Positions 1 through 64,000 of a stretch of 64,000 nt of DNA are shown here, one piece after another. This stretch comes from Rikenellaceae bacterium (GTDB lineage: Bacteria; Bacteroidota; Bacteroidia; Bacteroidales; Rikenellaceae). Location of the stretch: contig JAJQEF010000016.1 in NCBI GenBank assembly GCA_021201795.1, forward strand, positions 166,543 through 230,542. Direction: 5' to 3'. The stretch's first letter is position 1; every line of letters begins with the position of its first letter. Under the pieces are notes generated by a model that did no database searches, was not told the DNA's origin, and saw nothing but the letters and a program-made list of their open reading frames with translations. A program made the translations under genes and the position numbers.

Positions 1-48
1 CATTTGATTTATTGGATAATTTTAAAATATAAGTCTATTGATAGTAAA

Positions 49-85
49 AAAAATCCCATGCAATATTTTTTTGCGTGGGATTTTT
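49..85 (+). terminator. Rho-independent terminator of a gene left of the window
   Basis: A 14-bp stem (AAAAATCCCATGCA pairing with TGCGTGGGATTTTT, one G-U pair) around a 9-nt loop, ending in a T run. It lies before the first gene, so it probably ends a transcript entering from the left. The A/T flanks are symmetric, so it could work in both directions. Confidence 0.75.
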
Positions 86-101
86 AATTGGAAATTAATT
101 A

Positions 102-109
102 TATATTTG
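102..109 (+). promoter_or_regulatory. Bacteroidota-type -7 element upstream of lyase copy 1
   Basis: TATATTTG matches the TAnnTTTG -7 consensus, about 60 nt before the ATG at 171. No clear TTTG -33 element is seen at the usual spacing, so the call rests on the -7 match and position. Confidence 0.45.
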
Positions 110-170
110 TTTCGTTTGGGTTCCAAACAGAAAAAATAGAAATTAACTAATTAACTTAATCTTTAGGCTT

Positions 171-3100
171 ATGAAAAAGAGTTTACTCTTATTAGTAACT
201 ATCCTGTTTGTCTTTGCATCGTGTTCGGAAAAAGATAAGGAAATGGAAGGTGACAACACCCCCTTAACTATTTATAATGTGCCGGACGGTGGTATGGTGC
301 TATCTTCCGATGTCGGTTCTTCCGCGAGTTTTATTATCACATCTTCCCAGTCATGGTCTATATCTAAAAAAGATGGCGACAGCTGGTTCTCGGTTTACCC
401 TATGTCCGGGGAGGCAGGAACCACAACCGTAACGATTACCATAGATGAAGCGAATCCTCACTATGACGACCGCAGTTCCAATATTACAGTAGGAAATTAT
501 ACTATAACGATTACGCAAAAAAAACTAAATGCCCTTATTCTGTCTCCTTATAAGCAGCAGGTTGCTTCAGAAGGCGAAATTCTGGAAATAACAATGATGC
601 ATATCTGAATTACAGTGTTATAATAAATCAAAATTGGATAAAACAAATTTCAGGTAAGGGTCTGGAAACAGAAACCCTTTATTTCCAGATCGATCCGATG
701 GATAACAACGACCTGTGGGATGGCCGTAACGGGGAGATTATCATAAAAGACAAAGATAGCGATCTGGCAGATACTGTGAATATTTACCAGAACACAGGCG
801 ACAGGTTGATAATTTATCCTGAAACAAATTCAACTCAATATGTAACTTTCGAGGGAGGAACATTCGATATTGTTCTTCGCTCTAATATTTCCTATGAAGC
901 TAAAATTGTCGATGAACAAAATGTCGATTGGCTTCGTTTTACACCTACCCCGAAATCTAATTACCGCGAAGATACCTACAGTTTCGAGGTGGATCCGTAT
1001 GATGATATTGAAAAAAACAGAACGGCAAAGGTGGCCTTTAAAAATACGGCAGGGACCGTGACGGATACTTTGTACGTTGTACAATCTTATATGGGTGCAG
1101 TTTTTACTACCCAATCGGAATACGACATAGATTATAATACTAATGTGTTCAATGTTATTCTTAATGTAAATACTGAAGATATTACCTACAAAGTAGATTA
1201 TACAGGCGGTACAGGATGGATTACTACGGAAGAAGTCCCGGAAGTCAAATCTGTATTTTATGAAAAAGTAATGATCTTTAAGGCGCTTCAGAACTACTCT
1301 CCTTCAGCGAGAAAAGCGACCGTTACGTTAATAGTACCCGGATCCGGTGAAAGCCAGTCGTTTACTGTCAGCCAGGCTCCAGGTTCGGAGTGGGCGCAGG
1401 GGATTTTCGGACAGAGAGCTACGTATGTTCAACGCAGTATCAGACACCGTGTTGTAAGTGAATGGCAGGGACAGGACAGCGTATTGGTGAGTTGGAGGTC
1501 TTTGCCAGGGGAAGATGTTGCATTCGACGTTTATAAAATCCCGAGCGGTGGAACTGAGGTCAAACTGAATACCGAACCGATCGTAAATTCGACGAACTAT
1601 GTCGATCGTCCGAATTTCACGGTAAATAATACATATATTCTTAAAGTCGCAGGAACCGACATAGAACTCGACAGATATGAGTTTACAGTAGCCAATGCGG
1701 AACAACCATGGATCACAATTCCTATGCAGGCACTGACCGCACCGGATCCGTCTTATAGTTATGCGATAAAGGATGTTTGTGTAGGCGACCTGACAGGTAA
1801 CGGAAAATATGATATAGTAGTGAGACGCGAATGCGACTCATTCGATATCGGTGACGCTAACAGAAATAGAATCAGTGTCGGAGAGGCAGTATTGGAGGCA
1901 TATACAATGGATGGGCAGTTTCTATGGAGAGTTGGCCTGGGACCAAATATTATGCAGGGAGAGCATACTGTCCCGTTCCTGGTTTATAACCTCGATGGCG
2001 ACGGTATTGCTGAAGTCATAGTACGTACTTCTGAGCTTACTACATTCGGCGACGGATCTCAGATACCGGGACAAAATTATGCTATTTCGAGTAATGTTCG
2101 TGCCCTCGGTGCTCCGGAGTATCTCTCTATAATAGACGGACGAACAGGTGCTGAAAAGGCACGAACCGATTATGTTCCTACCGGTCCACAAAGTACATGG
2201 AACGATTTCTGGGGAGACAGCTGGGGGAACCGCGCATTCCGTTTTAATATGGGAATCGCTTATCTTGACGGAAGCAATCCGAGTGTAGTTATGGCTCGCG
2301 GTTATTATAAAGGAACCAAGATCGAAGCATGGGACTACCGAGGCGGACAGTTGACGAATCGCTGGAAATTCGAAGCATCTTCATATACTGGTGTTAATCC
2401 TTCATTCGAAGGTCATGGAAATCATCAGATTTTCTGTGCAGACCTTACCGGTGACGGACGGGATGACGTTATATTCGGAGCTATGTCTGTCGACTCATAC
2501 GGTAAACCTTTATACAGTTATGGATATGGACACGGTGACGCAATGTCGGTTGGTAAATTCATCAAAGGAAGTACTGGACTGTAAATATGGTCGTGTTTTG
2601 AATCCGGAGCGACAGGTGCTTCGTTCCGAGACGGCAAAGGCAAAGAATTTTTTAAATTAATGCAATCGGGAGATGTTGGGCGTTCTCTTATTGCTAATTT
2701 CGATCCTAACCATGACGGATATCTGATGTGGACCTCGAGTGGCGACCAGTATTACGACATACATGGGAATGCAGTTGGTAATGGTCCGGCATTATCCAGT
2801 AACTGGGGACGTTATTTAAGTATGGCAGTTTGGTGGACCGGATCTCTAAACAGACAGTTTACATGGAGAAACACTCTTGATGCCTTTAACGGTTCTGGAT
2901 TTGAAAGGATACAGAACTTCAATCCAATGGGTGGAGCTTCTTATTCCAATAAGGATTGTCCTCTTTGGTATGGAGATATTTTCGGAGACTGGAGAGAAGA
3001 AATTATGTATCAGACAAGTGAACAGGATGCTATTTTGGTTTACTCTACGCCTCATGCAACTAAATATCGTATTCAGTACCTGATGAGCGATCGTACTTAT

Positions 3101-3184
3101 CGAATGAGCGCTATTAATCAGAATGTGGGATATAACCAGCCTACGAATACCGGATTTTATATGGGACCGGACATGTTCGATTAA
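171..3184 (+). pseudogene. BACON-PL11 rhamnogalacturonan lyase, copy 1 (frameshift plus nonsense)
   Basis: Remains of a secreted lipoprotein: signal peptide with lipobox-like FASC, BACON-type beta-sandwich repeats, then a polysaccharide lyase family 11 domain (SIRHRVVSEW, GDLTGNGKYDIVVRR, GYGHGDAMSVGKF). PL11 enzymes cleave the rhamnogalacturonan I backbone by beta-elimination. The reading frame is lost near 600, where alignment to copy 3 shows one base missing (ATGCATATCTGAATTAC here; a frame-keeping version needs one more base), and the frame moves from that of 171 to that of 698. A second lesion is TAA at 2582-2584, where copy 3 has CAG (Gln); the same frame continues open from 2585 to 3184. 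ORF-track entries 171-608, 698-2584 and 2660-3184 are fragments of this one gene. Family assignment is confident; loss of function is inferred from the two lesions. Confidence 0.88.
641..987 (+). repeat. Identical 347-bp tract shared with copy 3 (left copy)
   Basis: Line-by-line comparison shows 641-987 identical to 5866-6212 with no mismatch, while sequence on both sides differs at many third codon positions. This is the pattern expected of recent gene conversion between paralogues. It spans the end of the second BACON repeat and most of the third. Confidence 0.9.
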
Positions 3185-3204
3185 TTTTTAGAATATCTTT
3201 TATT

Positions 3205-3232
3205 AAAAAACCGGAAATATTTCCGGTTTTTT
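3205..3232 (+). terminator. Terminator after lyase copy 1
   Basis: A 12-bp stem (AAAAAACCGGAA / TTCCGGTTTTTT) with loop ATAT and a T8 run, 20 nt after the copy 1 stop. Each lyase copy has its own terminator, so the three are likely separate transcription units. Confidence 0.85.
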
Positions 3233-3326
3233 TTGTATGCATGTATTTTATATTTAATTTTTTAAAATTTTGGATTAATTCGTTGCCCTCAAATGTGACT
3301 AATTATTAACTAATACTTATTTATCT

Positions 3327-5231
3327 ATGTGGAAAATTTTATGTTTTTCTTTAATGTGTTTGTTCGTTCTTGGAGCCTGTACGGATAAAGACAAGGAGTT
3401 GGAAGGCTTTGATGCGGAAGCATCTGCAAAAAATATGCTTGACAATGTCATGGAATCGCGGGCAATGTACGCCCAGAGGAGTATCAGACATAGAGTCGTA
3501 AGTGAATGGCAAGGGTGGGACAGTGTTATAATAAGCTGGAGATCGTTCCCAAATGAAACTACCCAATTCGATGTTTACAAAGTTGCCGGATCTTCCGGAT
3601 AGGTTAAACTTAACAGCTCCCCTATTGTCAATTCTACTAATATCGTTGACAGACCGAGTTTTTCAGTCGATAATACTTATATTCTGAAACTCGCGGGAAC
3701 GGATATCGAACTTGACAGATATACGTTGACCACAGATAAAGCCGCTCAACCATGGATATCCATTCCGATGGTCGGAGCTTCATCGCCCGATCCGAATTAT
3801 ACGTATAAAATCAAAGATGTCGGGGTAGGCGATCTTACCGGTAACGGTAAATACGACATTGTCGTAAGACGCGAGTGCGATTCATTCGATATAGGGGATG
3901 CAAGTCGTAAACGGGCCACAATCGGAGAGGCAATATTGGAAGCCTATACTCTTGAAGGTGCGTTCCTTTGGCGTGTAGGTTTAGGTCCTAATATCATGCA
4001 GGGAGAACATACTGTTCCGTTCCTTGTTTATGACCTCGACGGCGACGGCATTGCTGAAGTTATCGTACGTACTTCGGTATTAACCACATTCGGCGACTGA
4101 TATCAGGTTCCCGGACAAAATTATAGTACGGCAAGCAATCCGCGTGCATTGGGAGCTCCGGAATATCTGTCTGTAATAGACGGCCGTACGGGTGCGCTTA
4201 AAGCATATACCGACTATATCCCTTTAGGAGATGAGAATACATGGACCGGTTTCTGGGGCGACAATTGGGGCAACCGCTCCGGACGCTACCTCATGGGAAT
4301 CGCTTATTTGGATGGAAGCAATCCGAGTATCGTAATGTGCCGTGGATATTATAAAGGAACTAAGATCGAAGCATGGGATTACCGTTCCGGTCAGTTAACG
4401 AATCGTTGGAAATTCGAGGCTTCGTCGTATACTAATATAAATGCTGCTTACGAGGGCCAAGGTAACCATCAGATCTTCTGTGCGGATATTACCGGTGACG
4501 GAAGGGACGATATTATTTACGGATCAATGGCAGTAAGTTCTTACGGTTATCCTATTTACAGTTATGGATACGGTCATGGCGACTGTATGTCCGTGGGTAA
4601 ATTTATCAAAGGAAGTTCTGGATTACAAATATGGTCTTGTTTCGAATCGGGCTCTACGGGAGCATCGTTCCGCAACGGAACAGGTTATGAATATTTCAAC
4701 GTAGCCGGTTCGGGAGATATAGGACGTTCATTGATAGCTAACTTCGACCCTAACCATAACGGTTATCTCATGTGGGCATACAACGATAACGGAGCTTATT
4801 ACGATACCAACGGCAACCTTGTAGGATATCTTGGGAATTTAACCAGCAACTGGATACGGTACAACGGTGCGGCTATATGGTGGACTGGTTCCCTTAACCG
4901 TCAGTTCACATGGAGAAATACCATTGACGCATACAGCGGTACAGGTTTCGATCGTGTACAGAATTTCAATCCTATGGGCGGTGCTTCTTATATGGATAAA
5001 GAGACTCCTCTCTGGTACGGGGATATTTTCGGAGACTGGCGTGAAGAGATTATGTTCCCTTCGAGCGACCAGAATACTATTTTAATTTATTCTACTCCTC
5101 ATGCTACCAATTACCGTGTGCAGCATCTTATGACCGACCGTACTTATAGAATGAGTGCTGTCAACCAGAATGTGGGTTACAACCAGCCTACTAACACAGG
5201 ATTCTATATGGGTCCCGATATGTACTATTAA
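3327..5231 (+). pseudogene. PL11 rhamnogalacturonan lyase, copy 2 (two nonsense codons, no BACON array)
   Basis: A second paralogue with a lipoprotein signal (FVLGACTDKDKELEG), but only about 50 residues separate it from the PL11 domain, so the four BACON repeats of copy 3 are absent. The frame is interrupted by TAG at 3600-3602, where copies 1 and 3 have GAG, and by TGA at 4098-4100, where copy 3 has GGA in a GDGYQVPG context. Between and after these stops the frame is open and well conserved, ending GFYMGPDMYY. Both changes read as G-to-T substitutions, not indels. ORF-track pieces 3327-3602, 3726-4100 and 4149-5231 belong together. Good conservation around the stops suggests recent inactivation. 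Confidence 0.88.
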
Positions 5232-5287
5232 ATCGATATTCTTTAATTGTAATATTTATGCAAGAATAAGATTATAAATTATTAAAA

Positions 5288-5322
5288 AAAGCCCCGTGTA
5301 ATATCTAATTACACGGGGCTTT
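5288..5322 (+). terminator. Terminator after lyase copy 2
   Basis: A perfect 15-bp stem (AAAGCCCCGTGTAAT / ATTACACGGGGCTTT) with a 5-nt loop, 57 nt past the copy 2 stop. It separates copy 2 from the promoter of copy 3. Confidence 0.88.
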
Positions 5323-5337
5323 AATTTAATTTTAATT

Positions 5338-5346
5338 TATCTTTGC
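5338..5346 (+). promoter_or_regulatory. -7 promoter element of lyase copy 3
   Basis: TATCTTTGC is an exact TAnnTTTGY match, 50 nt before the ATG at 5396 and directly after the copy 2 terminator. No clean -33 TTTG is visible. Confidence 0.6.
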
Positions 5347-5430
5347 TATGGTTTTTACCAAAATGAAATTAGCAAACTAACTTAATCTTTAATCAATGAA
5401 AAAAAATCTGTTTTTTTATTAGGTATTTTA

Positions 5431-8403
5431 TTGCTTCGGGCCGGATGTTCGGAGAAAGACAAGGAGATGGAAGGCGATAACAGTCCTTTGAGTATTTATA
5501 ACGTTCCGAATGGCGGGATGGTTCTCTCTTCCGATGTCGGTGCTTCCGCGAGTTTTATTATCACCTCTTCACAGTCATGGTCTATCTCTAAAAAGGACGG
5601 CGACAGCTGGTTCTCGCTTTATCCGATGTCCGGAGAGGCAGGAACCACAACCGTAACGATTACCATAGATGAAGCGAATCCGTATTATGACGATAGAAGC
5701 TCTAATATTACAGTTGGGACGCATACTATAACTATCACCCAAAAGAAATTAAATGCATTGATTTTATCTCCTTACAAACAGGAAATATCCTCCGAAGGGG
5801 AAATTCTCGAAGTTACGTTGATGCACAATATCGACTATAGTGTGATAATCGACCAAGGCTGGATCAAACAAATTTCAGGTAAGGGTCTGGAAACAGAAAC
5901 CCTTTATTTCCAGATCGATCCGATGGATAACAACGACCTGTGGGATGGCCGTAACGGGGAGATTATCATAAAAGACAAAGATAGCGATCTGGCAGATACT
6001 GTGAATATTTACCAGAACACAGGCGACAGGTTGATAATTTATCCTGAAACAAATTCAACTCAATATGTAACTTTCGAGGGAGGAACATTCGATATTGTTC
6101 TTCGCTCTAATATTTCCTATGAAGCTAAAATTGTCGATGAACAAAATGTCGATTGGCTTCGTTTTACACCTACCCCGAAATCTAATTACCGCGAAGATAC
6201 CTACAGTTTCGAAGTCGATCCGTATGATGATATTGAAAAAAACAGAACTGCAAAGGTCGTATTTAAAAACACCGCCGGCACAGTTACCGATACTTTATAT
6301 GTAGTTCAGTCCTATAAAGATGCAATTTTTACGACTCAGTCAGAATATGATATAGATTATAATACTTATGTATTCAATGTATTGCTTAATGTAAATACCG
6401 AAGATATTTCTTTTAGAGTGGATTACACGAACGGCTCCGGATGGATTACTACGGAGGATGTGCCGGAAGCCAAATCCGTATTCTATGAAAAAGTAATGAT
6501 CTTTAAAGCTCTTCAGAACTACTCTCCTTCGCCGAGAAAAGCGACAGTGACACTTATAGTTCCCGCTACCGGCGAAAGCCAGTCTTTTACCGTAAGCCAA
6601 GGAACCGGTTCGGAGTGGGATCAGGAAGTATTCGGACAACGAGCAATGTATGTCCAAAGAAGTATCCGTCATGCGAATTCCGCTGCATGGAACGGAGCGG
6701 ATAGTGTCCTTGTGAGTTGGAGATCATTACCGGGAGAGACCGTAGCTTTCGATGTATATAAGGTATCAAACGGCGAAAGCGAGGTTAAACTTAATATAGA
6801 ACCGATTGTAAGTTCTACGAATTACGTAGATCGTCCGGACTTTTCAGTAAATAATACTTATATACTTAAGATTGCGGGAACAGATGTAGAACTCGACAGG
6901 TATGAATTTACGGTTGCCAATGCGGAAGAACCATGGATTACGATTCCTGTGATTGCTGCGGAGGCTCCCGATGCAGAGCACCCTTATCAGATTGTAGATG
7001 CATGCGTGGGCGATCTTACAGGTAACGGTAAATACGATATCGTTATCCGCAGGGAATGTAACTCCGCCTCACTTAATGAGACTAAAGCATTGGTCGGAGA
7101 AACTTATATGGAAGCATATACTTTTGACGGACAATTCCTGTGGAGAGTAGGCTTAGGCCCTAATATTCCGCAAGGTGAACATACGGTGCCTTTCGTCGTA
7201 TATGATCTGGACGGAGACGGAAGAGCGGAGCTTATCGTACGTACTTCTGAACTGACCACATTCGGGGATGGATATCAGGTTCCCGGAACAAATTACAGCA
7301 GCGACAGCAATCCGTTTGCAATCGGAGCGCCTGAATATTTATCCGTTATAGACGGTATGACAGGAGCTCTTAAGGCACAGACCGCTTATATCGATCCGGG
7401 CCCGAAGTCACAGTGGGAGAATACGTGGGGAGACAGCTACGGAAACAGGGCTAACCGCCACCTTATGGCAATCGGATATTTTGACGGAAGCACTCCGAGT
7501 TTATTCGTCAGCCGCGGATATTATCCGGGACAGACGATCATGCAGACATGGGATCTCGTAGGCGGACAGTTGGTTCAGCGATGGGAGTTCAAGGCTGCTA
7601 AGAACGGCCCCAATGCAAGTTACGACGGACAGGGGAACCACAGTATAAACATTGCCGATCTGAATGGTGACGGAAGGGATGATGTAATATTCGGATCGAT
7701 GGCCGTGGATTCTTACGGTAAGCCGTTGTACAGTTATGGTTACGGACACGGAGACGCTATCTCTGTCGGTAAATTTATCAAAGGCAGTAAAGGTTTGCAG
7801 ATTTGGTCTTGTTTCGAGACGGGAACTACCGGAGCTTCATTCCGTGATGGTATAGGCAGGGAATTTTTTAAGCTTAGCGGAGCAGGCGACATAGGTCGCT
7901 CCCTTATAGCTAACTTCCATCCTGATCATAACGGATATCTTATGTGGGCATTTCATGACAACGGAGCCTACTATGACACTGACGGAAATAAGATAGGTTA
8001 TCTTGTCGACCATAGTAGCAACTGGGCTCGCTACATGTCTATGGCCGTATGGTGGACAGGGTCTCTGAACAGACAGCTGACATGGAGAAACACTCTGGAT
8101 GCATTCAATGGGACGGGATTCGACCGTATACAAAATTTCAATCCTATGGGAGGTGCCGGTTATTCTAATAAAGATTGTCCGCTGTGGTACGGAGATATCT
8201 TCGGGGATTGGCGCGAAGAATTGATATACGCTAAGAGCGACCATACGGCGATTCTTATCTATTCGACTTCTCATGAAACTAAGTACCGTATCCCTTATCT
8301 TATGAGCGACCGCACTTACAGACTCAGTGCCATAAATCAGAATGTGGGATACAATCAACCCACTAACACAGGATTCTATATGGGTCCCGATATGTTCGAT
8401 TAA
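5431..8403 (+). CDS. BACON-PL11 rhamnogalacturonan lyase, copy 3 (signal peptide out of frame)
   Basis: The only copy with an uninterrupted catalytic region. From the track start (a TTG) it has a cysteine after LLLRAG, about four BACON-type repeats (roughly residues 30-400), then a PL11 rhamnogalacturonan lyase domain (about 400-990) with FG-GAP-like DLTGNGKYDIV and DLNGDGRDDVIFG motifs. The natural start is almost certainly ATG 5396-5398, in another frame: it reads MKKNLFFY then stops. Adding one T to the T7 run at 5411-5417 gives MKKNLFFLLGILLLRAGCSEKD, a normal lipoprotein signal peptide joined to this frame. As written, the export signal is broken. That may be true mutation, phase variation or a homopolymer sequencing error. 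No SusC/SusD genes are nearby in the window. Confidence 0.85.
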   Translation: MLRAGCSEKDKEMEGDNSPLSIYNVPNGGMVLSSDVGASASFIITSSQSWSISKKDGDSWFSLYPMSGEAGTTTVTITIDEANPYYDDRSSNITVGTHTITITQKKLNALILSPYKQEISSEGEILEVTLMHNIDYSVIIDQGWIKQISGKGLETETLYFQIDPMDNNDLWDGRNGEIIIKDKDSDLADTVNIYQNTGDRLIIYPETNSTQYVTFEGGTFDIVLRSNISYEAKIVDEQNVDWLRFTPTPKSNYREDTYSFEVDPYDDIEKNRTAKVVFKNTAGTVTDTLYVVQSYKDAIFTTQSEYDIDYNTYVFNVLLNVNTEDISFRVDYTNGSGWITTEDVPEAKSVFYEKVMIFKALQNYSPSPRKATVTLIVPATGESQSFTVSQGTGSEWDQEVFGQRAMYVQRSIRHANSAAWNGADSVLVSWRSLPGETVAFDVYKVSNGESEVKLNIEPIVSSTNYVDRPDFSVNNTYILKIAGTDVELDRYEFTVANAEEPWITIPVIAAEAPDAEHPYQIVDACVGDLTGNGKYDIVIRRECNSASLNETKALVGETYMEAYTFDGQFLWRVGLGPNIPQGEHTVPFVVYDLDGDGRAELIVRTSELTTFGDGYQVPGTNYSSDSNPFAIGAPEYLSVIDGMTGALKAQTAYIDPGPKSQWENTWGDSYGNRANRHLMAIGYFDGSTPSLFVSRGYYPGQTIMQTWDLVGGQLVQRWEFKAAKNGPNASYDGQGNHSINIADLNGDGRDDVIFGSMAVDSYGKPLYSYGYGHGDAISVGKFIKGSKGLQIWSCFETGTTGASFRDGIGREFFKLSGAGDIGRSLIANFHPDHNGYLMWAFHDNGAYYDTDGNKIGYLVDHSSNWARYMSMAVWWTGSLNRQLTWRNTLDAFNGTGFDRIQNFNPMGGAGYSNKDCPLWYGDIFGDWREELIYAKSDHTAILIYSTSHETKYRIPYLMSDRTYRLSAINQNVGYNQPTNTGFYMGPDMFD
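5866..6212 (+). repeat. Identical 347-bp tract shared with copy 1 (right copy)
   Basis: Partner of 641-987. The match is bounded on the left by A/C (640 versus 5865) and on the right by G/A (988 versus 6213). Confidence 0.9.
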
Positions 8404-8422
8404 ATTATAATAATTATGGAGT

Positions 8423-8450
8423 AACCGGTGCCATCAGGTGCCGGTTTTTT
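8423..8450 (+). terminator. Terminator after lyase copy 3
   Basis: AACCGGTGCC-ATCA-GGTGCCGGTT forms a 10-bp stem including two G-U pairs, followed by a T run, 20 nt after the stop. Confidence 0.75.
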
Positions 8451-8470
8451 TATTTTATCGAAATAGCTTC

Positions 8471-8503
8471 TTTGGTAATAAACGTGAAATTTACTATCTT
8501 TCG
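8471..8503 (+). promoter_or_regulatory. korAB promoter
   Basis: TTTG at 8471-8474, a 20-nt spacer, then TATCTTTCG at 8495-8503: a near-consensus Bacteroidota promoter (TTTG, about 19-21 nt, TAnnTTTG) with C for G at the last position. It lies 35 nt before the korA start. Confidence 0.65.
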
Positions 8504-8538
8504 CAAAATTTAGAACATAAGAATATAAAATTTAACAT

Positions 8539-10389
8539 ATGGAATTGGAAAACCAAAAACTCGAACTTGAAGATGTAGTGATTATTTTTTCGGGAGACTC
8601 GGGTGACGGTATGCAGATGACCGGAACTCTGTTCACCGATGCAGCCGCACTCTTTGGGAACGGAGTATCGACATTTCCCGATTACCCTTCCGAAGTACGT
8701 GCTCCGCATGGTACCGTAGCCGGAGTGTCCGGATTTCAGGTACACCTTGCAAATAAAAAGGTAAATACCCCCGGGGATAATTGCGATACACTTATTGCGA
8801 TGAATCCTGCTGCATTGAAAGCCAATGCGAAAAGACTTAAGAAAAGTGCGACGATAATTTGTGATGCGGATTCTTTCGGGGAGCCGGATCTGAAAAGGGC
8901 AGTTTTTTCAACTAACGATCCATTCGAAGAATTAGGAATCAAAGACTATAATATAATTCCTGCACCCGTAACTTCGATGACTAAAGAAGCATTGAAGGAA
9001 ACAGGACTGGATAATAAAAGCATTACAAGATGTAAGAACATGTTTACTCTTGGTATATGCCTCTATTTATACAACAGGGATCTGGATTATTCGGAAGATT
9101 ATATAATACGTAAATTCGGTAAAAATCCGGGAATAGCGAACGCTAACATACTTGCTCTGAAAGCCGGTTATAATTATGCGGGCAATACCCACAGTTTTGC
9201 CAATACATACAATATTGCACCGGCAAAGCTCGAAAAAGGAACATACAGAAGTATCAACGGAAACCAGGCGACTGCATGGGGACTTCTTGCTGCTGCTGAA
9301 AAAGCCGGATTGCCTTTATTCTGCGGATCATACCCGATAACTCCTGCAACCGGTATTCTCGAGGAGCTTGCGAAAAGAAAGAGCCTTGGAGTTAAAACGG
9401 TACAGGCTGAAGATGAGATAGCAGGAATATGCACTTCAATCGGAGCTGCATTCGCAGGTAATTTTGCTGTTACGACCACTTCCGGTCCCGGGTTGTCGCT
9501 TAAATCCGAAGCTATGGGACTGGCTGTCATGACTGAACTTCCGCTCGTCATTGTAGATGTGCAGAGGGGAGGACCATCCACTGGGCTGCCGACTAAGACT
9601 GAACAGAGCGATCTTTATCAGGCTTTGTGGGGACGTAACGGAGAATGTCCGTTGATTGTTATTGCTGCGAGTACGCCTTCGAATTGTTTCGATTATGCTT
9701 TTAAAGCAGGTAAACTTTCGATGGAACATATGACTCCGGTGCTGCTGCTTACGGACGGGTTCCTTGCGAATGGTTCGGAATCATGGAAAGTTCCTGCAAT
9801 GAGCGATTATCCGGACATTGTACCTCCTATTGTAAAAGAAGTTCCCGAAGGAGGGTATAAGCCTTATGTTCGTAACGAAGATAAATTGGCACGTAACTGG
9901 GCTTACCCGGGAATGAAGGGAATGGAGCATAGGATAGGAGGTCTTGAGAAAGATTTTATATCCGGTTCTGCTTCACATGATCCATTGAATCACCAAAGGA
10001 TGACCGACGTGCGTGCTGAAAAAGTCAGACGCGTAGTGGATTTTATACCGGAGCAAACTGTGGAAGGCGCAGAGGAAGGCGAACTTCTCGTTATAGGATG
10101 GGGAGGTACTTACGGCCATCTTAAATCAGCAGTAGAATCTTTACAGGCAGATGGTAAAAAGATTTCATTGTGCCATTTCAATTATATCAACCCTCTTCCG
10201 AAAAATGTCGGCGAGATCTTGGGAAGATTTAAAAAGATCGTTGTCTGCGAATTAAATATGGGACAATTTGCTAATTACCTGCGTATGAATTACCCTGAAT
10301 TCGATTATTTGCAGTATAACAAAGTGCAGGGACTGCCGTTCACTGTTATCGAACTGAAAGACAAATTCAATGAAATTCTGGAAAAATAA
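8539..10389 (+). CDS. korA: 2-oxoglutarate:ferredoxin oxidoreductase, alpha subunit with fused gamma domain
   Basis: Oxidises 2-oxoglutarate to succinyl-CoA with reduction of ferredoxin, or runs in reverse in reductive carboxylation, together with KorB. The N-terminal ~190 residues are the gamma-type domain (FSGDSGDGMQMTG, then DYPSEVRAPHGT). The rest is the alpha subunit: a pyrimidine-binding domain (GSYPITPATGILEEL, QAEDEIAG) and a transketolase C-terminal-like domain. At 616 aa it has the usual length for the fused form. The start is supported by the promoter 35 nt upstream; korB follows after 9 nt. The substrate is inferred from this two-subunit architecture; another 2-oxoacid cannot be excluded. 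Confidence 0.92.
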   Translation: MELENQKLELEDVVIIFSGDSGDGMQMTGTLFTDAAALFGNGVSTFPDYPSEVRAPHGTVAGVSGFQVHLANKKVNTPGDNCDTLIAMNPAALKANAKRLKKSATIICDADSFGEPDLKRAVFSTNDPFEELGIKDYNIIPAPVTSMTKEALKETGLDNKSITRCKNMFTLGICLYLYNRDLDYSEDYIIRKFGKNPGIANANILALKAGYNYAGNTHSFANTYNIAPAKLEKGTYRSINGNQATAWGLLAAAEKAGLPLFCGSYPITPATGILEELAKRKSLGVKTVQAEDEIAGICTSIGAAFAGNFAVTTTSGPGLSLKSEAMGLAVMTELPLVIVDVQRGGPSTGLPTKTEQSDLYQALWGRNGECPLIVIAASTPSNCFDYAFKAGKLSMEHMTPVLLLTDGFLANGSESWKVPAMSDYPDIVPPIVKEVPEGGYKPYVRNEDKLARNWAYPGMKGMEHRIGGLEKDFISGSASHDPLNHQRMTDVRAEKVRRVVDFIPEQTVEGAEEGELLVIGWGGTYGHLKSAVESLQADGKKISLCHFNYINPLPKNVGEILGRFKKIVVCELNMGQFANYLRMNYPEFDYLQYNKVQGLPFTVIELKDKFNEILEK

Positions 10390-10398
10390 TTAAAATAA

Positions 10399-11433
10399 AT
10401 GGATACACAATTAAAACCAAAATATACTCCACAGGATTTTAAAAGCGAACTCGAGATTAAATGGTGTCCGGGATGCGGCGACCATGGTATTCTTAATTCC
10501 GTTCAGAAGGCGATGCCCGAAGTGGCCGAACAAATGGGTTATTCCCATGAAGATTTTACTATCGTTTCAGGTATCGGATGTTCTTCGCGTTTCCCGTATT
10601 ACATGAAAACTTACGGTTTCCACGGAATACACGGACGTGCCTCGGCTATTGCTACAGGCGTTAAAGTCGCTAACCCGAAATTATCCGTATGGCAGATCAC
10701 CGGTGACGGCGATGCCATGGCTATAGGCGGCAACCATTTCATCCATGCGATAAGACGTAATATAGATCTTAATATAATTCTCTTCAATAACGAGATTTAC
10801 GGCCTTACAAAAGGGCAGTATTCTCCTACATCTAAATATGGGAAGGTAACCAAAACTTCTCCGTTCGGAACCATTGAAGAACCGTTCAATCCTGGACAGT
10901 TGGTTATAGGTTCACGCGGAACGTTCTTCGCGAGATCGTTAGACGTAGAGTTGAATCTTACGAAAGAGTGTCTTGTCGAGGGTTCGAAACATCACGGAAC
11001 TTCAGTAGTCGAAGTTTTGCAGAACTGTGTTATTTTTAACGATAAGACCCACATTGCGATTACAGACAAAGCAGAGCGTGCGGACCGGACTATTGTCTTG
11101 AAGCATGGAGAAAGAATGATTTTCGGAAAAGAAAAAAATAAAGGGCTCATCCTGGACGGTTTCGAACTCAAAGTTGTGACTATCGGAGAGAACGGGGTAA
11201 AGGAAGAGGATATTCTTGTTCACGATGCCCATGAAAAAAATCCGATTGTTCATACGATGCTCGTAAATATGGCTTATCCTGAATATCCCGTTGCATTAGG
11301 TGTGATAAGGGAAGTAAAGGAAGGTACTTACGATGCCCGCATGGTTGAGCAGATCGAGGAAGCCTCTGCTGAAAGCAAAATAAAAACTATGGACGACCTG
11401 CTGAATAGCGGCGATACATGGGAGGTGAAATAA
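10399..11433 (+). CDS. korB: 2-oxoglutarate:ferredoxin oxidoreductase, beta subunit
   Basis: Thiamine-diphosphate-binding beta subunit that pairs with the upstream KorA. The N-terminal CPGCGDHGIL supplies cysteines for an iron-sulfur cluster, GIGCSSRFPYYM follows, and ITGDGDAMAIGG with NNEIYGLTKGQ is the TPP/Mg binding region. At 344 aa it is complete. It is 9 nt behind korA, so cotranscribed, and a strong palindromic terminator follows directly. No ferredoxin-like delta subunit is adjacent, so a free ferredoxin presumably takes the electrons. Confidence 0.93.
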   Translation: MDTQLKPKYTPQDFKSELEIKWCPGCGDHGILNSVQKAMPEVAEQMGYSHEDFTIVSGIGCSSRFPYYMKTYGFHGIHGRASAIATGVKVANPKLSVWQITGDGDAMAIGGNHFIHAIRRNIDLNIILFNNEIYGLTKGQYSPTSKYGKVTKTSPFGTIEEPFNPGQLVIGSRGTFFARSLDVELNLTKECLVEGSKHHGTSVVEVLQNCVIFNDKTHIAITDKAERADRTIVLKHGERMIFGKEKNKGLILDGFELKVVTIGENGVKEEDILVHDAHEKNPIVHTMLVNMAYPEYPVALGVIREVKEGTYDARMVEQIEEASAESKIKTMDDLLNSGDTWEVK

Positions 11434-11469
11434 AAAAATAAGGGGAATTTAAATTCCCCTTATTTTTTT
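11432..11469. terminator. Bidirectional terminator, perfect 38-bp palindrome
   Basis: AAAAAAATAAGGGGAATTT is followed at once by its exact reverse complement AAATTCCCCTTATTTTTTT. It sits between convergent korB and the 83-aa gene, overlaps the stop codons at its edges, and has a U tract on either strand. Confidence 0.88.
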
Positions 11470-11719
11470 ATTTCACTTGTTCCTTAAGAAGTTTTAGAGC
11501 GTAATCCAGTATCGTCCTGTCATTCAGGTTAACGATTCCCCCGTCCGGTCCTTTTTCTACATGAATTCCGACTGATTCTCCGTTCTCAAAGTGTCTGCCT
11601 CCGAAATAATTTCTGACAGCATCTATACTCAGATTAAGGTCATCAGCGATTTTTTTCATACTGCCGGATGGTAGACTGTCTTTAATTCTACGCAGCTCGT
11701 TAAATGTGATCACTTCCAT
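11468..11719 (-). CDS. Small helix-turn-helix-like DNA-binding protein
   Basis: 83 aa. The N-terminal half (ITFNELRRIKDSLPSGSMKKIADDLNLSIDAVRNYFGG) looks like a helix-turn-helix in which 'MKKIADDLNLSIDAVRNYF' would be the recognition pair. The C-terminal half contains a GIHVEKGPDGGIVNLND strand region and a final helix. I recall similar short conserved proteins in Bacteroides genomes but know no assigned function. It is monocistronic, convergent with korB and divergent from HU. It may be a local regulator or a nucleoid-associated protein; both are inference. Confidence 0.75.
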   Translation of the reverse strand: MEVITFNELRRIKDSLPSGSMKKIADDLNLSIDAVRNYFGGRHFENGESVGIHVEKGPDGGIVNLNDRTILDYALKLLKEQVK

Positions 11720-11919
11720 AGCTGTATCGTTTTAGTTAAAGTTAATTTCTGTTTAAAGATAATTAATTAAATATAAAATACCAAACCGGTGGTCATCATA
11801 AAACTACGGTTCCTTAAATAAAAATGAATACATTTTATATACCAGAGCTCTTTATGTTGAGGAACTTAGTTGTAGCTCGCATATCAGACTCTTAAATATA
11901 TAAAAATAACCGATTTTCA
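11720..11919. other. Divergent intergenic region, no gene seen
   Basis: AT-rich leader region between the 83-aa gene and HU. A reverse-strand TATCTTTA (about 11755-11762), one base off the -7 consensus, could serve the minus-strand gene. No ORF, tRNA or strong hairpin was seen between about 11770 and 11910. Confidence 0.4.
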
Positions 11920-11953
11920 TTTGCTATTAAAATAAAAAAAATCGTATATTTGC
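11920..11953 (+). promoter_or_regulatory. Promoter of the HU gene
   Basis: TTTG at 11920-11923, a 21-nt spacer, and TATATTTGC at 11945-11953: the cleanest full match to the Bacteroidota promoter consensus in the window, 45 nt before the HU start. Confidence 0.8.
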
Positions 11954-11998
11954 AGTCCGATTATATGTTTAAGTATAAACTATTTAACCTTTATAAAA

Positions 11999-12280
11999 AT
12001 GACAAAGGCAGATGTCGTCAATGAAATTGCTAAAAGTACCGGTGTTGAAAAAGTTCAGGTACAGAAAATCGTTGAATCTTTTATGGATTCGATAAAAGAT
12101 TCTCTCACCCAGAATAATAATGTTTATTTGAGAGGATTCGGCAGTTTTATTGTTAAAAAACGTGCCCAGAAAGTGGCAAGAAATATATCCAAAAACACTA
12201 CGATTACGATTCCGGAGCACAATATTCCGGCGTTCAAACCATCGAAGAGTTTTGTAGCGAAAATAAAAGAAGTAAAATAA
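11999..12280 (+). CDS. HU-family DNA-binding protein
   Basis: 93-aa histone-like nucleoid protein. MTKADVVNEIAKSTGVEKVQVQKIVESFMDSI is the dimerising helical half. YLRGFGSFIVKKRAQKVARNISKNTTITIPEHNIPAFKPSKSF holds the GFGSF turn, the beta-arm and the conserved proline at its tip. It binds and bends DNA as a dimer. It has its own strong promoter and is followed after 24 nt by the 30-codon basic gene, probably on the same transcript. Confidence 0.95.
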   Translation: MTKADVVNEIAKSTGVEKVQVQKIVESFMDSIKDSLTQNNNVYLRGFGSFIVKKRAQKVARNISKNTTITIPEHNIPAFKPSKSFVAKIKEVK

Positions 12281-12304
12281 TTTTTAACTTAAAAAGAAAC
12301 TAAA

Positions 12305-12397
12305 ATGCCAAGCGGAAAAAAAAGAAAAAGGCATAAAATGGCTACTCACAAAAGGAAAAAACGCCTTAGAAAAAACAGACATAAAAAGAAAAAATAG
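12305..12397 (+). CDS. 30-aa highly basic protein, AURKAIP1/COX24 (bS22)-like
   Basis: Too short for the ORF track. Reads MPSGKKRKRHKMATHKRKKR then LRKNRHKKKK. More than half the residues are Lys or Arg. The pattern KRxKMxxHKxKKxLRKxR resembles the AURKAIP1/COX24 motif of the small-ribosomal-subunit proteins bS22 (actinobacteria) and mS38 (mitochondria). I infer a ribosome-associated peptide. The ATG is 24 nt after HU and the gene is followed by a hairpin terminator. Confidence that it is translated is high from its composition and context; the ribosomal assignment is moderate. Confidence 0.75.
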   Translation: MPSGKKRKRHKMATHKRKKRLRKNRHKKKK

Positions 12398-12428
12398 GTA
12401 GCCTGTTTTTCGTCTAATTATTTTTAGC

Positions 12429-12460
12429 AAACCTAAAGAGACTACTTACTCTTTAGGTTT
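12429..12460 (+). terminator. Terminator of the HU / basic-protein transcript
   Basis: A 12-bp stem (AAACCTAAAGAG / CTCTTTAGGTTT) with an 8-nt loop, 32 nt past the 30-aa ORF. The downstream U tract is weak (GTTATTATT), so read-through into rng is possible. Confidence 0.6.
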
Positions 12461-12511
12461 GTTATTATTGGAGAAGTTTACTTTGTAAAATAGTATTGCC
12501 GTTATAGGTCG

Positions 12512-14050
12512 ATGAATAAAGAGTTAATAATCAGTGTTAAATCCGGAGAAATTCAGATAGCTTTAGTTGAGGATAAACAATTAGTTGAGTTCAGTAAGGA
12601 AAAAAGCAATACCGGATTTTCGGTAGGAGATATTTATCTGGGTAAAGTTAAAAAGATAATGCCCGGATTAAATGCCTCCTTTGTGAATATTGGACATGAG
12701 AAGGATGCGTTTATTCATTATCTTAACCTCGGACCGAATTTCGCCACGCTTCACAAAGCGATAAATTCCACGAAAAGCAAAGGAAACGAGTTTATTCAAC
12801 TTCAAAATAAGCAAACACTAAAACGTGACGGAAAAATATCCCAGGTTATTTCTTCCGGTCAGAATATTTTAGTTCAGATAGCTAAAGAAGCTATCTCTAC
12901 CAAAGGGCCGAGGCTTACTGCCGATATATCTATTGCCGGGAGACACGTCGTGCTTTTGCCTTTGGTAGATAAAATTTCAATCTCTCAGAAGATAAAGGCT
13001 AATGATGAGCGCAAAAGATTGAAAAAAATAGCAGAGAACGCTTTACCGCCTAATTATGGATTAATAATAAGGACTGCTGCTCTCGGTAAAGAAAACCATG
13101 ATCTGGAACAGGAAATTAAAAGCCTTGTAAAAAAATGGGAGCATGTGTATGAAAAAGCACGCACTGAAGACCCTCCGGTTCTGCTTGCAAATGAAATAAA
13201 CAGAACTACTGCTATTTTGAGGGATCTTTTAAGTGTTTCGTTTTCCAATATATATGTTGACGACGATATTACGTACGAAGAAATAAAAGAATACATCCGC
13301 ACCATTGAACCGGGACGTGAAAAAATAGTAAAATTATACAAGGGAAATACGTCAATATTCGATAATTTCGATATAACCAAGCAAATCAAATCTTCCTTTG
13401 GTAAGACTATATCGTTCAAACGCGGTGCCTACATGATCATAGAGCATACAGAGGCTCTTCATGTGATTGATATAAACAGCGGTAAGCGTGCGAAGGTTGC
13501 GGATAATCAGGAAGAAACTGCCGTCGAAGTCAATTTGAATGCTGTATCGGAAATTGCCAGGCAACTTCGTTTAAGGGATATGGGGGGAATAATCGTTATC
13601 GATTTTATTGATATGCATCAGGCGGGAAATAAGCAGCTTATATATGAAAAAATGAGGGATGCGATGTCGACGGATCGTGCGAAGCATACGATTCTTCCTT
13701 TGACGAAATTCGGTTTAATGCAGATCACTCGTCAACGTGTAAGGCCCGAGACACATATAGAAACGAGTGAGGTTTGTCCTACGTGCAATGGATCGGGAAA
13801 AATCACTCCTTCAATTCTTCTAACCGAAAAGATCGAAAATGCCATCGGATATTATTCCAAGGAAAAGAATGCAAAATTTCTTGAAGTTCACCTTCATAGT
13901 TTTGTTGCAGCATTTATATGCTGTGGATTTTTCTCATTGAGAATGAAATGGATGCTGAAATATAAATGTTTTATTAAGATCGTTCCGGAAATGTCTCTGG
14001 TATTTATGAAAATTAAAATTTTCGATAAAAGCAAGACGGAACTGGAATGA
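12512..14050 (+). CDS. rng: Ribonuclease G/E family endoribonuclease
   Basis: 512 aa, the usual length of RNase G without the long RNase E tail. The N-terminal S1-like domain (VGDIYLGKVKKIMPGLNASFVNIGHEKDAFIHY) binds RNA. The DNase I-like catalytic region contains VIDINSGKRA and GGIIVIDFIDM, with the acidic residues that bind Mg. CPTCNGSG is the Zn-link that bridges subunits. It cuts single-stranded A/U-rich RNA and matures rRNA 5' ends. Its final ATGA overlaps the start of the next gene by 4 nt, so the two are translationally linked. Confidence 0.93.
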   Translation: MNKELIISVKSGEIQIALVEDKQLVEFSKEKSNTGFSVGDIYLGKVKKIMPGLNASFVNIGHEKDAFIHYLNLGPNFATLHKAINSTKSKGNEFIQLQNKQTLKRDGKISQVISSGQNILVQIAKEAISTKGPRLTADISIAGRHVVLLPLVDKISISQKIKANDERKRLKKIAENALPPNYGLIIRTAALGKENHDLEQEIKSLVKKWEHVYEKARTEDPPVLLANEINRTTAILRDLLSVSFSNIYVDDDITYEEIKEYIRTIEPGREKIVKLYKGNTSIFDNFDITKQIKSSFGKTISFKRGAYMIIEHTEALHVIDINSGKRAKVADNQEETAVEVNLNAVSEIARQLRLRDMGGIIVIDFIDMHQAGNKQLIYEKMRDAMSTDRAKHTILPLTKFGLMQITRQRVRPETHIETSEVCPTCNGSGKITPSILLTEKIENAIGYYSKEKNAKFLEVHLHSFVAAFICCGFFSLRMKWMLKYKCFIKIVPEMSLVFMKIKIFDKSKTELE

Positions 14051-14733
14051 AAGACTTTGTGATACATCCGGAAATCGGCAAAGTCACTATAAATAGGTCA
14101 AAAAGAGCCAAACGTTTGTCTGTAACCGTGAGAAATACCGAGACTATACTCACAATTCCCCCACGGATTAAGTACGATATAGCTTATGGATTTCTTGATG
14201 ATAAAGCAGCATGGATATTATCTGTAAAGAAGAAATATAAGCGGGATAATCAAATTATTCTTCCGATTAAAACCCGCTGTTATGAATTAATTTCAACTCA
14301 GTGTATTGCAGGGGAGGAACTTTGTACCGTGTCTGGGAAAACTATCTGTATATTTTTATCTCAAAATATAGAATCCGACCCCTCTCAAGAAATCATAAAG
14401 AAAGTTCTGGATGATGTTTACTATCAGGAGGCTAAAGTTCTACTTCCGGGGAGGGTTAATCTTCTGGCTGAGAAATATGGGTTTGATTTTAATAAATTGT
14501 CATTCAGGAGGTCATACACACGGTGGGGTAGCTGTTCCGGTAAAAATAATATAAGCCTCAGTTCGAGGCTTATGAAATTGCCGGACCGACTAATAGATTA
14601 TGTTATCCTTCATGAACTTTGTCATACTGTTCATAAAAACCACGGAAAAGATTTTCACGAGTTGCTGGATAAGGTTACATACGGGAATCACCGTTCTCTC
14701 AATTCCGAGCTCAGAAAATTTTCTACCAGATAG
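14047..14733 (+). CDS. YgjP-like (M48-type) metal-dependent peptidase
   Basis: 228 aa. RRSYTRWGSCSGKNNISLSSRLMKLPDRLIDYVILHELCHTVHKNHGKDFHELLDKV holds the RWGSC motif and the zinc site HELCH, with a downstream histidine and acidic residues, as in the YgjP/DUF45 family. Family members are zinc-dependent hydrolases whose substrates are mostly unknown. It overlaps rng by 4 nt. Its stop TAG is directly followed by the TTA of the convergent transglycosylase gene, with no base between them. No signal peptide, so cytoplasmic. Confidence 0.88.
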   Translation: MKDFVIHPEIGKVTINRSKRAKRLSVTVRNTETILTIPPRIKYDIAYGFLDDKAAWILSVKKKYKRDNQIILPIKTRCYELISTQCIAGEELCTVSGKTICIFLSQNIESDPSQEIIKKVLDDVYYQEAKVLLPGRVNLLAEKYGFDFNKLSFRRSYTRWGSCSGKNNISLSSRLMKLPDRLIDYVILHELCHTVHKNHGKDFHELLDKVTYGNHRSLNSELRKFSTR

Positions 14734-16113
14734 TTATAAGGAAGCTATCTGGCAGTAGGATTGGTATTTGTCGATTACCTTAGAAACAAACGCACTTGTT
14801 TCTTTATATCCGTAGAATCTCCCGCTTTTCACGATTTCTTCGGCAATTATATCGTCATTCGATTTTAACTCCAGGTATTTTTTTACACATAACCATTCAT
14901 CCGGATTCTCTCCATATTTAACCGCCAGTTTTCTGGCATCCAATACATGTCCGATGCCGCAGTTATAACACGCCAACATGATACTCATCCTGTCGTTTAT
15001 ATGGGTTCCAGGAGCGAATTTTATGGACCGTTCAATGTTTTTAATAAGTTTTACAGCGACAGTTATGTTCGTTTCCACATCCATAAGATTATCCGGATCG
15101 TAATCGAATTGTCTGGCAACCTGTGGCATTACCTGCATCAGACCGCATGCTCCTTTGGAAGATATTACCGAAGGATTAAATTTTGATTCCTGATATGCCA
15201 TTGCGGATATGAGCCTCCAATCGAGATTCTCTTCTTTCGCTATTTTCTTTATGATTTCGTCATATTCCGAGATTCTTCGTCCGTTGTTACGAACTATTTG
15301 GCTTCGTTGTTCCGGATGGCTGTATATCCTGTCGAGTTTTGCGTATTTATCAGAAGCTTTAAAAACATCCAACCAAGATTCGAAATGCTTTGCAACTATC
15401 GAATCTTCTTTATTGAACATTACATAAACAGGAATCTCTTCGCGGAACTCATAAATTCCCGTAAGGTTTTTAATAAGTGCTTGTCCGATATCCGCTTCAT
15501 TCTTTTCACATATAAGATAATCATACTTACCCGTACTCAGATCTTGAAGCATGTTAAGTATATTTTTGGTCGTAAGGTAAGTATGGGTGTTCTTAAGAGA
15601 ATCCAGAAGAATGTCGAAAGATTTGGATGAAGAGAACGCCTGTGATACCATAATAGTTTTACCGTCCGCTTTTTCGATTAGTTCGAAGATATTGGAAAGT
15701 GGTGTACTCTTTTTTTCTTTTCTGGTTAGTACTACATAAGAAGTATTAAAAACAGGAATTGCGTAAGTTGATTCGTCAAGTATATTACTTTTCAGAACTG
15801 CGGCTATATTAATCTTTTTTTCTTTCAAAAGAGCTTCGTAAGCAGAAGTTGAATTGTCCGGTATTATTTCGAGCTCGATACCCAATAATGATGCATAGGA
15901 ATTCAGGATTTCATGTTGAAGCCCGTAATACGAGACTCCGTTTATTTCAAAATTGCCTGGTATATTATTGTCGATAGCTACTAACAATCTGTCGGTGTGC
16001 TGTAATTTATCCCGGTATACTACGTCTCCGCGTGAATCTTTGTTGCTTAATAAATAAATTAAAACTGATAAAAAAATAATAGTTGTTGATGTAATAATAG
16101 ATTTTCTGACCAT
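14734..16113 (-). CDS. MltF-like lytic transglycosylase with substrate-binding domain
   Basis: 459 aa. An N-terminal signal anchor (SIITSTTIIFLSVLIYLL) is followed by a solute-binding protein type 3 domain (about 45-265) and a C-terminal SLT domain (about 290-440) with AMAYQESKFNPSVISSKGACGLMQVMP, where the Glu of YQES is the expected catalytic residue. It cleaves peptidoglycan to 1,6-anhydro-muropeptides in the periplasm. The binding domain probably senses muropeptides, as in MltF. It may be cotranscribed with the upstream porin gene (32-nt gap). Confidence 0.88.
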   Translation of the reverse strand: MVRKSIITSTTIIFLSVLIYLLSNKDSRGDVVYRDKLQHTDRLLVAIDNNIPGNFEINGVSYYGLQHEILNSYASLLGIELEIIPDNSTSAYEALLKEKKINIAAVLKSNILDESTYAIPVFNTSYVVLTRKEKKSTPLSNIFELIEKADGKTIMVSQAFSSSKSFDILLDSLKNTHTYLTTKNILNMLQDLSTGKYDYLICEKNEADIGQALIKNLTGIYEFREEIPVYVMFNKEDSIVAKHFESWLDVFKASDKYAKLDRIYSHPEQRSQIVRNNGRRISEYDEIIKKIAKEENLDWRLISAMAYQESKFNPSVISSKGACGLMQVMPQVARQFDYDPDNLMDVETNITVAVKLIKNIERSIKFAPGTHINDRMSIMLACYNCGIGHVLDARKLAVKYGENPDEWLCVKKYLELKSNDDIIAEEIVKSGRFYGYKETSAFVSKVIDKYQSYCQIASL

Positions 16114-16145
16114 ATTTTCAGATTTGGTTAATACTAAGCGGAGTT

Positions 16146-18170
16146 TTAATCATAGAAACTCCAGGAGAAACCCAGTTTGAACATTCTCCGGTTGAGAGGA
16201 TAATGTAGAACGCCGAAATAGTTTCTTTTGCCGAAAAGGTCCTCATTTACGTGTTGGAATTTAACCAATATTCTCATTCTCTTCCATTTGGCTGACACGA
16301 AGGCATCCATAAATAGATAATTTCCCAATTTTTTTTCATCCTGGTTATAGAACTGCATTGTTGCAGGCATATAAGCAGGGGCGTAGTATTCTGTATTATA
16401 CCATGCGTCGATACCCAATTGTATGCGTAACACGTCTCTTACAAGGTTAAAGTCAATAAAATAAGCGCCGTATGCTGTCACCAATGGCAATGCAACGACT
16501 GATTCATTAGAACTCCACTGAAGCAATAACCTGTGGTTAAAATTGAAAATACCTGCTTTGGAGTTTTTCCTTATGTAAATTCCTGAAATACTTAAGGTTC
16601 CGCCATATTGTTCCGGCAATGCTTTGGTGTTGTAATAAATTTTATCGTTTATAACACTTTGCCAGCCGCCCACTTCCAATCCTATGGCTTCTGCTTCAAG
16701 TTTTGCGGAGATGTTTGTTTCAGTCTCTTTGTTAAAATTATTGCTCCATACAAAATGGTTGGAGAAATAATTTTCATCCCAATATCCCGGAGACCGGTTG
16801 TCTATCGATCCTGAAACGGTTAGCGACAGAGGTCTGGATTTAATGAATACCGACATTTTTAGTTCGGCATTTACGCTTAAATCCTGGCTCTTATCACCGA
16901 ACGGATGATATGTAACATTTCCGCGCCAGTCTATATACTGCTTTATTTTACCTGTCAATGAACCGTAAATGTATGTGTCGTTCCTTTTTGTGTTCTTATT
17001 TCCCTGAAGATAATTCCGGAAGTTGAACATATAGTACGAATACATCGCGTGTCCGATTCCCGCATCAATCGTACCAATAACAGCGTTCCTATCCCATGGC
17101 TGAAGTTGGATGAATATTTTATTGTCTATTTTGGATTCGTTAATGGAGTCGTTTGATACAGAGGGAGATATATACCAGTTGTCATAAAAGTCCGTACTAT
17201 TGGCCTTTGTGTCTGTATATTTTTTCTTAAATCTGGTATATTCGAAGTAATGTCCAACAAAAATAGAAGATTTATCTGCTATGGAAAAGTCCTCAAAGTA
17301 TACTTTCTGAAGTGGTATACCATACGCCTGTGATACATAGAAAGTATTCCCTTTGAATTCATTTCGCGCATCGGTAAGGTTAACTTCAATATTATAGGGC
17401 AGACTGTATATCGTGTCGATAACATCTTCATCCCGAATTATACCTCCGTTCTCTCGGATATCTCCCATATTATATATATATCCTGCATGGATAGAATATT
17501 TTTTCCCGGTATGTGAGAATGCAGTAGAAAGATTTTTATCCTTAGACCTTTGGCTGCTATACATCCCTTTGGTTCCACGGTTCTTATAATCGATATTTAT
17601 CCCTGTGGAAGGGGATATATTTTGTGCATGAACCACCCTCAGTTGTTCTTCCGCTCTCCGGGTCTGCCCGGACATGTACCAGGATAATTGTGTAAACGGT
17701 TCTTTAACGTTGAAGAATCTCGCGGATTGTGGATCGACGAGATATGAATCATAAGCCCTTAAAAAAACAAAATCATTATTAGTAGGTCTCTCGAAGTAGT
17801 TTAGTGATTGGGCTGCACCGCCAAGGTTCCCCAGATAAGCCGAGCCGGCCCATTTCTCCATAAAGGGATAGTCGACCTCGAATCTTTTCAATAAAGTGTC
17901 AATGGTTATGGTATCGACCCTGTTGGCATTCATTTCGGCCTGCCATGCGAAGATATGCATGTTTCTTATCGAATCGTCGAAAAAATACGATTCAAGTGGC
18001 TGTTTTTCTTTAACGACCTCTAATGAGTCTTTTTCTTTATTTTTTTTTAAAAGTTTATCTATTAACGCTTGTTGTCCATAAGAGGAATCCGGTGAGAAAA
18101 AAATAAACAAAAGAACAACAGTAATTGCTGTTCTCAGTAGTGCGTGTATTTTTTTCAACTCCGATATCAT
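16146..18170 (-). CDS. Putative porin (Bacteroidota outer-membrane beta-barrel family)
   Basis: 674 aa with a signal peptide (TVVLLFIFFSPDSSYGQQ), a Lys/Glu-rich start to the mature protein, then long alternating beta-strand sequence rich in aromatic residues (KYSIHAGYIYNMGDI, WRGNVTYHPFGDKS) ending in a typical outer-membrane C terminus (KLGFSWSFYD). This matches the Bacteroidota putative-porin family, which is large and poorly characterised. Substrate unknown. It precedes the transglycosylase by 32 nt on the same strand, suggesting an envelope operon. Confidence 0.82.
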   Translation of the reverse strand: MISELKKIHALLRTAITVVLLFIFFSPDSSYGQQALIDKLLKKNKEKDSLEVVKEKQPLESYFFDDSIRNMHIFAWQAEMNANRVDTITIDTLLKRFEVDYPFMEKWAGSAYLGNLGGAAQSLNYFERPTNNDFVFLRAYDSYLVDPQSARFFNVKEPFTQLSWYMSGQTRRAEEQLRVVHAQNISPSTGINIDYKNRGTKGMYSSQRSKDKNLSTAFSHTGKKYSIHAGYIYNMGDIRENGGIIRDEDVIDTIYSLPYNIEVNLTDARNEFKGNTFYVSQAYGIPLQKVYFEDFSIADKSSIFVGHYFEYTRFKKKYTDTKANSTDFYDNWYISPSVSNDSINESKIDNKIFIQLQPWDRNAVIGTIDAGIGHAMYSYYMFNFRNYLQGNKNTKRNDTYIYGSLTGKIKQYIDWRGNVTYHPFGDKSQDLSVNAELKMSVFIKSRPLSLTVSGSIDNRSPGYWDENYFSNHFVWSNNFNKETETNISAKLEAEAIGLEVGGWQSVINDKIYYNTKALPEQYGGTLSISGIYIRKNSKAGIFNFNHRLLLQWSSNESVVALPLVTAYGAYFIDFNLVRDVLRIQLGIDAWYNTEYYAPAYMPATMQFYNQDEKKLGNYLFMDAFVSAKWKRMRILVKFQHVNEDLFGKRNYFGVLHYPLNRRMFKLGFSWSFYD

Positions 18171-18257
18171 CCGATAAATAACCGCTAAAAAGCCTCGGCA
18201 AAGGTAATAAAAAAATATAAAATTGAATATAAATGTAATATGTTGAAAAATAGCCTA

Positions 18258-18968
18258 TTATCTTCTATCTGCTAAATTCTTTGCGATAGATGTTGCTATA
18301 TAAACCATAATTACGACAGGAATTGCGGCAAAGTCTAATAACAGTGCCATTCCAACGGTAAATATTACGAAGATATAACGGATTAAATTACCACGTATTG
18401 CCGTATTTTTGAATTTAAAGGAAAACATTTTTATCTCGCTTACCATAAGTATACAGAATAATACTACCAGAATACTGATGATTATGTAGTTATAGGCCGC
18501 ATAATTTATAACACGGTAACTGCTTGTCGATGCCAGATAGGTTAAAGATCCGAAAAAAATGGCATTAGCGGGTGTTGCCAGGCCTATAAATTCTTCCGTT
18601 TGCCGTGTGTCGATATTGAATTTGGCCAATCTGAGCGCCGAAAATACGGGAATAAGAAACATAATATAAGACCAGTTACCGGGAAAAATATTATAATATC
18701 CGGCAAAACAAAATAATGAGAATGCAGGTGCCATTCCAAAACTTACCATATCTACCAGCGAGTCCAGTTCTTTTCCTATATCGGAATATGACTTGAGGAT
18801 CCTGGCTGTCAAACCGTCGAAAAAATCGAATCCGGCACCGATTAAAATAAAAAGGAAACTCCATAAAAAGTTGTAGTTAAACGCACAGATTATGGACATA
18901 CATCCGGCAATAAGATTGAAGCATGTGATTATATTCGGTACAGTAAATAATTTCATTTTCATATTCAA
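18258..18968 (-). CDS. pssA: CDP-diacylglycerol-serine O-phosphatidyltransferase
   Basis: Makes phosphatidylserine from CDP-diacylglycerol and serine, the step before Psd (41921-42574) in phosphatidylethanolamine synthesis. The CDP-alcohol phosphotransferase signature DGx2ARx8Gx3Dx3D is intact as DGLTARILKSYSDIGKELDSLVD (about residues 49-71). The rest is a hydrophobic multi-helix protein of 236 aa. Genes for the downstream enzymes CdsA and Psd lie about 23 kb away. Confidence 0.92.
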   Translation of the reverse strand: MNMKMKLFTVPNIITCFNLIAGCMSIICAFNYNFLWSFLFILIGAGFDFFDGLTARILKSYSDIGKELDSLVDMVSFGMAPAFSLFCFAGYYNIFPGNWSYIMFLIPVFSALRLAKFNIDTRQTEEFIGLATPANAIFFGSLTYLASTSSYRVINYAAYNYIIISILVVLFCILMVSEIKMFSFKFKNTAIRGNLIRYIFVIFTVGMALLLDFAAIPVVIMVYIATSIAKNLADRR

Positions 18969-18979
18969 CGATTAAGGTA

Positions 18980-19009
18980 CGAAAATAGTAAAAAAATATT
19001 TTCTACAAA
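18980..19009 (-). promoter_or_regulatory. pssA promoter
   Basis: On the minus strand: TTTG (19009-19006), an 18-nt spacer, then TATTTTCG (18987-18980), a near-consensus -7 element 12 nt from the pssA start. The short distance to the ATG makes this tentative. Confidence 0.45.
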
Positions 19010-19099
19010 TTTATAACTTAAACGGAAAGACGTAGCATTATCGAAAGTTTCAATTTTGTAATATTTGGACAGACAGATATCTGCGCATGCTTTTTATTC

Positions 19100-19108
19100 T
19101 ACATTTGC
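19100..19108 (+). promoter_or_regulatory. -7 element for the receiver/HEAT/GT-like trio
   Basis: TACATTTGC is a full TAnnTTTGY match 24 nt before the ATG at 19133. No TTTG is found at 19-21 nt upstream. Confidence 0.5.
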
Positions 19109-19132
19109 CTCCGTTGTATAAAATCGTGATTT

Positions 19133-19477
19133 ATGAGAATATTGGTGAATTGCAACGATTCCCTCTTCTGCGATCTGATTGTCGAACGTCTCAGAATTGA
19201 AGGAAACGATGTTAATTATGTTTGCAACGATGATGAAATGCTCGCACTCTTGTCGTGTTCCGAATACGATCTGGTGATACTTGTACTCGATTACCGTTTT
19301 GCAGATAATGCGATTCTTCTTAAACTTACCGCAGACGGGATCAGGTTCTTTATTCTTTCTAAACTGGCAGATGAATACAGCGTTTATTCCGCTTATGTCT
19401 CTGGCGTGGTATATTACATGTCCCTGCCGGTGGATTTCACTAAATTTCTGGTAAAAATAAAACAACTGGTATATTGA
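19133..19477 (+). CDS. Degenerate response-regulator receiver-like protein
   Basis: 114 aa with the length and secondary-structure rhythm of a single CheY-like domain: RILVNCNDSLFCDLIVERL (beta1-alpha1), YDLVILVLDYRF (beta3) and VVYYMSLPVDFTKFLVKIKQL (beta5-alpha5, like the 'DYLTKPFD..ELLARI' end of receivers). The signature residues look lost: the acidic pair after beta1 is NCND, the phospho-acceptor position is V (or shifted), and the lysine before proline is L. It therefore probably cannot be phosphorylated normally. It overlaps the next gene (TGATG), first in a three-gene unit. Receiver homology is inferred by eye. Confidence 0.65.
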   Translation: MRILVNCNDSLFCDLIVERLRIEGNDVNYVCNDDEMLALLSCSEYDLVILVLDYRFADNAILLKLTADGIRFFILSKLADEYSVYSAYVSGVVYYMSLPVDFTKFLVKIKQLVY

Positions 19478-20139
19478 TGGAATATATTTTTTATTATTCC
19501 GTGCTTTTATTTCTATTGGCAATAACATTTATTTTGATGTATACCTTATACATTTATTTGTATCGTAGAAAGTATGCTAAAATTTATAATATTTATAAAA
19601 ATAGGTTACTGCAATACTTGTCTCCGCACAAAGAACTGGTTCCCATGATCTTTCCTGATATAGAGAAAAAAATGAATTCCAAAGTGCTTACGGACATGAT
19701 CTTTAACCTGATGCTGAAAGTAGATGGAACCGAAGCAAAAATAATGACCTTAATATTTCGAAGTAACGGATTAACCGATTACGTTAGTAAATATGGAGGT
19801 AAAGGTAGTAAAAGGCAGCTATGCAGAGCCTTGAATGTTTTTTCCAGATTTCCGGCGAGAACAAGTTCCATATTTACCCTCGGCCATTATTTATATGATA
19901 AAGATAGGGATGTGAGAATGTTTGCACTTATAGCTTTTTTTATGCATGATCCGCAAAGATTATCCCTAACATTGAAAAATTATCCGTATAGACTTATGAT
20001 GCGTGATTACGCTAATATTTATGATTTTTGTGTCCGCAATTCATCGGATATTAATTATGAACTTCTTGAAAAATCCAGAAACAAAAGTGTTGTCAATTTT
20101 AGCAGGCAGTTAATAAAATTAAAAGGAAAAATAAAATAA
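19477..20139 (+). CDS. HEAT-like repeat protein with N-terminal membrane anchor
   Basis: 220 aa from the ATG at 19477, which overlaps the upstream TGA by one base; the track's TTG start three bases earlier is less likely. One transmembrane helix (YYSVLLFLLAITFILMYTLYIYL) leads into a basic linker and a helical cytoplasmic domain with HEAT-like units (SIFTLGHYLYDKDRDVRMFALIAFFMHD). I do not recognise a named family. Its place between a receiver-like and a glycosyltransferase-like gene suggests a scaffold in a membrane complex, which is inference. Confidence 0.65.
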   Translation: MEYIFYYSVLLFLLAITFILMYTLYIYLYRRKYAKIYNIYKNRLLQYLSPHKELVPMIFPDIEKKMNSKVLTDMIFNLMLKVDGTEAKIMTLIFRSNGLTDYVSKYGGKGSKRQLCRALNVFSRFPARTSSIFTLGHYLYDKDRDVRMFALIAFFMHDPQRLSLTLKNYPYRLMMRDYANIYDFCVRNSSDINYELLEKSRNKSVVNFSRQLIKLKGKIK

Positions 20140-20140
20140 A

Positions 20141-21211
20141 ATGATAATGGTTGCTTTTCTGTCTTCAGCATTAATTTTTTGTCATATTATTTTTTTATTC
20201 TGTATTATTCGTATCTCACTCCGGATTATAGATTACAGAAATATCTCTCCGGATTTTGACCGACGAGTAATTTCGAGATCTCCGGTCCAGACGTCTTTTA
20301 CCGTTCAACTTATTGCCGGTTATTATAAAAGTATTCCGGATATGGTCGACGAATTTTTAAAATTGAATTATATAAAATATGAAATACAAATCTTTGTCGA
20401 TAAAAATAAGAATTGGAAAAACGGATTGGAGAAATACAATCTGATCGAAAATAGAGAATACGGATATATTTCGACAGAAAAGAATTATAAAAAATCACGT
20501 ATTATTCCGGTTGTCTTAAAAAACAGATGTGTAAATGAAAATCTGAACGTACGTAGATTTCGTTTGATCTTAAATGGTGACAGTCTTTTCTTATTTCCTG
20601 ATTCTTTGGCTAAATGTGCCACGTTAATAATGAGAAACGGTGAAAATAATGTCCGCAGCATTACCGGATTTTGCGAATATGAATTCGACAGAAATAACTT
20701 TTTTTCATTCTTTATTAATATAAGAAATAACTTCCATATCTTATATAGCTTGTCGGATAGTTGTTCAGAACAGGCATTTACAGTAGTAAAAAAGGATAAA
20801 AATTCAGGGAAGAAAACAGTCATTCCGGAATATCTATTTTATCGTAAACTACAAAGTAATATGAAAAATTTCTTACTCGAATTTAAAAATGGGATGTCCG
20901 AAATAATCGGTCTGTTAATATCGCTCATTGTATATATATCCTGCGGAATGTCGATTTTCTTTCCGTCCGAAAAAAATGTTTACATTTTGTTGTCAGTAAC
21001 AGGGCTTATCTCATATTGGACCTTCTCTTTATCTGCATTATTTATTAATGAATATTTCATATCCGGAGGTAAAAAAACTGTAAAAAAAATGTTGACTAAT
21101 ATGATATGGACCTTCCCGGAAATGATAATATCGATAATCATTCTGCCATTTGTATGGCTGTACGGCTTGTTGATGATTAAAAAAGGGAAGTCTGAAGGAA
21201 GCCTCTGTTGA
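20141..21211 (+). CDS. Glycosyltransferase-2-like membrane protein lacking catalytic motifs
   Basis: 356 aa: an N-terminal TM helix, a cytoplasmic domain, then several TM helices (IIGLLISLIVYISCGMSIFF, VYILLSVTGLISYWTFSLSALF, IISIIILPFVWLYGLLMI). The layout and islands such as FTVQLIAGYYKSIPDMVDEFLKLNY and LNGDSLFLFPDSLAKCATLI resemble processive GT2 enzymes (poly-GlcNAc or cellulose synthase type). However the expected DxD is replaced by NGDS, and no QxxRW motif is present (QSNMK lies near the expected place). I infer a pseudo-glycosyltransferase. It follows the HEAT-like gene after 1 nt, and its 3' end overlaps convergent rnhB by 35 bp. Confidence 0.6.
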   Translation: MIMVAFLSSALIFCHIIFLFCIIRISLRIIDYRNISPDFDRRVISRSPVQTSFTVQLIAGYYKSIPDMVDEFLKLNYIKYEIQIFVDKNKNWKNGLEKYNLIENREYGYISTEKNYKKSRIIPVVLKNRCVNENLNVRRFRLILNGDSLFLFPDSLAKCATLIMRNGENNVRSITGFCEYEFDRNNFFSFFINIRNNFHILYSLSDSCSEQAFTVVKKDKNSGKKTVIPEYLFYRKLQSNMKNFLLEFKNGMSEIIGLLISLIVYISCGMSIFFPSEKNVYILLSVTGLISYWTFSLSALFINEYFISGGKKTVKKMLTNMIWTFPEMIISIIILPFVWLYGLLMIKKGKSEGSLC

Positions 21212-21773
21212 ATGTCTTGCGATGATACGCAGTAAGGCCATGTGATCTTATAGCCAAACAATGGACTTTGGATCCGTAACCTTTATTCTTATTCCATCCG
21301 TATTCAGGATGTGACAGAGAAAGCTCCTTCATGTAATCGTCCCGAAATGTCTTTGCGAGTATGGAAGCAGCAGCTATAGATTGATACTTCCCGTCACCCT
21401 TAATAAAACATTTGTGCGGAATAGTTAAGTCCGTCCTGAAATTATTGCCGTCGATCAGAAGCAGCTCAGGTTGTACGGCGAGTCCTTTTACTGCTTTCGA
21501 CATTGCAAGAAACGACGCGTTAAGTATATTAATTCTGTCGATTTCATCTGCGTCTACTTTTTTGACACACCATGATACAGCATCTCGGATAATTATATCC
21601 CGTAATTCGTCTCGTTTTTTTTCGGAAAGTTTTTTGGAATCGTTTAATTCAGGATTATTATATTCCTTATCGAAAATAACGGCAGCGGCAAAAACAGGAC
21701 CGGCTAAACAACCGCGCCCTGCTTCGTCGCACCCTGCTTCGATGTATTCATTACTGTAATAAGCCGATAACAT
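21177..21773 (-). CDS. rnhB: Ribonuclease HII
   Basis: 198 aa. Cleaves the RNA strand of RNA-DNA hybrids and single ribonucleotides in DNA. AGCDEAGRGCLAGPVFAAAVI carries the DEAGRG motif with its metal-binding acidic residues. KGDGKYQSIAAASILAKTFRD and HPEYGWNKNKGYGSKVH are typical of the family. Its start overlaps the DUF2723 stop by one base (TAATG), so it is the second gene of that operon. Its last codons overlap the 3' end of the convergent GT-like gene. Confidence 0.93.
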   Translation of the reverse strand: MLSAYYSNEYIEAGCDEAGRGCLAGPVFAAAVIFDKEYNNPELNDSKKLSEKKRDELRDIIIRDAVSWCVKKVDADEIDRINILNASFLAMSKAVKGLAVQPELLLIDGNNFRTDLTIPHKCFIKGDGKYQSIAAASILAKTFRDDYMKELSLSHPEYGWNKNKGYGSKVHCLAIRSHGLTAYHRKTFNRGFLQTSLF

Positions 21774-24700
21774 TAACTGCCGATTATATTCATCAGGTAT
21801 CCGGTTATCTGCGAGTACTGTTCATCCTGTCCGTTATCTCCGGCTACGTTGCTTAATTCGTATAATATGGAGGCTTTGTCGCTCAGATACTTGAATACAA
21901 GGTTTTTCTTTCTTTCAGGGAAGTCCAAGTAGTGTTCTATATATTCTTTCAGAACTCTTGCGTAGTCCATAAGAATCTCATTGCCCCTATCGTAGTTGCC
22001 TGTCGCGTAATATGCTTCGATCAACGGTACGGTTGCGCTGTACGTGTAAGGAAGCTGCGTTGCGGGCATTTCCTGTTCTGCGTATTGAAGCACTTTCAGA
22101 GCCTTGTTTATTTCTCCTTTTTTCGCAAGTTCCGATGCCAGCCGTGCGAAAGAAGACATAACCCGCGTCGAACTGAAAAGATGTTTGATCGTATGATCTA
22201 CGTAAACCCTCGGATCCTTTATGTTCCCGTAGCTGAATCTCTCCATGAGATTCTCGTACATATAATCCGTATCGATTCTTCCAAGTGTAAAATAACTGTC
22301 GTAAGAAGTTTTTATCGGAACAAACCTGTAAACGAATCCGTCCCATTGGATATATTCCAGTAAACCGAATGTTTGCAGAATTGAAAGCTGGGTCGTGAAC
22401 AACGGTCTCTCCCAATTGAAGTTCGCGAGCATATCCAGGAACATCATATCCCCTCTGCTAATGGAAGATTTTGAGATATTAAGATACACAGCGTCTACGA
22501 TCAGATCCGCATCCTCTGCTTTTACTAGTCCGGTTTTCAATACATTTTCCTTATTGACAGGAAGGGATATCTTTTTGGACGGGATCCAGCTGTAAAGTTT
22601 ATTTCCGAAGAGCTCTTCCTTAGTTCTCGGATCGTCGCTCTTAACCCAGTCGATAATTTGTTTTATATCGACGTAACGGTCGAAAAGTTCGTATACCCGG
22701 AGTGATTCGTTTACTCCGAAATATTTATCGCGAGGGAGGGAGAACGGTACAGGGTCGGATTTATTGGCTTTAACCCTCATTTGGTCGATGTACCAGTCCG
22801 CATCGAGATAACTCATATTCATTATTCTTACGTCCGGCCTTGTTCCTTCCACTTCCTGACTGTACCATAAAGGGAAGGTATCGTTGTCACCGTAATTCAT
22901 TATAATAGAATTCGGAAGCAGTGCATTGAGATAATTTGCTCCAAAGTCACGCGCAACATATCTGTGGGAACGGTCATGATCGTTCCAGTTTTGTGCAGCG
23001 AGTATTAATGGAACGGATGTACAAACGACGGTAGCCACAATCGCTGCTGCCGGAGCTTTTTTCAACCATTTCTTAAGTACTTCATAGAGGAATATAACTC
23101 CGAAACCTATCCATATAGCAAATGCGTAGAACGAGCCTGCGTAGGCGTAATCACGTTCCCTCGGTTCGGAAGGACTCTGGTTGAGATACAATATTATGGC
23201 GAGGCCTGTCATAAAGAACAGCCACATAATTACCACGAAGCCTCTTTTATCTTTGAGGAGCTGGTAGAACAGTCCGATCATTCCCAGTATGAACGGCAGG
23301 AAATAGTATTTGTTCCTACCTCTATTATTCGCAAGTTCAGATGGTATATTATCCTGTGGACCGAGATAAATCTCATCTATGAATTTTATTCCGGACATCC
23401 AGTTACCGTCCGTGATTTCTCCGGTGGAAGGCGTATCGCTTTGCCGTCCTACGAAATTCCATAAGAAGTACCTCCAGTACATAAAGTTGACCTGGTATGC
23501 AAAGAAATATCGTAGATTCTCGCTGAATGTAGGTACTGTTATAGACTGGGAACCGAAAGGTATTTGTTTGCCCCTGACCTGTCCCCATTCCTGGTACGCT
23601 TCGATATGGTAATCCTTATTGCTGTGCATTCGTGGGAAAAAGAACACGAAGTTCGGATCGTACTTTACCCCTACGGTGGTAAGATCGGCTTTGTATTTCC
23701 CGTCGTCACCCACGTGATAAGTGGTTTTGAACTTATAATCTATCGCCGGGGAAGAATAATACGGACCGAAAAATAAAGGCTGCTGTCCGTATTGGTCACG
23801 GTTAAGCAATGAAATAAGACCATAAGGATTATCCGGACTGTTGGAATTCATCGGAGGATTGACAGAAGAACGGATAACTACCGATGCATAAGAACTGTAA
23901 CCAAGCAGTACTACGGTAAACATAAGAAAGAAAGTATTCAGAATGACTTTACCTTTCTTATGTGTTAGATATATTAAATACGCACATGCGGCGAATAATG
24001 CCATTACAAAAGTCAGTAGACCTGAATTTACAGGCGTTCCTATTACATTCACAAAAAATCTATCTACCGATGCTCCTATTAATACCGTTCCCGGAACGAC
24101 CATGTAAAGGACGAAAATTATTATGGCTACCGATATACCCGTAGCTGCGAGAATACCTTTGGTGTTGACTGGGTATTTTTTAAAGTAATAGATGAACACC
24201 ATTGCAGGGAAGGCGAGAAGGTTCAGGAGGTGAACTCCTATGGATAGACCCATAAGATAAGCTATCAACACGAGCCAACGGTTGGACTGCGGCTGGTCCG
24301 CAACATCTTCCCATTTAAGTATAGCCCAGAAAACCACTGCAGTAAAAAGCGACGACAGAGCATAAACCTCTCCTTCGATAGCTGAGAACCAGAATGTGTC
24401 GGTAAATGTATAAGCGAGAGAACCGATAAGTCCTGCTCCCATCACAGCCCAAATTTCTCCTTTGGATAATTGTTCCTTGGATTTACCGAAAAATTTACGC
24501 GCGAAATGAGTGATAGTCCAGAACAGGAACAGAATAGTAAATGCACTGGCAAGCGACGACATCGCGTTTACCATTACCGCAACTTTGCTCACGTCTGGGG
24601 CAAAAAGCGTGAAGAAACGTGATATCATCATAAACAGCGGTGCCCCCGGAGGGTGCCCGATCTCTAATTTATATGATGTCGCAATAAATTCAGCACAGTC

Positions 24701-24802
24701 CCACAAACTGGCGGTAGGTTCCATTGTCACCAGATAAACTACGGCCGATATCGCAAAAGCGATCCAGCCGCACCAGATGTTATACTTTCTGTAATTGTTC
24801 AT
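21773..24802 (-). CDS. DUF2723 polytopic membrane protein (GT-C-like) with C-terminal helical repeats
   Basis: 1009 aa. The N-terminal DUF2723 region (TMEPTASLWDCAEFIATSYKLEIGHPPGAPLFMMISRFF) carries acidic residues in the first periplasmic loop like those of GT-C glycosyltransferases such as protein O-mannosyltransferases. About ten or more TM helices follow to about residue 610, then a soluble region ending in TPR-like helices (ARLASELAKKGEINKALKVLQYAEQEMP). In this phylum the family is thought to glycosylate extracytoplasmic proteins, but I treat that as unproven here. It leads the operon with rnhB. Confidence 0.85.
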   Translation of the reverse strand: MNNYRKYNIWCGWIAFAISAVVYLVTMEPTASLWDCAEFIATSYKLEIGHPPGAPLFMMISRFFTLFAPDVSKVAVMVNAMSSLASAFTILFLFWTITHFARKFFGKSKEQLSKGEIWAVMGAGLIGSLAYTFTDTFWFSAIEGEVYALSSLFTAVVFWAILKWEDVADQPQSNRWLVLIAYLMGLSIGVHLLNLLAFPAMVFIYYFKKYPVNTKGILAATGISVAIIIFVLYMVVPGTVLIGASVDRFFVNVIGTPVNSGLLTFVMALFAACAYLIYLTHKKGKVILNTFFLMFTVVLLGYSSYASVVIRSSVNPPMNSNSPDNPYGLISLLNRDQYGQQPLFFGPYYSSPAIDYKFKTTYHVGDDGKYKADLTTVGVKYDPNFVFFFPRMHSNKDYHIEAYQEWGQVRGKQIPFGSQSITVPTFSENLRYFFAYQVNFMYWRYFLWNFVGRQSDTPSTGEITDGNWMSGIKFIDEIYLGPQDNIPSELANNRGRNKYYFLPFILGMIGLFYQLLKDKRGFVVIMWLFFMTGLAIILYLNQSPSEPRERDYAYAGSFYAFAIWIGFGVIFLYEVLKKWLKKAPAAAIVATVVCTSVPLILAAQNWNDHDRSHRYVARDFGANYLNALLPNSIIMNYGDNDTFPLWYSQEVEGTRPDVRIMNMSYLDADWYIDQMRVKANKSDPVPFSLPRDKYFGVNESLRVYELFDRYVDIKQIIDWVKSDDPRTKEELFGNKLYSWIPSKKISLPVNKENVLKTGLVKAEDADLIVDAVYLNISKSSISRGDMMFLDMLANFNWERPLFTTQLSILQTFGLLEYIQWDGFVYRFVPIKTSYDSYFTLGRIDTDYMYENLMERFSYGNIKDPRVYVDHTIKHLFSSTRVMSSFARLASELAKKGEINKALKVLQYAEQEMPATQLPYTYSATVPLIEAYYATGNYDRGNEILMDYARVLKEYIEHYLDFPERKKNLVFKYLSDKASILYELSNVAGDNGQDEQYSQITGYLMNIIGS

Positions 24803-24828
24803 TTAATTGTTTTTTTCTTATTTTTGAG

Positions 24829-24863
24829 GCAAAGTTAATAATCTGTTTGAAAAATACACCAAA
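24829..24863 (-). promoter_or_regulatory. Promoter of the DUF2723-rnhB operon
   Basis: Minus-strand TTTG (24863-24860), a 22-nt spacer, and TAACTTTGC (24837-24829) match the Bacteroidota consensus. The -7 element is 26 nt from the DUF2723 start, within the 81-bp divergent gap to cysS. Confidence 0.65.
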
Positions 24864-24883
24864 ATACATTTTAAAACCGAAAA

Positions 24884-26353
24884 ATGGACTCTAAACTGTT
24901 AATTTATAATACACTTACAAGGAAAAAAGAGAAGTTCGAACCATATAACCCACCGTTTGTGGGACTGTACGTATGCGGTCCTACCGTTTACGGTGATGCC
25001 CATTTAGGGCACGCACGCCCTGCGATAACCTTTGATATTTTATTCAGGTATCTGAAAGAACAGGGTTACAGGGTAAGGTACGTGAGAAATATAACGGATG
25101 TGGGACACCTTGAAAACGATGCGGACGAGGGAGAAGATAAAATATCCAAAAAAGCACGTCTGGAACAGTTGGAGCCTATGGAAGTCGCGCAGAATTATAC
25201 TAACAGGTACCACGATTCCATGAAAAAAATGAATGTTCTTCCGCCGAGCATAGAACCGCGTGCTTCAGGGCATATCCCGGAACAGATAGACATGGTGAAG
25301 GATATTCTGGATAAAGGACTTGCATACGAAAGTAACGGATCGGTTTATTTCGACGTAGTGGCATATAACGATAAGTATGGTAATTACGGTAAACTGTCGG
25401 GACGCAAACTCGACGATATGGTGGCCAATACACGTAGTCTGGACGGACAGGACGACAAACGTAATCCATTCGATTTCGCGCTGTGGAAAAAAGCGTCACC
25501 GGAACATATCATGCGCTGGGAATCGCCGTGGAGCATAGGGTTTCCCGGATGGCATCTCGAATGTTCGGTAATGAGTACCAAATATCTCGGAGAAAAATTC
25601 GACATACACGGAGGAGGTATGGATCTCATGTTCCCTCACCACGAATGCGAAATAGCACAAAATACCGCTTCCTGTGGATGTGATTCCGCCCATTATTGGA
25701 TGCATAACAATATGATAACCATTAACGGGCAGAAAATGGGTAAATCCCTTGGAAACTTCATAACTCTGGATGAACTCTTCAGCGGATCGCATAAATTGCT
25801 GGAGAAGGCGTATTCTCCTATGACCATTAAATTTTTCATTCTTCAGGCGCATTACCGCAGTACGCTCGATTTTTCCAACGAGGCGCTACAGGCTTCGGGA
25901 AAAGGTCTTGAAAGACTGATGAAGGGGATCAATACACTCAATAAAATCATTCCGTCGGACTCTTCGACAATGGATGTATCGGAATTCGAGAAAAAGTGGA
26001 CCGAAGCGATGGACGACGACCTGAATACCCCGATAGCTATTTCTGTTCTTTTCGATTGGATACGTATTGTTAATCAGGTTAACGACGGGAAACAGACGAT
26101 AAATGCTGACGATCTGGAGACCCTTAAACATAGCTTCAACAGGATAGTATTCGATATTCTTGGCCTGAAAGATGAGAATGAAGACGGTAATGCGGAAATG
26201 ATTGCCGGATTGGTCGAAACGCTGCTCGATATGCGCATGGAAGCCAAATCGAAAAAAGAATGGGCGGTGTCAGACAGTATACGTGATAAACTGACGAGTC
26301 TGGGTATTACTGTCAAAGATAAAAAGGACGGTTACGACTGGGAAATAAATTAA
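24884..26353 (+). CDS. cysS: Cysteinyl-tRNA synthetase
   Basis: 489 aa class I synthetase charging tRNA-Cys. The HIGH motif is HLGHAR within [15 protein letters not shown], and the KMSKS motif is KMGKS in [12 protein letters not shown]. Zinc ligands are visible as C in VCGPTVYG, C in GWHLECS and the histidine/glutamate of FPHHECE. The C-terminal DALR-like helical domain is complete, including SDSIRDKL. It is divergent from DUF2723 and 10 nt before the DsbD-like gene. Confidence 0.96.
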
Positions 26354-26363
26354 CCTCGAGGAT

Positions 26364-28430
26364 ATGAAAAGAATTTATTTATTATTTGTTGCTCTGGTAT
26401 GCGTTTTGGCGGTGTCGGCGCAGCCGGGTAATTTTGTTAAATGGAGTTATACCGTTAATGAAACAGGAAATGATAATATTTACAACATTATTTTCGATGC
26501 GGTGATCGATTCTCCGTGGCACATGTATGACCTCGGACCCTACGAAGATGGTCCGAATGCCACTGCCTTCGAGTTCGAGAAGAATGATAATTACCGTTTG
26601 ACAGACGGAATACGACATAATATCGAACCTAAAAAGATCAACGATCCCATATTTATGATGGAGTTGGGATACTTTGCTTCGAAAGCATCGTTCGTTCAGA
26701 CTGTGGAAGTCTTGTCTCAGGATGATTTTATATTGACTGTTACGGTGGAATACCAGCTGTGCGATGACCAGAGCTGTCTAATGCCGACCGAATATGAGTT
26801 CGAAATTCCTCTGAAGGGGACCGGAAAAACGGTTGACGTCGTCGAAAACGAAGAGGATAACAGTGAAGATTTTGCGGAAGCGGTGATTCCGGCAGACGAA
26901 AAAAAAAACTCCGGTAGTGTCGTAGCAAGAGTTTCGGAACCGAATTCAGAACCGGAAATCACGGTATATGATACAGGAGAGGCCCTTAAAGGGTCATTCT
27001 GGACGCTGATCATATCCGCGATACTCTGGGGATTTGCCGCTCTTCTGACACCGTGCGTTTTTCCGATGGTGCCGATGACCGTTTCTTATTTTTTAAAATA
27101 CAGTGAAAAAAAGAACAGAGGGAAATTCGGAGCTATATTATACGGGATATTTATAGTCGCCTTGTACACTATTCCAATAGGAGCCATAATACTGATAACT
27201 TATTTTGCCGGAGGTAAAACGGTTACGGCCGATATATTCAACTGGCTGGCTACCCATTGGCTCCCTAATGTACTGTTCTTTATTATATTTCTTCTTTTTG
27301 CTGCTTCTTTCTTCGGAGCATTCGAACTTCGGATGCCCGGCAAACTGATAAATAAAAGTGATTCCAAGGCGGACCGTGGCGGAGTAGGAGGTATATTTTT
27401 TATGGCCCTTACACTTGTTCTTGTTTCGTTCTCATGCACAGGCCCGATAGTAGGGTCGATCCTTATCAGTGCCACGCAGGGGGAAATATGGGAACCTGTT
27501 CTTGCCATGTTTGTATTTTCGGCTGCATTCGCCCTGCCGTTTTCATTGCTTGCGGTCTTCCCGTCGTTTATCGGTAAACTGCCTAAATCAGGCGGTTGGT
27601 TGAATTCGGTTAAAATAGTTCTTGGATTTATCGAGATCGCACTTGCATTCAAATTTCTCAGTGTTGCCGACCAGACGTACCACTGGGGGCTTCTGGACAG
27701 GGAAATCTACCTCTCTATATGGATCACGGTATTTGCTCTTTTAGGATTCTATTTCCTTGGTAAACTCAGGTTCGCGCATGATTCGGAGGTAAAACATATA
27801 GGAGTCTTCAGGCTTACCTTATCCATTATTACATTTTCATTTGTCGTTTATATGGTTCCCGGACTATGGGGCGCACCGCTTAAGGGTTTATCCGGATATC
27901 TTCCGCCCATACATACTCAGGATTTCCGGATAGGCAGCAATACACAGGCTTCGGAATCAACGGTTATGATGTCCGCGAAATACAGCGATTTTCTTTCGCT
28001 TCCTGCCGGAATAAACGGTTTTTTCGATTATGAGGAAGCGTTGGAATATTCCCGAAAAGTTAAAAAGCCTCTGTTTATAGATTTTACCGGACACGGATGT
28101 GTGAATTGCCGAGAAATGGAAGCGAAGGTTCTTTCAGACCAGCGTATAATAAATTTACTCAACGAAGAATTCGTTGTGGTTGCCATTTATACGGATGACC
28201 GTAAGGAACTACCCCAGAAAGAATGGGTAACGACTGAAGAAGGGAAAATATTGAAAACTTTGGGAAAAGTAAATTCACATCTTGCCAATAATAAATATGG
28301 GGTGGGAGCTCTTCCGTATTATGTTATAATCGATGGTAGTGAAAATATAATCGCTCCGCCCATGGGCTATAATCTGAGTATTCCGGCATTTATCGAATTT
28401 CTCGAGTCAGGGAAAAAGAATTATAAATAA
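26364..28430 (+). CDS. DsbD-like thiol:disulfide interchange protein
   Basis: 688 aa inner-membrane reductase that passes electrons from cytoplasmic thioredoxin to periplasmic thiol proteins. The signal peptide ends near VSAQP. An N-terminal beta domain (about 25-165; CDDQSCLMPTEYEF holds a cysteine pair) is followed by a CcdA-type membrane domain (about 210-500, with TPCVFPMVPMTV and SCTGPIVGS cysteines) and a C-terminal thioredoxin-like domain with FTGHGCVNCREMEAKV (CVNC active site). All three DsbD modules are present. It overlaps the MFS gene by one base (TAATG). Confidence 0.9.
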   Translation: MKRIYLLFVALVCVLAVSAQPGNFVKWSYTVNETGNDNIYNIIFDAVIDSPWHMYDLGPYEDGPNATAFEFEKNDNYRLTDGIRHNIEPKKINDPIFMMELGYFASKASFVQTVEVLSQDDFILTVTVEYQLCDDQSCLMPTEYEFEIPLKGTGKTVDVVENEEDNSEDFAEAVIPADEKKNSGSVVARVSEPNSEPEITVYDTGEALKGSFWTLIISAILWGFAALLTPCVFPMVPMTVSYFLKYSEKKNRGKFGAILYGIFIVALYTIPIGAIILITYFAGGKTVTADIFNWLATHWLPNVLFFIIFLLFAASFFGAFELRMPGKLINKSDSKADRGGVGGIFFMALTLVLVSFSCTGPIVGSILISATQGEIWEPVLAMFVFSAAFALPFSLLAVFPSFIGKLPKSGGWLNSVKIVLGFIEIALAFKFLSVADQTYHWGLLDREIYLSIWITVFALLGFYFLGKLRFAHDSEVKHIGVFRLTLSIITFSFVVYMVPGLWGAPLKGLSGYLPPIHTQDFRIGSNTQASESTVMMSAKYSDFLSLPAGINGFFDYEEALEYSRKVKKPLFIDFTGHGCVNCREMEAKVLSDQRIINLLNEEFVVVAIYTDDRKELPQKEWVTTEEGKILKTLGKVNSHLANNKYGVGALPYYVIIDGSENIIAPPMGYNLSIPAFIEFLESGKKNYK

Positions 28431-29707
28431 TGATAAAAAATAAGGAATACACAAAACCGTGGAAATGGGTGCCTACGCTCTATTATGCCGAGGGCCTTCC
28501 GTATTCGGTTGTAATGTTCACTTCGGTTGTCATGTATGGACTATTGGGGATACCTAACTCTACGATAGCTTTTTATACCAGCCTCCTCAGTTTGCCGTGG
28601 GTTCTGAAACCACTATGGAGCCCGTTCGTCGATATTTACAGAACGAAAAGGTGGTGGATAATATCCATGCAGTTTATTATTGCCGCACTTCTTTTCTGTG
28701 TCGCCGGAGTTATAAAGACGGAATACTTTTTTGCAGTGAGTATGGGTTTACTTATGTTGATCGCCTGTGCTTCAGCTACCCATGATATTTCTGCCGACGG
28801 TTTTTATATGATCGCACTGAAGCAGAAGGACCAATCTCTCTTTGTAGGTATCAGGAGTACTTTTTATCGTGCCGCTATGATTACCGGACAGGGACTTATA
28901 ATAATCCTTGCCGGATTCCTTGCCCGTAAATATTTTGATGGCGATATGCACAGCGCATGGGCAGTATCTTTTCTGGCTGTTGCCATTTTATTTTTACTGA
29001 TAGTTTCATATCATACTTTTATTCTGCCTGAACCCAAGGCGGATAAGCCCGTAAGGAGAGGGAAAAGTCCTTGGGGAGAGTTTCTGGAAACGTTCGTTAC
29101 GTTCTTTAAAAAGCAGGGGATAATACCTGCCGTGTCATTCATACTGTTGTTCCGCTTAGGTGAGGCGCAGCTCGTTAAAATAGCTCCGTTATTCCTGCTT
29201 GCATCCCGCGATACGGGTGGATTAGGAGTCACCCCGGAATTTCAGGGATTAATTTACGGAACGGTGGGTGTTATAGCTTTGCTTGTAGGTGGTATTGCCG
29301 GTGGGGTGGTAATATCGCGCGGAGGATTGAAGAAATGGATAGTGCCGATGTTCTTCTTCCTCAATGTTCCAAATCTTCTGTACGTATATATGTCTTATTT
29401 CCAACCGGAAAATCCTTACATTATAGGTTCTTGTGTTGCACTGGAACAGCTAGGTTACGGATTCGGTTTCACGTCCTATATGCTGTTCCTTATTATGTTC
29501 TGCGACGGAGAGAATAAGACCGCCCATTATGCGATCGCGACGGGAATTATGGCTCTCGGAATGATGATTCCAGGTTCAGTATCCGGATTTATTCAGGAAT
29601 CGTGGGGATATTTTATGTTCTTCGTATGGGTGCTAATATGTGCTGTGCCGGGATTTTTTATAATCAGGAATTTGAATATCTCCGCCGATTACGGTGTTAA
29701 AACATAA
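28430..29707 (+). CDS. AmpG-like MFS transporter
   Basis: 425 aa with about twelve TM helices. TLYYAEGLPYSVVMFTSVVMYGLLGIPNS at the N terminus and ATHDISADGFYMIALKQKDQSLFVGIRSTFYR in the middle match the AmpG/muropeptide-permease branch of the major facilitator superfamily. AmpG imports 1,6-anhydro-muropeptides for recycling, which would fit the transglycosylase elsewhere in the window, but substrate is not shown by sequence. It ends at a bidirectional terminator shared with pfkA. Confidence 0.82.
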   Translation: MIKNKEYTKPWKWVPTLYYAEGLPYSVVMFTSVVMYGLLGIPNSTIAFYTSLLSLPWVLKPLWSPFVDIYRTKRWWIISMQFIIAALLFCVAGVIKTEYFFAVSMGLLMLIACASATHDISADGFYMIALKQKDQSLFVGIRSTFYRAAMITGQGLIIILAGFLARKYFDGDMHSAWAVSFLAVAILFLLIVSYHTFILPEPKADKPVRRGKSPWGEFLETFVTFFKKQGIIPAVSFILLFRLGEAQLVKIAPLFLLASRDTGGLGVTPEFQGLIYGTVGVIALLVGGIAGGVVISRGGLKKWIVPMFFFLNVPNLLYVYMSYFQPENPYIIGSCVALEQLGYGFGFTSYMLFLIMFCDGENKTAHYAIATGIMALGMMIPGSVSGFIQESWGYFMFFVWVLICAVPGFFIIRNLNISADYGVKT

Positions 29708-29709
29708 AT

Positions 29710-29737
29710 AAAAAACCGGATTAATTCCGGCTTTTTT
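29710..29737. terminator. Bidirectional terminator between the MFS gene and pfkA
   Basis: CCGGA / TCCGG core with A-rich left and T-rich right arms (one mismatch), 3 nt after the MFS stop and 3 nt before the pfkA stop. Confidence 0.75.
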
Positions 29738-29740
29738 ATT

Positions 29741-30721
29741 TTATATCGATAGAATCCTCAATACGTTAAGAAGATCTCTGTCTATCGGTTTTTCGTTTTT
29801 GATTGCACGTGCGAACGGTACATAAACTACTTTATCGTTCTCTACACCGACCATTACATTTCTCTGGTCCTCGAGAAGCGCCTCGATAGCTGCATATCCT
29901 AAACGGCTCGCGAGTATCCTATCGGTAGAGGTAGGAGAACCTCCTCGCTGTATGTGACCAAGTATCGTTACACGTACGTCATACTGGGGATATTCGTTTT
30001 TAACCCTTTCTGCAAGGCCCATGGCGCCGCCGGTAGTTTCGCTTTCGGCAACGAGCACTATACTACTGTTTTTGGATTTACGGAACCCGTTTTCGATAAG
30101 TTCAGCCAACTGGTCGACTTCGGTAGCCATTTCCGGTATGATAGCGTCTTCTGCTCCGACAGCGATAGCTCCGTTAAGCGCGAGGAATCCCGCATCACGA
30201 CCCATAACTTCTATAAAGAATAATCTCTCGTGCGATGTCGCTGTGTCGCGAATTTTATCCACAGCGTCCATAATGGTGTTAAGTGCAGTGTCGTATCCTA
30301 TCGTTCTATCTGTTCCGTAGAGGTCGTTGTCTATTGTTCCGGGAATTCCGATGATAGGTACGTTGTATTCTTCTGCGAATATTCTTGCACCGGTCAATGA
30401 GCCGTCCCCTCCGATAACTACGAGCGCGTCGATTCCGGCAGCAGACATGTTGTCATACGCTGTCTTACGTCCTTCCTTGGTTTTGAACTCCATACTTCGC
30501 GCAGTTTTCAAAATGGTTCCGCCCTGCTGTATTATGTTGCTGACATTCTGGGTCTTGAATGTTACTATTTCATTGGCAATAAGTCCCTTGTATCCTCTGT
30601 AGATACCTTTCACCTTCAATCCGTTGAATATTGCCGAACGTGTCACCGCACGTATTGCCGCATTCATTCCCGGAGCATCTCCTCCGGAAGTCAGAATACC
30701 GACACTTTTAATTGCTGCCAT
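29741..30721 (-). CDS. pfkA: ATP-dependent 6-phosphofructokinase
   Basis: 326 aa; phosphorylates fructose 6-phosphate in glycolysis. [20 protein letters not shown] and [11 protein letters not shown] form the nucleotide site; the Gly after GGD (GGDGS, not GGDD) indicates ATP over pyrophosphate. [14 protein letters not shown] carries the catalytic aspartate, and MGRDAG and HIQRGGSPT are further conserved blocks. Standard bacterial length. A reverse-strand TATTTTTGC at 30779-30771 is a likely -7 element. Confidence 0.96.
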
Positions 30722-30770
30722 AATTGTATTTTCTTAACTTGACTATTCGTTTTTCCTTAAAACTAACCGT

Positions 30771-30779
30771 GCAAAAATA
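30771..30779 (-). promoter_or_regulatory. -7 element of pfkA
   Basis: Minus-strand TATTTTTGC fits TAnnTTTGY about 50 nt upstream of the pfkA start. No -33 partner seen. Confidence 0.45.
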
Positions 30780-30848
30780 ATACTTTTAAATTATCTTATG
30801 AACATTTTAATAATAAGAAAAAGCTAAATCTGTGATGTATCGGGAATT

Positions 30849-31928
30849 TTAAATAAAATCAGGTCCTTTTTTCATCTTCACTTCCTCTACGAACATACGA
30901 ATATTCTGTTCATCGTTTTTGGGACAGATCAGCAATGCATTATCGCTGTCAACTATAATAAAATCCTTCATTCCCTGAACTACCGCGACTTTTCCATTAG
31001 GCATATTTATAATGCAACCTTCGGTGTCATAGGTTAAAACATCGCCCAGGATAGCATTCCCATTAACATCCTTGGCGGAATGCTGATAAATAGAAACCCA
31101 TGTCCCTATGTCGGACCATCCGAATTCACTGCATCTTACATAAACGTTATCCGCTTTTTCCATAATTCCGTAATCGATCGAAATATTACGGCATTCGGGA
31201 TATATTTGTCTTATTGCGTTTTCTTCTTCTTCAGTATTGTAGCTGTCGTTTATCGATGCGAAGAGCCTGTCTACCTCTGGAAGATGATTTATGAACTGTT
31301 TTATAATTTCATCGGATTTCCATATGAATATTCCCGAGTTCCAGAAAAACTCTCCGCTCTCGACAAACATTTTTGCCACTTCGAGAGTCGGTTTTTCGGT
31401 AAAAGTTTTGACTTTGTTAAAGTTATCTATTTGTACTGTTGTATCGATCTGGATATAACCGTAACCCGTATCAGGTCTGTTCGGTTTTATCCCGATAGTA
31501 AGAAGGGTATTGTTGTCATCTAAAAAATCAAATCCTTCCGAGATAACCTCCCTGAATTTACTTTCATTTAAAACCAAATGATCCGACGGAGCCACTACCA
31601 TTTTTGCATCCGGATTTAACTTATTCACTTTATAAGCAGCGTAAGCAATGCATGGAGCCGTGTTTCTTCCGAGAGGTTCTGATAATATCTGTTCATTTTT
31701 TAGTTCAGGAATGTGCTGTTTTACCAGTTCTGTATATTTTTTATTCGTTACGACATAAAAATTTTCTGCAGGAATTATATCGAGAAAACGTTCGTAAGTA
31801 TGCCTTATAAACGATTTTCCCATGCCGAGAATATCAAGGAATTGTTTAGGGTGGTTTTGTCTGCTTACAGGCCAGAACCGACTTCCTACGCCTCCGGCCA
31901 TTATGATGCAATAATTATTTTTATTCAT
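30849..31928 (-). CDS. Mannose-1-phosphate guanylyltransferase
   Basis: 359 aa; forms GDP-mannose from mannose 1-phosphate and GTP, a precursor for mannose or fucose in surface glycans. The nucleotidyltransferase motif MAGGVGSRFWPVSRQNHPKQFLDI is at residues 10-33. VAPSDHLV, GYGYIQ and FTEKPTLE follow in the usual order. It lacks the C-terminal phosphomannose isomerase domain, so it is the single-function type. It is 127 nt upstream of pfkA, probably a separate unit; a minus-strand TAACTTTG at 31957-31950 may be its -7 element. Confidence 0.92.
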   Translation of the reverse strand: MNKNNYCIIMAGGVGSRFWPVSRQNHPKQFLDILGMGKSFIRHTYERFLDIIPAENFYVVTNKKYTELVKQHIPELKNEQILSEPLGRNTAPCIAYAAYKVNKLNPDAKMVVAPSDHLVLNESKFREVISEGFDFLDDNNTLLTIGIKPNRPDTGYGYIQIDTTVQIDNFNKVKTFTEKPTLEVAKMFVESGEFFWNSGIFIWKSDEIIKQFINHLPEVDRLFASINDSYNTEEEENAIRQIYPECRNISIDYGIMEKADNVYVRCSEFGWSDIGTWVSIYQHSAKDVNGNAILGDVLTYDTEGCIINMPNGKVAVVQGMKDFIIVDSDNALLICPKNDEQNIRMFVEEVKMKKGPDFI

Positions 31929-31949
31929 ACTCGGTTTTCAAATTTGCCC

Positions 31950-31957
31950 CAAAGTTA
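31950..31957 (-). promoter_or_regulatory. -7 element of the mannose-1-phosphate guanylyltransferase gene
   Basis: Minus-strand TAACTTTG, 21 nt from the start codon, matches TAnnTTTG; no -33 element recognised. Confidence 0.45.
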
Positions 31958-32088
31958 GGCAATAGACTCTATTAAACATCTAAATAAAATACTTTGAAAA
32001 GGTTTAAGAATATTCTAAAAAGACGCGCTTCTTTTGAGTTATTTTAAGCGGATTACTGATAATGAAATTCATTTCTGAAAAATATTTT

Positions 32089-32096
32089 TAATTTTG
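32089..32096 (+). promoter_or_regulatory. -7 element of asnA
   Basis: TAATTTTG matches TAnnTTTG, 26 nt before the asnA start. No convincing -33 element. Confidence 0.45.
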
Positions 32097-32122
32097 TCAG
32101 GTTAATTAAAATGATTTAGAAG

Positions 32123-33160
32123 ATGAAAATTCTTAAACCACACGGTTACAGAGATATGCTCGAAGGAGTAAAAAACACGGAGAAGGCGATAAAACTGGTT
32201 AAGGACATGTTCCAGTCCAATCTTTCCGCACAGCTTTCACTTCTTAGGGTTACTGCGCCTATGGTGGTAATGAAGGGTACGGGAATTAATGACGACCTTA
32301 ACAGTATCGAGCGTCCGGTCACATTTCCGATAAAAGAACTTAACGACAGTCCTGCCGAGGTGGTTCATTCTTTGGCAAAGTGGAAAAGACTTAAACTCGC
32401 AGAAATGGAGATGTCCCACGGATGCGGTATTTATACGGACATGAACGCACTCCGTCCGGATGAGGAACTCGACAATATACATTCTATCTATGTGGATCAA
32501 TGGGACTGGGAAAGAGTCATAACTAATGATGAGAGAACGGTTGCGTTCCTGAAAAAAATCGTACGCCGGATATACGAAGCGATAAAAGTTACTGAAAACA
32601 GGCTCTACATAGAATTCCCTGATATCGTTCCCATTTTACCAGAGGATATATTTTTTATCCATGCGGAGGAATTGCTGAAAATGTATCCTGATAAATCCGC
32701 TAAAGAGCGTGAAAATGAAATAACAAAAAAATACGGTGCTGTTTTTATTATGGGGATAGGGCATCCTATGACTAATGGAGAGCTGCACGACGGACGTGCT
32801 GCGGACTATGACGATTGGAGTACTTTGAACGAAGAAGGTTTCAGGGGATTGAACGGCGACATTCTTCTATGGAACCCTGTTCTGGAAATAGCTCTTGAAA
32901 TTTCATCCATGGGAATCCGTGTGAATGAAAAATCGATGCGCTATCAGCTTGAAATGAGGGGACAGACCGAACGAGAGAACCTTTATTTCCACAAAAAACT
33001 TCTTAACGGGGAATTACCGCTTACTATCGGAGGCGGAATAGGACAAAGCCGTTTATGCATGTTCCTGTTGAGAAAAGCCCATGTAGGTGAAATACAGTGC
33101 AGTATATGGCCGGAAGAAATGAGGGAAGAATGTAAGCAGGCAGGGATATTTCTTGTTTAA
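32123..33160 (+). CDS. asnA: Aspartate-ammonia ligase
   Basis: 345 aa ammonia-dependent asparagine synthetase, built on a class II aminoacyl-tRNA-synthetase-like fold. LLRVTAPMVVMKGTGINDDLN, ALRPDEELDNIHSIYVDQWDWE and the final GGGIGQSRLCMFLLRKAHVGEIQCSIW are characteristic of AsnA. Length is normal. The start fits the -7 element just upstream. The next gene begins 3 nt after its stop. Confidence 0.95.
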   Translation: MKILKPHGYRDMLEGVKNTEKAIKLVKDMFQSNLSAQLSLLRVTAPMVVMKGTGINDDLNSIERPVTFPIKELNDSPAEVVHSLAKWKRLKLAEMEMSHGCGIYTDMNALRPDEELDNIHSIYVDQWDWERVITNDERTVAFLKKIVRRIYEAIKVTENRLYIEFPDIVPILPEDIFFIHAEELLKMYPDKSAKERENEITKKYGAVFIMGIGHPMTNGELHDGRAADYDDWSTLNEEGFRGLNGDILLWNPVLEIALEISSMGIRVNEKSMRYQLEMRGQTERENLYFHKKLLNGELPLTIGGGIGQSRLCMFLLRKAHVGEIQCSIWPEEMREECKQAGIFLV

Positions 33161-33163
33161 GGT

Positions 33164-34018
33164 ATGACCAGAGAGAAGAGAGAAGATACTATACTGCAAT
33201 CGGAAGCATCCGGGGAAAAAAGTTCCGGCAGCCTTAATGTTATTGAAATATTGAGTATCGTACTGGTACTCATGATTTCCGATTTGTTGGTTGGATATCT
33301 GCTTTCTTTCTTTACGAACAGTATAGCAGGAATGTGTTTGTTCATTGCATTCACAGTGAAATTCCTGATTACCATTTTATATGCCACATACCTGCATCGG
33401 ATTAAAACAGGGACATTCAAAGGTATCGTAAAAATATCGTGGAGAGGTTTGGATCCGGTGATGATATTGTGGGGGCTGTTACTGACTGTGTCCGCGAACA
33501 TTGTACTCGAACCGGTTATTTCTTTGTTCCCTGAAAAATATATGCGGATTCTCGAGAATGCGGTAGGAAGCGGAGGATGGGCCTTGATTACTTCCATTTT
33601 TGCTGCTCCGTTCTTTGAGGAATTGCTCTTCCGAGGAATGATACAGGAGGAACTCTCTGCTAAATACGGTGTTTTCAGAGGGATTATTATTGCTGCGTTG
33701 ATATTCGGAATAGTCCATATTATTCCGCAGCAGGTTGTAGCAGCGTTCGTAATAGGCATAATTTTGGGTTATATTTATGTGAAAACACAGTCGATAATTT
33801 CCGTGATTGTAATTCATGGAGCTAATAATGCGCTGGCACAGTTTTCATTAATACTTACCGACGATATTACAGTTACTACCCGCGATCTGATTTCGTCCGA
33901 CAACGTTTACTTTGGCGTTTATGCTGTTTCATCGCTATTTTTAATTATTTTCGCTGTCATATTTGTTAAGTTTTGTTTCGGGAAACGAGGTATTAATGGA
34001 ACAGTTCCTGAAAATTAA
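33164..34018 (+). CDS. CPBP-family intramembrane glutamic endopeptidase
   Basis: 284 aa with about eight hydrophobic helices. The family motifs are present: PFFEELLFRGMIQ (EExxxR, with catalytic Glu), FGIVHI (FxxxH) and a third VIHGANNALA segment (HxxxN). Relatives include Rce1/CAAX proteases and bacteriocin-immunity proteins; the substrate is unknown. It follows asnA after 3 nt and is likely cotranscribed with it. A cytoplasmic N terminus of about 20 residues precedes the first helix. Confidence 0.87.
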   Translation: MTREKREDTILQSEASGEKSSGSLNVIEILSIVLVLMISDLLVGYLLSFFTNSIAGMCLFIAFTVKFLITILYATYLHRIKTGTFKGIVKISWRGLDPVMILWGLLLTVSANIVLEPVISLFPEKYMRILENAVGSGGWALITSIFAAPFFEELLFRGMIQEELSAKYGVFRGIIIAALIFGIVHIIPQQVVAAFVIGIILGYIYVKTQSIISVIVIHGANNALAQFSLILTDDITVTTRDLISSDNVYFGVYAVSSLFLIIFAVIFVKFCFGKRGINGTVPEN

Positions 34019-34078
34019 TGAGTTAAGATATAATATACCGCCGTATTTGACGTTGAAGATTAAAGTTAAATTTCTCTG

Positions 34079-34990
34079 ATGTGTTTTTGTAAAAGAATAA
34101 TTAAATACATTTTGATTTTCGGTACTTTGCCGATATTATTCTCGTGCAGGGATTTTTCATTCCAGTCCTATGTCAAAGGTGAAGTGGTAGCAAGTGTTGG
34201 TGACAACGAACTTTATTATGAGAATATTAGTGGCGTTATAGGTCCGGGGCTGAGTTATGAGGATAGTGTGAAACTTATCAATACGTGTATTGATAATTGG
34301 GTGAAAAACCAGGTTAAATCGCAGTTCGCGGAAGAATATTACAATGGTGATCTCTCGGAAATAGAAAGAATGGTTGCCGAGTATAGAAATTCTCTATTGA
34401 TATTCAAATATGAAAACGAATATATATGTGCACGTCTTGATACTGCTGTGACGGCAAAAGAGATAGATGATTTTTATCTGAAGAACAGGACGGAATTCAC
34501 GCTACCTGCATCTTTGGTAAAAGCTGTAGCTGTAAAAGTTCCTAACGGTTCGCGACAGGAAAGCGCTATGCGGAACCTTTCACGCTCCACCAGGGCGGAC
34601 AATATTCAGGATATCGTAGACATCGCTATAAAAAATGATATGGATTACATACATTACGGAACATGGACGGATTATAACGAAATAATATCCTTCATGCCTC
34701 AACTGTCCCAACAGCAATATCATGATATTCAGACAAAAAAAGGTTTTTACGAAGTATCGGAAGGAGGTTACAGGTATATGCTCACTGTAATAGATATCCT
34801 ACCGGAAGGCGGTATAATGCCGTTGAGTATGGCAAGCACCCAGATACGTAAGATAATACTTAACAAAAGAAGATCCGAGCTGCTAAGAAATTTGGAAGAC
34901 AGTTTGTATTCGTCTGCACAGAGACGCGGAAATATTTACCTTAGGGATAAACCTGAAACCCAAAATCCGGACAATGATGAAAATGAGTAA
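34079..34990 (+). CDS. SurA/PpiC-like periplasmic lipoprotein
   Basis: 303 aa. Basic N terminus, hydrophobic stretch and lipobox LFSC indicate a lipoprotein. The mature part resembles the SurA N-terminal chaperone region (VVASVGDNELYYENI, then helical YRNSLLIFKYENEYICARLDTAVTAKEIDDFYLKN). I do not see a convincing active PpiC isomerase signature, so it is probably a chaperone without isomerase activity. It overlaps surA by 17 nt, so the two are likely partners in outer-membrane protein folding. Confidence 0.75.
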   Translation: MCFCKRIIKYILIFGTLPILFSCRDFSFQSYVKGEVVASVGDNELYYENISGVIGPGLSYEDSVKLINTCIDNWVKNQVKSQFAEEYYNGDLSEIERMVAEYRNSLLIFKYENEYICARLDTAVTAKEIDDFYLKNRTEFTLPASLVKAVAVKVPNGSRQESAMRNLSRSTRADNIQDIVDIAIKNDMDYIHYGTWTDYNEIISFMPQLSQQQYHDIQTKKGFYEVSEGGYRYMLTVIDILPEGGIMPLSMASTQIRKIILNKRRSELLRNLEDSLYSSAQRRGNIYLRDKPETQNPDNDENE

Positions 34991-36398
34991 AAAAATCTAT
35001 ATGACAAAAAAATTATTTCTACTGTTGCTGTCTGCTGTTCTTATTTTTACGTGCAGCGATAAAATGTTAGCTCAAAATAAGCAGATAGCGGAGCAGGTAG
35101 TTGCAGTTGTTGGTAACTCCATGATACTATTGTCGGATGTTGAAGAGACAGTCCGTGCTTTGGAACAGGAGCAGAAAGAGACAGGTTATACTATCGATGG
35201 AGATATCAAATGTTTTGCGCTTGAACTCAATCTGACACGTAAGCTCCTGGCAAGACAAGCCGATGTCGATTCGATATATGTAAAGAGCGCACGCGGACTT
35301 GAAGACCGTTTGGAGGATTACATAATGGAACTTATCGAGAAACACGGATCTTTGGGTGCCGTCGAGGAATATTACAGAAAACCGGATTATATTATCAAAG
35401 ATGAACTTCGGCTTCGGTTTATGGAGATGTACAAGGCTATCGATATGGAAGATCATATTAAATCACAGGTGAGCATAACACCGTACGAGGTTGAAAGATA
35501 TTATAAAAATCTTAACAAGGACAGTCTTCCGATGGTTCCGGAGCAGTATGTTTACGGACATATTGTTTTATATCCTTCTTCTTCCGATGATGCTAAGTTG
35601 AGGGCGCGTGAAAGACTGCTCGAACTTAGGCAGAGGATTATCAACGGTGAACGGTTCGCGACTCTTGCAAGATCGTATTCTGTCGACGGAACTGCCAGCA
35701 GCGGAGGAGAATTGGACTGGATGAGGAAAGAATATTTTGAAAAGCCGTTTGCAGATGCATTGGAAAAATTAAGGGTAGGCCAGATATCGGACATAGTGGA
35801 GACCGTGTACGGATTCCACCTCATAGAATTGATGGACGTGCGGGACGGTCTTTATAAAGCACGTCATATTCTACTCCGTCCGGAGTTTACTGTGGAGGAG
35901 ATCACTATGAATCAGATCAAATTGGATAGTATCGTAAATGAAATAAAGGAAGGGAATATAACTTTTGCGGATGCTGCCAGAAGATACTCGGAAGATAAAA
36001 TATCCAGACAGAACGGAGGGATCGCCTCTAATAACGAATTGGCGGAATTACATTTCATGGACCCTAAGTATACTTCCACAAAATTTATGAGAGAAAATCT
36101 TGGACCGGATTATAATATTATAAAGGATCTTAAGATAGGTGAAATCTCGAAAGCCGTGAAGACAGTAGACCTTAGAAATAACGATATAGTAAAAGTAATT
36201 CAGTTAATGGAGATAATTCCTGCACACAGGGCTAATATAAAAGACGATTTTAATTATATCGAGGAAGCCGCTCTTGCTGCCAAACAAGAAGATATTTATG
36301 AAGCATGGCTGAAAAAGAAAATACAGGGAATATATGTAGTAATTGACCCGAGATTCCAGGATTGCGATTTCAAATACTCGGAGTGGATAAAAAAGTAA
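34974..36398 (+). CDS. surA: Periplasmic peptidyl-prolyl isomerase, SurA type
   Basis: 474 aa. An N-terminal hydrophobic signal (LFLLLLSAVLIFTCSDKMLAQ) precedes a SurA N-domain (QVVAVVGNSMILLSDVEE) and two PpiC-type parvulin domains: EQYVYGHIVLYPSS..GERFATLARSYSVDGTASSGGELDW..VETVYGFHLIEL, then KARHILLRPEF..ITFADAARRYSEDK. It helps outer-membrane proteins fold. The start is uncertain: ATGs at 34974, 34983 and 35001 all precede the signal. The OstA-like gene follows after 1 nt. Confidence 0.88.
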   Translation: MMKMSKKIYMTKKLFLLLLSAVLIFTCSDKMLAQNKQIAEQVVAVVGNSMILLSDVEETVRALEQEQKETGYTIDGDIKCFALELNLTRKLLARQADVDSIYVKSARGLEDRLEDYIMELIEKHGSLGAVEEYYRKPDYIIKDELRLRFMEMYKAIDMEDHIKSQVSITPYEVERYYKNLNKDSLPMVPEQYVYGHIVLYPSSSDDAKLRARERLLELRQRIINGERFATLARSYSVDGTASSGGELDWMRKEYFEKPFADALEKLRVGQISDIVETVYGFHLIELMDVRDGLYKARHILLRPEFTVEEITMNQIKLDSIVNEIKEGNITFADAARRYSEDKISRQNGGIASNNELAELHFMDPKYTSTKFMRENLGPDYNIIKDLKIGEISKAVKTVDLRNNDIVKVIQLMEIIPAHRANIKDDFNYIEEAALAAKQEDIYEAWLKKKIQGIYVVIDPRFQDCDFKYSEWIKK

Positions 36399-36399
36399 G

Positions 36400-38646
36400 A
36401 TGAGAAAATTCGGTTCAGTATCTTTCATATTCATATTTATTTTATTTCTGTACTCTACGTTTGGAGTATCGGGTCAGGAAAGTAATACGGCAATCGTCGA
36501 TTTTGAGGCGCAATGGATGCGGCCGCTAAAGATCGCGGATTCTTCCGTTCTCGTGTTGACCAATGATGTCGTATTTCATCATAATGGAGCTATTATTGTC
36601 TGCGACAGCGCAATAAGATACAGCGACCGTATGATAGAATGCTATGGTAATGTTATAATCAATAAGGATTCGACTTATATTTACGGCGATAAGGCTGATT
36701 ACAATGGTAACACGAACTTAGCTAAAGTGTATTCGCCATTAGTTAAAATGATCGATAAAGACGTTACCATGTATTCCTACAATCTTGAATTCAATACGCT
36801 GACTTCTGTCGGAAAGTATACCCAGGGCGGTACGATCACTCAGAACGATAATCTGATGGAATCGCAGGAGGCTACATATTATTCCGATGACCGACAGGTA
36901 TTTTTCGTTTATGACGTAGCTATGCGTAACGACGAATATATATTGCAAACCGATTCTATGGGATACAATTTCGATACGGAGATAACTACATTTTATAAAA
37001 AGGCCTACATCTGGAACAAGGACGGTAATTTCCTTACTGCAGACAGAGGACAGTATAACAGGTTTACGGATACGTATACTTTTACAGAGAATTCTTTTAT
37101 CATGACCGAGGATTATCAGACATGGGCCGATAGTATAACTTTTAATCAAACCTCGGAGCTTTCTCATCTGTATAACGATATACAGATAATCGATGAAGAA
37201 CAGAAAGTAATGCTTTTTGGAGATTACGGCATTTACTGGGGGCAACTCGAAAATGCAATGGTGACCAAGGATCCGGCTGTTGTCAGTTATGACACTTCCG
37301 AAGGACAGGATTCCACTTTTATGAGAAGCGACAGTATATTTCTTTATAAAATATTCCCGGTCGACGATGACAAAGAAGATGAAGGGATACCTGAATATAT
37401 GTCTTACACTCCTGAGGATATACAGAGAATTATGGATGAGGTCAGCTATTCGGATGAAATTGTTCTTCCCGAATTCTTTCCCATAAATATGTCTGACCCA
37501 TATGCCTCGGATGTTATTATCGATGATGACAGACTTGTTATAGCGGATATGCAGACTCACAGCGATTCCGTAATGGTTGACAATATTTCGATACCCGATT
37601 CGGTTACGATCGCTGAATTACCGGTGTTAACCGATAGTATTTCTGTACAGGAAGAGATCGAGACCCCTGTCGTTGTGGAAAAACCAAAGACCAAAAGGGA
37701 ATTGAAACGCGAAGAGAAAGAACGGAAGAAACAGGAAAAACTCAATGCGAAGAGAGCCGAACTTTTAAACCGTATGCGCGTGCAGGAAGCAAACGATGCC
37801 GTGGAGAGAGAATTCGATTCGGTAACGGTGGTTACTGTCGTCGATTCTTTGAATATGGATCCATTGAGTTTGATAGACGACGAGGAAGAAGAATTAATAA
37901 TAGTCGATTCGGTACAAAGGATCCTGAGGGCTTACCATAATGTTAAAATTTATCGGAACGATATACAGGCCGTGTGCGACTCGCTTGTAAGTTTTTCTGT
38001 AGACTCTACAATGCATATGTATATCGATCCTGTATTATGGAATGAAAATAATCAGGTTACTTCGGAAATTATGCATTTTTATACTGAAAACCAGGAACTC
38101 GTACGTGCCGAATTCGAGATTCAGCCCCTTATGGTGGAGTACGTTCTGGATTCCCTTTATAACCAGCTTGCAGGAAGGGTAATGATCGCTCACTTTGTGG
38201 ACAACCGTATCAGAATGCTTGAAGCCAAGGGTAATGCCGAATCTTATTATTATTACCAGGAAGAGGAGAACTCCGATTATGTCGACGGATTTAGCGTCAC
38301 CGAATGTTCGTTCATAAATTTTTATTTCGACGACAATAAACTTACTGAAATAAGATGGCATGACGACGTGAATTACGCTCTTTATCCGATGGATAAAATT
38401 CCTGAAAATCAGCCACAATATATGAGAAACTTTAAATGGGAAGAAGACCGGCGGCCGAAGAGCAGATTCGAAGTGTTCAACCGCCGTATAAGAGAGTCTA
38501 TAAGAGAGGAAATGTCCGCTATTCCGCAGCCCGGTTTCACCATAACCGCAGAGATTGACGAATATAAAATAAACCTGATCGACCAGGGAATATGGACCGA
38601 CAGATCGGAAGATATATGGATAAATCCGGAGCATTTCCTTAAATAG
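36400..38646 (+). CDS. OstA-like (LptA-type) lipopolysaccharide-transport protein
   Basis: 748 aa with a signal peptide ending near FGVSGQE. Residues about 30-310 form an OstA/LptA-like repetitive beta-jellyroll (VLTNDVVFHHNGAIIVCDSAIRYSDRMIECYGNVIINKDSTYIYGDKADYNG). A low-complexity acidic then Lys/Glu-rich stretch (about 310-500, KTKRELKREEKERKKQEKLN) interrupts it, then beta-rich sequence resumes to the end. The Bacteroidota OstA-like family is believed to act in LPS transport across the periplasm. It is 1 nt after surA, a coherent outer-membrane assembly cluster. Confidence 0.82.
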   Translation: MRKFGSVSFIFIFILFLYSTFGVSGQESNTAIVDFEAQWMRPLKIADSSVLVLTNDVVFHHNGAIIVCDSAIRYSDRMIECYGNVIINKDSTYIYGDKADYNGNTNLAKVYSPLVKMIDKDVTMYSYNLEFNTLTSVGKYTQGGTITQNDNLMESQEATYYSDDRQVFFVYDVAMRNDEYILQTDSMGYNFDTEITTFYKKAYIWNKDGNFLTADRGQYNRFTDTYTFTENSFIMTEDYQTWADSITFNQTSELSHLYNDIQIIDEEQKVMLFGDYGIYWGQLENAMVTKDPAVVSYDTSEGQDSTFMRSDSIFLYKIFPVDDDKEDEGIPEYMSYTPEDIQRIMDEVSYSDEIVLPEFFPINMSDPYASDVIIDDDRLVIADMQTHSDSVMVDNISIPDSVTIAELPVLTDSISVQEEIETPVVVEKPKTKRELKREEKERKKQEKLNAKRAELLNRMRVQEANDAVEREFDSVTVVTVVDSLNMDPLSLIDDEEEELIIVDSVQRILRAYHNVKIYRNDIQAVCDSLVSFSVDSTMHMYIDPVLWNENNQVTSEIMHFYTENQELVRAEFEIQPLMVEYVLDSLYNQLAGRVMIAHFVDNRIRMLEAKGNAESYYYYQEEENSDYVDGFSVTECSFINFYFDDNKLTEIRWHDDVNYALYPMDKIPENQPQYMRNFKWEEDRRPKSRFEVFNRRIRESIREEMSAIPQPGFTITAEIDEYKINLIDQGIWTDRSEDIWINPEHFLK

Positions 38647-38716
38647 GAAACAGAACTCCGGTCCCTATTTTTTTAATACTAAATTTAAACTATTTTCGCT
38701 GGATAAATATTCACGA

Positions 38717-39064
38717 ATGGATAAATTATTAGATACGATTGTTGAAGCTATAGACGATAAAAAAGGCGATAATATTATAAGCCTCGATCTTACAGAATTC
38801 GATGGCGCGATCTGCGACACGTTTGTAATTTGTAATGCAGAATCCACCACTCAGATATGTTCGATAGCTGACGGCATTGAAGAAGATGTACAAAAAGAAC
38901 TCCAAATACGTCCATACAGGATCGAAGGAAAAGAAAACGGTATATGGGTTGCTATGGACTACGGGAGTGTAATGGTGCATATTTTCCAGACAGAGATGAG
39001 AAAGTTTTATGCTCTGGAGGATATGTGGGCGGATGCCGACCTTACACGGTATGAGTTCGAATAA
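38717..39064 (+). CDS. rsfS: Ribosomal silencing factor RsfS
   Basis: 115 aa. Binds uL14 on the large ribosomal subunit and blocks subunit joining in starvation. The block ISLDLTEFDGAICDTFVICNAESTTQICSIADGIEEDVQKEL and the later WVAMDYGSVMVHIFQTEMRKFYALEDMWADA are the family signatures. It is directly upstream of ftsH (19-nt gap to the corrected ftsH start). Confidence 0.93.
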   Translation: MDKLLDTIVEAIDDKKGDNIISLDLTEFDGAICDTFVICNAESTTQICSIADGIEEDVQKELQIRPYRIEGKENGIWVAMDYGSVMVHIFQTEMRKFYALEDMWADADLTRYEFE

Positions 39065-39083
39065 TAATTTTAAGGGGAAAAAG

Positions 39084-41063
39084 ATGGCAGAAAATAAAAA
39101 ACCAAATAAACTTCCCGGATTACGCCCTCGCGGATATCTTTGGGTATATGGTATAATATTTATATTTCTTTTATATCTGAGTTTTTTCAATAATTCTTCG
39201 TCACCGCAAAAGTCTACCTGGGATGAGGTCCGGACTGAGTTTCTCGACAGGAATTATGTGGACCGGATAGTTGTTGTAAACGATAAACTTGCGGAAGTTT
39301 ATCTCAAACAAGAGATAGTCAAAGACTTAAAGACCGAAGATAAATATAAATCCTTACCTCAGGATGGACCACAGCTCAAATTTATTATAGGATCTCTCGA
39401 GACATTCGAAAGAAGGTTCGACGAATATATGATCAGCAACCCCTATTCAGATAGGGTTGTTTTATCGTTCGACCAACGAAGCAGTTTCTGGGACAGCCCG
39501 CTCATATCGGCAATTCTTCCGATAGGGTTTATAATACTTATATGGGTACTTATCATGCGCGGAATGTCGAAAGGCAGTGGAGGCGGTGCCGGAGGAGTGT
39601 TCAGTGTTGGCAAAGCTAAGGCGCAGATGTTCGATAAGGATACTAAAGGAAAAATAACTTTTAAGGATGTAGCTGGGCTGGAAGATGCAAAAATCGAAGT
39701 AATGGAAATTGTCGATTTTCTCAAAAGCCCTAAAAAATATATCGACCTCGGAGGAAAGATTCCTAAGGGGGCATTGTTGGTGGGCCCTCCCGGTACCGGT
39801 AAGACCTTGCTGGCCAAAGCGGTAGCTGGAGAAGCCAACGTTCCGTTCTTCTCGATAAGCGGTTCCGATTTTGTCGAAATGTTTGTCGGTGTCGGTGCGT
39901 CGAGGGTAAGGGATCTGTTCCGTCAGGCAAAAGAAAAAGCTCCTTGTATAGTCTTTATAGATGAAATCGATGCAATCGGTAGGGCGAGAAGTAAAAATGC
40001 GGGATATACTTCCAACGATGAACGAGAGAACACCCTTAATCAGCTTCTCACGGAAATGGACGGATTCGGTACCAATGCCGGAGTAATCGTACTGGCAGCA
40101 ACAAATCGTGCGGATATACTGGATAAGGCACTTATGCGTGCAGGTCGTTTCGACAGGCAGATACACGTCGATCTTCCTGATCTTAAAGAAAGGGAAGAAA
40201 TATTCAAAGTGTATCTTAAAAAATTAAAATTGGATTCTGCATTGAATACCGATTTTCTCGCTAAACAAACTCCTGGATTTTCAGGTGCAGATATAGCTAA
40301 CGTATGTAATGAGGCCGCGTTGATTGCTGCCCGCAGTAATAAAAAACAGATAGAAAGACAGGATTTTCTGGATGCTATCGATCGTATAATCGGAGGACTC
40401 GAGAGAAAAAGTACTATTATCAGCAAAACAGAGAAACGCTCGATTGCTTACCATGAAGCCGGTCATGCCGCCGTAGGTTGGATACTGGAACATTCTCATC
40501 CGTTGATCAAAGTTTCAATTATACCTCGCGGCAGCGCTTTGGGTGCGGCATGGTATCTTCCGGAAGAAAGAAAGATTACTACAAGGGAACAACTTCTCGA
40601 CGAACTGGCTTCTTTTATGGGAGGACGCGCAGCAGAAGAATTGATGGTCGGAACTGTCTCCACAGGTGCCTTGAACGATCTCGAAAGAGCGACCAAATAT
40701 GCTTATGCTATGGTATCTTATTACGGTATGAGCGATAAGGTGGGAAATTTATCTTTCTACGACTCTTCAGGACAGGGTGATTTTATGGGTAAACCATACA
40801 GTGAGAAAACCGCCCAGTTGATCGACGACGAAGCTAAACGGATTATTTCCGAAAGCTACGACCGTGCAATGAACGTACTTACCGGACATAAGGAAGGATT
40901 CGTAAAATTAGCGGAACTCCTTCTGGAACGGGAAGTAATTTTTACAGAAGACGTAGAAGCTATTTTTGGTAAAAGAAAAATAAAAGAAGAAGAAACCAAT
41001 AACGAAGTTGCAGAAATAATTCCGGATACAGATATTGCGGAAGAAAATATTGCAGAAGCATAA
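39084..41063 (+). CDS. ftsH: ATP-dependent zinc metalloprotease FtsH
   Basis: 659 aa from ATG 39084 ([10 protein letters not shown]), preceded by AAGGGGAAAAAG; the ORF-track start at 39009 lies inside rsfS and is rejected. Two TM helices ([35 protein letters not shown]) flank a periplasmic domain. The AAA module has Walker A GPPGTGKT, Walker [14 protein letters not shown] and an arginine-finger region. [10 protein letters not shown] is the zinc-binding protease site. It degrades misfolded membrane proteins and regulatory substrates. cdsA follows after 15 nt. Confidence 0.97.
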
Positions 41064-41078
41064 TTCACTGTCCTCTAT

Positions 41079-41903
41079 ATGGCCCTGAATAACCTTGTGG
41101 TCCGCACATTGAGCGGAATAGTAATAGCAGTAGTAATAATTGCAGCGATAGTTATCTCTAAATGGACATTGCTTGCTTTATCCGTTGTTATTACTGTCGG
41201 AGCCATGCACGAATTTCAGAAACTTGCTAATAAACATACTTCCCCGTTGAATATATTACCTATTGCGGGCGGAGTGATATTTGTTATCGGATTTTTTCTA
41301 TATTATTACGATGTATTGGAGTTGAAGTACATATTGCTTCTTCTGATTTTTATTGTTACCATTCCTGTTTTGGAACTTTTCCGCAAAAAACCCAATCCAC
41401 TTGAAAACATCGCAGTCTCTTTTATGGGGCTGATTTATATTGGTTTGCCGATGGCTCTGTTGAATTGTATGGGATCTGTGGTTGATACCTCCGGAGAAAT
41501 GGGATACAATTATTTATATCCGCTTGGATTCACTTTTCTGATCTGGATGAATGACGTAGGAGCCTATATGATAGGGAGCACCATTGGAAAAAATCCTTTG
41601 TTTCCAAGAATATCTCCCAATAAATCATGGGAAGGATTCTGGGGTGGTTTTATAATTACCGTGGCGGTAGGCGGAGTGATAGGGTACCTTACACGTACGG
41701 ATATTCATATGTGGCTATCGATCGCAAGTGTGGCTTCGTTAGGCGGAGTTGCGGGGGACCTTATAGAATCGATGTTCAAACGTGAGGCCGGAGTAAAGGA
41801 TTCCGGTAAAATCATTCCGGGACACGGAGGATTTCTTGACAGGTTCGATGCAATGCTGATTGCTTTACCATTAGTTTTTATTATTATAAAGTTTTTTAAC
41901 TGA
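41079..41903 (+). CDS. cdsA: Phosphatidate cytidylyltransferase
   Basis: 274 aa membrane enzyme making CDP-diacylglycerol from phosphatidic acid and CTP. The C-terminal signature SMFKREAGVKDSGKIIPGHGGFLDRFD is intact. About seven TM helices. It lies between ftsH and psd, so the transcript carries two steps of phospholipid synthesis. Confidence 0.95.
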   Translation: MALNNLVVRTLSGIVIAVVIIAAIVISKWTLLALSVVITVGAMHEFQKLANKHTSPLNILPIAGGVIFVIGFFLYYYDVLELKYILLLLIFIVTIPVLELFRKKPNPLENIAVSFMGLIYIGLPMALLNCMGSVVDTSGEMGYNYLYPLGFTFLIWMNDVGAYMIGSTIGKNPLFPRISPNKSWEGFWGGFIITVAVGGVIGYLTRTDIHMWLSIASVASLGGVAGDLIESMFKREAGVKDSGKIIPGHGGFLDRFDAMLIALPLVFIIIKFFN

Positions 41904-41920
41904 TTCAGCTACTACTAACC

Positions 41921-42574
41921 ATGAAGATTCACAGAGAAGGAAGAAGAATTATTTTTGCTGCGCTTGTGCTTTTTGCATTTTTCGGAGCTATTTCTTTTAT
42001 TTTTCTTGAACCGGTTATCGCATATCCGGTCTCTGCCATATTTTTCCTGTTATTTTTATTCGTAATCCGTTTTTTCAGGGTGCCTTCCCGTGAAATGAGT
42101 ATTTCCGAAGGGGACGTATTTTCTCCCGCCGACGGTACGGTCGTGGCGATAGAGAAAGTCTTCGAGAGTGAATATCTAAATGAGGAAAGGATACAGGTAT
42201 CGGTATTCATGTCTATCTGGAACATCCATATAAATTGGTTCCCTGTGGGGGGAACTGTAGAATATTTTAAGCATCATCATGGGAAATATATGGTAGCATG
42301 GCATCCGAAGTCTTCGGAAAAAAATGAACGGACGACTACGATAGTTAATACCGGAAAAGAAAAGATACTGTTCCGCCAGATAGCCGGATATGTTGCAAGA
42401 AGAATAGTATCTTATGCGGTTGTAGGTCGCAATGCCGGACAAAATACACAGTGTGGATTTATAAAATTCGGTTCACGTGTGGATGTTTTGCTTCCATTGA
42501 ATGCGGAGATATGCGTCGATATCGATCAGAAAGTGACCGGTACAGAGACTGTTATTGCACGCCTCAAAAAATAA
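41921..42574 (+). CDS. psd: Phosphatidylserine decarboxylase proenzyme
   Basis: 217 aa, the short type of Psd. Decarboxylates phosphatidylserine to phosphatidylethanolamine. Two N-terminal hydrophobic segments are followed by FSPADGTVVAIEK and SVFMSIWNIHINWFPVGG. GFIKFGSRVDV contains the Gly-Ser at which the proenzyme would cut itself to form the pyruvoyl group. It overlaps the WbqC-family gene by one base (TAATG). Confidence 0.94.
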   Translation: MKIHREGRRIIFAALVLFAFFGAISFIFLEPVIAYPVSAIFFLLFLFVIRFFRVPSREMSISEGDVFSPADGTVVAIEKVFESEYLNEERIQVSVFMSIWNIHINWFPVGGTVEYFKHHHGKYMVAWHPKSSEKNERTTTIVNTGKEKILFRQIAGYVARRIVSYAVVGRNAGQNTQCGFIKFGSRVDVLLPLNAEICVDIDQKVTGTETVIARLKK

Positions 42575-43200
42575 TGATATTACTCTCGACCGCATATTAC
42601 GGGAATATTCGTTATTATACGAAATTTTTCCAGGATCAGCCTGTGGTTATCGAAGCTCATGAAAATTATCAGAAGCAGAGTTACCGCAATAGGTGCCGCA
42701 TCCTTACTGCCAACGGTTTAGCAGATTTGACCGTTCCGGTAGTCAAAGATTCCGGAAATAAGATTCCCATAAAAGATGTGAGAATTGATTACAGCAAGCC
42801 GTGGCGGCACCAGCATTGGTATTCCATCATGTCCGCATATAAAAACTCTGCTTATTATGATTATTATTATGATATTTTCGAACCATTGTACAGTGAACGA
42901 TTCGAATTTCTCTGGGATTTAAATGAAGTGATTAGAGAGAAAATTTTCAATCTATTGAAAATAAAGTTCGAAATTAAATATTCGGAAGATTTTTACGGAG
43001 ATGTCGAAAACGACTTCAGAAATTCCATATCCCCCCAAAAAAAGTACAATGTAGTTGATAAAAACTTCCAGTTGGTAGAATACTATCAGGTTTTTTCGGA
43101 CAAATATGATTTTTTCCCCGATCTCAGTATAATAGACCTTATATTTTGTGAAGGTCCGAACGCGGTCGATATACTTAAACAATCTATATTAATAAAATAA
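42574..43200 (+). CDS. WbqC-family protein
   Basis: 208 aa from ATG 42574, which shares its first base with the psd stop; the track start at 42451 lies inside psd and is rejected. LSTAYYGNIRYYTKFFQDQPVVIEAHENYQKQSYRNRCRILTANGLADLTVPV is the WbqC N-terminal block, and the protein continues with RHQHWYSIMSAYKNSAYYDYY. WbqC-like proteins occur in surface-polysaccharide loci and many Bacteroidota genomes; their reaction is not established. Last gene before a shared terminator. Confidence 0.88.
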   Translation: MILLSTAYYGNIRYYTKFFQDQPVVIEAHENYQKQSYRNRCRILTANGLADLTVPVVKDSGNKIPIKDVRIDYSKPWRHQHWYSIMSAYKNSAYYDYYYDIFEPLYSERFEFLWDLNEVIREKIFNLLKIKFEIKYSEDFYGDVENDFRNSISPQKKYNVVDKNFQLVEYYQVFSDKYDFFPDLSIIDLIFCEGPNAVDILKQSILIK

Positions 43201-43227
43201 AGAATCCTGCTGCATGCAGGCTTCTTT
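43199..43227. terminator. Bidirectional terminator between the WbqC-family gene and kdsA
   Basis: AAAGAA-CCTGC pairs with GCAGG-TTCTTT (one mismatch, loop TGCAT), between convergent stop codons. Confidence 0.75.
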
Positions 43228-43230
43228 ATT

Positions 43231-44055
43231 TTATATTACGGCTTTGCGAATACGTACTAGTTCTTCCAGTAAATTTTCCAGCATATCCAACCTGAGCATA
43301 TTTGCTCCGTCTGATTTTGCTTTACCCGGTTCGGGATGTGTTTCCAGAAAAATCCCGTCGGCTCCGACCGCTATTGCTGCTTTGCCTATTGTTTCGATCA
43401 ATTCGGGCCTGCCTCCGGTTACTCCGCTTCCCTGATTAGGTTGCTGAAGTGAATGTGTAATGTCTACGATAACAGGATATCCGTGTTCCTTCATTATCGG
43501 CACACTCCGGAAGTCTACTACTATATCGCCATATCCGAACATGGTTCCCCTGTCAGTAAGTATTATATTTTCATTACCTGATTCTGATATTTTCTGAGCA
43601 GCGAATTTCATTGATTCAGGGGACAGGAACTGTCCTTTTTTGATGTTTACGATTTTTCCTGTCTCTGCTGCTGCCTGTAATATATCCGACTGTCTGCACA
43701 GAAAGGCAGGTATTTGTAAAACATCCACATATTTTGCCGCCACTTCTGCTTCGGATGCGCTGTGTATATCTGTGATTACCGGGACTGAGAATTTTTCTTT
43801 TATTTCCGCCAGTATCTCCAGTGCCTCTATATCTCCGATGCCGGTAAAAGAATCGGACTTCGACCTGTTTGCTTTTCTGTAAGAGCCTTTGAAAATATAA
43901 GGAATGTTCAGTCTGTCCGTGATTTCGCAAACCGTCTCAGCTATTTGCATAGCGTTGGCTCTGCTCTCTATGATACACGGGCCGGCGATCAGGAAGAACA
44001 TATTGTTCTCAGTGTGCCTTACCCAAGGCAGGTTTTTTATTATGTCAGTTTTCAT
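43231..44055 (-). CDS. kdsA: 3-deoxy-8-phosphooctulonate synthase (KDO 8-P synthase)
   Basis: 274 aa; condenses phosphoenolpyruvate and arabinose 5-phosphate to KDO 8-phosphate for the LPS inner core. LIAGPCIIESRANAM, YIFKGSYRKANRSK, PVITDIHSASEA and DITHSLQQPNQGSGVTGGRPE are diagnostic. Last gene of the minus-strand operon, 6 nt behind rarA. Confidence 0.96.
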   Translation of the reverse strand: MKTDIIKNLPWVRHTENNMFFLIAGPCIIESRANAMQIAETVCEITDRLNIPYIFKGSYRKANRSKSDSFTGIGDIEALEILAEIKEKFSVPVITDIHSASEAEVAAKYVDVLQIPAFLCRQSDILQAAAETGKIVNIKKGQFLSPESMKFAAQKISESGNENIILTDRGTMFGYGDIVVDFRSVPIMKEHGYPVIVDITHSLQQPNQGSGVTGGRPELIETIGKAAIAVGADGIFLETHPEPGKAKSDGANMLRLDMLENLLEELVRIRKAVI

Positions 44056-44061
44056 CTTTTA

Positions 44062-45336
44062 TTATTTTTCTCTGTTCCAAAGTTTATTCATTCTAGTCTC
44101 GGTTTCCCTTTCCCGCGGATTATCCGAAGGTTTATATAGACGCGTGCCTTCCAGTCCTTCAGGGAAAAACTCCTGAATCACGAAGTTATTTTCAAAATCA
44201 TGTGCGTATTTGTAACCTTCTCCATAACCGATATTTTTCATGAGTTTTGTAGGGGAGTTACGCAGGTGCAGCGGGACAGGGCGGTTAGTCGTATCTTTGT
44301 TAACCATAGACATGGCGCGGTCTATCGCCATATATGCAGAGTTGCTTTTAGGGCTCGTCGCAAGGTAAATAGTAGCTTCTGCAAGAGGTATGCGTGCTTC
44401 CGGCATACCGATTTTGTGAACGGTGTCGAAACAAGCGTTGGCAAGCAGAAGACCGTTGGGATTGGCCAGCCCGATGTCCTCGGCTGCGAGGATAACAAGT
44501 CGCCGTGCGATAAATTTCGGATACTCTCCGCCGGCAAGCATTCGCGCCAGATAGTATACTGCTGCATCCGGATTACTGCCTCTTACGGATTTTATGAAAG
44601 CGGAAATTACATCGTAGTGCTGTTCGCCGTTTTTATCGTATAGCGCAATGTTCTGCTGCAATGCATCGGTTATATTTTTATCTGTAATTACGACCTGACC
44701 CTCTGCAGAATTGGCCAGTATGTCCAATATATTTAATAATTTACTGGCATCCCCCCCCGAAAAGGTGAACAATGCTTCGGTTTCTTTAATTTTTACCCCG
44801 CGTTCTTTTAATACTATATCGCTTCCGACAGCTCTGTTCAATAGTTTGTGGAGATCCTTGTCTTCCAGATTTTTAAGAACATATACCTGGCATCTGGATA
44901 AAAGAGGGGATATGACCTCGAACGACGGATTCTCAGTAGTAGCTCCGATCAGAGTGATTATTCCATGTTCGACAGCTCCTAAAAGAGAGTCTTGCTGTGA
45001 TTTGTTAAATCTATGTATCTCGTCTATAAAAAGGAACGGTGCCGGAGTATTGAAAAATTTCTGTCCTTTGGCGTTCTCGATCACTTCCCGTACATCTTTA
45101 ACTCCGGAATTTATTGCGCTTAATGTGAAGAATTTCCTGTTCAACGATGTCGCTACAATCCTCGCAAGAGTTGTTTTACCGACTCCAGGAGGTCCCCAGA
45201 GTATGAATGAAGGTACATTTCCGGAATCGATGAATTTGCGGAAGACACCGTTTTTACCTACGAGGTGTTCCTGTCCGATATAATCGTCCAGAGTGTTTGG
45301 ACGAAGCCTTTCGGCTAATGGTATATTGGTGTTCAT
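44062..45336 (-). CDS. rarA: Replication-associated recombination protein A (RarA/MgsA) AAA ATPase
   Basis: 424 aa. PLAERLRPNTLDDYIGQEHLVG opens the protein. ILWGPPGVGKTTLARIVA is Walker A and FLFIDEIHRFNKSQQDSLLGAVE is Walker B plus the sensor region. The C-terminal tetramerisation domain contains RRLVILAAEDIGLANPNGLLLA. It acts at stalled replication forks. It sits 6 nt from both neighbours in the operon. Confidence 0.95.
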   Translation of the reverse strand: MNTNIPLAERLRPNTLDDYIGQEHLVGKNGVFRKFIDSGNVPSFILWGPPGVGKTTLARIVATSLNRKFFTLSAINSGVKDVREVIENAKGQKFFNTPAPFLFIDEIHRFNKSQQDSLLGAVEHGIITLIGATTENPSFEVISPLLSRCQVYVLKNLEDKDLHKLLNRAVGSDIVLKERGVKIKETEALFTFSGGDASKLLNILDILANSAEGQVVITDKNITDALQQNIALYDKNGEQHYDVISAFIKSVRGSNPDAAVYYLARMLAGGEYPKFIARRLVILAAEDIGLANPNGLLLANACFDTVHKIGMPEARIPLAEATIYLATSPKSNSAYMAIDRAMSMVNKDTTNRPVPLHLRNSPTKLMKNIGYGEGYKYAHDFENNFVIQEFFPEGLEGTRLYKPSDNPRERETETRMNKLWNREK

Positions 45337-45342
45337 TGTGGT

Positions 45343-46845
45343 TTATTCGATTGCTGTTACGGATGCCGTTATGAGCGGAATCGTATTAAGAACTCCGGCA
45401 AACTCCTGTGCCGTAAGTCTGTTGGAAAAAATCCCTATAAAATATTTTCCGTTCACCAGAGTAATTTCTTTATCGTGAGCATACCTGTCGATATAACTAC
45501 GGACCGCGTCGTTAAGTTTACCGATACCTTCTATTTCAACGTTAAATGCACCTGCATTATTTTCAATATCGGAACCCAGATTTTTGAAATCTCCGTTATC
45601 CCACATTACTACTTCCGGTTTGCGGAAACCGTGTTCATTTTTAAGCTTCACAGCATCTGCGTAAGCCTCGGTCAATGTTTTGTACAAACCGATGAAATAT
45701 CTGTATCGACCCTGGTTACGGTCGTAATGAACTGGAACTATATTTTTAAAAGTGGAAACAGCAGGCTTATTTGCGAATGTGCCTACCGTGATGCTGTAAA
45801 ATTTTCCTTTTTCAGGCACATTGATCTCCGGAATAGGATTCTGATTATTGTACGGACTGCTCTGAACTTTGGAAATGCCGGCAAAATCGATAAAATCCCT
45901 TTCGGCAAGTATTATGTTTTGTTTAATAAAATCACTGTCGTCGAATCCGGATATGGCTTGGGTCAGAGAATCAAGGGCGCTGGCTAAATTCAGCGTCCGG
46001 GCAAGGAGTATTTCATATTCCGATATCAGTCTGTATTGGGACGGAAATTCCGCAAAGGTCTCGGATATCATTGTTTTGAGCTGTTCGGCGGGAATTTTTT
46101 CCGCTTTGTTCCTGCGGTTAATTTCATTGATGTCGGCCAGTTTGTTCAGTTTATCCAGAAGAAAGGTATAAACCAGCGTTTTGGTATTGAAGATCATCTC
46201 CCAGTTTTTGTTGAAATCTTCCTCGCATTCGGTAATTCCTGAATACAATCCACGGTAAACATTGTACAAAGAATCCGAAGTATACTGATCCTCTGCCGAC
46301 TTATACAGGATTGCTGTTTCCTCCATATTCGTGTATAATGAAATGAATTCTTCCGACAATCCGGATATGTATTTTTCATTATCGAATACTTCCAGCAGAA
46401 GCTCGTAATCCTCTTTATTGAGATTATTTTTTATGTAGGAATTATACGGAAGAAAACGATTGTCCGTCCCGTTTATAGGAGATGGGCTGTCAGGCAGTTC
46501 ATTTTCTAACGAATTGATAAGATACTCTTGTTCTATTGTAGTGGTCTTGGATACGACTATACCAAGGTTGTTGCGGATGTCGAACAGATCCGCCTCAAGA
46601 CTTAGTATCTCTGCACTCCTCATCGCACGATCGGACGTATCTCTCATGAATGCCGTTCTTTTTTCATCGAGAAGATTTAACAGCGAGTCTTCTTTATTTT
46701 TCAGAACAGTCTCTTCTAAAAGAAGTTCCATGTATACGGAATCATTCTCAAGTCCTGAAATACGAGGTGTGATACCTATATTAGATGACCCTATAAGGGT
46801 ACTCAGTATTACAACGCTAAAAACTGATATATAATATTTTTTCAT
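45343..46845 (-). CDS. Secreted protein with tandem SPOR-like C-terminal repeats
   Basis: 500 aa. An N-terminal signal (YYISVFSVVILSTLIGSS) leads to about 300 residues of charged helical, probably coiled-coil sequence with no family I recognise. The C terminus has one SPOR-like unit (GKFYSITVGTFANKPAVSTFKNIVPVHYDRNQGRYRYFIGLYKTLTEAYADAVKLK) and a shorter second one (LVNGKYFIGIFSNRLTAQEFAGVLN). SPOR domains bind denuded septal peptidoglycan, so a periplasmic cell-wall role is inferred. It lies between trkH and rarA with 6-nt gaps on both sides. Confidence 0.72.
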   Translation of the reverse strand: MKKYYISVFSVVILSTLIGSSNIGITPRISGLENDSVYMELLLEETVLKNKEDSLLNLLDEKRTAFMRDTSDRAMRSAEILSLEADLFDIRNNLGIVVSKTTTIEQEYLINSLENELPDSPSPINGTDNRFLPYNSYIKNNLNKEDYELLLEVFDNEKYISGLSEEFISLYTNMEETAILYKSAEDQYTSDSLYNVYRGLYSGITECEEDFNKNWEMIFNTKTLVYTFLLDKLNKLADINEINRRNKAEKIPAEQLKTMISETFAEFPSQYRLISEYEILLARTLNLASALDSLTQAISGFDDSDFIKQNIILAERDFIDFAGISKVQSSPYNNQNPIPEINVPEKGKFYSITVGTFANKPAVSTFKNIVPVHYDRNQGRYRYFIGLYKTLTEAYADAVKLKNEHGFRKPEVVMWDNGDFKNLGSDIENNAGAFNVEIEGIGKLNDAVRSYIDRYAHDKEITLVNGKYFIGIFSNRLTAQEFAGVLNTIPLITASVTAIE

Positions 46846-46851
46846 AGATAT

Positions 46852-48297
46852 CTATCTCCAAATCCTGATCATCGCTATCAATAATAAACCGAATATTTCC
46901 AGACGGCCGATTAACATAAGCAAAGTACATATAATTTTTACATAATCGGGAATAACCGAATAATTGCTCAAAGAAGACACTGCACCGAAGCCGGGGCCCA
47001 CATTCCCCATTGAAGCAAATGCCGCGCTGAAACTCGTCATAAGATCCAGTCCTGAAATCGATATCAGCAGCGTTCCCAAAAGTACGAATAAAATATAAAT
47101 AACGATAAACATATTTACCAGACTTAACGTATTATCTTCGATAATTGTTTTATCCATTTTAACCCTTATTATGGCGTTAGGGTGCTGTAATTGCTTCACC
47201 CTCGCAATAACCGATTTGTAGGAAAGAAGGATTCGGTCGGCTTTAAGTCCTCCCGTAGTAGAGCCTGAACAGGCGCTGGTAAAGGAGAAATATATGAGGA
47301 TTACTAGCGCGAATGGTGGCCATATGTTGGTATCGGTGGTTGCAAAACCTGTAGTGGTACATATTGTCGCAGCCTGGAAATATGCGTATCTCGCAGCTTC
47401 CCCTAAAGAATTGTAAGTGTCCGAAAACCATAGGCTTCCGGTAATCAACACACCTCCGATAATAAGACTCCATATATAAAACATGGTCACTTCCGAGCGA
47501 AAGATATTGTTCTTCTTTCCTGTAAGCGTGGCGTATAATACCCCGAAATGTATCCCCGCTATTACGGTAAAGAGTGTAATGATTATTTCTACCCATTTAT
47601 TACTGAAGTATGAAATGCTGAGCGACCTTGTACTGAACCCTCCTGTCGCCACGGTAGAGAATGCGTGGTTTATCGAATCGAACCAGTCCATACCTGCGAT
47701 TCTCAGAAAAATCGATGCCGTAAAGGTTAGTCCTATATAAACAAAAAGTAAGATCTTTACGATTTTCTGGGTTTTATATTTGAAATTGTCTTTTGCGAGA
47801 GCAGACATCTGTATATTGGATAAGGTCATCTTTACACGACCGAGGGACGGAATTGCAACCAGTACAAACATCATTACCCCTATACCGCCCAACCAGTGGG
47901 TCGACGATCTCCAGAATAATAGACTTTTGGGAACGGCTTCGATATCGTTCAGTATGGTGCTTCCCGTGGTTGTAAATCCCGATACGCTTTCGAACCAGGC
48001 GTTTACAACGGTAAATTCACCGCCCCACAACAAATAGGGGAAGGTTCCCACTACACAGGAAATTACCCATGAACCTACGACTATTATGTATGCTTCCTTA
48101 CTGTTTATATTATTATCTGCGTCGACGAATATTAGCGGGAAGCATCCCAGTGCAACGGTAAGGATTGCACTCATAATAAGGGGATATAAACCGGTATCGA
48201 TGCCGTAGTAAACCGCAATAAAGGCGGACAATAACATGAATAAGGCATTGATAACAAGCACAAGTCCAATATATCTCGTAATTATATTGAATCTCAT
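46852..48297 (-). CDS. trkH: TrkH-type potassium uptake protein
   Basis: 481 aa with about ten TM helices and selectivity-filter-like loops in each repeat (SVSGFTTTGSTIL; FSTVATGGFSTRS; TICTTTGFATTD; FASMGNVGPGFG). It imports K+, usually gated by the cytoplasmic NAD-binding protein TrkA. No trkA is in the window; instead the gene overlaps an upstream HAMP-domain gene by one base, which is unusual. Confidence 0.92.
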   Translation of the reverse strand: MRFNIITRYIGLVLVINALFMLLSAFIAVYYGIDTGLYPLIMSAILTVALGCFPLIFVDADNNINSKEAYIIVVGSWVISCVVGTFPYLLWGGEFTVVNAWFESVSGFTTTGSTILNDIEAVPKSLLFWRSSTHWLGGIGVMMFVLVAIPSLGRVKMTLSNIQMSALAKDNFKYKTQKIVKILLFVYIGLTFTASIFLRIAGMDWFDSINHAFSTVATGGFSTRSLSISYFSNKWVEIIITLFTVIAGIHFGVLYATLTGKKNNIFRSEVTMFYIWSLIIGGVLITGSLWFSDTYNSLGEAARYAYFQAATICTTTGFATTDTNIWPPFALVILIYFSFTSACSGSTTGGLKADRILLSYKSVIARVKQLQHPNAIIRVKMDKTIIEDNTLSLVNMFIVIYILFVLLGTLLISISGLDLMTSFSAAFASMGNVGPGFGAVSSLSNYSVIPDYVKIICTLLMLIGRLEIFGLLLIAMIRIWR

Positions 48298-49055
48298 CAG
48301 TTGACTTTTTTTGTTGAAGAGATAAGTTCCTCGATGTATGTACGAAGGTCTTTTATCTCATCCGTTCCTTCTACTTTGGGTTTGAACGGAACCCTTTGTT
48401 TGATATATGCTTCCAGGCTCCGGGTCATTTTGAGAACCGGTTTTATATAATAAAGATCGATCAATCCGAAGAATACGACTATTATTATAATAGCTATACC
48501 TAAAGTGATGATTCCGGGCATGATCGCACGGTAGGCATTATTTCTTAAGATTCTGGCAGTGTTGTCTACTGAATTGTTTGTCGACAGGATAAGATTTTTT
48601 ATGGAAATATTAAGATCATAATAAGAAGATCTGTATATTTCTTCTATCCACTCTATATTGGAGTAGACGGTGTCGGTAATGTCGTTTGCTACGATATCAT
48701 AGCTGTTTTTGGACGCGATAACCCTGTCTGTGCCCTCGTTGGTTTCAAATAGTTCCGCGGCTGCCGTGAATATGGAATCGAAATGATTCTTTCTGGATTC
48801 CAATAAGGAATCGGAGAATTCCCGACCCTCCATAATGACTTGTAATATAGAATCGTACAACTTTACGGATTGTACCATTTTATCGGACATTTCCATTTCC
48901 TGCCTGCTTTTTTCGAGTATTATCCTTGTCGAGGCGTTAAGTCGTCTTAGTTCGAAAAAAGATATTAGCCCGGAGAAAAATAATAAACAGCCCAGAACGA
49001 AAAATCCGTAAAGGATCTTATTCCTGATTCCGCTGACAGATTTTATTTGTTTCAT
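48297..49055 (-). CDS. Two-TM sensor-like protein ending in a HAMP domain, no output domain
   Basis: 252 aa: TM1 at about 14-35 (ILYGFFVLGCLLFFSGLISFF), an extracytoplasmic helical region of about 140 residues resembling four-helix-bundle chemoreceptor sensors (ASTRIILEKSRQEMEMSDKMVQSV), TM2 at about 178-202 (MPGIITLGIAIIIIVVFFGLIDLYYI), then a HAMP-like segment (KPVLKMTRSLEAYIKQRVPFKPKVEGTDEIKDLRTYIEELI). The protein ends there, without a kinase, cyclase or MCP tail. It overlaps trkH by one base, suggesting it acts on the channel directly; this is inference. Confidence 0.75.
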   Translation of the reverse strand: MKQIKSVSGIRNKILYGFFVLGCLLFFSGLISFFELRRLNASTRIILEKSRQEMEMSDKMVQSVKLYDSILQVIMEGREFSDSLLESRKNHFDSIFTAAAELFETNEGTDRVIASKNSYDIVANDITDTVYSNIEWIEEIYRSSYYDLNISIKNLILSTNNSVDNTARILRNNAYRAIMPGIITLGIAIIIIVVFFGLIDLYYIKPVLKMTRSLEAYIKQRVPFKPKVEGTDEIKDLRTYIEELISSTKKVN

Positions 49056-49074
49056 ATTAAAATGAATTAAAAAA

Positions 49075-49082
49075 CAAAGATA
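49075..49082 (-). promoter_or_regulatory. -7 element of the HAMP-trkH-SPOR-rarA-kdsA operon
   Basis: Minus-strand TATCTTTG exactly fits TAnnTTTG, 19 nt from the start of the first gene. No -33 TTTG is at 19-21 nt. Confidence 0.5.
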
Positions 49083-49157
49083 TTAAATTTTTAATACGGG
49101 AACGGTTGTTGTTTGGTGGTTTGTTGGGTTCGCGATGAATAAATTACAATTTTTTTA

Positions 49158-49165
49158 TACCTTTG
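49158..49165 (+). promoter_or_regulatory. -7 element of the barrel-phoH-purC operon
   Basis: TACCTTTG matches TAnnTTTG, 28 nt before the ATG at 49194. Confidence 0.5.
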
Positions 49166-49193
49166 AATCCGAAATGAATCAAAGTGAAAGATT

Positions 49194-49772
49194 ATGAAAA
49201 AGTTATTTGTGCTCGTATTAGTATGCCTTGTAGTTTCCGGAGTTTCCGCACAGCCGTTAAAGATCGGAGTGAAGGGCGGATTGACATTTCTTTCCACTGA
49301 TGCTGTAAGCAAAATAAGTACCGATAATAGAATCAAATCGAAGGATGTGGGATTTACTGTAGGTGTAGTTTCGCGTTTTACTATTCCTGTTATAGGCATT
49401 TACGCCCAGCCGGAGTTGGTTTACAATTATGCGAAATACAATGTATACAGAATGGATGATGCAAGGAAATTAACTTACAACAACCTCGAACTTCCTGTGT
49501 TGTTCGGTCTGAACCTGCTTTTTATCAGGATTAACGCAGGACCGGTATTCAACCTGAAAACATTCGACGGAAAAGATAATTATTTCCATGTCTACCGTCC
49601 TAACGTAGGTTATATTGCAGGTCTCGGATTGTCTCTGGGAAGATTTGATTTCGATGTCCGCTGGCAGGGATATTTTTCTAAGGAGAATAGAAAATTCGAC
49701 CTGAACTATGTCAACCAGGGCATTAAAGTAAACGACAAGTTCATTACTACTTCATTCACTTACTTTTTTTAA
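49194..49772 (+). CDS. Outer-membrane beta-barrel protein (porin/PorT-like family)
   Basis: 192 aa. The signal peptide (MKKLFVLVLVCLVVSGVSAQP) is followed by alternating strands typical of the small OMP_b-brl barrels of Bacteroidota (LKIGVKGGLTFLSTD, GFTVGVVSRFTIPVIGIYAQPELVYNY, GYIAGLGLSLGRFDFDVRWQGYF), ending in the aromatic TTSFTYFF. Function unknown; several relatives take part in secretion or adhesion. First gene of the operon, overlapping phoH by one base. Confidence 0.85.
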   Translation: MKKLFVLVLVCLVVSGVSAQPLKIGVKGGLTFLSTDAVSKISTDNRIKSKDVGFTVGVVSRFTIPVIGIYAQPELVYNYAKYNVYRMDDARKLTYNNLELPVLFGLNLLFIRINAGPVFNLKTFDGKDNYFHVYRPNVGYIAGLGLSLGRFDFDVRWQGYFSKENRKFDLNYVNQGIKVNDKFITTSFTYFF

Positions 49773-50764
49773 TGGGGGAGAGAGTAATACCCATAGAAGG
49801 AATAGATACTAAGGACCTGTACGGAACGGCAAATAATAATATAAACCATATTGCCGCGAAGTTCCCCGGATTAAAAATTATAGCACGAGGTTCCAAGATT
49901 AAGGCTATTGGTCAGGAGGAACTTATCGAACAGTTCGAACATAAAATACTACGGCTTATAGATTATTATAACCGTTACGGACATATGTCCGAACAGGTTA
50001 TTGACCAGATTATAGATAGCGGAACCGCCGAAGTCGACGGACCCGTGGACAACAATGTAATAGTTTACGGTAATAATGGCCTGATAGTAAGGGCAAGAAC
50101 CGTGAATCAACAGAAACTTGTCGATCTTTATTATAAAAACGATCTGCTTTTCGCGACAGGACCAGCAGGTTCGGGAAAAACATATACCTCTATTGCTCTG
50201 GCTGTGAGGGCTTTGCGGGAGAAAGAGGTTAAGAGGATAATCCTTACGAGGCCTGCTGTCGAGGCCGGAGAAAAACTCGGATTTCTGCCCGGCGATATGA
50301 AAGAGAAACTCGATCCGTATCTCCAGCCTCTGTATGATGCTTTGAACGATATGATTCCACCGCGTAAACTTACGCAGTTTATGGAGGACGGTACTGTACA
50401 GATAGCTCCGCTCGCATACATGAGGGGTCGTACTCTGGACAATGCCTTTGTTATTTTGGACGAAGCACAGAATACCACTATGCCCCAGATAAAGATGTTC
50501 CTGACCAGGATGGGTAAAAGTGCGAAATTTATCGTTACTGGCGATGTCACACAAATCGACCTTCCGCGGAAAAGGGATTCGGGACTGCTTCCGACTATTT
50601 CGCTGTTACGTAAAGTTAAAGGAATAGGCATTGTAGAAATGGACAACAGGGACATAATACGTCATCCATTGGTAAAATATATTGTCGAGGCATTCGATAA
50701 ATTCGAAGAAAATAAAGAAGAAACCAATAAAATAATACACAATAATGGCAAAAGCGATTGTTAA
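49772..50764 (+). CDS. phoH: PhoH-family P-loop ATPase
   Basis: 330 aa. [16 protein letters not shown] is Walker [36 protein letters not shown] is the PhoH block, and [22 protein letters not shown] is Walker B with sensor. An N-terminal RNA-binding-like segment ([26 protein letters not shown]) is as expected of PhoL/YbeZ. In many bacteria it works with the RNase YbeY; no ybeY is adjacent here. Its end overlaps purC by 20 nt. Confidence 0.92.
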
Positions 50765-51698
50765 AACCCAATTCGAATTCGAATGGCAGAGGAATCTGTA
50801 TGTCGGCAAAGTGCGCGACGTTTATAATATTAACGACGAATATCTTGCGATGGTGGTTACCGACCGTATCTCGGCGTTCGATGTGGTGCTTCCTAAAGGA
50901 ATTCCATATAAAGGACAGGTATTGAATCAGATTGCTTCGAAATTTCTGGATGCGACTTCGGATATATGCCCGAACTGGAAAATCGCTTCACCGGATCCTA
51001 TGGCTACGGTAGGACGCAAGTGCGAACCGTTTCCTGTGGAGATGATAGTAAGGGCGTATCTGACAGGCAGCTCGTGGCGCGATTATAAAGCCGGAGCCCG
51101 TGAAATATGCGGAGTCAGGATTCCGTCCGGAATGAAAGAACATCAAAAATTCCCTGAGCCTATAGTTACTCCGACGACCAAAGCCGAGATAGGGGATCAT
51201 GATCAGAATATTTCCAAAGAAGAGATAATATCTTCCGGACTGGTAAACAAAGAAGATTACGAAAAACTCGAACAATACACACTGGCTCTCTTCAACCGAG
51301 GATCGGAGATGGCTGCCGAAAGAGGATTGATACTCGTAGATACGAAATATGAGTTCGGGAAAAAGGACGGCGAAATATATCTTATCGACGAAATACATAC
51401 CCCTGACAGTTCGCGGTATTTTTACGCAGATTCTTATCAGGAACTTTTTGACAAAGGAGAACAACAGCGTCAACTTTCTAAGGAATTCGTGCGTGAATGG
51501 CTTATGGAGAACGGATTCCAGGGACAAAAAGGTCAAATGGTCCCTGAAATGACGGAAGAGTTCGTACAGAGCGTAAGCGACAGATATATCGAGTTATATG
51601 AAAAAATAACCGGTGAAAAATTTGTTAAAGGAAGCGAAAGCGAAGATATATTGTCGCGTATCGAAAACAATATAAAAAACATGCTTGCCCGTTTGTAA
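50745..51698 (+). CDS. purC: Phosphoribosylaminoimidazole-succinocarboxamide synthase (SAICAR synthetase)
   Basis: 317 aa; joins aspartate to CAIR in purine synthesis. [50 protein letters not shown] and [17 protein letters not shown] are family blocks. [16 protein letters not shown] is the C-terminal signature. It belongs to the longer, roughly 310-aa PurC class. The start at 50745 lies inside the phoH 3' end, pointing to translational coupling. Confidence 0.95.
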
Positions 51699-51705
51699 TA
51701 AAATT

Positions 51706-52476
51706 ATGGGTAAAATTACTTTTTTAGGGACGGGAACATCTCAGGGTGTTCCTGTTATTTCCTGTAGATGCGAAGTCTGTCTTTCGAGCGATCCTCACGA
51801 CAAAAGGCTCCGCTCTTCCGTATTACTGGAAATTGTAGGAAAAGTAATAGCGATCGATTGCGGTCCGGATTTCCGGCAACAGATGCTTAGGGAAGACGTA
51901 AGAAGGCTGGATGCAATTCTTATAACGCACCCTCATAAAGATCATACCGGAGGTATGGACGATGTCCGCGCTTTCAATTATACGATGCGTAAACCTATGG
52001 ATGTTTATGCCGAACAGCATGCCCAGAAAATCCTCATGAATGAATTTTATTATGCGTTCGGAGATAACCGCTATCCGGGAGTTCCGGATATAAATCTGGT
52101 AAAAATCGATGAAAATCCTTTTAAGATTGGCGAAATAGATATAATTCCGATACGCGGAATGCATTATAAACTTCCTGTTCTCGGATTCCGGATAGGTGAT
52201 ATTGCTTACCTTACTGACATGAATTCCATAGAAGATTTGGAACTCGATAAATTACGCGACATCGATATATTCGTTATAAATTCGTTAAGGACGCAGAAGC
52301 ACCTTTCACATTTCTGCCTACCGGAAGCGCTGGAAATAATAAAAAAAATCAAACCTAAGAGAGCTTACCTCACCCATATATCCCATCAGCTGGGATTTCA
52401 TAAACAGGTCTCGGAAATTTTGCCCGAAGGAGTAGAGTTGGCTTACGACGGACTAAAACTCGAATTCGATGAATAA
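51706..52476 (+). CDS. MBL-fold metallo-hydrolase, PhnP-like
   Basis: 256 aa from ATG 51706 (MGKITFLGTGTSQGVPVISCRCEVC); the earlier track start would overlap purC and adds no homologous sequence. ITHPHKDHTGGMDDVRAF holds the HxHxDH-type metal site (here HPHKDH). GTGTSQGVP and paired cysteines near C25-C28 resemble PhnP-type phosphodiesterases and other tRNase Z-like MBL enzymes. Substrate not known. It overlaps the radical SAM gene by 8 nt. Confidence 0.88.
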   Translation: MGKITFLGTGTSQGVPVISCRCEVCLSSDPHDKRLRSSVLLEIVGKVIAIDCGPDFRQQMLREDVRRLDAILITHPHKDHTGGMDDVRAFNYTMRKPMDVYAEQHAQKILMNEFYYAFGDNRYPGVPDINLVKIDENPFKIGEIDIIPIRGMHYKLPVLGFRIGDIAYLTDMNSIEDLELDKLRDIDIFVINSLRTQKHLSHFCLPEALEIIKKIKPKRAYLTHISHQLGFHKQVSEILPEGVELAYDGLKLEFDE

Positions 52477-54601
52477 TAAAATATTACTGGTTACTCCGCC
52501 GCTACTTCAACCTAATTGCCCGTATCCTGCGACATGTTATTTGACCGGATACCTTAAGCGGGAAGGATTTGAGGCGGAACAACGCGATCTGTCCGTCGAT
52601 CTTCTAAACAGCATATTTACCCGTGAGTTTCTATGTAAAATATTCAATGAATTCAAGGAAACGAAGGATGAGAATATTTCCCGGATATATTCATTGAGTA
52701 AAAATTATATAAAAACAGTGGAGACGGTAATGAAATTTCTGCGCGGTGAGGACGATACGATCTCCAATCTGATATGCGCCCCTGATTTTCTCCCCCAGGC
52801 CGGCAGGTTCCATGAAATCGAAGATATAGAATCCGGATACGGTTCATCCGGAATTGTGGATTGTGCGAAGTATCTGGCGACGCTGTATCTCGAGGATCTG
52901 ACGGATTTTATAAATGCAGTGGTAACTCCGCACTTCGGAATTTCACGTTATGCAGAAAAAATATCCTTGTCTGTTCCCGAGTTTAAATTTCTTGAAGAAG
53001 AGCTGGTCAAGCCTGAAAATATTATCGAAAAGCTGATGATGCAGATTCTCGACGCATATATATCAGAACTCGAACCTGGCTATATAGGTTTTACGGTTCA
53101 ATTCCCCGGTAATCTTATTTCTTCGCTTCGCTGTGGAGGTTATATTAAATCGAATTATCCGGAAATTAAAGTGATATTCGGGGGAGGATATCCTTCAGCA
53201 GAATTACGTCAGTTAACTGATACGGCGGTTTTTAAATATACGGATTACATCGTACTCGACGACGGCGAAATTCCGTTGAAAAATATTCTTACCGGAGGAG
53301 AATTAGTGAGAACGTTCACGATGAACGGTAAAAAAGTAGAATATTCCGGTATCGATACCGAAAATATAAGCCACTACGAACGTGGTTGTCCGGATTACAG
53401 CGGCCTCGACGTTAGCCGTTATTTTTCTCTTGTCGAAACAGTAGACCCAATGCATAGGCTGTGGGGGGGGGAAGGTTTCTGGAACAAGATAATGGCAGCC
53501 CACGGATGTTATTGGTCTAAATGTGTATTTTGCGAGACTTCGCTGGATTATATATGTCGGTACGATCCGGTAAATGCCTCTACTATCGTCGATCAGATGG
53601 AAGAGGTTATGTCTGTCACGGGTAAATCCGGGTTCCATTTCGTGGACGAAGCGATTCCTCCGAAATTAATGAAAGATATTGCGCTGGAGATATTGAAACG
53701 GGAACTGGTAGTTTCATGGTGGGGCAATGTGCGCTTCGAGCCGTATTTTACTTCCGATCTCTGTCAGCTGCTGGCCGCCTCCGGATGTATTGCCGTATCA
53801 GGCGGTATCGAGGTCGCTTCCGACAGGCTTCTTGAATTGATGAATAAGGGAGTATCCATAGAGGAACTTACGATCGTATTGCGTAATTTTTATTATTCCG
53901 GGATCATGGTTCACGGCTACCTCATGTACGGGTTCCCGACTCAGACTGCGCAAGAGATAGTAGATTCTCTGGAGATTGTCCGCCAGCTGTTCCGTGCAGA
54001 ACTTCTTACTTCTGCATTCTGGCACAGATTCGCCATGACCCGCCATTCTTATTCGGGAAAAAATCCTGAAGAGTACGGAGTCCGTATTAAAGGTGATATT
54101 ATAAATAAATTTGCCAATAATGAGGTAAGGTTCGCTGAGAACCGCAACTATGATATAGACACCGCAGGTGAAGGACTGAAGACCGCCCTATACAATTATA
54201 TGCGTAAGGAAGGATTCGATATGCCGGTTAATAAATGGTTCAGGCATAAATATCCTGCAACGGAGATCGAGGGCACAAGGGTAACTGACTGCCTTATCCA
54301 GCCCGATGCTTCGAGGCTGTACAATGATAAGACACGGGTAGTCTTTACAGGAAATATTCCGCAGGGAACGGAGACGGGCTTGTTGTTCAGAAATAATTCT
54401 TCAGAGAAAATCGTAAAAGCCGATGAATCTGAAAAACGATTCTTATTGGAAGTTTTCAGCTTGACTGCCGATCTCGACAGAGTTTATACCATGGTGGACC
54501 TGTCGGAATTATATTCGAAATATTCGGAAAAACCATTTTCGTTTCTCTATCATTCGAAGCAGTGGGATGTAATGAGAACTTACGGTTTGTTACAGGTTTA
54601 A
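52469..54601 (+). CDS. B12-binding-type radical SAM protein
   Basis: 710 aa. The N-terminal ~300 residues look like a cobalamin-binding domain (LLVTPPLLQPNCPYPATCYLTGYLKREGFEAEQRDLSVDLL; VIFGGGYPSAELRQL). The radical SAM core follows with AAHGCYWSKCVFCETS, cysteines spaced CX4CX2C rather than the canonical CX3CX2C. Later blocks VSWWGNVRFEPYF, SGGIEVASDRLLELMNKG and GYLMYGFPTQT are usual for this group. The C-terminal ~170 residues are unassigned. The reaction is unknown. It overlaps the MBL gene by 8 nt and the GSCFA gene follows after 3 nt. Confidence 0.85.
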   Translation: MNNKILLVTPPLLQPNCPYPATCYLTGYLKREGFEAEQRDLSVDLLNSIFTREFLCKIFNEFKETKDENISRIYSLSKNYIKTVETVMKFLRGEDDTISNLICAPDFLPQAGRFHEIEDIESGYGSSGIVDCAKYLATLYLEDLTDFINAVVTPHFGISRYAEKISLSVPEFKFLEEELVKPENIIEKLMMQILDAYISELEPGYIGFTVQFPGNLISSLRCGGYIKSNYPEIKVIFGGGYPSAELRQLTDTAVFKYTDYIVLDDGEIPLKNILTGGELVRTFTMNGKKVEYSGIDTENISHYERGCPDYSGLDVSRYFSLVETVDPMHRLWGGEGFWNKIMAAHGCYWSKCVFCETSLDYICRYDPVNASTIVDQMEEVMSVTGKSGFHFVDEAIPPKLMKDIALEILKRELVVSWWGNVRFEPYFTSDLCQLLAASGCIAVSGGIEVASDRLLELMNKGVSIEELTIVLRNFYYSGIMVHGYLMYGFPTQTAQEIVDSLEIVRQLFRAELLTSAFWHRFAMTRHSYSGKNPEEYGVRIKGDIINKFANNEVRFAENRNYDIDTAGEGLKTALYNYMRKEGFDMPVNKWFRHKYPATEIEGTRVTDCLIQPDASRLYNDKTRVVFTGNIPQGTETGLLFRNNSSEKIVKADESEKRFLLEVFSLTADLDRVYTMVDLSELYSKYSEKPFSFLYHSKQWDVMRTYGLLQV

Positions 54602-54604
54602 ACA

Positions 54605-55552
54605 ATGGAATTCAGGACGAAAATAAATATCCCGGAATACGGTTTTCAGCTTGATTACAATCAAAAAGGGTTGATCATAGGGTCTTGTTTTGCCGAAAAT
54701 ATCGGTAAAATGATGACTTCGCTGAAATTCCCGGTTACGGTCAATCCGTTCGGTGTCGTTTACAATCCGCTATCAGTGGTAAATACTTTTAAAATTCTCG
54801 ATTCCAAAAAAGAGTTTACAGAAAAAGATATAAATGAAAATAACGGCATCTGGTTTTCATTCAACCATCACGGTTCATTCTCTTCGCCTGAAAAGGACAT
54901 TTTGTTGGAACGGATCAATAATTCCTTGACCTGCGGTAAAAAAGCGCTCGAAGAAAGCGACTATCTTATTATCACTCTTGGTACATCATGGGTTTATAAA
55001 TTGGCTGCAACCGGAATCGTAGTAAATAACTGTCATAAACTTCCTGCTAAATATTTTGTCCGCGATCGATTGCCCGTAGATGTGATTATCGATAGTTTCA
55101 GCAAATTGTTCAGTAATTCGAAATATGCCTCAAAGAAAATAATTGTCACGGTAAGCCCGGTACGTCATATAAAGGACGGTATCCCTGCAAACAGCCTCAG
55201 TAAGTCTACATTGGTGGTTGCAGCTAATTACCTGACGGAGAAATTTCCGAATGTCCATTATTTTCCTTCATACGAGATAGTTATGGACGATCTGCGCGAT
55301 TACCGTTTTTATGCCGCGGATATGCTTCATCCGTCGGAAGTTGCGATAGATTACATCTGGGAAAATTTCCGTGCTTCACTTATAAGCGAAGATGCGGTAG
55401 TCTTGTCCGGAAAAATAGAAAAGTTAATGCGTGCATTGTCTCACCGACCTCTTTATCCGGAATCTGTACAATATAAAAGGTTTACTGAAAAAATAAATTC
55501 GGATATCCGTGAACTGCAAAGCGAATATCCATTCGTTGATTTCAACAAATAG
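54605..55552 (+). CDS. GSCFA-domain protein
   Basis: 315 aa. GLIIGSCFAENIGKMM near residue 25 contains the name-giving GSCFA motif, and FGVVYNPLSVVNT, LIITLGTSWVY and DMLHPSEVAIDYIWE follow. The fold is related to SGNH/GDSL hydrolases: Ser in GSCFA and DxxHP near the end would be the catalytic residues. Substrate is unknown; acyl or acetyl ester hydrolysis on surface polymers is possible. It is the last gene of the operon from 49194. Confidence 0.88.
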   Translation: MEFRTKINIPEYGFQLDYNQKGLIIGSCFAENIGKMMTSLKFPVTVNPFGVVYNPLSVVNTFKILDSKKEFTEKDINENNGIWFSFNHHGSFSSPEKDILLERINNSLTCGKKALEESDYLIITLGTSWVYKLAATGIVVNNCHKLPAKYFVRDRLPVDVIIDSFSKLFSNSKYASKKIIVTVSPVRHIKDGIPANSLSKSTLVVAANYLTEKFPNVHYFPSYEIVMDDLRDYRFYAADMLHPSEVAIDYIWENFRASLISEDAVVLSGKIEKLMRALSHRPLYPESVQYKRFTEKINSDIRELQSEYPFVDFNK

Positions 55553-55596
55553 GAGGGGCGATAATCCAGGGACTTTTTTCTTTCTTCTTTTAAGGT

Positions 55597-55605
55597 TATA
55601 TTTGC
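55597..55605 (+). promoter_or_regulatory. -7 element of the ABC-F gene
   Basis: TATATTTGC matches TAnnTTTGY, 27 nt before the ATG at 55632 in the 79-bp gap after the GSCFA gene. Confidence 0.6.
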
Positions 55606-55631
55606 ACCTTATTTCATAAATCAAACTAAAT

Positions 55632-57305
55632 ATGTCAGACGAAAAAATAATATTTTCTATGGTTGGTGTATCCAAAGTGTTCAACAACCAGAAAAAAGTA
55701 CTTAACAATATATACCTTTCATTTTTCTATGGGGCTAAGATCGGTATTATAGGTTTGAATGGTTCTGGAAAATCCACCCTGATGAAGATCATCGCAGGGC
55801 TCGATAAAAGTTTTCAGGGAGAAGTGGTTTTTTCTCCTGGTTATACCGTGGGCTATTTGGAACAGGATCCACATCTCGACGAAACCAAGACAGTGAGGCA
55901 GATCGTTGAGGAAGGATGTGCCGATATAGTTTCCCTGTTAAAGGAGTATGAAGAAGTGAATGCTAGATTCATGGAAGAAATGACCGATGATGAAATGGCT
56001 AAACTTATCGAAAGACAGGGCGAACTCACTGAACTTATAGATAATAAGAACGGCTGGGAATTGGACAGCAAACTGGAGCGTGCGATGGATGCGTTGAGAT
56101 GTCCCGATGCGGATGCTCCGGTCAAACATCTTTCAGGAGGTGAAAGGCGACGGGTGGCACTCTGCCGACTTCTTTTGCAGGAACCGGATGTGCTTCTTCT
56201 CGACGAGCCTACCAACCACCTCGACGCCGAGTCCATCGACTGGCTGGAACAGCATTTACAGCAATATAAAGGTACCGTTATAGCGGTTACCCACGACAGA
56301 TACTTCCTCGACAACGTCGCAGGATGGATACTCGAACTTGATCGAGGGGAAGTTATTCCATGGAAAGGAAACTACTCCAGCTGGCTCGAACAGAAAACCA
56401 AACGCATGGAGCAGGAGGAAAAACAGGAGAGCAAACGCCGTAAAACACTGGAGCGAGAGTTGGAGTGGGTGCGGATGGCGCCTAAAGCCCGTCAGGCTAA
56501 ATCCAAAGCCCGTCTGTCCGCATACGATAAACTCCTTAACGAGGATGGCAAACAGAAAGAAGAAAAACTTGAAATATATATACCTAACGGTCCCAGATTG
56601 GGTGATATGGTTATCGAAGCGAATAATGTTACGAAAGTGTTCGGCGATAGGGTATTGTTCGAAAATCTTTCTTTTAAACTCCCTCCCGCAGGGATAGTGG
56701 GGGTTATCGGCCCTAACGGTTCCGGTAAAACGACATTGTTCCGTATGATAATGGGGCTCGAAGAACCTACTTCAGGAGATTTCAAAGTGGGGGAGACCGT
56801 TAAAACCGCGTATGTGGACCAACAGCATAAATCCATAGACCCTGAAAAAACTGTTTACGGTGTAATATCGCAGGACAGCGAATTTATAACTTTGGGAGGA
56901 AGAAGCATTAATGCACGGGCATGGGTGTCGCGTTTTAATTTTTCCGGTGCCGATCAGGAAAAAAAATACGGAGTGTTATCCGGAGGAGAACGCAACAGGC
57001 TCCATTTGGCACTGACTCTAAAAGATGAAGGAAATGTACTTCTTCTCGATGAGCCTACAAATGATATAGACGTAAATACTCTTCGTGCCCTTGAGGAAGG
57101 TCTCGATAGTTTTGCTGGCTGTGCCGTGGTCATATCACACGACCGATGGTTCCTGGACCGTATCGCTACGCATATTCTTGCGTTCGAGGGAGATTCGCAG
57201 GTCGTATTCTTCGAAGGCGGATATAGCGATTACGAAGAAAATAAGAAAAAACGTTTAGGGGATGTAACTCCTAAGAAGTTTAAATATAAAAAACTTGTGG
57301 AATAA
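55632..57305 (+). CDS. ettA: ABC-F family ATPase, EttA type
   Basis: 557 aa with two ABC cassettes and no TM helices. Walker [10 protein letters not shown] and GPNGSGKTT. Signatures: [16 protein letters not shown] and [13 protein letters not shown]. Walker B/D-loops: [11 protein letters not shown] and [11 protein letters not shown]. The inter-domain linker is charged ([35 protein letters not shown]), the P-site tRNA interaction motif region of EttA. EttA gates translation initiation/elongation on the ribosome by energy state. hisS follows after 2 nt. Confidence 0.92.
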
Positions 57306-57307
57306 TT

Positions 57308-58681
57308 ATGGCTGTTCAGAAACCGAGTATTCCTTCGGGTACCAGAGATTTTGGTCCCGAACAAATGATAAAGCGGAATTATATTTTCGATACCATAAGG
57401 GACGAATTTAAAACATACGGTTATCTGCCTCTTGAAACTCCTTCGATGGAGAAACTATCCACCCTGTTGGGGAAATACGGAGAGGAGGGGGATAAACTTT
57501 TATTTCGTATACTGAATTCGGGCGATTTTCTCAGTAAAGTTCCGGAAGAGAAACTGACTGTACGGGATTCGGCAGCGGTTTCTCCGGTTATATGTGAGAG
57601 GGGGCTGCGTTATGACCTGACGGTTCCGTTTGCGAGGTACGTTGTTCAGCACCGCAACGATATAGTTTTTCCTTTTAAAAGATATCAGATACAGCCGGTG
57701 TGGAGAGCCGACCGTCCGCAGAAGGGAAGATACAGGGAATTTTATCAGTGCGATGTTGACGTGGTAGGGAGCAGGTCTCTTATCTATGAAGTGGAATTGA
57801 TCCAGATAGTCGAGTCTGTTTTTACGAAGCTTGGCATAAACGTTACTCTGAAAGTCAATAACCGTAAGATACTGTATGGAATTTCGGAAGCTATCGGGCA
57901 TACCGATAAAATGATGGATATTACCGTCGCTATCGATAAGCTTGAAAAAGTAGGTTTCGATAATGTAGCGCAGGAATTGTCCGTCAAAGGGATAGACGAC
58001 AATGCTATTGAAAAGCTTAAACCCATACTTGAATTGGATGGCGATAACAGGTCTAAGATAGAAACGATTACGCGTGTTTTATCTGTTTCCGAAATAGGAA
58101 TGAAGGGTATCGGGGAAATTTCTGCCATTTTGGATTATACGGATGTTCTCGGAATAAATCTGGATATAGAGCTCGACCTCTCTTTGGCTCGCGGATTGAA
58201 TTATTATACAGGAGCGATCTTTGAAGTTAAGGCAAAAGATTACGCTATCGGAAGTATATGCGGAGGAGGAAGATATGACGACCTTACCGGAATTTTCGGA
58301 ATGCCGGATACCTCGGGTGTGGGAATTTCTTTCGGAGCAGACAGAATATACGATGTTATGGAAGGACTCGGATTATTTCCGGATGCCTCGAAACTTTCTA
58401 CCAAAATATTGTTTTTGAACTTTGACGCTGTGTCCGAAAAAGAATCGCTGAAAGTATTGAGACGGTTGAGGAACATTGGAATACCGTCGGAGATTTATCC
58501 GGAAAATGCGAAACTTAAAAAACAAATGGAGTATGCAAATAGGCGTAAGATCCCGTTTGTTGGAATGATAGGAGAGGAGGAACTAAAATCCGGAACAGTG
58601 ACCGTTAAAAATATGGCTGACGGTTCCCAGCAGAAGATGGATTTAAATGAAATAGATAATTTCGATTTTGGACAAAACTAA
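57308..58681 (+). CDS. hisS: Histidyl-tRNA synthetase
   Basis: 457 aa class II synthetase. [15 protein letters not shown] opens the protein. [22 protein letters not shown] is motif 2. [15 protein letters not shown] and [16 protein letters not shown] are the histidine-specific blocks, and [15 protein letters not shown] is motif 3. The anticodon-binding domain ends the protein. Its 3' end overlaps mnmE by 14 nt. Confidence 0.96.
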
Positions 58682-60053
58682 AACCATATCGGCTGTTGCT
58701 ACGGGCGAAGGCGGTGCTATCGCTGTGATCCGGGTTAGCGGAAAAGATTCTGTTTCTGCTGTCGAGGCAATTTTCCAAAGCGTAAATAATAAAAAACTCA
58801 CGGATCAGAAAGGTTTTACTGTCCATTACGGTTATATCCGAAATGCGGACAATCAAATTGTGGACGATGTATTGGTAACACTATTCAAGTCTCCGAATTC
58901 ATATACTGGGGAAGATATTGTGGAAATAAGCTGTCACGCATCCCCTTATATAAAAAACGAGATTTTAAAGCTCTTGGGCGGTAATGGAGTGGAGGCGGCC
59001 GCTCCCGGCGAGTTTACTTTAAGGGCGTTCCTTAATGGTAAACTGGACCTTTCTCAGGCAGAGGCGGTTGCGGACATCATAGCGTCAGAAAATAAAGCGT
59101 CCCATAATATTGCAGTAAACCAGATAAGAGGAGGTTATTCAGAAGAGATTTCCAGACTTCGCGAGCGGCTTATTGAGCTTCTTTCTTTGCTTGAACTCGA
59201 GTTGGATTTCAGCGAAGAAGATGTCGAGTTTGCGGATAGGGGTAAACTCAATGCCCTGATAGTCGAGATCTATGATAAAATATCAGCACTGAGGGATTCA
59301 TTTTCATTGGGTAATATACTGAAGAACGGTATTCCGATAGCGATAGTCGGTAACCCTAATGCCGGAAAATCGACTTTGCTTAATAGTTTGCTCAATGAAG
59401 ATAAAGCACTTGTTTCCGATATTCCAGGCACCACAAGGGACGTAATCGAGGATTCGGTTAATATCAACGGAATTAAATGCCGTTTTATCGACACTGCGGG
59501 AATCAGGGAAACCAAGGATGTTCTGGAAAATATGGGTATCGAGCGTACCTACGAGAGCATCTCTAAGGCTTCGGTGATTCTTCTGGTATGTGAAACCGGA
59601 GATACGATCGATGATATTCGTTCGGTTATTGAGAGTATAGGTAATAGAGAGGACCAAAAACTTATCGTTGTTGTCAATAAATCCGACAAAAAGAACCGTT
59701 CCGTAATAAATAGAGATAAAAATTCAGAATTAGATAAATATCCTGTGGTCGAAATTTCAGCCAAATACGGGGATAATATTCAGGAATTGAAAAATATTAT
59801 ATTTGAAACCGTAGGATTGAATAACATCTCGAACGACACGGTTATAGTCAGTAATTCCAGACACTATAATTCTTTGTCCGAAGCCAAGGCATCCATTGAA
59901 AGGGTCGTCGAAGGCCTGAAAACAAACATTCCACCAGACCTGTTAGCACAAGACATCCGTGCATGTCTCCATTATTTAAGCGAAATAACGGGAAATATCA
60001 CTTCCGAGGACGTATTGCAGTCTATATTTTCGAACTTCTGCATCGGCAAATAA
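58668..60053 (+). CDS. mnmE: tRNA modification GTPase MnmE
   Basis: 461 aa with a TTG start (58668) inside hisS, which keeps the conserved N terminus [24 protein letters not shown]. With MnmG it modifies the wobble uridine of some tRNAs. The inserted G domain has [14 protein letters not shown] (G1), [12 protein letters not shown] (G2), DTAGIRET (G3) and NKSD (G4). The C-terminal FCIGK holds the C(I/L/V)GK motif needed for modification. Complete. The non-ATG start may limit expression relative to hisS. Confidence 0.95.
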
Positions 60054-60143
60054 TTCCCGTTTAATATACAGGAATAGATAAATACTATTGTAATTATCGT
60101 GCATTAACTTATATAAGTGAATTGTAAGGTAATTTTTTATTTA

Positions 60144-60152
60144 TATTTTTGC
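60144..60152 (+). promoter_or_regulatory. -7 element of the 174-aa/ParA-like pair
   Basis: TATTTTTGC fits TAnnTTTGY, 28 nt before the ATG at 60181 in an AT-rich gap after mnmE. No -33 TTTG. Confidence 0.5.
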
Positions 60153-60180
60153 ATCCATTATATATATAATCTATTGCAAA

Positions 60181-60705
60181 ATGAATTTTCCTTTTTTTAA
60201 AACTTATTCCCGTAAATGTCCTGACGGAACAAAACATGAAATATATAGAGACATAAATGAGGTTTTACCTCTGTATTTAACTGACAAGAATGGAGGGATT
60301 TCAGTCAATGCTGATGTAATACAGACCATAACTGCTGGCATCGATGCGAATTATGTTAAGAAAATTTCCGGATTGCTGATCGACCTTGATGAATCCAACC
60401 GCAGCTTGATGTTCTTTTTTAGAGCGGTATATCTGGTTTACAAAAGTGAACCGTGCAAAAATTCAGATTATTTTACAGCAAATACCACCAAAATAATGAA
60501 CGATCATTTAAAACTCAAGGCTTTGGATACACGTATCAAAGGTTTGATAAATTTGGCGAATAGTTGTGAAGAGAAAAATTTTTCAGAATTATATAAAAGT
60601 ATTATACAGGATTTCGGTGAGTTTCTACCTAATGAAGCATCCAGGGCAAAAATTTCTTATATGAGGAGTGCTGCTCAAGAATGGAAAAATCAGGACCAAA
60701 ATTAA
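60181..60705 (+). CDS. Unrecognised 174-aa helical protein
   Basis: I recognise no family. No signal peptide or TM helix; the protein appears mostly alpha-helical and cytoplasmic, with a short N-terminal strand region (KCPDGTKHEIYRDINEVLPLYL) then helices (KKISGLLIDLDESNRSLMFFFRAVYLVYK; LKALDTRIKGLINLANSCEEKNFSELYKSIIQDFGEFL). It has its own -7 element and lies 9 nt before the ParA-like gene, so the two are probably one unit and may interact. It could be an adaptor for that ATPase; this is inference. Confidence 0.7.
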   Translation: MNFPFFKTYSRKCPDGTKHEIYRDINEVLPLYLTDKNGGISVNADVIQTITAGIDANYVKKISGLLIDLDESNRSLMFFFRAVYLVYKSEPCKNSDYFTANTTKIMNDHLKLKALDTRIKGLINLANSCEEKNFSELYKSIIQDFGEFLPNEASRAKISYMRSAAQEWKNQDQN

Positions 60706-60714
60706 ATTTTCCGT

Positions 60715-61890
60715 ATGAAGGTATATAGTTTTATAAGTGCAAAGGGCGGTTCCGGAAAAACAATCCTGACAGCAACCATAGCGGATTTTCTTTCTCAGCT
60801 AGGAAAGAAAGTATTGATCATCGACTCCGATGGAAGTACAAACGGGCTGACTCTTTTTTATTTACAGGATATCTTGGACCACAGGAAAAATAATAATAAA
60901 ATTCATAGGGGCATATTGGAAGAAGATAGGGGCTTTACACTTTCGGATAATACGGTAAAGCTGTCGAATGGAGTGCAGCTTATTCCTGCGACATATTCGT
61001 TTAACAACACCGACTGTTTTAATATAGAGACGTTTTATAATAACATCCACAATGTCGTGAAATATTTTAGCCGTCCATCTTCAGGTATAGATTTCATACT
61101 TATCGACTGTCAGGCTGGTTCCGACCACCATACAGAGATCGTTATCAGACCGGAGATAAGCAATGAAATTATTATCGTCAGCGAATATGATCCTATATCT
61201 GCTGCCGGTTTGGAAAGACTTAAAGGATTTTTCAGCAACGATCTGACTTATGAACGAACATGGACATTGTTGAATAAGGTGCTGCCGGAGTTTGCAAATA
61301 GTAATAGTGATTTTCTGGAAATATCAAAATATCTTCCTCCCGTCCTATGGGATGCGGCGGTGGTGAAGAAATATGCCCGCAAGGAAATTGCACTGGATTT
61401 AGAGTACGGAAGCAAATATACGCTGAATATTATAACTGTCTTAAGAGCGCTTATGGGTAAAGACATAAAGACCAGTCTGGATGTCTGGATAAAAGAAAAA
61501 AGCGAAATCGTTAAACAGACGATATACGCAGAATACCAGAATCTGAAACTTATACTGGAAGATTATAAAAAAGAAGATCAAAAAAGCAGATTAATGTTAT
61601 CACTGAGAATGATGTTTTTATTTCTATTAATTTTTTCTTTAGTATTAGGATGGTTTTTTATTCCGGAAGGGTACATAAGTGAAAATAATTTATTTAACAC
61701 TGTGTTATTTTCGTTACCTTTATTTGGTGCCGGGATAATTTTGGCTAGTATGTATACCTCTAAAATGAATAAAGTAGATCATACTTATGAAAAAGAAGCC
61801 CTTATAAAGCGGATTCAGGAACTGGAAATATTGAAGCACTCAGATCCTGAAAAGATACTGAGGGTCAAACAGAGAGAGAATAATCTATAA
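60715..61890 (+). CDS. ParA/MinD-like ATPase with C-terminal two-helix membrane module
   Basis: 391 aa. MKVYSFISAKGGSGKTILTATIADFLSQLGKKVLIIDSD has a deviant Walker A (KGGSGKT, residues 10-16) and the following IDSD. FILIDCQAGSDHHTEIVIRPEI is the switch II/Walker B region. After the ATPase (about 1-245) come helices (VWIKEKSEIVKQTIYAEYQNLKLIL), TM1 (about 299-316), TM2 (about 330-347) and a cytoplasmic coiled coil. Plasmid or chromosome ParA proteins have no such tail, and no ParB or MinC/E is nearby. The tail layout recalls SLATT-type 2TM modules of conflict systems, by shape only. Confidence 0.75.
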   Translation: MKVYSFISAKGGSGKTILTATIADFLSQLGKKVLIIDSDGSTNGLTLFYLQDILDHRKNNNKIHRGILEEDRGFTLSDNTVKLSNGVQLIPATYSFNNTDCFNIETFYNNIHNVVKYFSRPSSGIDFILIDCQAGSDHHTEIVIRPEISNEIIIVSEYDPISAAGLERLKGFFSNDLTYERTWTLLNKVLPEFANSNSDFLEISKYLPPVLWDAAVVKKYARKEIALDLEYGSKYTLNIITVLRALMGKDIKTSLDVWIKEKSEIVKQTIYAEYQNLKLILEDYKKEDQKSRLMLSLRMMFLFLLIFSLVLGWFFIPEGYISENNLFNTVLFSLPLFGAGIILASMYTSKMNKVDHTYEKEALIKRIQELEILKHSDPEKILRVKQRENNL

Positions 61891-62057
61891 TTACTTAACC
61901 ACCAGATAATATTTGATTGATCCTCCGTTACTGTGAGGAAAATATATCTTTAGTAAACTTCTCCATAGTCCGGATCGTGAATCTAATAAAAAGGAAGGTT
62001 GCTTGAAAATACAGAGGTTCTTTATAGATAAATAATAATGACAATCAGTATAAAATC

Positions 62058-62084
62058 AGACGCCATTTTGGGCGTCTTTATTTT
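62058..62084 (+). terminator. Terminator downstream of the ParA-like gene
   Basis: AGACGCC-ATTTTG-GGCGTCT followed by TTATTTTT: a 7-bp G/C-rich stem and U tract. It lies 168 nt after the ParA-like stop, leaving a long 3' region. Confidence 0.75.
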
Positions 62085-62129
62085 TGGAATTTAGTATAGT
62101 TTTTGATAGAGGTCTTGAAAAGAGATCGC

Positions 62130-62870
62130 ATGAAAAGAAATATTATCGTAATATTAGTATTGTTGAATTTACTATGTACACACAATATATACAGCCAGAT
62201 AACGGAGAAGAAAATAGATTTTAATTTTTTAATAGGGGCGAATTTAGGGGCGACTACTCCCGTCCCTATACCAGGGGACCTTAAGATTACAGGTTATAAT
62301 CCGAGGCTCAATCCCAAGTTGGGAGTTAATATCGCTTATTATTTTAATCGGAATTGGGGAGTGGGATCCGGTCTTACGGTCGATTGGAAGGGAATGAAAG
62401 TCCACACTAAAGTAAATAATGTACATTTAAGTGTAAATGTACCTAATGTAGGTACTCTTACAGGTTATGTAACGGGTAAGAACAGAACCAAGGTAAATTC
62501 CGTATATCTTGTGCAGCCTGTTTATGGTGTCTACAGGTTCAATAATCCTCAATGGAAGGTTAAAGCCGGAATATATATGGCGGAGACTTTGTACAGGAAA
62601 TTTAATGGTAATGTTACCGATGTTATTATAACGGTTGAGCAGCCTGTTGTTCAGGAACTAAATATTGCTTATGCTACCTTGGATTACAGTAACGATGCCC
62701 GTAAATTCGACATGGGTTTATTGGCCGGAACAGAATTCCTGATTAACGATCATGTGGGATTTTTTGCTGATTTTACATGGGGATTAACTCCGTATTTCTT
62801 CAAAAGGGTTCCCATACATTTTACCATGCGTAATATATACTTTTCAATAGGTGCCACATTCCGTATATAG
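62130..62870 (+). CDS. Outer-membrane beta-barrel protein (PorT-like)
   Basis: 246 aa from ATG 62130 (MKRNIIVILVLLNLLCTHNIYSQ, a signal peptide); the track's TTG at 62103 adds a charged stretch before the signal and is less likely. The mature part shows paired strands (FNFLIGANLGATTPVPIPGD, LGVNIAYYFNRNWGVGSGLTVDWKGMKV, FDMGLLAGTEFLINDHVGFFADFTWGL) and ends NIYFSIGATFRI. It fits the small-barrel family of Bacteroidota. Function unknown. Confidence 0.83.
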   Translation: MKRNIIVILVLLNLLCTHNIYSQITEKKIDFNFLIGANLGATTPVPIPGDLKITGYNPRLNPKLGVNIAYYFNRNWGVGSGLTVDWKGMKVHTKVNNVHLSVNVPNVGTLTGYVTGKNRTKVNSVYLVQPVYGVYRFNNPQWKVKAGIYMAETLYRKFNGNVTDVIITVEQPVVQELNIAYATLDYSNDARKFDMGLLAGTEFLINDHVGFFADFTWGLTPYFFKRVPIHFTMRNIYFSIGATFRI

Positions 62871-62898
62871 ATTCTGAGGTTGCCCCTCAGAATCTTTT
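62871..62898. terminator. Bidirectional terminator overlapping the msrBA stop codon
   Basis: ATTCTGAGG-TTGCC-CCTCAGAAT, then CTTTTT. It starts directly after the barrel gene stop; the convergent msrBA stop codon (TGA, plus-strand 62887-62889) lies inside its right arm. Confidence 0.8.
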
Positions 62899-63813
62899 TA
62901 CGTAACTGTGACAGTATGGCTGTGTGCCTTTGTTGGCATAATAATCCTGATGATAATCTTCAGCCTTCCAGAATGTGGTTGCAGGCGTTACTTGCGTGAC
63001 AACTTTATAGCCCTTGCTTTTCAGTTGAGAAATAAGTTTTTCTGCAATTTCTTTCTGCTCCGGAGAGGTATAAAAAATCTCTGATCGGTACTGACTTCCG
63101 ATATCAGGTCCCTGACGGCCTTCCTGCGTAGGATCGTGTATTTCAAGAAACAATTTAGTTAAAGTCTCGTAAGATGTTTCTTTAGGATCGAAAACTACTT
63201 CGACAGCTTCCGCATGCCCGGTCCTTCCTGTACATACCTGTTCGTATGTAGGGTTATTGACTTCTCCGCCTATATATCCGGATTCCACGGATATCACACC
63301 CGGTTCCTTCTGGAGAAGATGTTCGACTCCCCAGAAACAACCGCCTGCGAAAATCGCTTTTTCGGTTTTATGTTCGATCGCGGAAGTTTCCTCGTCGGGA
63401 ACGAAGTTCATGGATATTGAATTAACACAGTGCCTTGTATTTTTATCGGTAAATCTTTCACCTTCGAAAACATGGCCCAAATGTCCTCCGCACGATGAAC
63501 ATACTATCTCGGTCCTGTGTCCGTCCGCATCCGGAACTCTTTTTACAGCGCCTTTGATCTCGTCGTCGAAACTCGGCCATCCGCATCCTGATTCGAACTT
63601 ATCCTCGGATTTGTATAACGGTTCACCGCATTGCTTACAGGTGTAGGTTCCTTTTTCTTTATGTTTATAGTATTCCCCTGTAAAAGGAGCTTCCGTACCT
63701 TTATTATGAATTACGTGTTTTTCATAATCGGTCAGTTCTTTTTTGTTCATAGTCTGTGATTTTGCAGGCGAGACGATAAATGTCAACACCAGATAAAACA
63801 AAATTTTATACAT
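62887..63813 (-). CDS. msrBA: Secreted MsrB-MsrA fusion methionine sulfoxide reductase
   Basis: 308 aa. A signal peptide (ILFYLVLTFIVSPAKSQ) is followed by MsrB (about 25-145) with zinc cysteines CKQC and CSSC, HLGHVF, and catalytic Cys in RHCVNSISM. MsrA (about 150-308) has catalytic GGCFWGVEH, GYIGGEVNNPTYEQVCTGRTGHAEAVEV and C-terminal PYCHSYVKRF. The fusion reduces both R and S sulfoxides of methionine in proteins. The export signal places it in the periplasm, where its electrons would come from a DsbD/CcdA-type route such as the 26364-28430 protein; that link is inference. Confidence 0.94.
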   Translation of the reverse strand: MYKILFYLVLTFIVSPAKSQTMNKKELTDYEKHVIHNKGTEAPFTGEYYKHKEKGTYTCKQCGEPLYKSEDKFESGCGWPSFDDEIKGAVKRVPDADGHRTEIVCSSCGGHLGHVFEGERFTDKNTRHCVNSISMNFVPDEETSAIEHKTEKAIFAGGCFWGVEHLLQKEPGVISVESGYIGGEVNNPTYEQVCTGRTGHAEAVEVVFDPKETSYETLTKLFLEIHDPTQEGRQGPDIGSQYRSEIFYTSPEQKEIAEKLISQLKSKGYKVVTQVTPATTFWKAEDYHQDYYANKGTQPYCHSYVKRF

Positions 63814-63878
63814 GGTTATATAGTTTATATGATTACAAATATTCTGCCTATATATAACGTATAATATGTTATTTTCTT

Positions 63879-64000
63879 ATGAACGATAATCGCTCTGCGA
63901 CGATATGGAGCAGTTTTTGTTCAGAAAATGGAATAAATCATAAAAAAAACAATTATGGCAAATTCATTACAAATTTAGTCGACCAGGCGAGAGAAGCAGT
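63879..64000 (+). CDS. Possible start of a gene cut by the window edge
   Basis: ATG at 63879 opens a frame with no stop to the window end (40 codons: MNDNRSATIWSSFCSENGIN...). It is divergent from msrBA, 65 nt away. I recognise no family. It may be a real 5' end or chance; the absence of stops in AT-rich sequence and the spacing favour a gene weakly. Confidence 0.35.
   Translation, partial: MNDNRSATIWSSFCSENGINHKKNNYGKFITNLVDQAREA

Follow-up and report, generated by a model that had tools for sequence, protein, structure and literature searches.

The window analyzed here, a 64,000-nucleotide stretch of a Rikenellaceae contig, carries on its minus strand, to which all features located below belong unless described as divergent, two genes that share a nucleotide. 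The upstream gene (48297..49055) encodes a sensor protein of 252 aa which, from its open reading frame, the Pfam matches of its homologs and an AlphaFold2 model, comprises a first transmembrane helix (TM1), a periplasmic four-helix bundle, a second transmembrane helix (TM2) and a HAMP domain, followed by the stop codon. The downstream gene (46852..48297) is trkH, the single TrkH gene found by a search of this genome. Its 481-aa product matches PF02386 at E = 2.3e-58, above the family cut-off, aligns end to end with Vibrio TrkH (4J9U), and falls within a monophyletic group that we call class 1, or HAMP-linked, in which the four glycine motifs of the pore-loop filter (TTTG112, G219-G220, G317, and G434) are invariant. 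The junction reads AAC TGATG AGA, and so the TGA of the sensor gene (48299-48297) and the ATG of trkH (48297-48295) have one A in common; the sequence at 48295..48299 thus bears out the shared base claimed in the earlier note, and overlapping or nearly touching junctions are found in most homologous pairs.

The pair opens a one-strand run (43231-49055) that continues with genes for a SPOR-domain protein, RarA, and KdsA, these last three with gaps of about 6 nt. The SPOR-domain protein (45343..46845; 500 aa; PF05036) follows trkH after a 6-nt gap and, by tblastn, is kept in that position in other Rikenellaceae (L010, L013, and L014); a link to the cell envelope or to division is possible. The rarA/mgsA AAA+ ATPase gene (44062..45336), recognized by MgsA_C and again separated by 6 nt from the SPOR gene, is likely only co-transcribed with the pair. 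An apparent rarA, identified by sequence, also stands beside a regulator-kinase-TrkH operon in another genome (L257, genome G147). On the other side of the pair, a divergent gene whose product resembles an outer-membrane beta-barrel protein (49194-49772; weak TDE1717-family match) is separated from the HAMP gene by a 138-nt intergenic region. About 20 nt upstream of the start of the HAMP gene, TATCTTTG (49075..49082) matches the Bacteroidota -7 box TAnnTTTG; since matches to this box occur across the window at chance level, its position is the sole support for it.

The 252-aa protein itself gives only a sub-threshold Pfam match to 4HB_MCP_1, and no match to HAMP (PF00672) even at E = 1. Among its homologs in the first alignment, 4HB_MCP_1 is found in 25/25 (best 5e-11) and PF00672 in 14/25 (best 4.7e-7). 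An AlphaFold2 model built with 110 homologs (pLDDT 90.8) places helices at residues 9-75, 82-102, 107-129, 134-220, and 233-251, which correspond to TM1, the four-helix bundle, TM2, the first HAMP helix (AS1), the linker, and the second HAMP helix (AS2). The last two helices form a HAMP-like pair, which is the only cytosolic domain, and the chain ends one residue past AS2; the nearest folds are sensor-HAMP fragments of NarQ and chemoreceptors. Taken together, the modeled architecture and the Pfam matches of the homologs mean that the earlier description, a sensor, a TM helix, and a HAMP domain that then stops, is correct. The accompanying claim that the protein has no enzymatic output holds as well, as the stop codon directly follows AS2, trkH comes next, and neither the open reading frame nor Pfam reveals a HisKA or HATPase domain after HAMP in this sensor.

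Conservation and the model helices delimit this HAMP domain to residues about 204-251 (48303..48446), where AS1, P206, the linker, D232-E233, and AS2 form the last element of the protein. P206, D232-E233, and L237 are conserved in the short proteins and in related kinases alike. Other positions set the TrkH-linked sensors apart from the kinases, among them R176, P180, W136, and the core of AS2. The first two bound an RAIMP motif at the outer end of TM2 (R176-P180; 48516..48530) that is confined to TrkH-linked short proteins and missing in the kinases related to them: R176 is conserved at 87% and P180 at 88% in 150 short proteins, with overlaps of 0.13 and 0.01, respectively, with the kinases. 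On this contrast in conservation, RAIMP is a candidate contact with TrkH.

How regularly such a sensor accompanies TrkH was surveyed across the phylum Bacteroidota. A profile search of 393 Bacteroidales genomes returned 52 short genes in 51 genomes at bits >186; below a wide score gap (bits <113) came ~615-aa kinases and a few other short proteins. A TrkH profile made from the neighboring genes recovered 50 full class-1 genes scoring 604-784 bits, the next full genes reaching at most 475, and all 50 fall within the 51 genomes that carry a short gene. The same profile gave two class-1 fragments that are broken or at contig edges (G563 and G126); the short-gene genomes without a full class-1 TrkH, G563 and G707, both have a fragmented TrkH. 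In the fetched loci, some of which overlap and which contain 150 distinct full pairs, trkH lies directly downstream in 179/183 short-gene records, 54 of these junctions being overlaps and most of the others within 40 nt. Of the four remaining records, two break off where the contig ends and two are true exceptions, with a HAMP gene that has no trkH behind it (L189 in G812, an 84% complete MAG, and L194 in G783, 65%); in L194 a folC-like gene occupies that place. For the kinases, the corresponding count of trkH genes downstream in the first locus set is 0/22. Homologs of the sensor are therefore found mostly beside trkH, the opposite of mainly away from it.

Within the Rikenellaceae, the sensor gene is present in 106/120 genomes, in 69/72 of the good ones, and in 22/22 genera, and a second class of the phylum also carries it, beside trkH wherever the contig reaches. 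In the sensor and TrkH trees, both members of the pair are monophyletic, their distances correlate (r = 0.85), and in a genome with two pairs each pair falls in one clade as a unit; dN/dS between close pairs is 0.03-0.22. No natural HAMP-TrkH fusion occurs among the open frames of the high-scoring short genes, all of which are <400 aa. Judged by these comparisons of sequence, the association of sensor and TrkH is not a matter of chance: it is specific and old, and purifying selection acts on it. The pairing of the genes points to an extra regulatory subunit of the Trk system in many gut Bacteroidota.

We propose that the HAMP protein is a dedicated membrane sensor, or accessory subunit, of the TrkH-TrkA channel, with which it would form a physical complex, and on balance we consider this probable. 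The sensor would be homodimeric, as NarQ, chemoreceptors, and Af1503 suggest by analogy, and in a presumed complex it would most likely be placed beside the two-fold TrkH dimer. The periplasmic four-helix bundle would read an external condition, for which ionic strength, K+, or osmotic state are guesses, and the TM2-HAMP coiled coil would bias the open probability of TrkH, the direction of this regulation being itself presumptive. Such an effect would add to the gating that nucleotides exert through a TrkA ring, which is encoded elsewhere in the genome. Whether HAMP relays what the periplasmic domain senses by acting directly on the TrkH dimer or the TrkA ring is a narrower matter; we consider such direct action possible, direct gating of TrkH by the HAMP helices included, but less likely than not.

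A candidate site for the sensor on TrkH is the loop W91-GGEF-95 (48013..48027), which precedes pore helix 1, is conserved in class 1 only, and would be periplasmic by alignment to VpTrkH; W91, G93, E94, and F95 are among the residues that separate class-1 from class-2 TrkH. This loop and the RAIMP motif of TM2 are both predicted, from their sequences, to lie at the periplasmic border of the membrane, and these candidate contact patches are for that reason the first places in which to seek contact. Mean-field coevolution analysis of 150 pairs (Neff 115, reduced alphabet) did not find inter-protein couplings to be enriched, as they make up 31 of the top 100, against the ~45% that the count of possible pairs would predict. 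An AlphaFold2 model of a fused read-through of sensor and TrkH from an in-frame relative (L179, with TAG taken as Q; 42 rows) reached pLDDT 79 and pTM 0.72; at this pTM, the position of one protein relative to the other is not reliable.

An obligate subunit need not be a sensing one. The strict one-to-one pairing, the tight coupling of the genes, and the possession of motifs specific to TrkH-linked proteins, such as RAIMP at TM2, would also suit an assembly or stability factor that binds TrkH only for its folding, dimerization, or retention. We think this unlikely, as a chaperone would have no need of the complete sensor-TM-HAMP relay that is kept here, down to the HAMP proline and the DE motif, and other TrkH proteins work without a HAMP partner.

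The origin of the sensor raises another alternative. The short protein is homologous to the N-terminal half of a family of ~615-aa histidine kinases that is widespread in the phylum, and it may have arisen as the sensor half of this family, which is found also in K+-uptake operons, with loss of the kinase. Several gene orders could be intermediate arrangements. L257 (G147) has an NtrC-type regulator, a kinase, and TrkH; L234 and L239 (both in G713) and L260 (G145) have an NtrC-type regulator, a 4HB-HAMP-PAS-kinase, a short 4HB protein, and TrkH; L258 has TrkA, TrkH, and a kinase, with an NtrC-type fragment upstream; and in L261 kdpC is followed by a KdpD-N-like protein and then by a 4HB-HAMP-kinase. 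These orders, namely regulator-kinase-short protein-TrkH in the two copies of G713 and in G145, the kinase-TrkH operons L257 and L258, and the kinase behind kdpC in L261, would be expected if the class-1 sensor reported the state of TrkH to a kinase of the same family, for example through mixed dimers, and so affected transcription and not the channel. We nonetheless consider such an adaptor role rather unlikely. By tree, L234/L239 carry a class-2 TrkH, and the short proteins of the kinase operons belong to a lineage separate from the class-1 sensors; the short 4HB protein with a class-2-like TrkH in G713 and G145 is apparently an independent pairing. In the flanks that were examined, no kinase adjoins a class-1 pair, and the operon at the present locus goes on with SPOR, rarA, and kdsA.

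A dedicated subunit of the TrkH-TrkA channel presupposes TrkA, and here the earlier note is only partly right. Its statement that no trkA lies nearby stands for the ORFs around the pair, but the gene is not missing from the genome, as the search elsewhere that it had suggested finds one canonical trkA with two TrkA_N domains on another contig (G000:C20:67002-68336; 445-aa match). TrkA is likewise present in 56/57 genomes with a sensor-trkH pair, never adjoining the pair, and in 34/34 further Rikenellaceae, whereas class-2 TrkH has trkA directly upstream in 19/19 checkable loci. Where the HAMP-linked TrkH is the only class-1 or class-2 TrkH, TrkA is found in 26/26 genomes, as compared with 4/41 genomes that have neither class (Fisher p = 1e-14, uncorrected for phylogeny); the keeping of TrkA thus follows class-1 TrkH from one family to another.

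The residues known to contact TrkA in Vibrio TrkH are T175, R177, H377, and R379, with H377-P378-R379 forming the HN2 interface (PMC6987127). The equivalent of this last triad in the present TrkH is H372-P373-N374 (47176..47184), as located by class-1 conservation and the same work (PMC6987127). Across class 1, the H377 equivalent is kept in 80/83 proteins, P378 in 83/83, and R177 as R or K in 61/83, while the R379 position is mostly N, as it is in class 2. TrkA from the same genome keeps the equivalents of E293 and D44 (E290 and D43), the partners of H377 and R177, and has N283 in place of D286, alongside the change of R379 to N374 on its TrkH. The HN1 contact region differs between class 1 and class 2, with P176 changed to Y/F and T175 to K/R, and contact with TrkA may therefore be altered.

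Such a change at HN1, together with a trkA that never adjoins the HAMP-trkH pair as against its direct upstream position in class 2 (19/19), is what one might expect if the HAMP protein had replaced TrkA and gated class-1 TrkH alone. We judge replacement quite improbable in view of the retention of TrkA in 26/26 of the genomes that have class 1 only, versus 4/41 with neither class, of the conserved H-P of HN2, and of the E293/D44 equivalents in the TrkA of this genome. Given this retention and the partly kept contact residues, we regard TrkA, supplied in trans, as the probable partner of class-1 TrkH on the cytosolic side, and the HAMP protein as an addition to it. As for the sensor being a decaying histidine-kinase remnant that happens to lie upstream of trkH, its clear homology to the N-terminal half of the ~615-aa kinases is outweighed by 150 distinct full-length monophyletic pairs, dN/dS of 0.03-0.22, and a uniform end after HAMP, and we reject this reading as barely conceivable.

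Trk is the textbook K+-uptake system, and its gating is known mainly from the inside, through nucleotides acting via TrkA; HAMP domains normally relay to kinases, cyclases, or the tails of chemoreceptors. If the HAMP protein is indeed a sensory subunit of the channel, Trk carries an outward-facing sensor in a large group of gut bacteria and their relatives, and would thereby gain an outside-in input previously not known, through an extra subunit whose gene is near-universal in Rikenellaceae and extends to many further Bacteroidales and a second class of the phylum. HAMP-terminated "orphan" receptors would then have a concrete partner, and the role of a HAMP domain without an output would become testable.

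Among described systems, the Af1503-like receptors of Archaeoglobus fulgidus are similar in that the receptor is shortened, HAMP is the sole cytosolic part, translational coupling is seen, and transport genes are nearby, the operon including the MgtE-type Af1505 and the STAC protein Af1502 (PMC4834066). Here, however, the sensor bundle is of the MCP/NarQ kind, the partner is TrkH, in Bacteroidota and nearly strictly one-to-one, and no STAC-type gene occurs in the operon, the neighbors being trkH, SPOR, rarA, kdsA, and the divergent outer-membrane-type gene. TrkH-TrkA of Vibrio parahaemolyticus (4J9U/6V4J; PMC6987127) shares the TrkH family, the pore motifs, the H-P of HN2, and a TrkA in the genome, but at our locus trkA is unlinked, the HAMP gene is directly upstream of trkH, and the HN1 region is altered. 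The modules of NarQ, chemoreceptors, and KinB have the same predicted fold over the whole sensor; they continue into kinase or MCP signaling domains, whereas the present protein ends. KtrAB is a K+ channel of the TrkH superfamily with an RCK partner. A third TrkH-family group in our survey, with ~600-aa frames, is KtrB-like and has ktrA adjacent in the loci checked (L242 and L246), but no HAMP protein occurs in these loci. There is thus precedent both for HAMP-only receptors near transporters and for truncated sensors within K+ operons; the TrkH pairing is apparently undescribed, no account of a near-obligate HAMP-only TrkH partner having been found in the literature searched, which covered few subscription papers.

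In Deinococcus and cyanobacteria, kdp operons with a truncated KdpD (KdpD-N) offer another case of a kinase-less sensor half kept beside a K+-uptake system (PMC5716572), although KdpD-N belongs to a different protein family and goes with the Kdp ATPase instead of TrkH. In the present survey, a second K+ system likewise has a HAMP-only protein beside it: in L236, L237, and L238 (G712, G649, and G702), a kinase-less 4HB-HAMP protein of 297-299 aa is encoded directly downstream of kdpB-kdpC, and no ORF of at least 140 aa follows in the ~2.4 kb after it. By tree, the short proteins of the kinase operons and of the Kdp loci form lineages separate from the class-1 sensors, and kinase-less members of the family therefore appear to have become linked with K+ uptake on more than one occasion. 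The Kdp-linked short HAMP proteins look rare, as a profile of the three found only long-frame relatives, of 410-623 aa, in 168 genomes of the order.

Follow-up and report, generated by a model that had tools for sequence, protein, structure and literature searches.

The original prediction had placed two open reading frames between mnmE and an outer-membrane β-barrel gene, and both are present there in the window analysed here (the whole 64-kb stretch of DNA), where Pfam matches of the neighbouring genes agree with this setting. The features of the locus, all on the + strand, are as follows.

60122..60151, +, Bacteroidales-type promoter-like motif (pattern match; putative function)
60181-60705, +, gene 1, open reading frame for an orphan, probably soluble and largely helical protein of 174 aa
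60715-61890, +, gene 2, 391-aa MinD/FlhG-like deviant-Walker-A ATPase with a C-terminal two-transmembrane (2TM) hairpin (profile matches and hydropathy)
61459..61584, +, linker helix of gene 2, residues 249-290, leading into TM1 (single-sequence model)
61585..61758, +, transmembrane hairpin of gene 2, residues 291-348 (hydropathy)
62058..62085, +, intrinsic-terminator-like hairpin after the pair (7-bp stem, T-rich tail)

The two genes are in tandem and separated by 9 bp. In 1000 Markov simulations of the pair's interval, the largest chance open reading frame had a size of 135, and none reached at least 174 aa. The promoter-like motif, which ends 29 bp 5′ of gene 1, consists of TTG at 60122 and TATTTTTG at 60144, the latter fitting TAnnTTTG. 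The same pattern has 8 matches on both strands of the window and lies within 200 bp upstream of 4 of its 46 genes. On the 5′ side of the pair, Pfam identified GSCFA, a duplicated ABC ATPase (ABC-F type), HisS, and MnmE (TrmE_N and MnmE_helical). On the 3′ side, the β-barrel gene (OMP_b-brl_2, 5e-22) follows on the same strand, and then msrAB on the opposite strand. The scan of neighbouring genes from 52.4 to 63.8 kb detected no ParB, MinC/E or plasmid genes, as had been predicted. Secretion or synthase genes were not recognised near the pair, and neither an integrase nor a known defence gene lies beside it.

Gene 1 has the lowest GC3 among the genes of the window. Because its codon score is nevertheless ordinary, composition does not prove a foreign origin, and the codon use and GC of the pair give no clear foreign signal. 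A search next to the pair for a duplicated mnmE 3′ end, as an att repeat, found none. A 17-nt repeat at 60074/62024 (88%) was considered as an att site and discarded, as it is equalled by other repeats in this AT-rich stretch.

The 174-aa protein of gene 1 had been called unrecognised, and this description holds: it matched no family in Pfam or NCBIfam, and its best PHROGs match (E = 0.015) is unconvincing. A weak match to the PADLOC model RTasSLATT (E = 0.0076) covers residues 99-167. Hydropathy gave no transmembrane segment, and the single-sequence AlphaFold model, of low confidence (mean pLDDT 41.2), is mostly helical; the protein is probably soluble and mostly helical.

The KGGSGKT motif and switch regions reported for the ATPase are confirmed by motif positions and profile matches. 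Gene 2 contains KGGSGKT (10-16), IIDSD (35-39), IDCQAG (130-135) and NK (187-188), including the signature lysine K10, the Walker A lysine K15, and D37/D39. It matches AAA_31 at 9e-16, above the gathering cut-off, CbiA at 1e-10, and BcsQ (PF06564) at 5e-7, with weak scores against CpaE-type profiles. The match to minD_arch (1e-14) reaches 54.2 bits against a curated cut-off of 201.75, and that to minD_bact 36.1 bits against 212.9. The best solved relative is Aquifex MinD (PDB 4v03; phmmer 4e-10, residues 5-173). By these motifs and profiles, gene 2 is assigned to the MinD/ParA-type deviant-Walker-A ATPase superfamily. We rejected an assignment as a MinD equivalog: the scores are far under the curated cut-offs, the tail is a 2TM hairpin and not an amphipathic helix, and min genes are absent nearby.

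In a maximum-likelihood tree of gene 2, 46 ParA-type controls from related genomes and four 2TM relatives (described below), 43 Soj/ParA-type proteins fall on one side of a 100/100 branch and gene 2 (P0002) falls outside. Its own placement, on a long branch, is weakly supported (58/45). Judged from its sequence, gene 2 appears closer to MinD/FlhG than to Soj/ParA. A Soj/ParA partition ATPase identified by its neighbour was also considered and set aside, as the Pfam scan gave no adjoining ParB. A separate Soj-like ParA is encoded on another contig of the same genome (G000:C34).

The tail of gene 2 had been described as helices, a transmembrane hairpin and a coiled coil. The hairpin is borne out by hydropathy, with maxima of 2.48 and 1.94 corresponding to two transmembrane segments within residues 291-348. 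The loop between them has no Lys/Arg and two acidic residues, whereas Lys/Arg versus Asp/Glu counts are 10 versus 8 in the C-terminal flank and 5 versus 4 in the N-terminal flank. This charge pattern weakly suggests an N-in/C-in topology. The flanking helices are consistent with the single-sequence AlphaFold model, in which residues 249-314 form a single unbroken helix, although confidence is low (block pLDDT about 54-81; whole model 50.5). The coiled coil is unproven, because the heptad pattern in the helices flanking the hairpin was not significant (p = 0.52 and 0.68). A Foldseek search with this low-confidence model, a check proposed for the ATPase, returned zero matches below E = 0.001. 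The resemblance of the tail to SLATT-type modules found no backing in profiles: searched alone, it matched no SLATT model in Pfam, NCBIfam or PADLOC at E values up to 10.

The pair appears to be confined to this genome in the samples searched. The searches covered three overlapping sets, namely 41 relatives, 393 order-level genomes and 118 family-level genomes; at E ≤ 0.001, gene 1 was found in its own genome only. Gene 1 was also absent from plasmids, phages, viral contigs and GTDB contigs, in contig scans that detect close relatives only. Weak matches in 29 further order-level genomes (E = 0.004-0.1) were treated as noise, because the fetched loci have no KGGxGK-type ATPase in their 1.5-kb flanks. 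No full-length close relative of gene 2 was found in the genomes, plasmids, phages and viral contigs searched; with or without its N-terminal part, it gave ParA-domain matches only, with one exception (G619, described below). A match at L084 was dismissed, as it overlaps no relevant gene. The pair was not found in any other genome of the family, order, class and phylum samples, where some whole-genome searches scored few candidates per genome and may have missed remote relatives.

The sister species (G001) lacks the pair: between its mnmE and msrAB lies a 199-aa gene, and the genes beyond msrAB are collinear with this genome. The pair has therefore either been inserted into the mnmE-msrAB interval of this genome or been lost from that of the sister. 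Insertion is favoured because the pair is absent from the rest of the family sample, and we infer that it was acquired. The β-barrel gene (62103-62870 in the window) is present in G001 at a different locus (C8) without the pair, so this interval has been rearranged more than once. An accessory status of the pair is likely. Seven relatives have a similar terminator hairpin 26-49 bp past the mnmE stop codon, whereas here the strong hairpin is about 2 kb away, past the pair; none was detected near the mnmE stop of the sister species. The hairpin after the pair is possibly the displaced mnmE terminator, which would fit an insertion past the stop codon and ahead of the terminator without proving it.

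The 3′ flank of mnmE is a hotspot of integration and cargo in the Bacteroidales family of the window genome. Of 16 family flanks at least 8 kb long, 5 have a tyrosine recombinase (Phage_integrase) no more than about 1.4 kb from mnmE, versus 0 of 20 control stretches of 13 kb placed arbitrarily in ten of the same genomes (Fisher p = 0.012). The integrase HMM used for scoring was built from four of the flank matches and is thus biased towards such flanks. The same HTH leader gene is present in three short flanks on contigs that end there, and many draft contigs break off less than 1 kb from the mnmE 3′ end. The flanks carry type I (G1153 and G008) and type III (G021) restriction-modification genes, a Dam-like methylase with SoFic (G1151), and candidate defence cargo in G1133, namely an LmuB-like ATPase (5e-23) near a PDC-S05 protein (1.5e-152) at L130:1174-5024; this list covers proteins that were picked for scanning by their defence-like look. 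The mnmE/trmE 3′ end is described in PMC8409611 as the integration target of all known SGI1 variants.

The hotspot is seen at L117, L118, L129, L130 and L133 (and at L122, L125 and L131), as a tyrosine recombinase, often with an HTH leader gene, directly after mnmE.

The sole exception at the phylum level, G619 (L066/L080), encodes a 345-aa ATPase with a C-terminal 2TM segment. A profile of gene 2 and the G619 protein retrieved three IMG/VR contigs (L144-L146), each encoding a MinD-like ATPase of 343 aa whose C-terminus forms a 2TM hairpin. The cassettes of these contigs and of L080, each composed of a 3TM protein and a MinD-like 2TM ATPase, are located as follows.

L146, 4624-6032, opposite to the late genes, 3TM + MinD-2TM cassette
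L145, 4615-6029, opposite to the late genes, 3TM + MinD-2TM cassette
L144, 1037-2427, opposite to the late genes, 3TM + MinD-2TM cassette
L080, 263-1653, 3TM + MinD-2TM cassette

In L144-L146, the ATPase gene is preceded by a gene for a hydrophobic, 3TM-like protein of 120-128 aa, and the cassette lies between the baseplate and tail-completion genes of P2-like prophages (S-V; confirmed with PHROGs for L146). The S-V interval of P2 is the position of orf30, and the orf30, Z/fun and TO loci commonly hold acquired genes in P2-like phages (PMC3091744, PMC6823313). The L080 cassette encodes proteins of 118 and 345 aa, which are 31% (partners) and 46% (ATPases) identical to the prophage versions; within its own family, the L080 ATPase is present in 1 of 81 genomes. 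Its presence in both Bacteroidota and P2-like prophages gives this conserved two-gene cassette the look of a mobile accessory unit. PADLOC reported nothing in it beyond the P-loop. As an observation in its own right, the prophage cassette is a candidate exclusion or defence system.

Gene 2 is 23-26% identical to the ATPases of the prophage family. An HMM of the four 2TM ATPases gives it 34.8 bits, the third score of 48 and above the Soj controls; the two proteins above it are MinD/FlhG-like controls. Forcing gene 2 together with the four 2TM ATPases in the tree costs 0.73 log-likelihood units (p-AU 0.40). Common descent beyond the MinD-type domain is thus a possibility that these sequence comparisons neither demonstrate nor reject, and the C-terminal hairpin common to both may be convergent. 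A 3TM partner directly upstream of gene 2 was looked for and rejected, as gene 1, which occupies this position, has no transmembrane segment.

Our best, though tentative, explanation is that the pair forms an accessory operon of two genes, acquired horizontally into the mnmE 3′ flank and most likely serving in phage conflict by abortive infection or superinfection exclusion. The anatomy is solid, as the ATPase motifs, the hairpin, the tandem order of the genes, their variable location and the hotspot in relatives are all read from sequence; the 9-bp gap, the promoter-like motif and the terminator-like hairpin speak for an operon. We propose phage conflict because the accessory distribution and the hotspot fit a membrane effect on infection best. 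Judged from its location, such a role is plausible, somewhat short of an even chance. The defence reading of the original prediction thus gains circumstantial support from the hotspot and the prophage cassette; the lack of a defence gene, integrase or att repeat beside the pair and its not clearly foreign codon use and GC speak against our explanation, and so do the low confidence of the structure models, the uncertain kinship of gene 2 with the prophage ATPases beyond the MinD-type domain, the different partner in the prophage cassette and the putative nature of the cassette's own defence role.

In the proposed mechanism, the gene 2 ATPase would be fixed in the inner membrane via its hairpin, with the gene 1 product as a soluble helical partner. 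ATP-bound gene 2 subunits would pair as a MinD-type sandwich dimer. Because attachment by a transmembrane hairpin would be permanent, the ATP cycle would alter the association or packing of hairpins, not membrane binding; ATP binding, hydrolysis or partner release would each shift this packing in the membrane. The gene 1 product, which is encoded first, could be an infection sensor or a restraint that keeps the ATPase inactive. Either its release or its binding of a ligand would trigger a membrane-level response. A wider proposal, which we regard as doubtful, is a new anti-phage class in which MinD-like switches with a C-terminal 2TM hairpin and exchangeable small partners, a 3TM protein in P2-like prophages and a soluble helical one here, control a membrane effector through ATP-driven dimerisation.

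The pair might instead have a role unrelated to phage, in which a permanently tethered MinD/FlhG-like ATPase places cargo through gene 1. MinD is the closest characterised relative of gene 2, a fixed anchor would replace the reversible membrane-targeting helix, and two controls that read as MinD/FlhG-like from sequence (L057 and L074) score near the 2TM prophage family. However, MinD requires reversible membrane cycling, which a permanent anchor removes, and the pair is species-specific with no cargo genes recognised beside it; we consider a positioning device improbable. An accessory of envelope, secretion or polysaccharide functions (BcsQ- or CpaE-like), perhaps acting with the neighbouring β-barrel, is slightly less probable still. 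The BcsQ match, the weak CpaE-type scores and the position of the barrel gene next on the same strand would suit it, but the sister keeps the barrel gene at a different locus that lacks the pair, a terminator-like hairpin separates it from the pair here, and the vicinity contains no recognised secretion or synthase genes.

We give similarly little credence to a mobile-element leftover, that is, a partition or mobilisation ATPase that outlasted an integration event at mnmE and has little function today. The entry of integrative elements into the mnmE flank in this family would suit this reading, as would the frequent occurrence of ParA-like proteins on such elements. Against a leftover, both open reading frames are intact with full ATPase motifs, the 100/100 branch that groups the Soj/ParA-type controls leaves gene 2 outside, and we know of no partition ATPase with a transmembrane hairpin. 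The least probable reading, and one already disfavoured, is a SLATT-type two-TM effector fused to the ATPase. The general layout and the weak RTasSLATT score of gene 1 agree with such a fusion, but the tail is unmatched in the three profile collections and gene 1 has no transmembrane segments.

Positioning and partition are the known roles of MinD-type ATPases. Should the pair or the prophage cassette prove to protect against phage, this ATPase class would join the immune repertoire and would provide a further means of linking a nucleotide switch with the membrane. Independently of this, more systems may be sought in the mnmE 3′ flank.

Among known systems, MinD/FlhG of the SIMIBI class, including Aquifex MinD, resembles gene 2 in its KGGxGKT motif with the signature lysine and in the DxxAG of switch II. 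MinD dimerises as a sandwich when its subunits have bound ATP, and hydrolysis is stimulated by a partner. Gene 2 differs in having a 2TM anchor where MinD has a reversible amphipathic helix, in its profile score (54 versus a cut-off of 202 bits), in lacking MinC/MinE nearby, and in its orphan partner. The KAP/Tmn-type phage-defence NTPases are, like gene 2, membrane-embedded P-loop NTPases encoded in accessory loci. They belong to a different P-loop class, with TM helices inserted within the NTPase domain, and no KAP model was matched in Pfam or PADLOC. SLATT modules are likewise composed of two TM helices with flanking helices, but the tail of gene 2 does not match their profiles.

The prophage cassette shares with the pair two small tandem genes, a MinD-like domain with DxxAGxD and D-x-I-S, a C-terminal 2TM hairpin, and an accessory distribution. 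In contrast, its partner is a 3TM protein whereas that of gene 2 is soluble, its ATPases lack the extended helix after TM2, and the tree does not join gene 2 to them. Our literature search on MinD/ParA-type defence yielded nothing directly relevant and no description of a membrane-anchored MinD-type component of phage defence. MinD/ParA domains have been named as effector domains in the VMAP conflict systems (PMC7159879); these are predicted to be inactive, whereas the motifs of gene 2 are intact.
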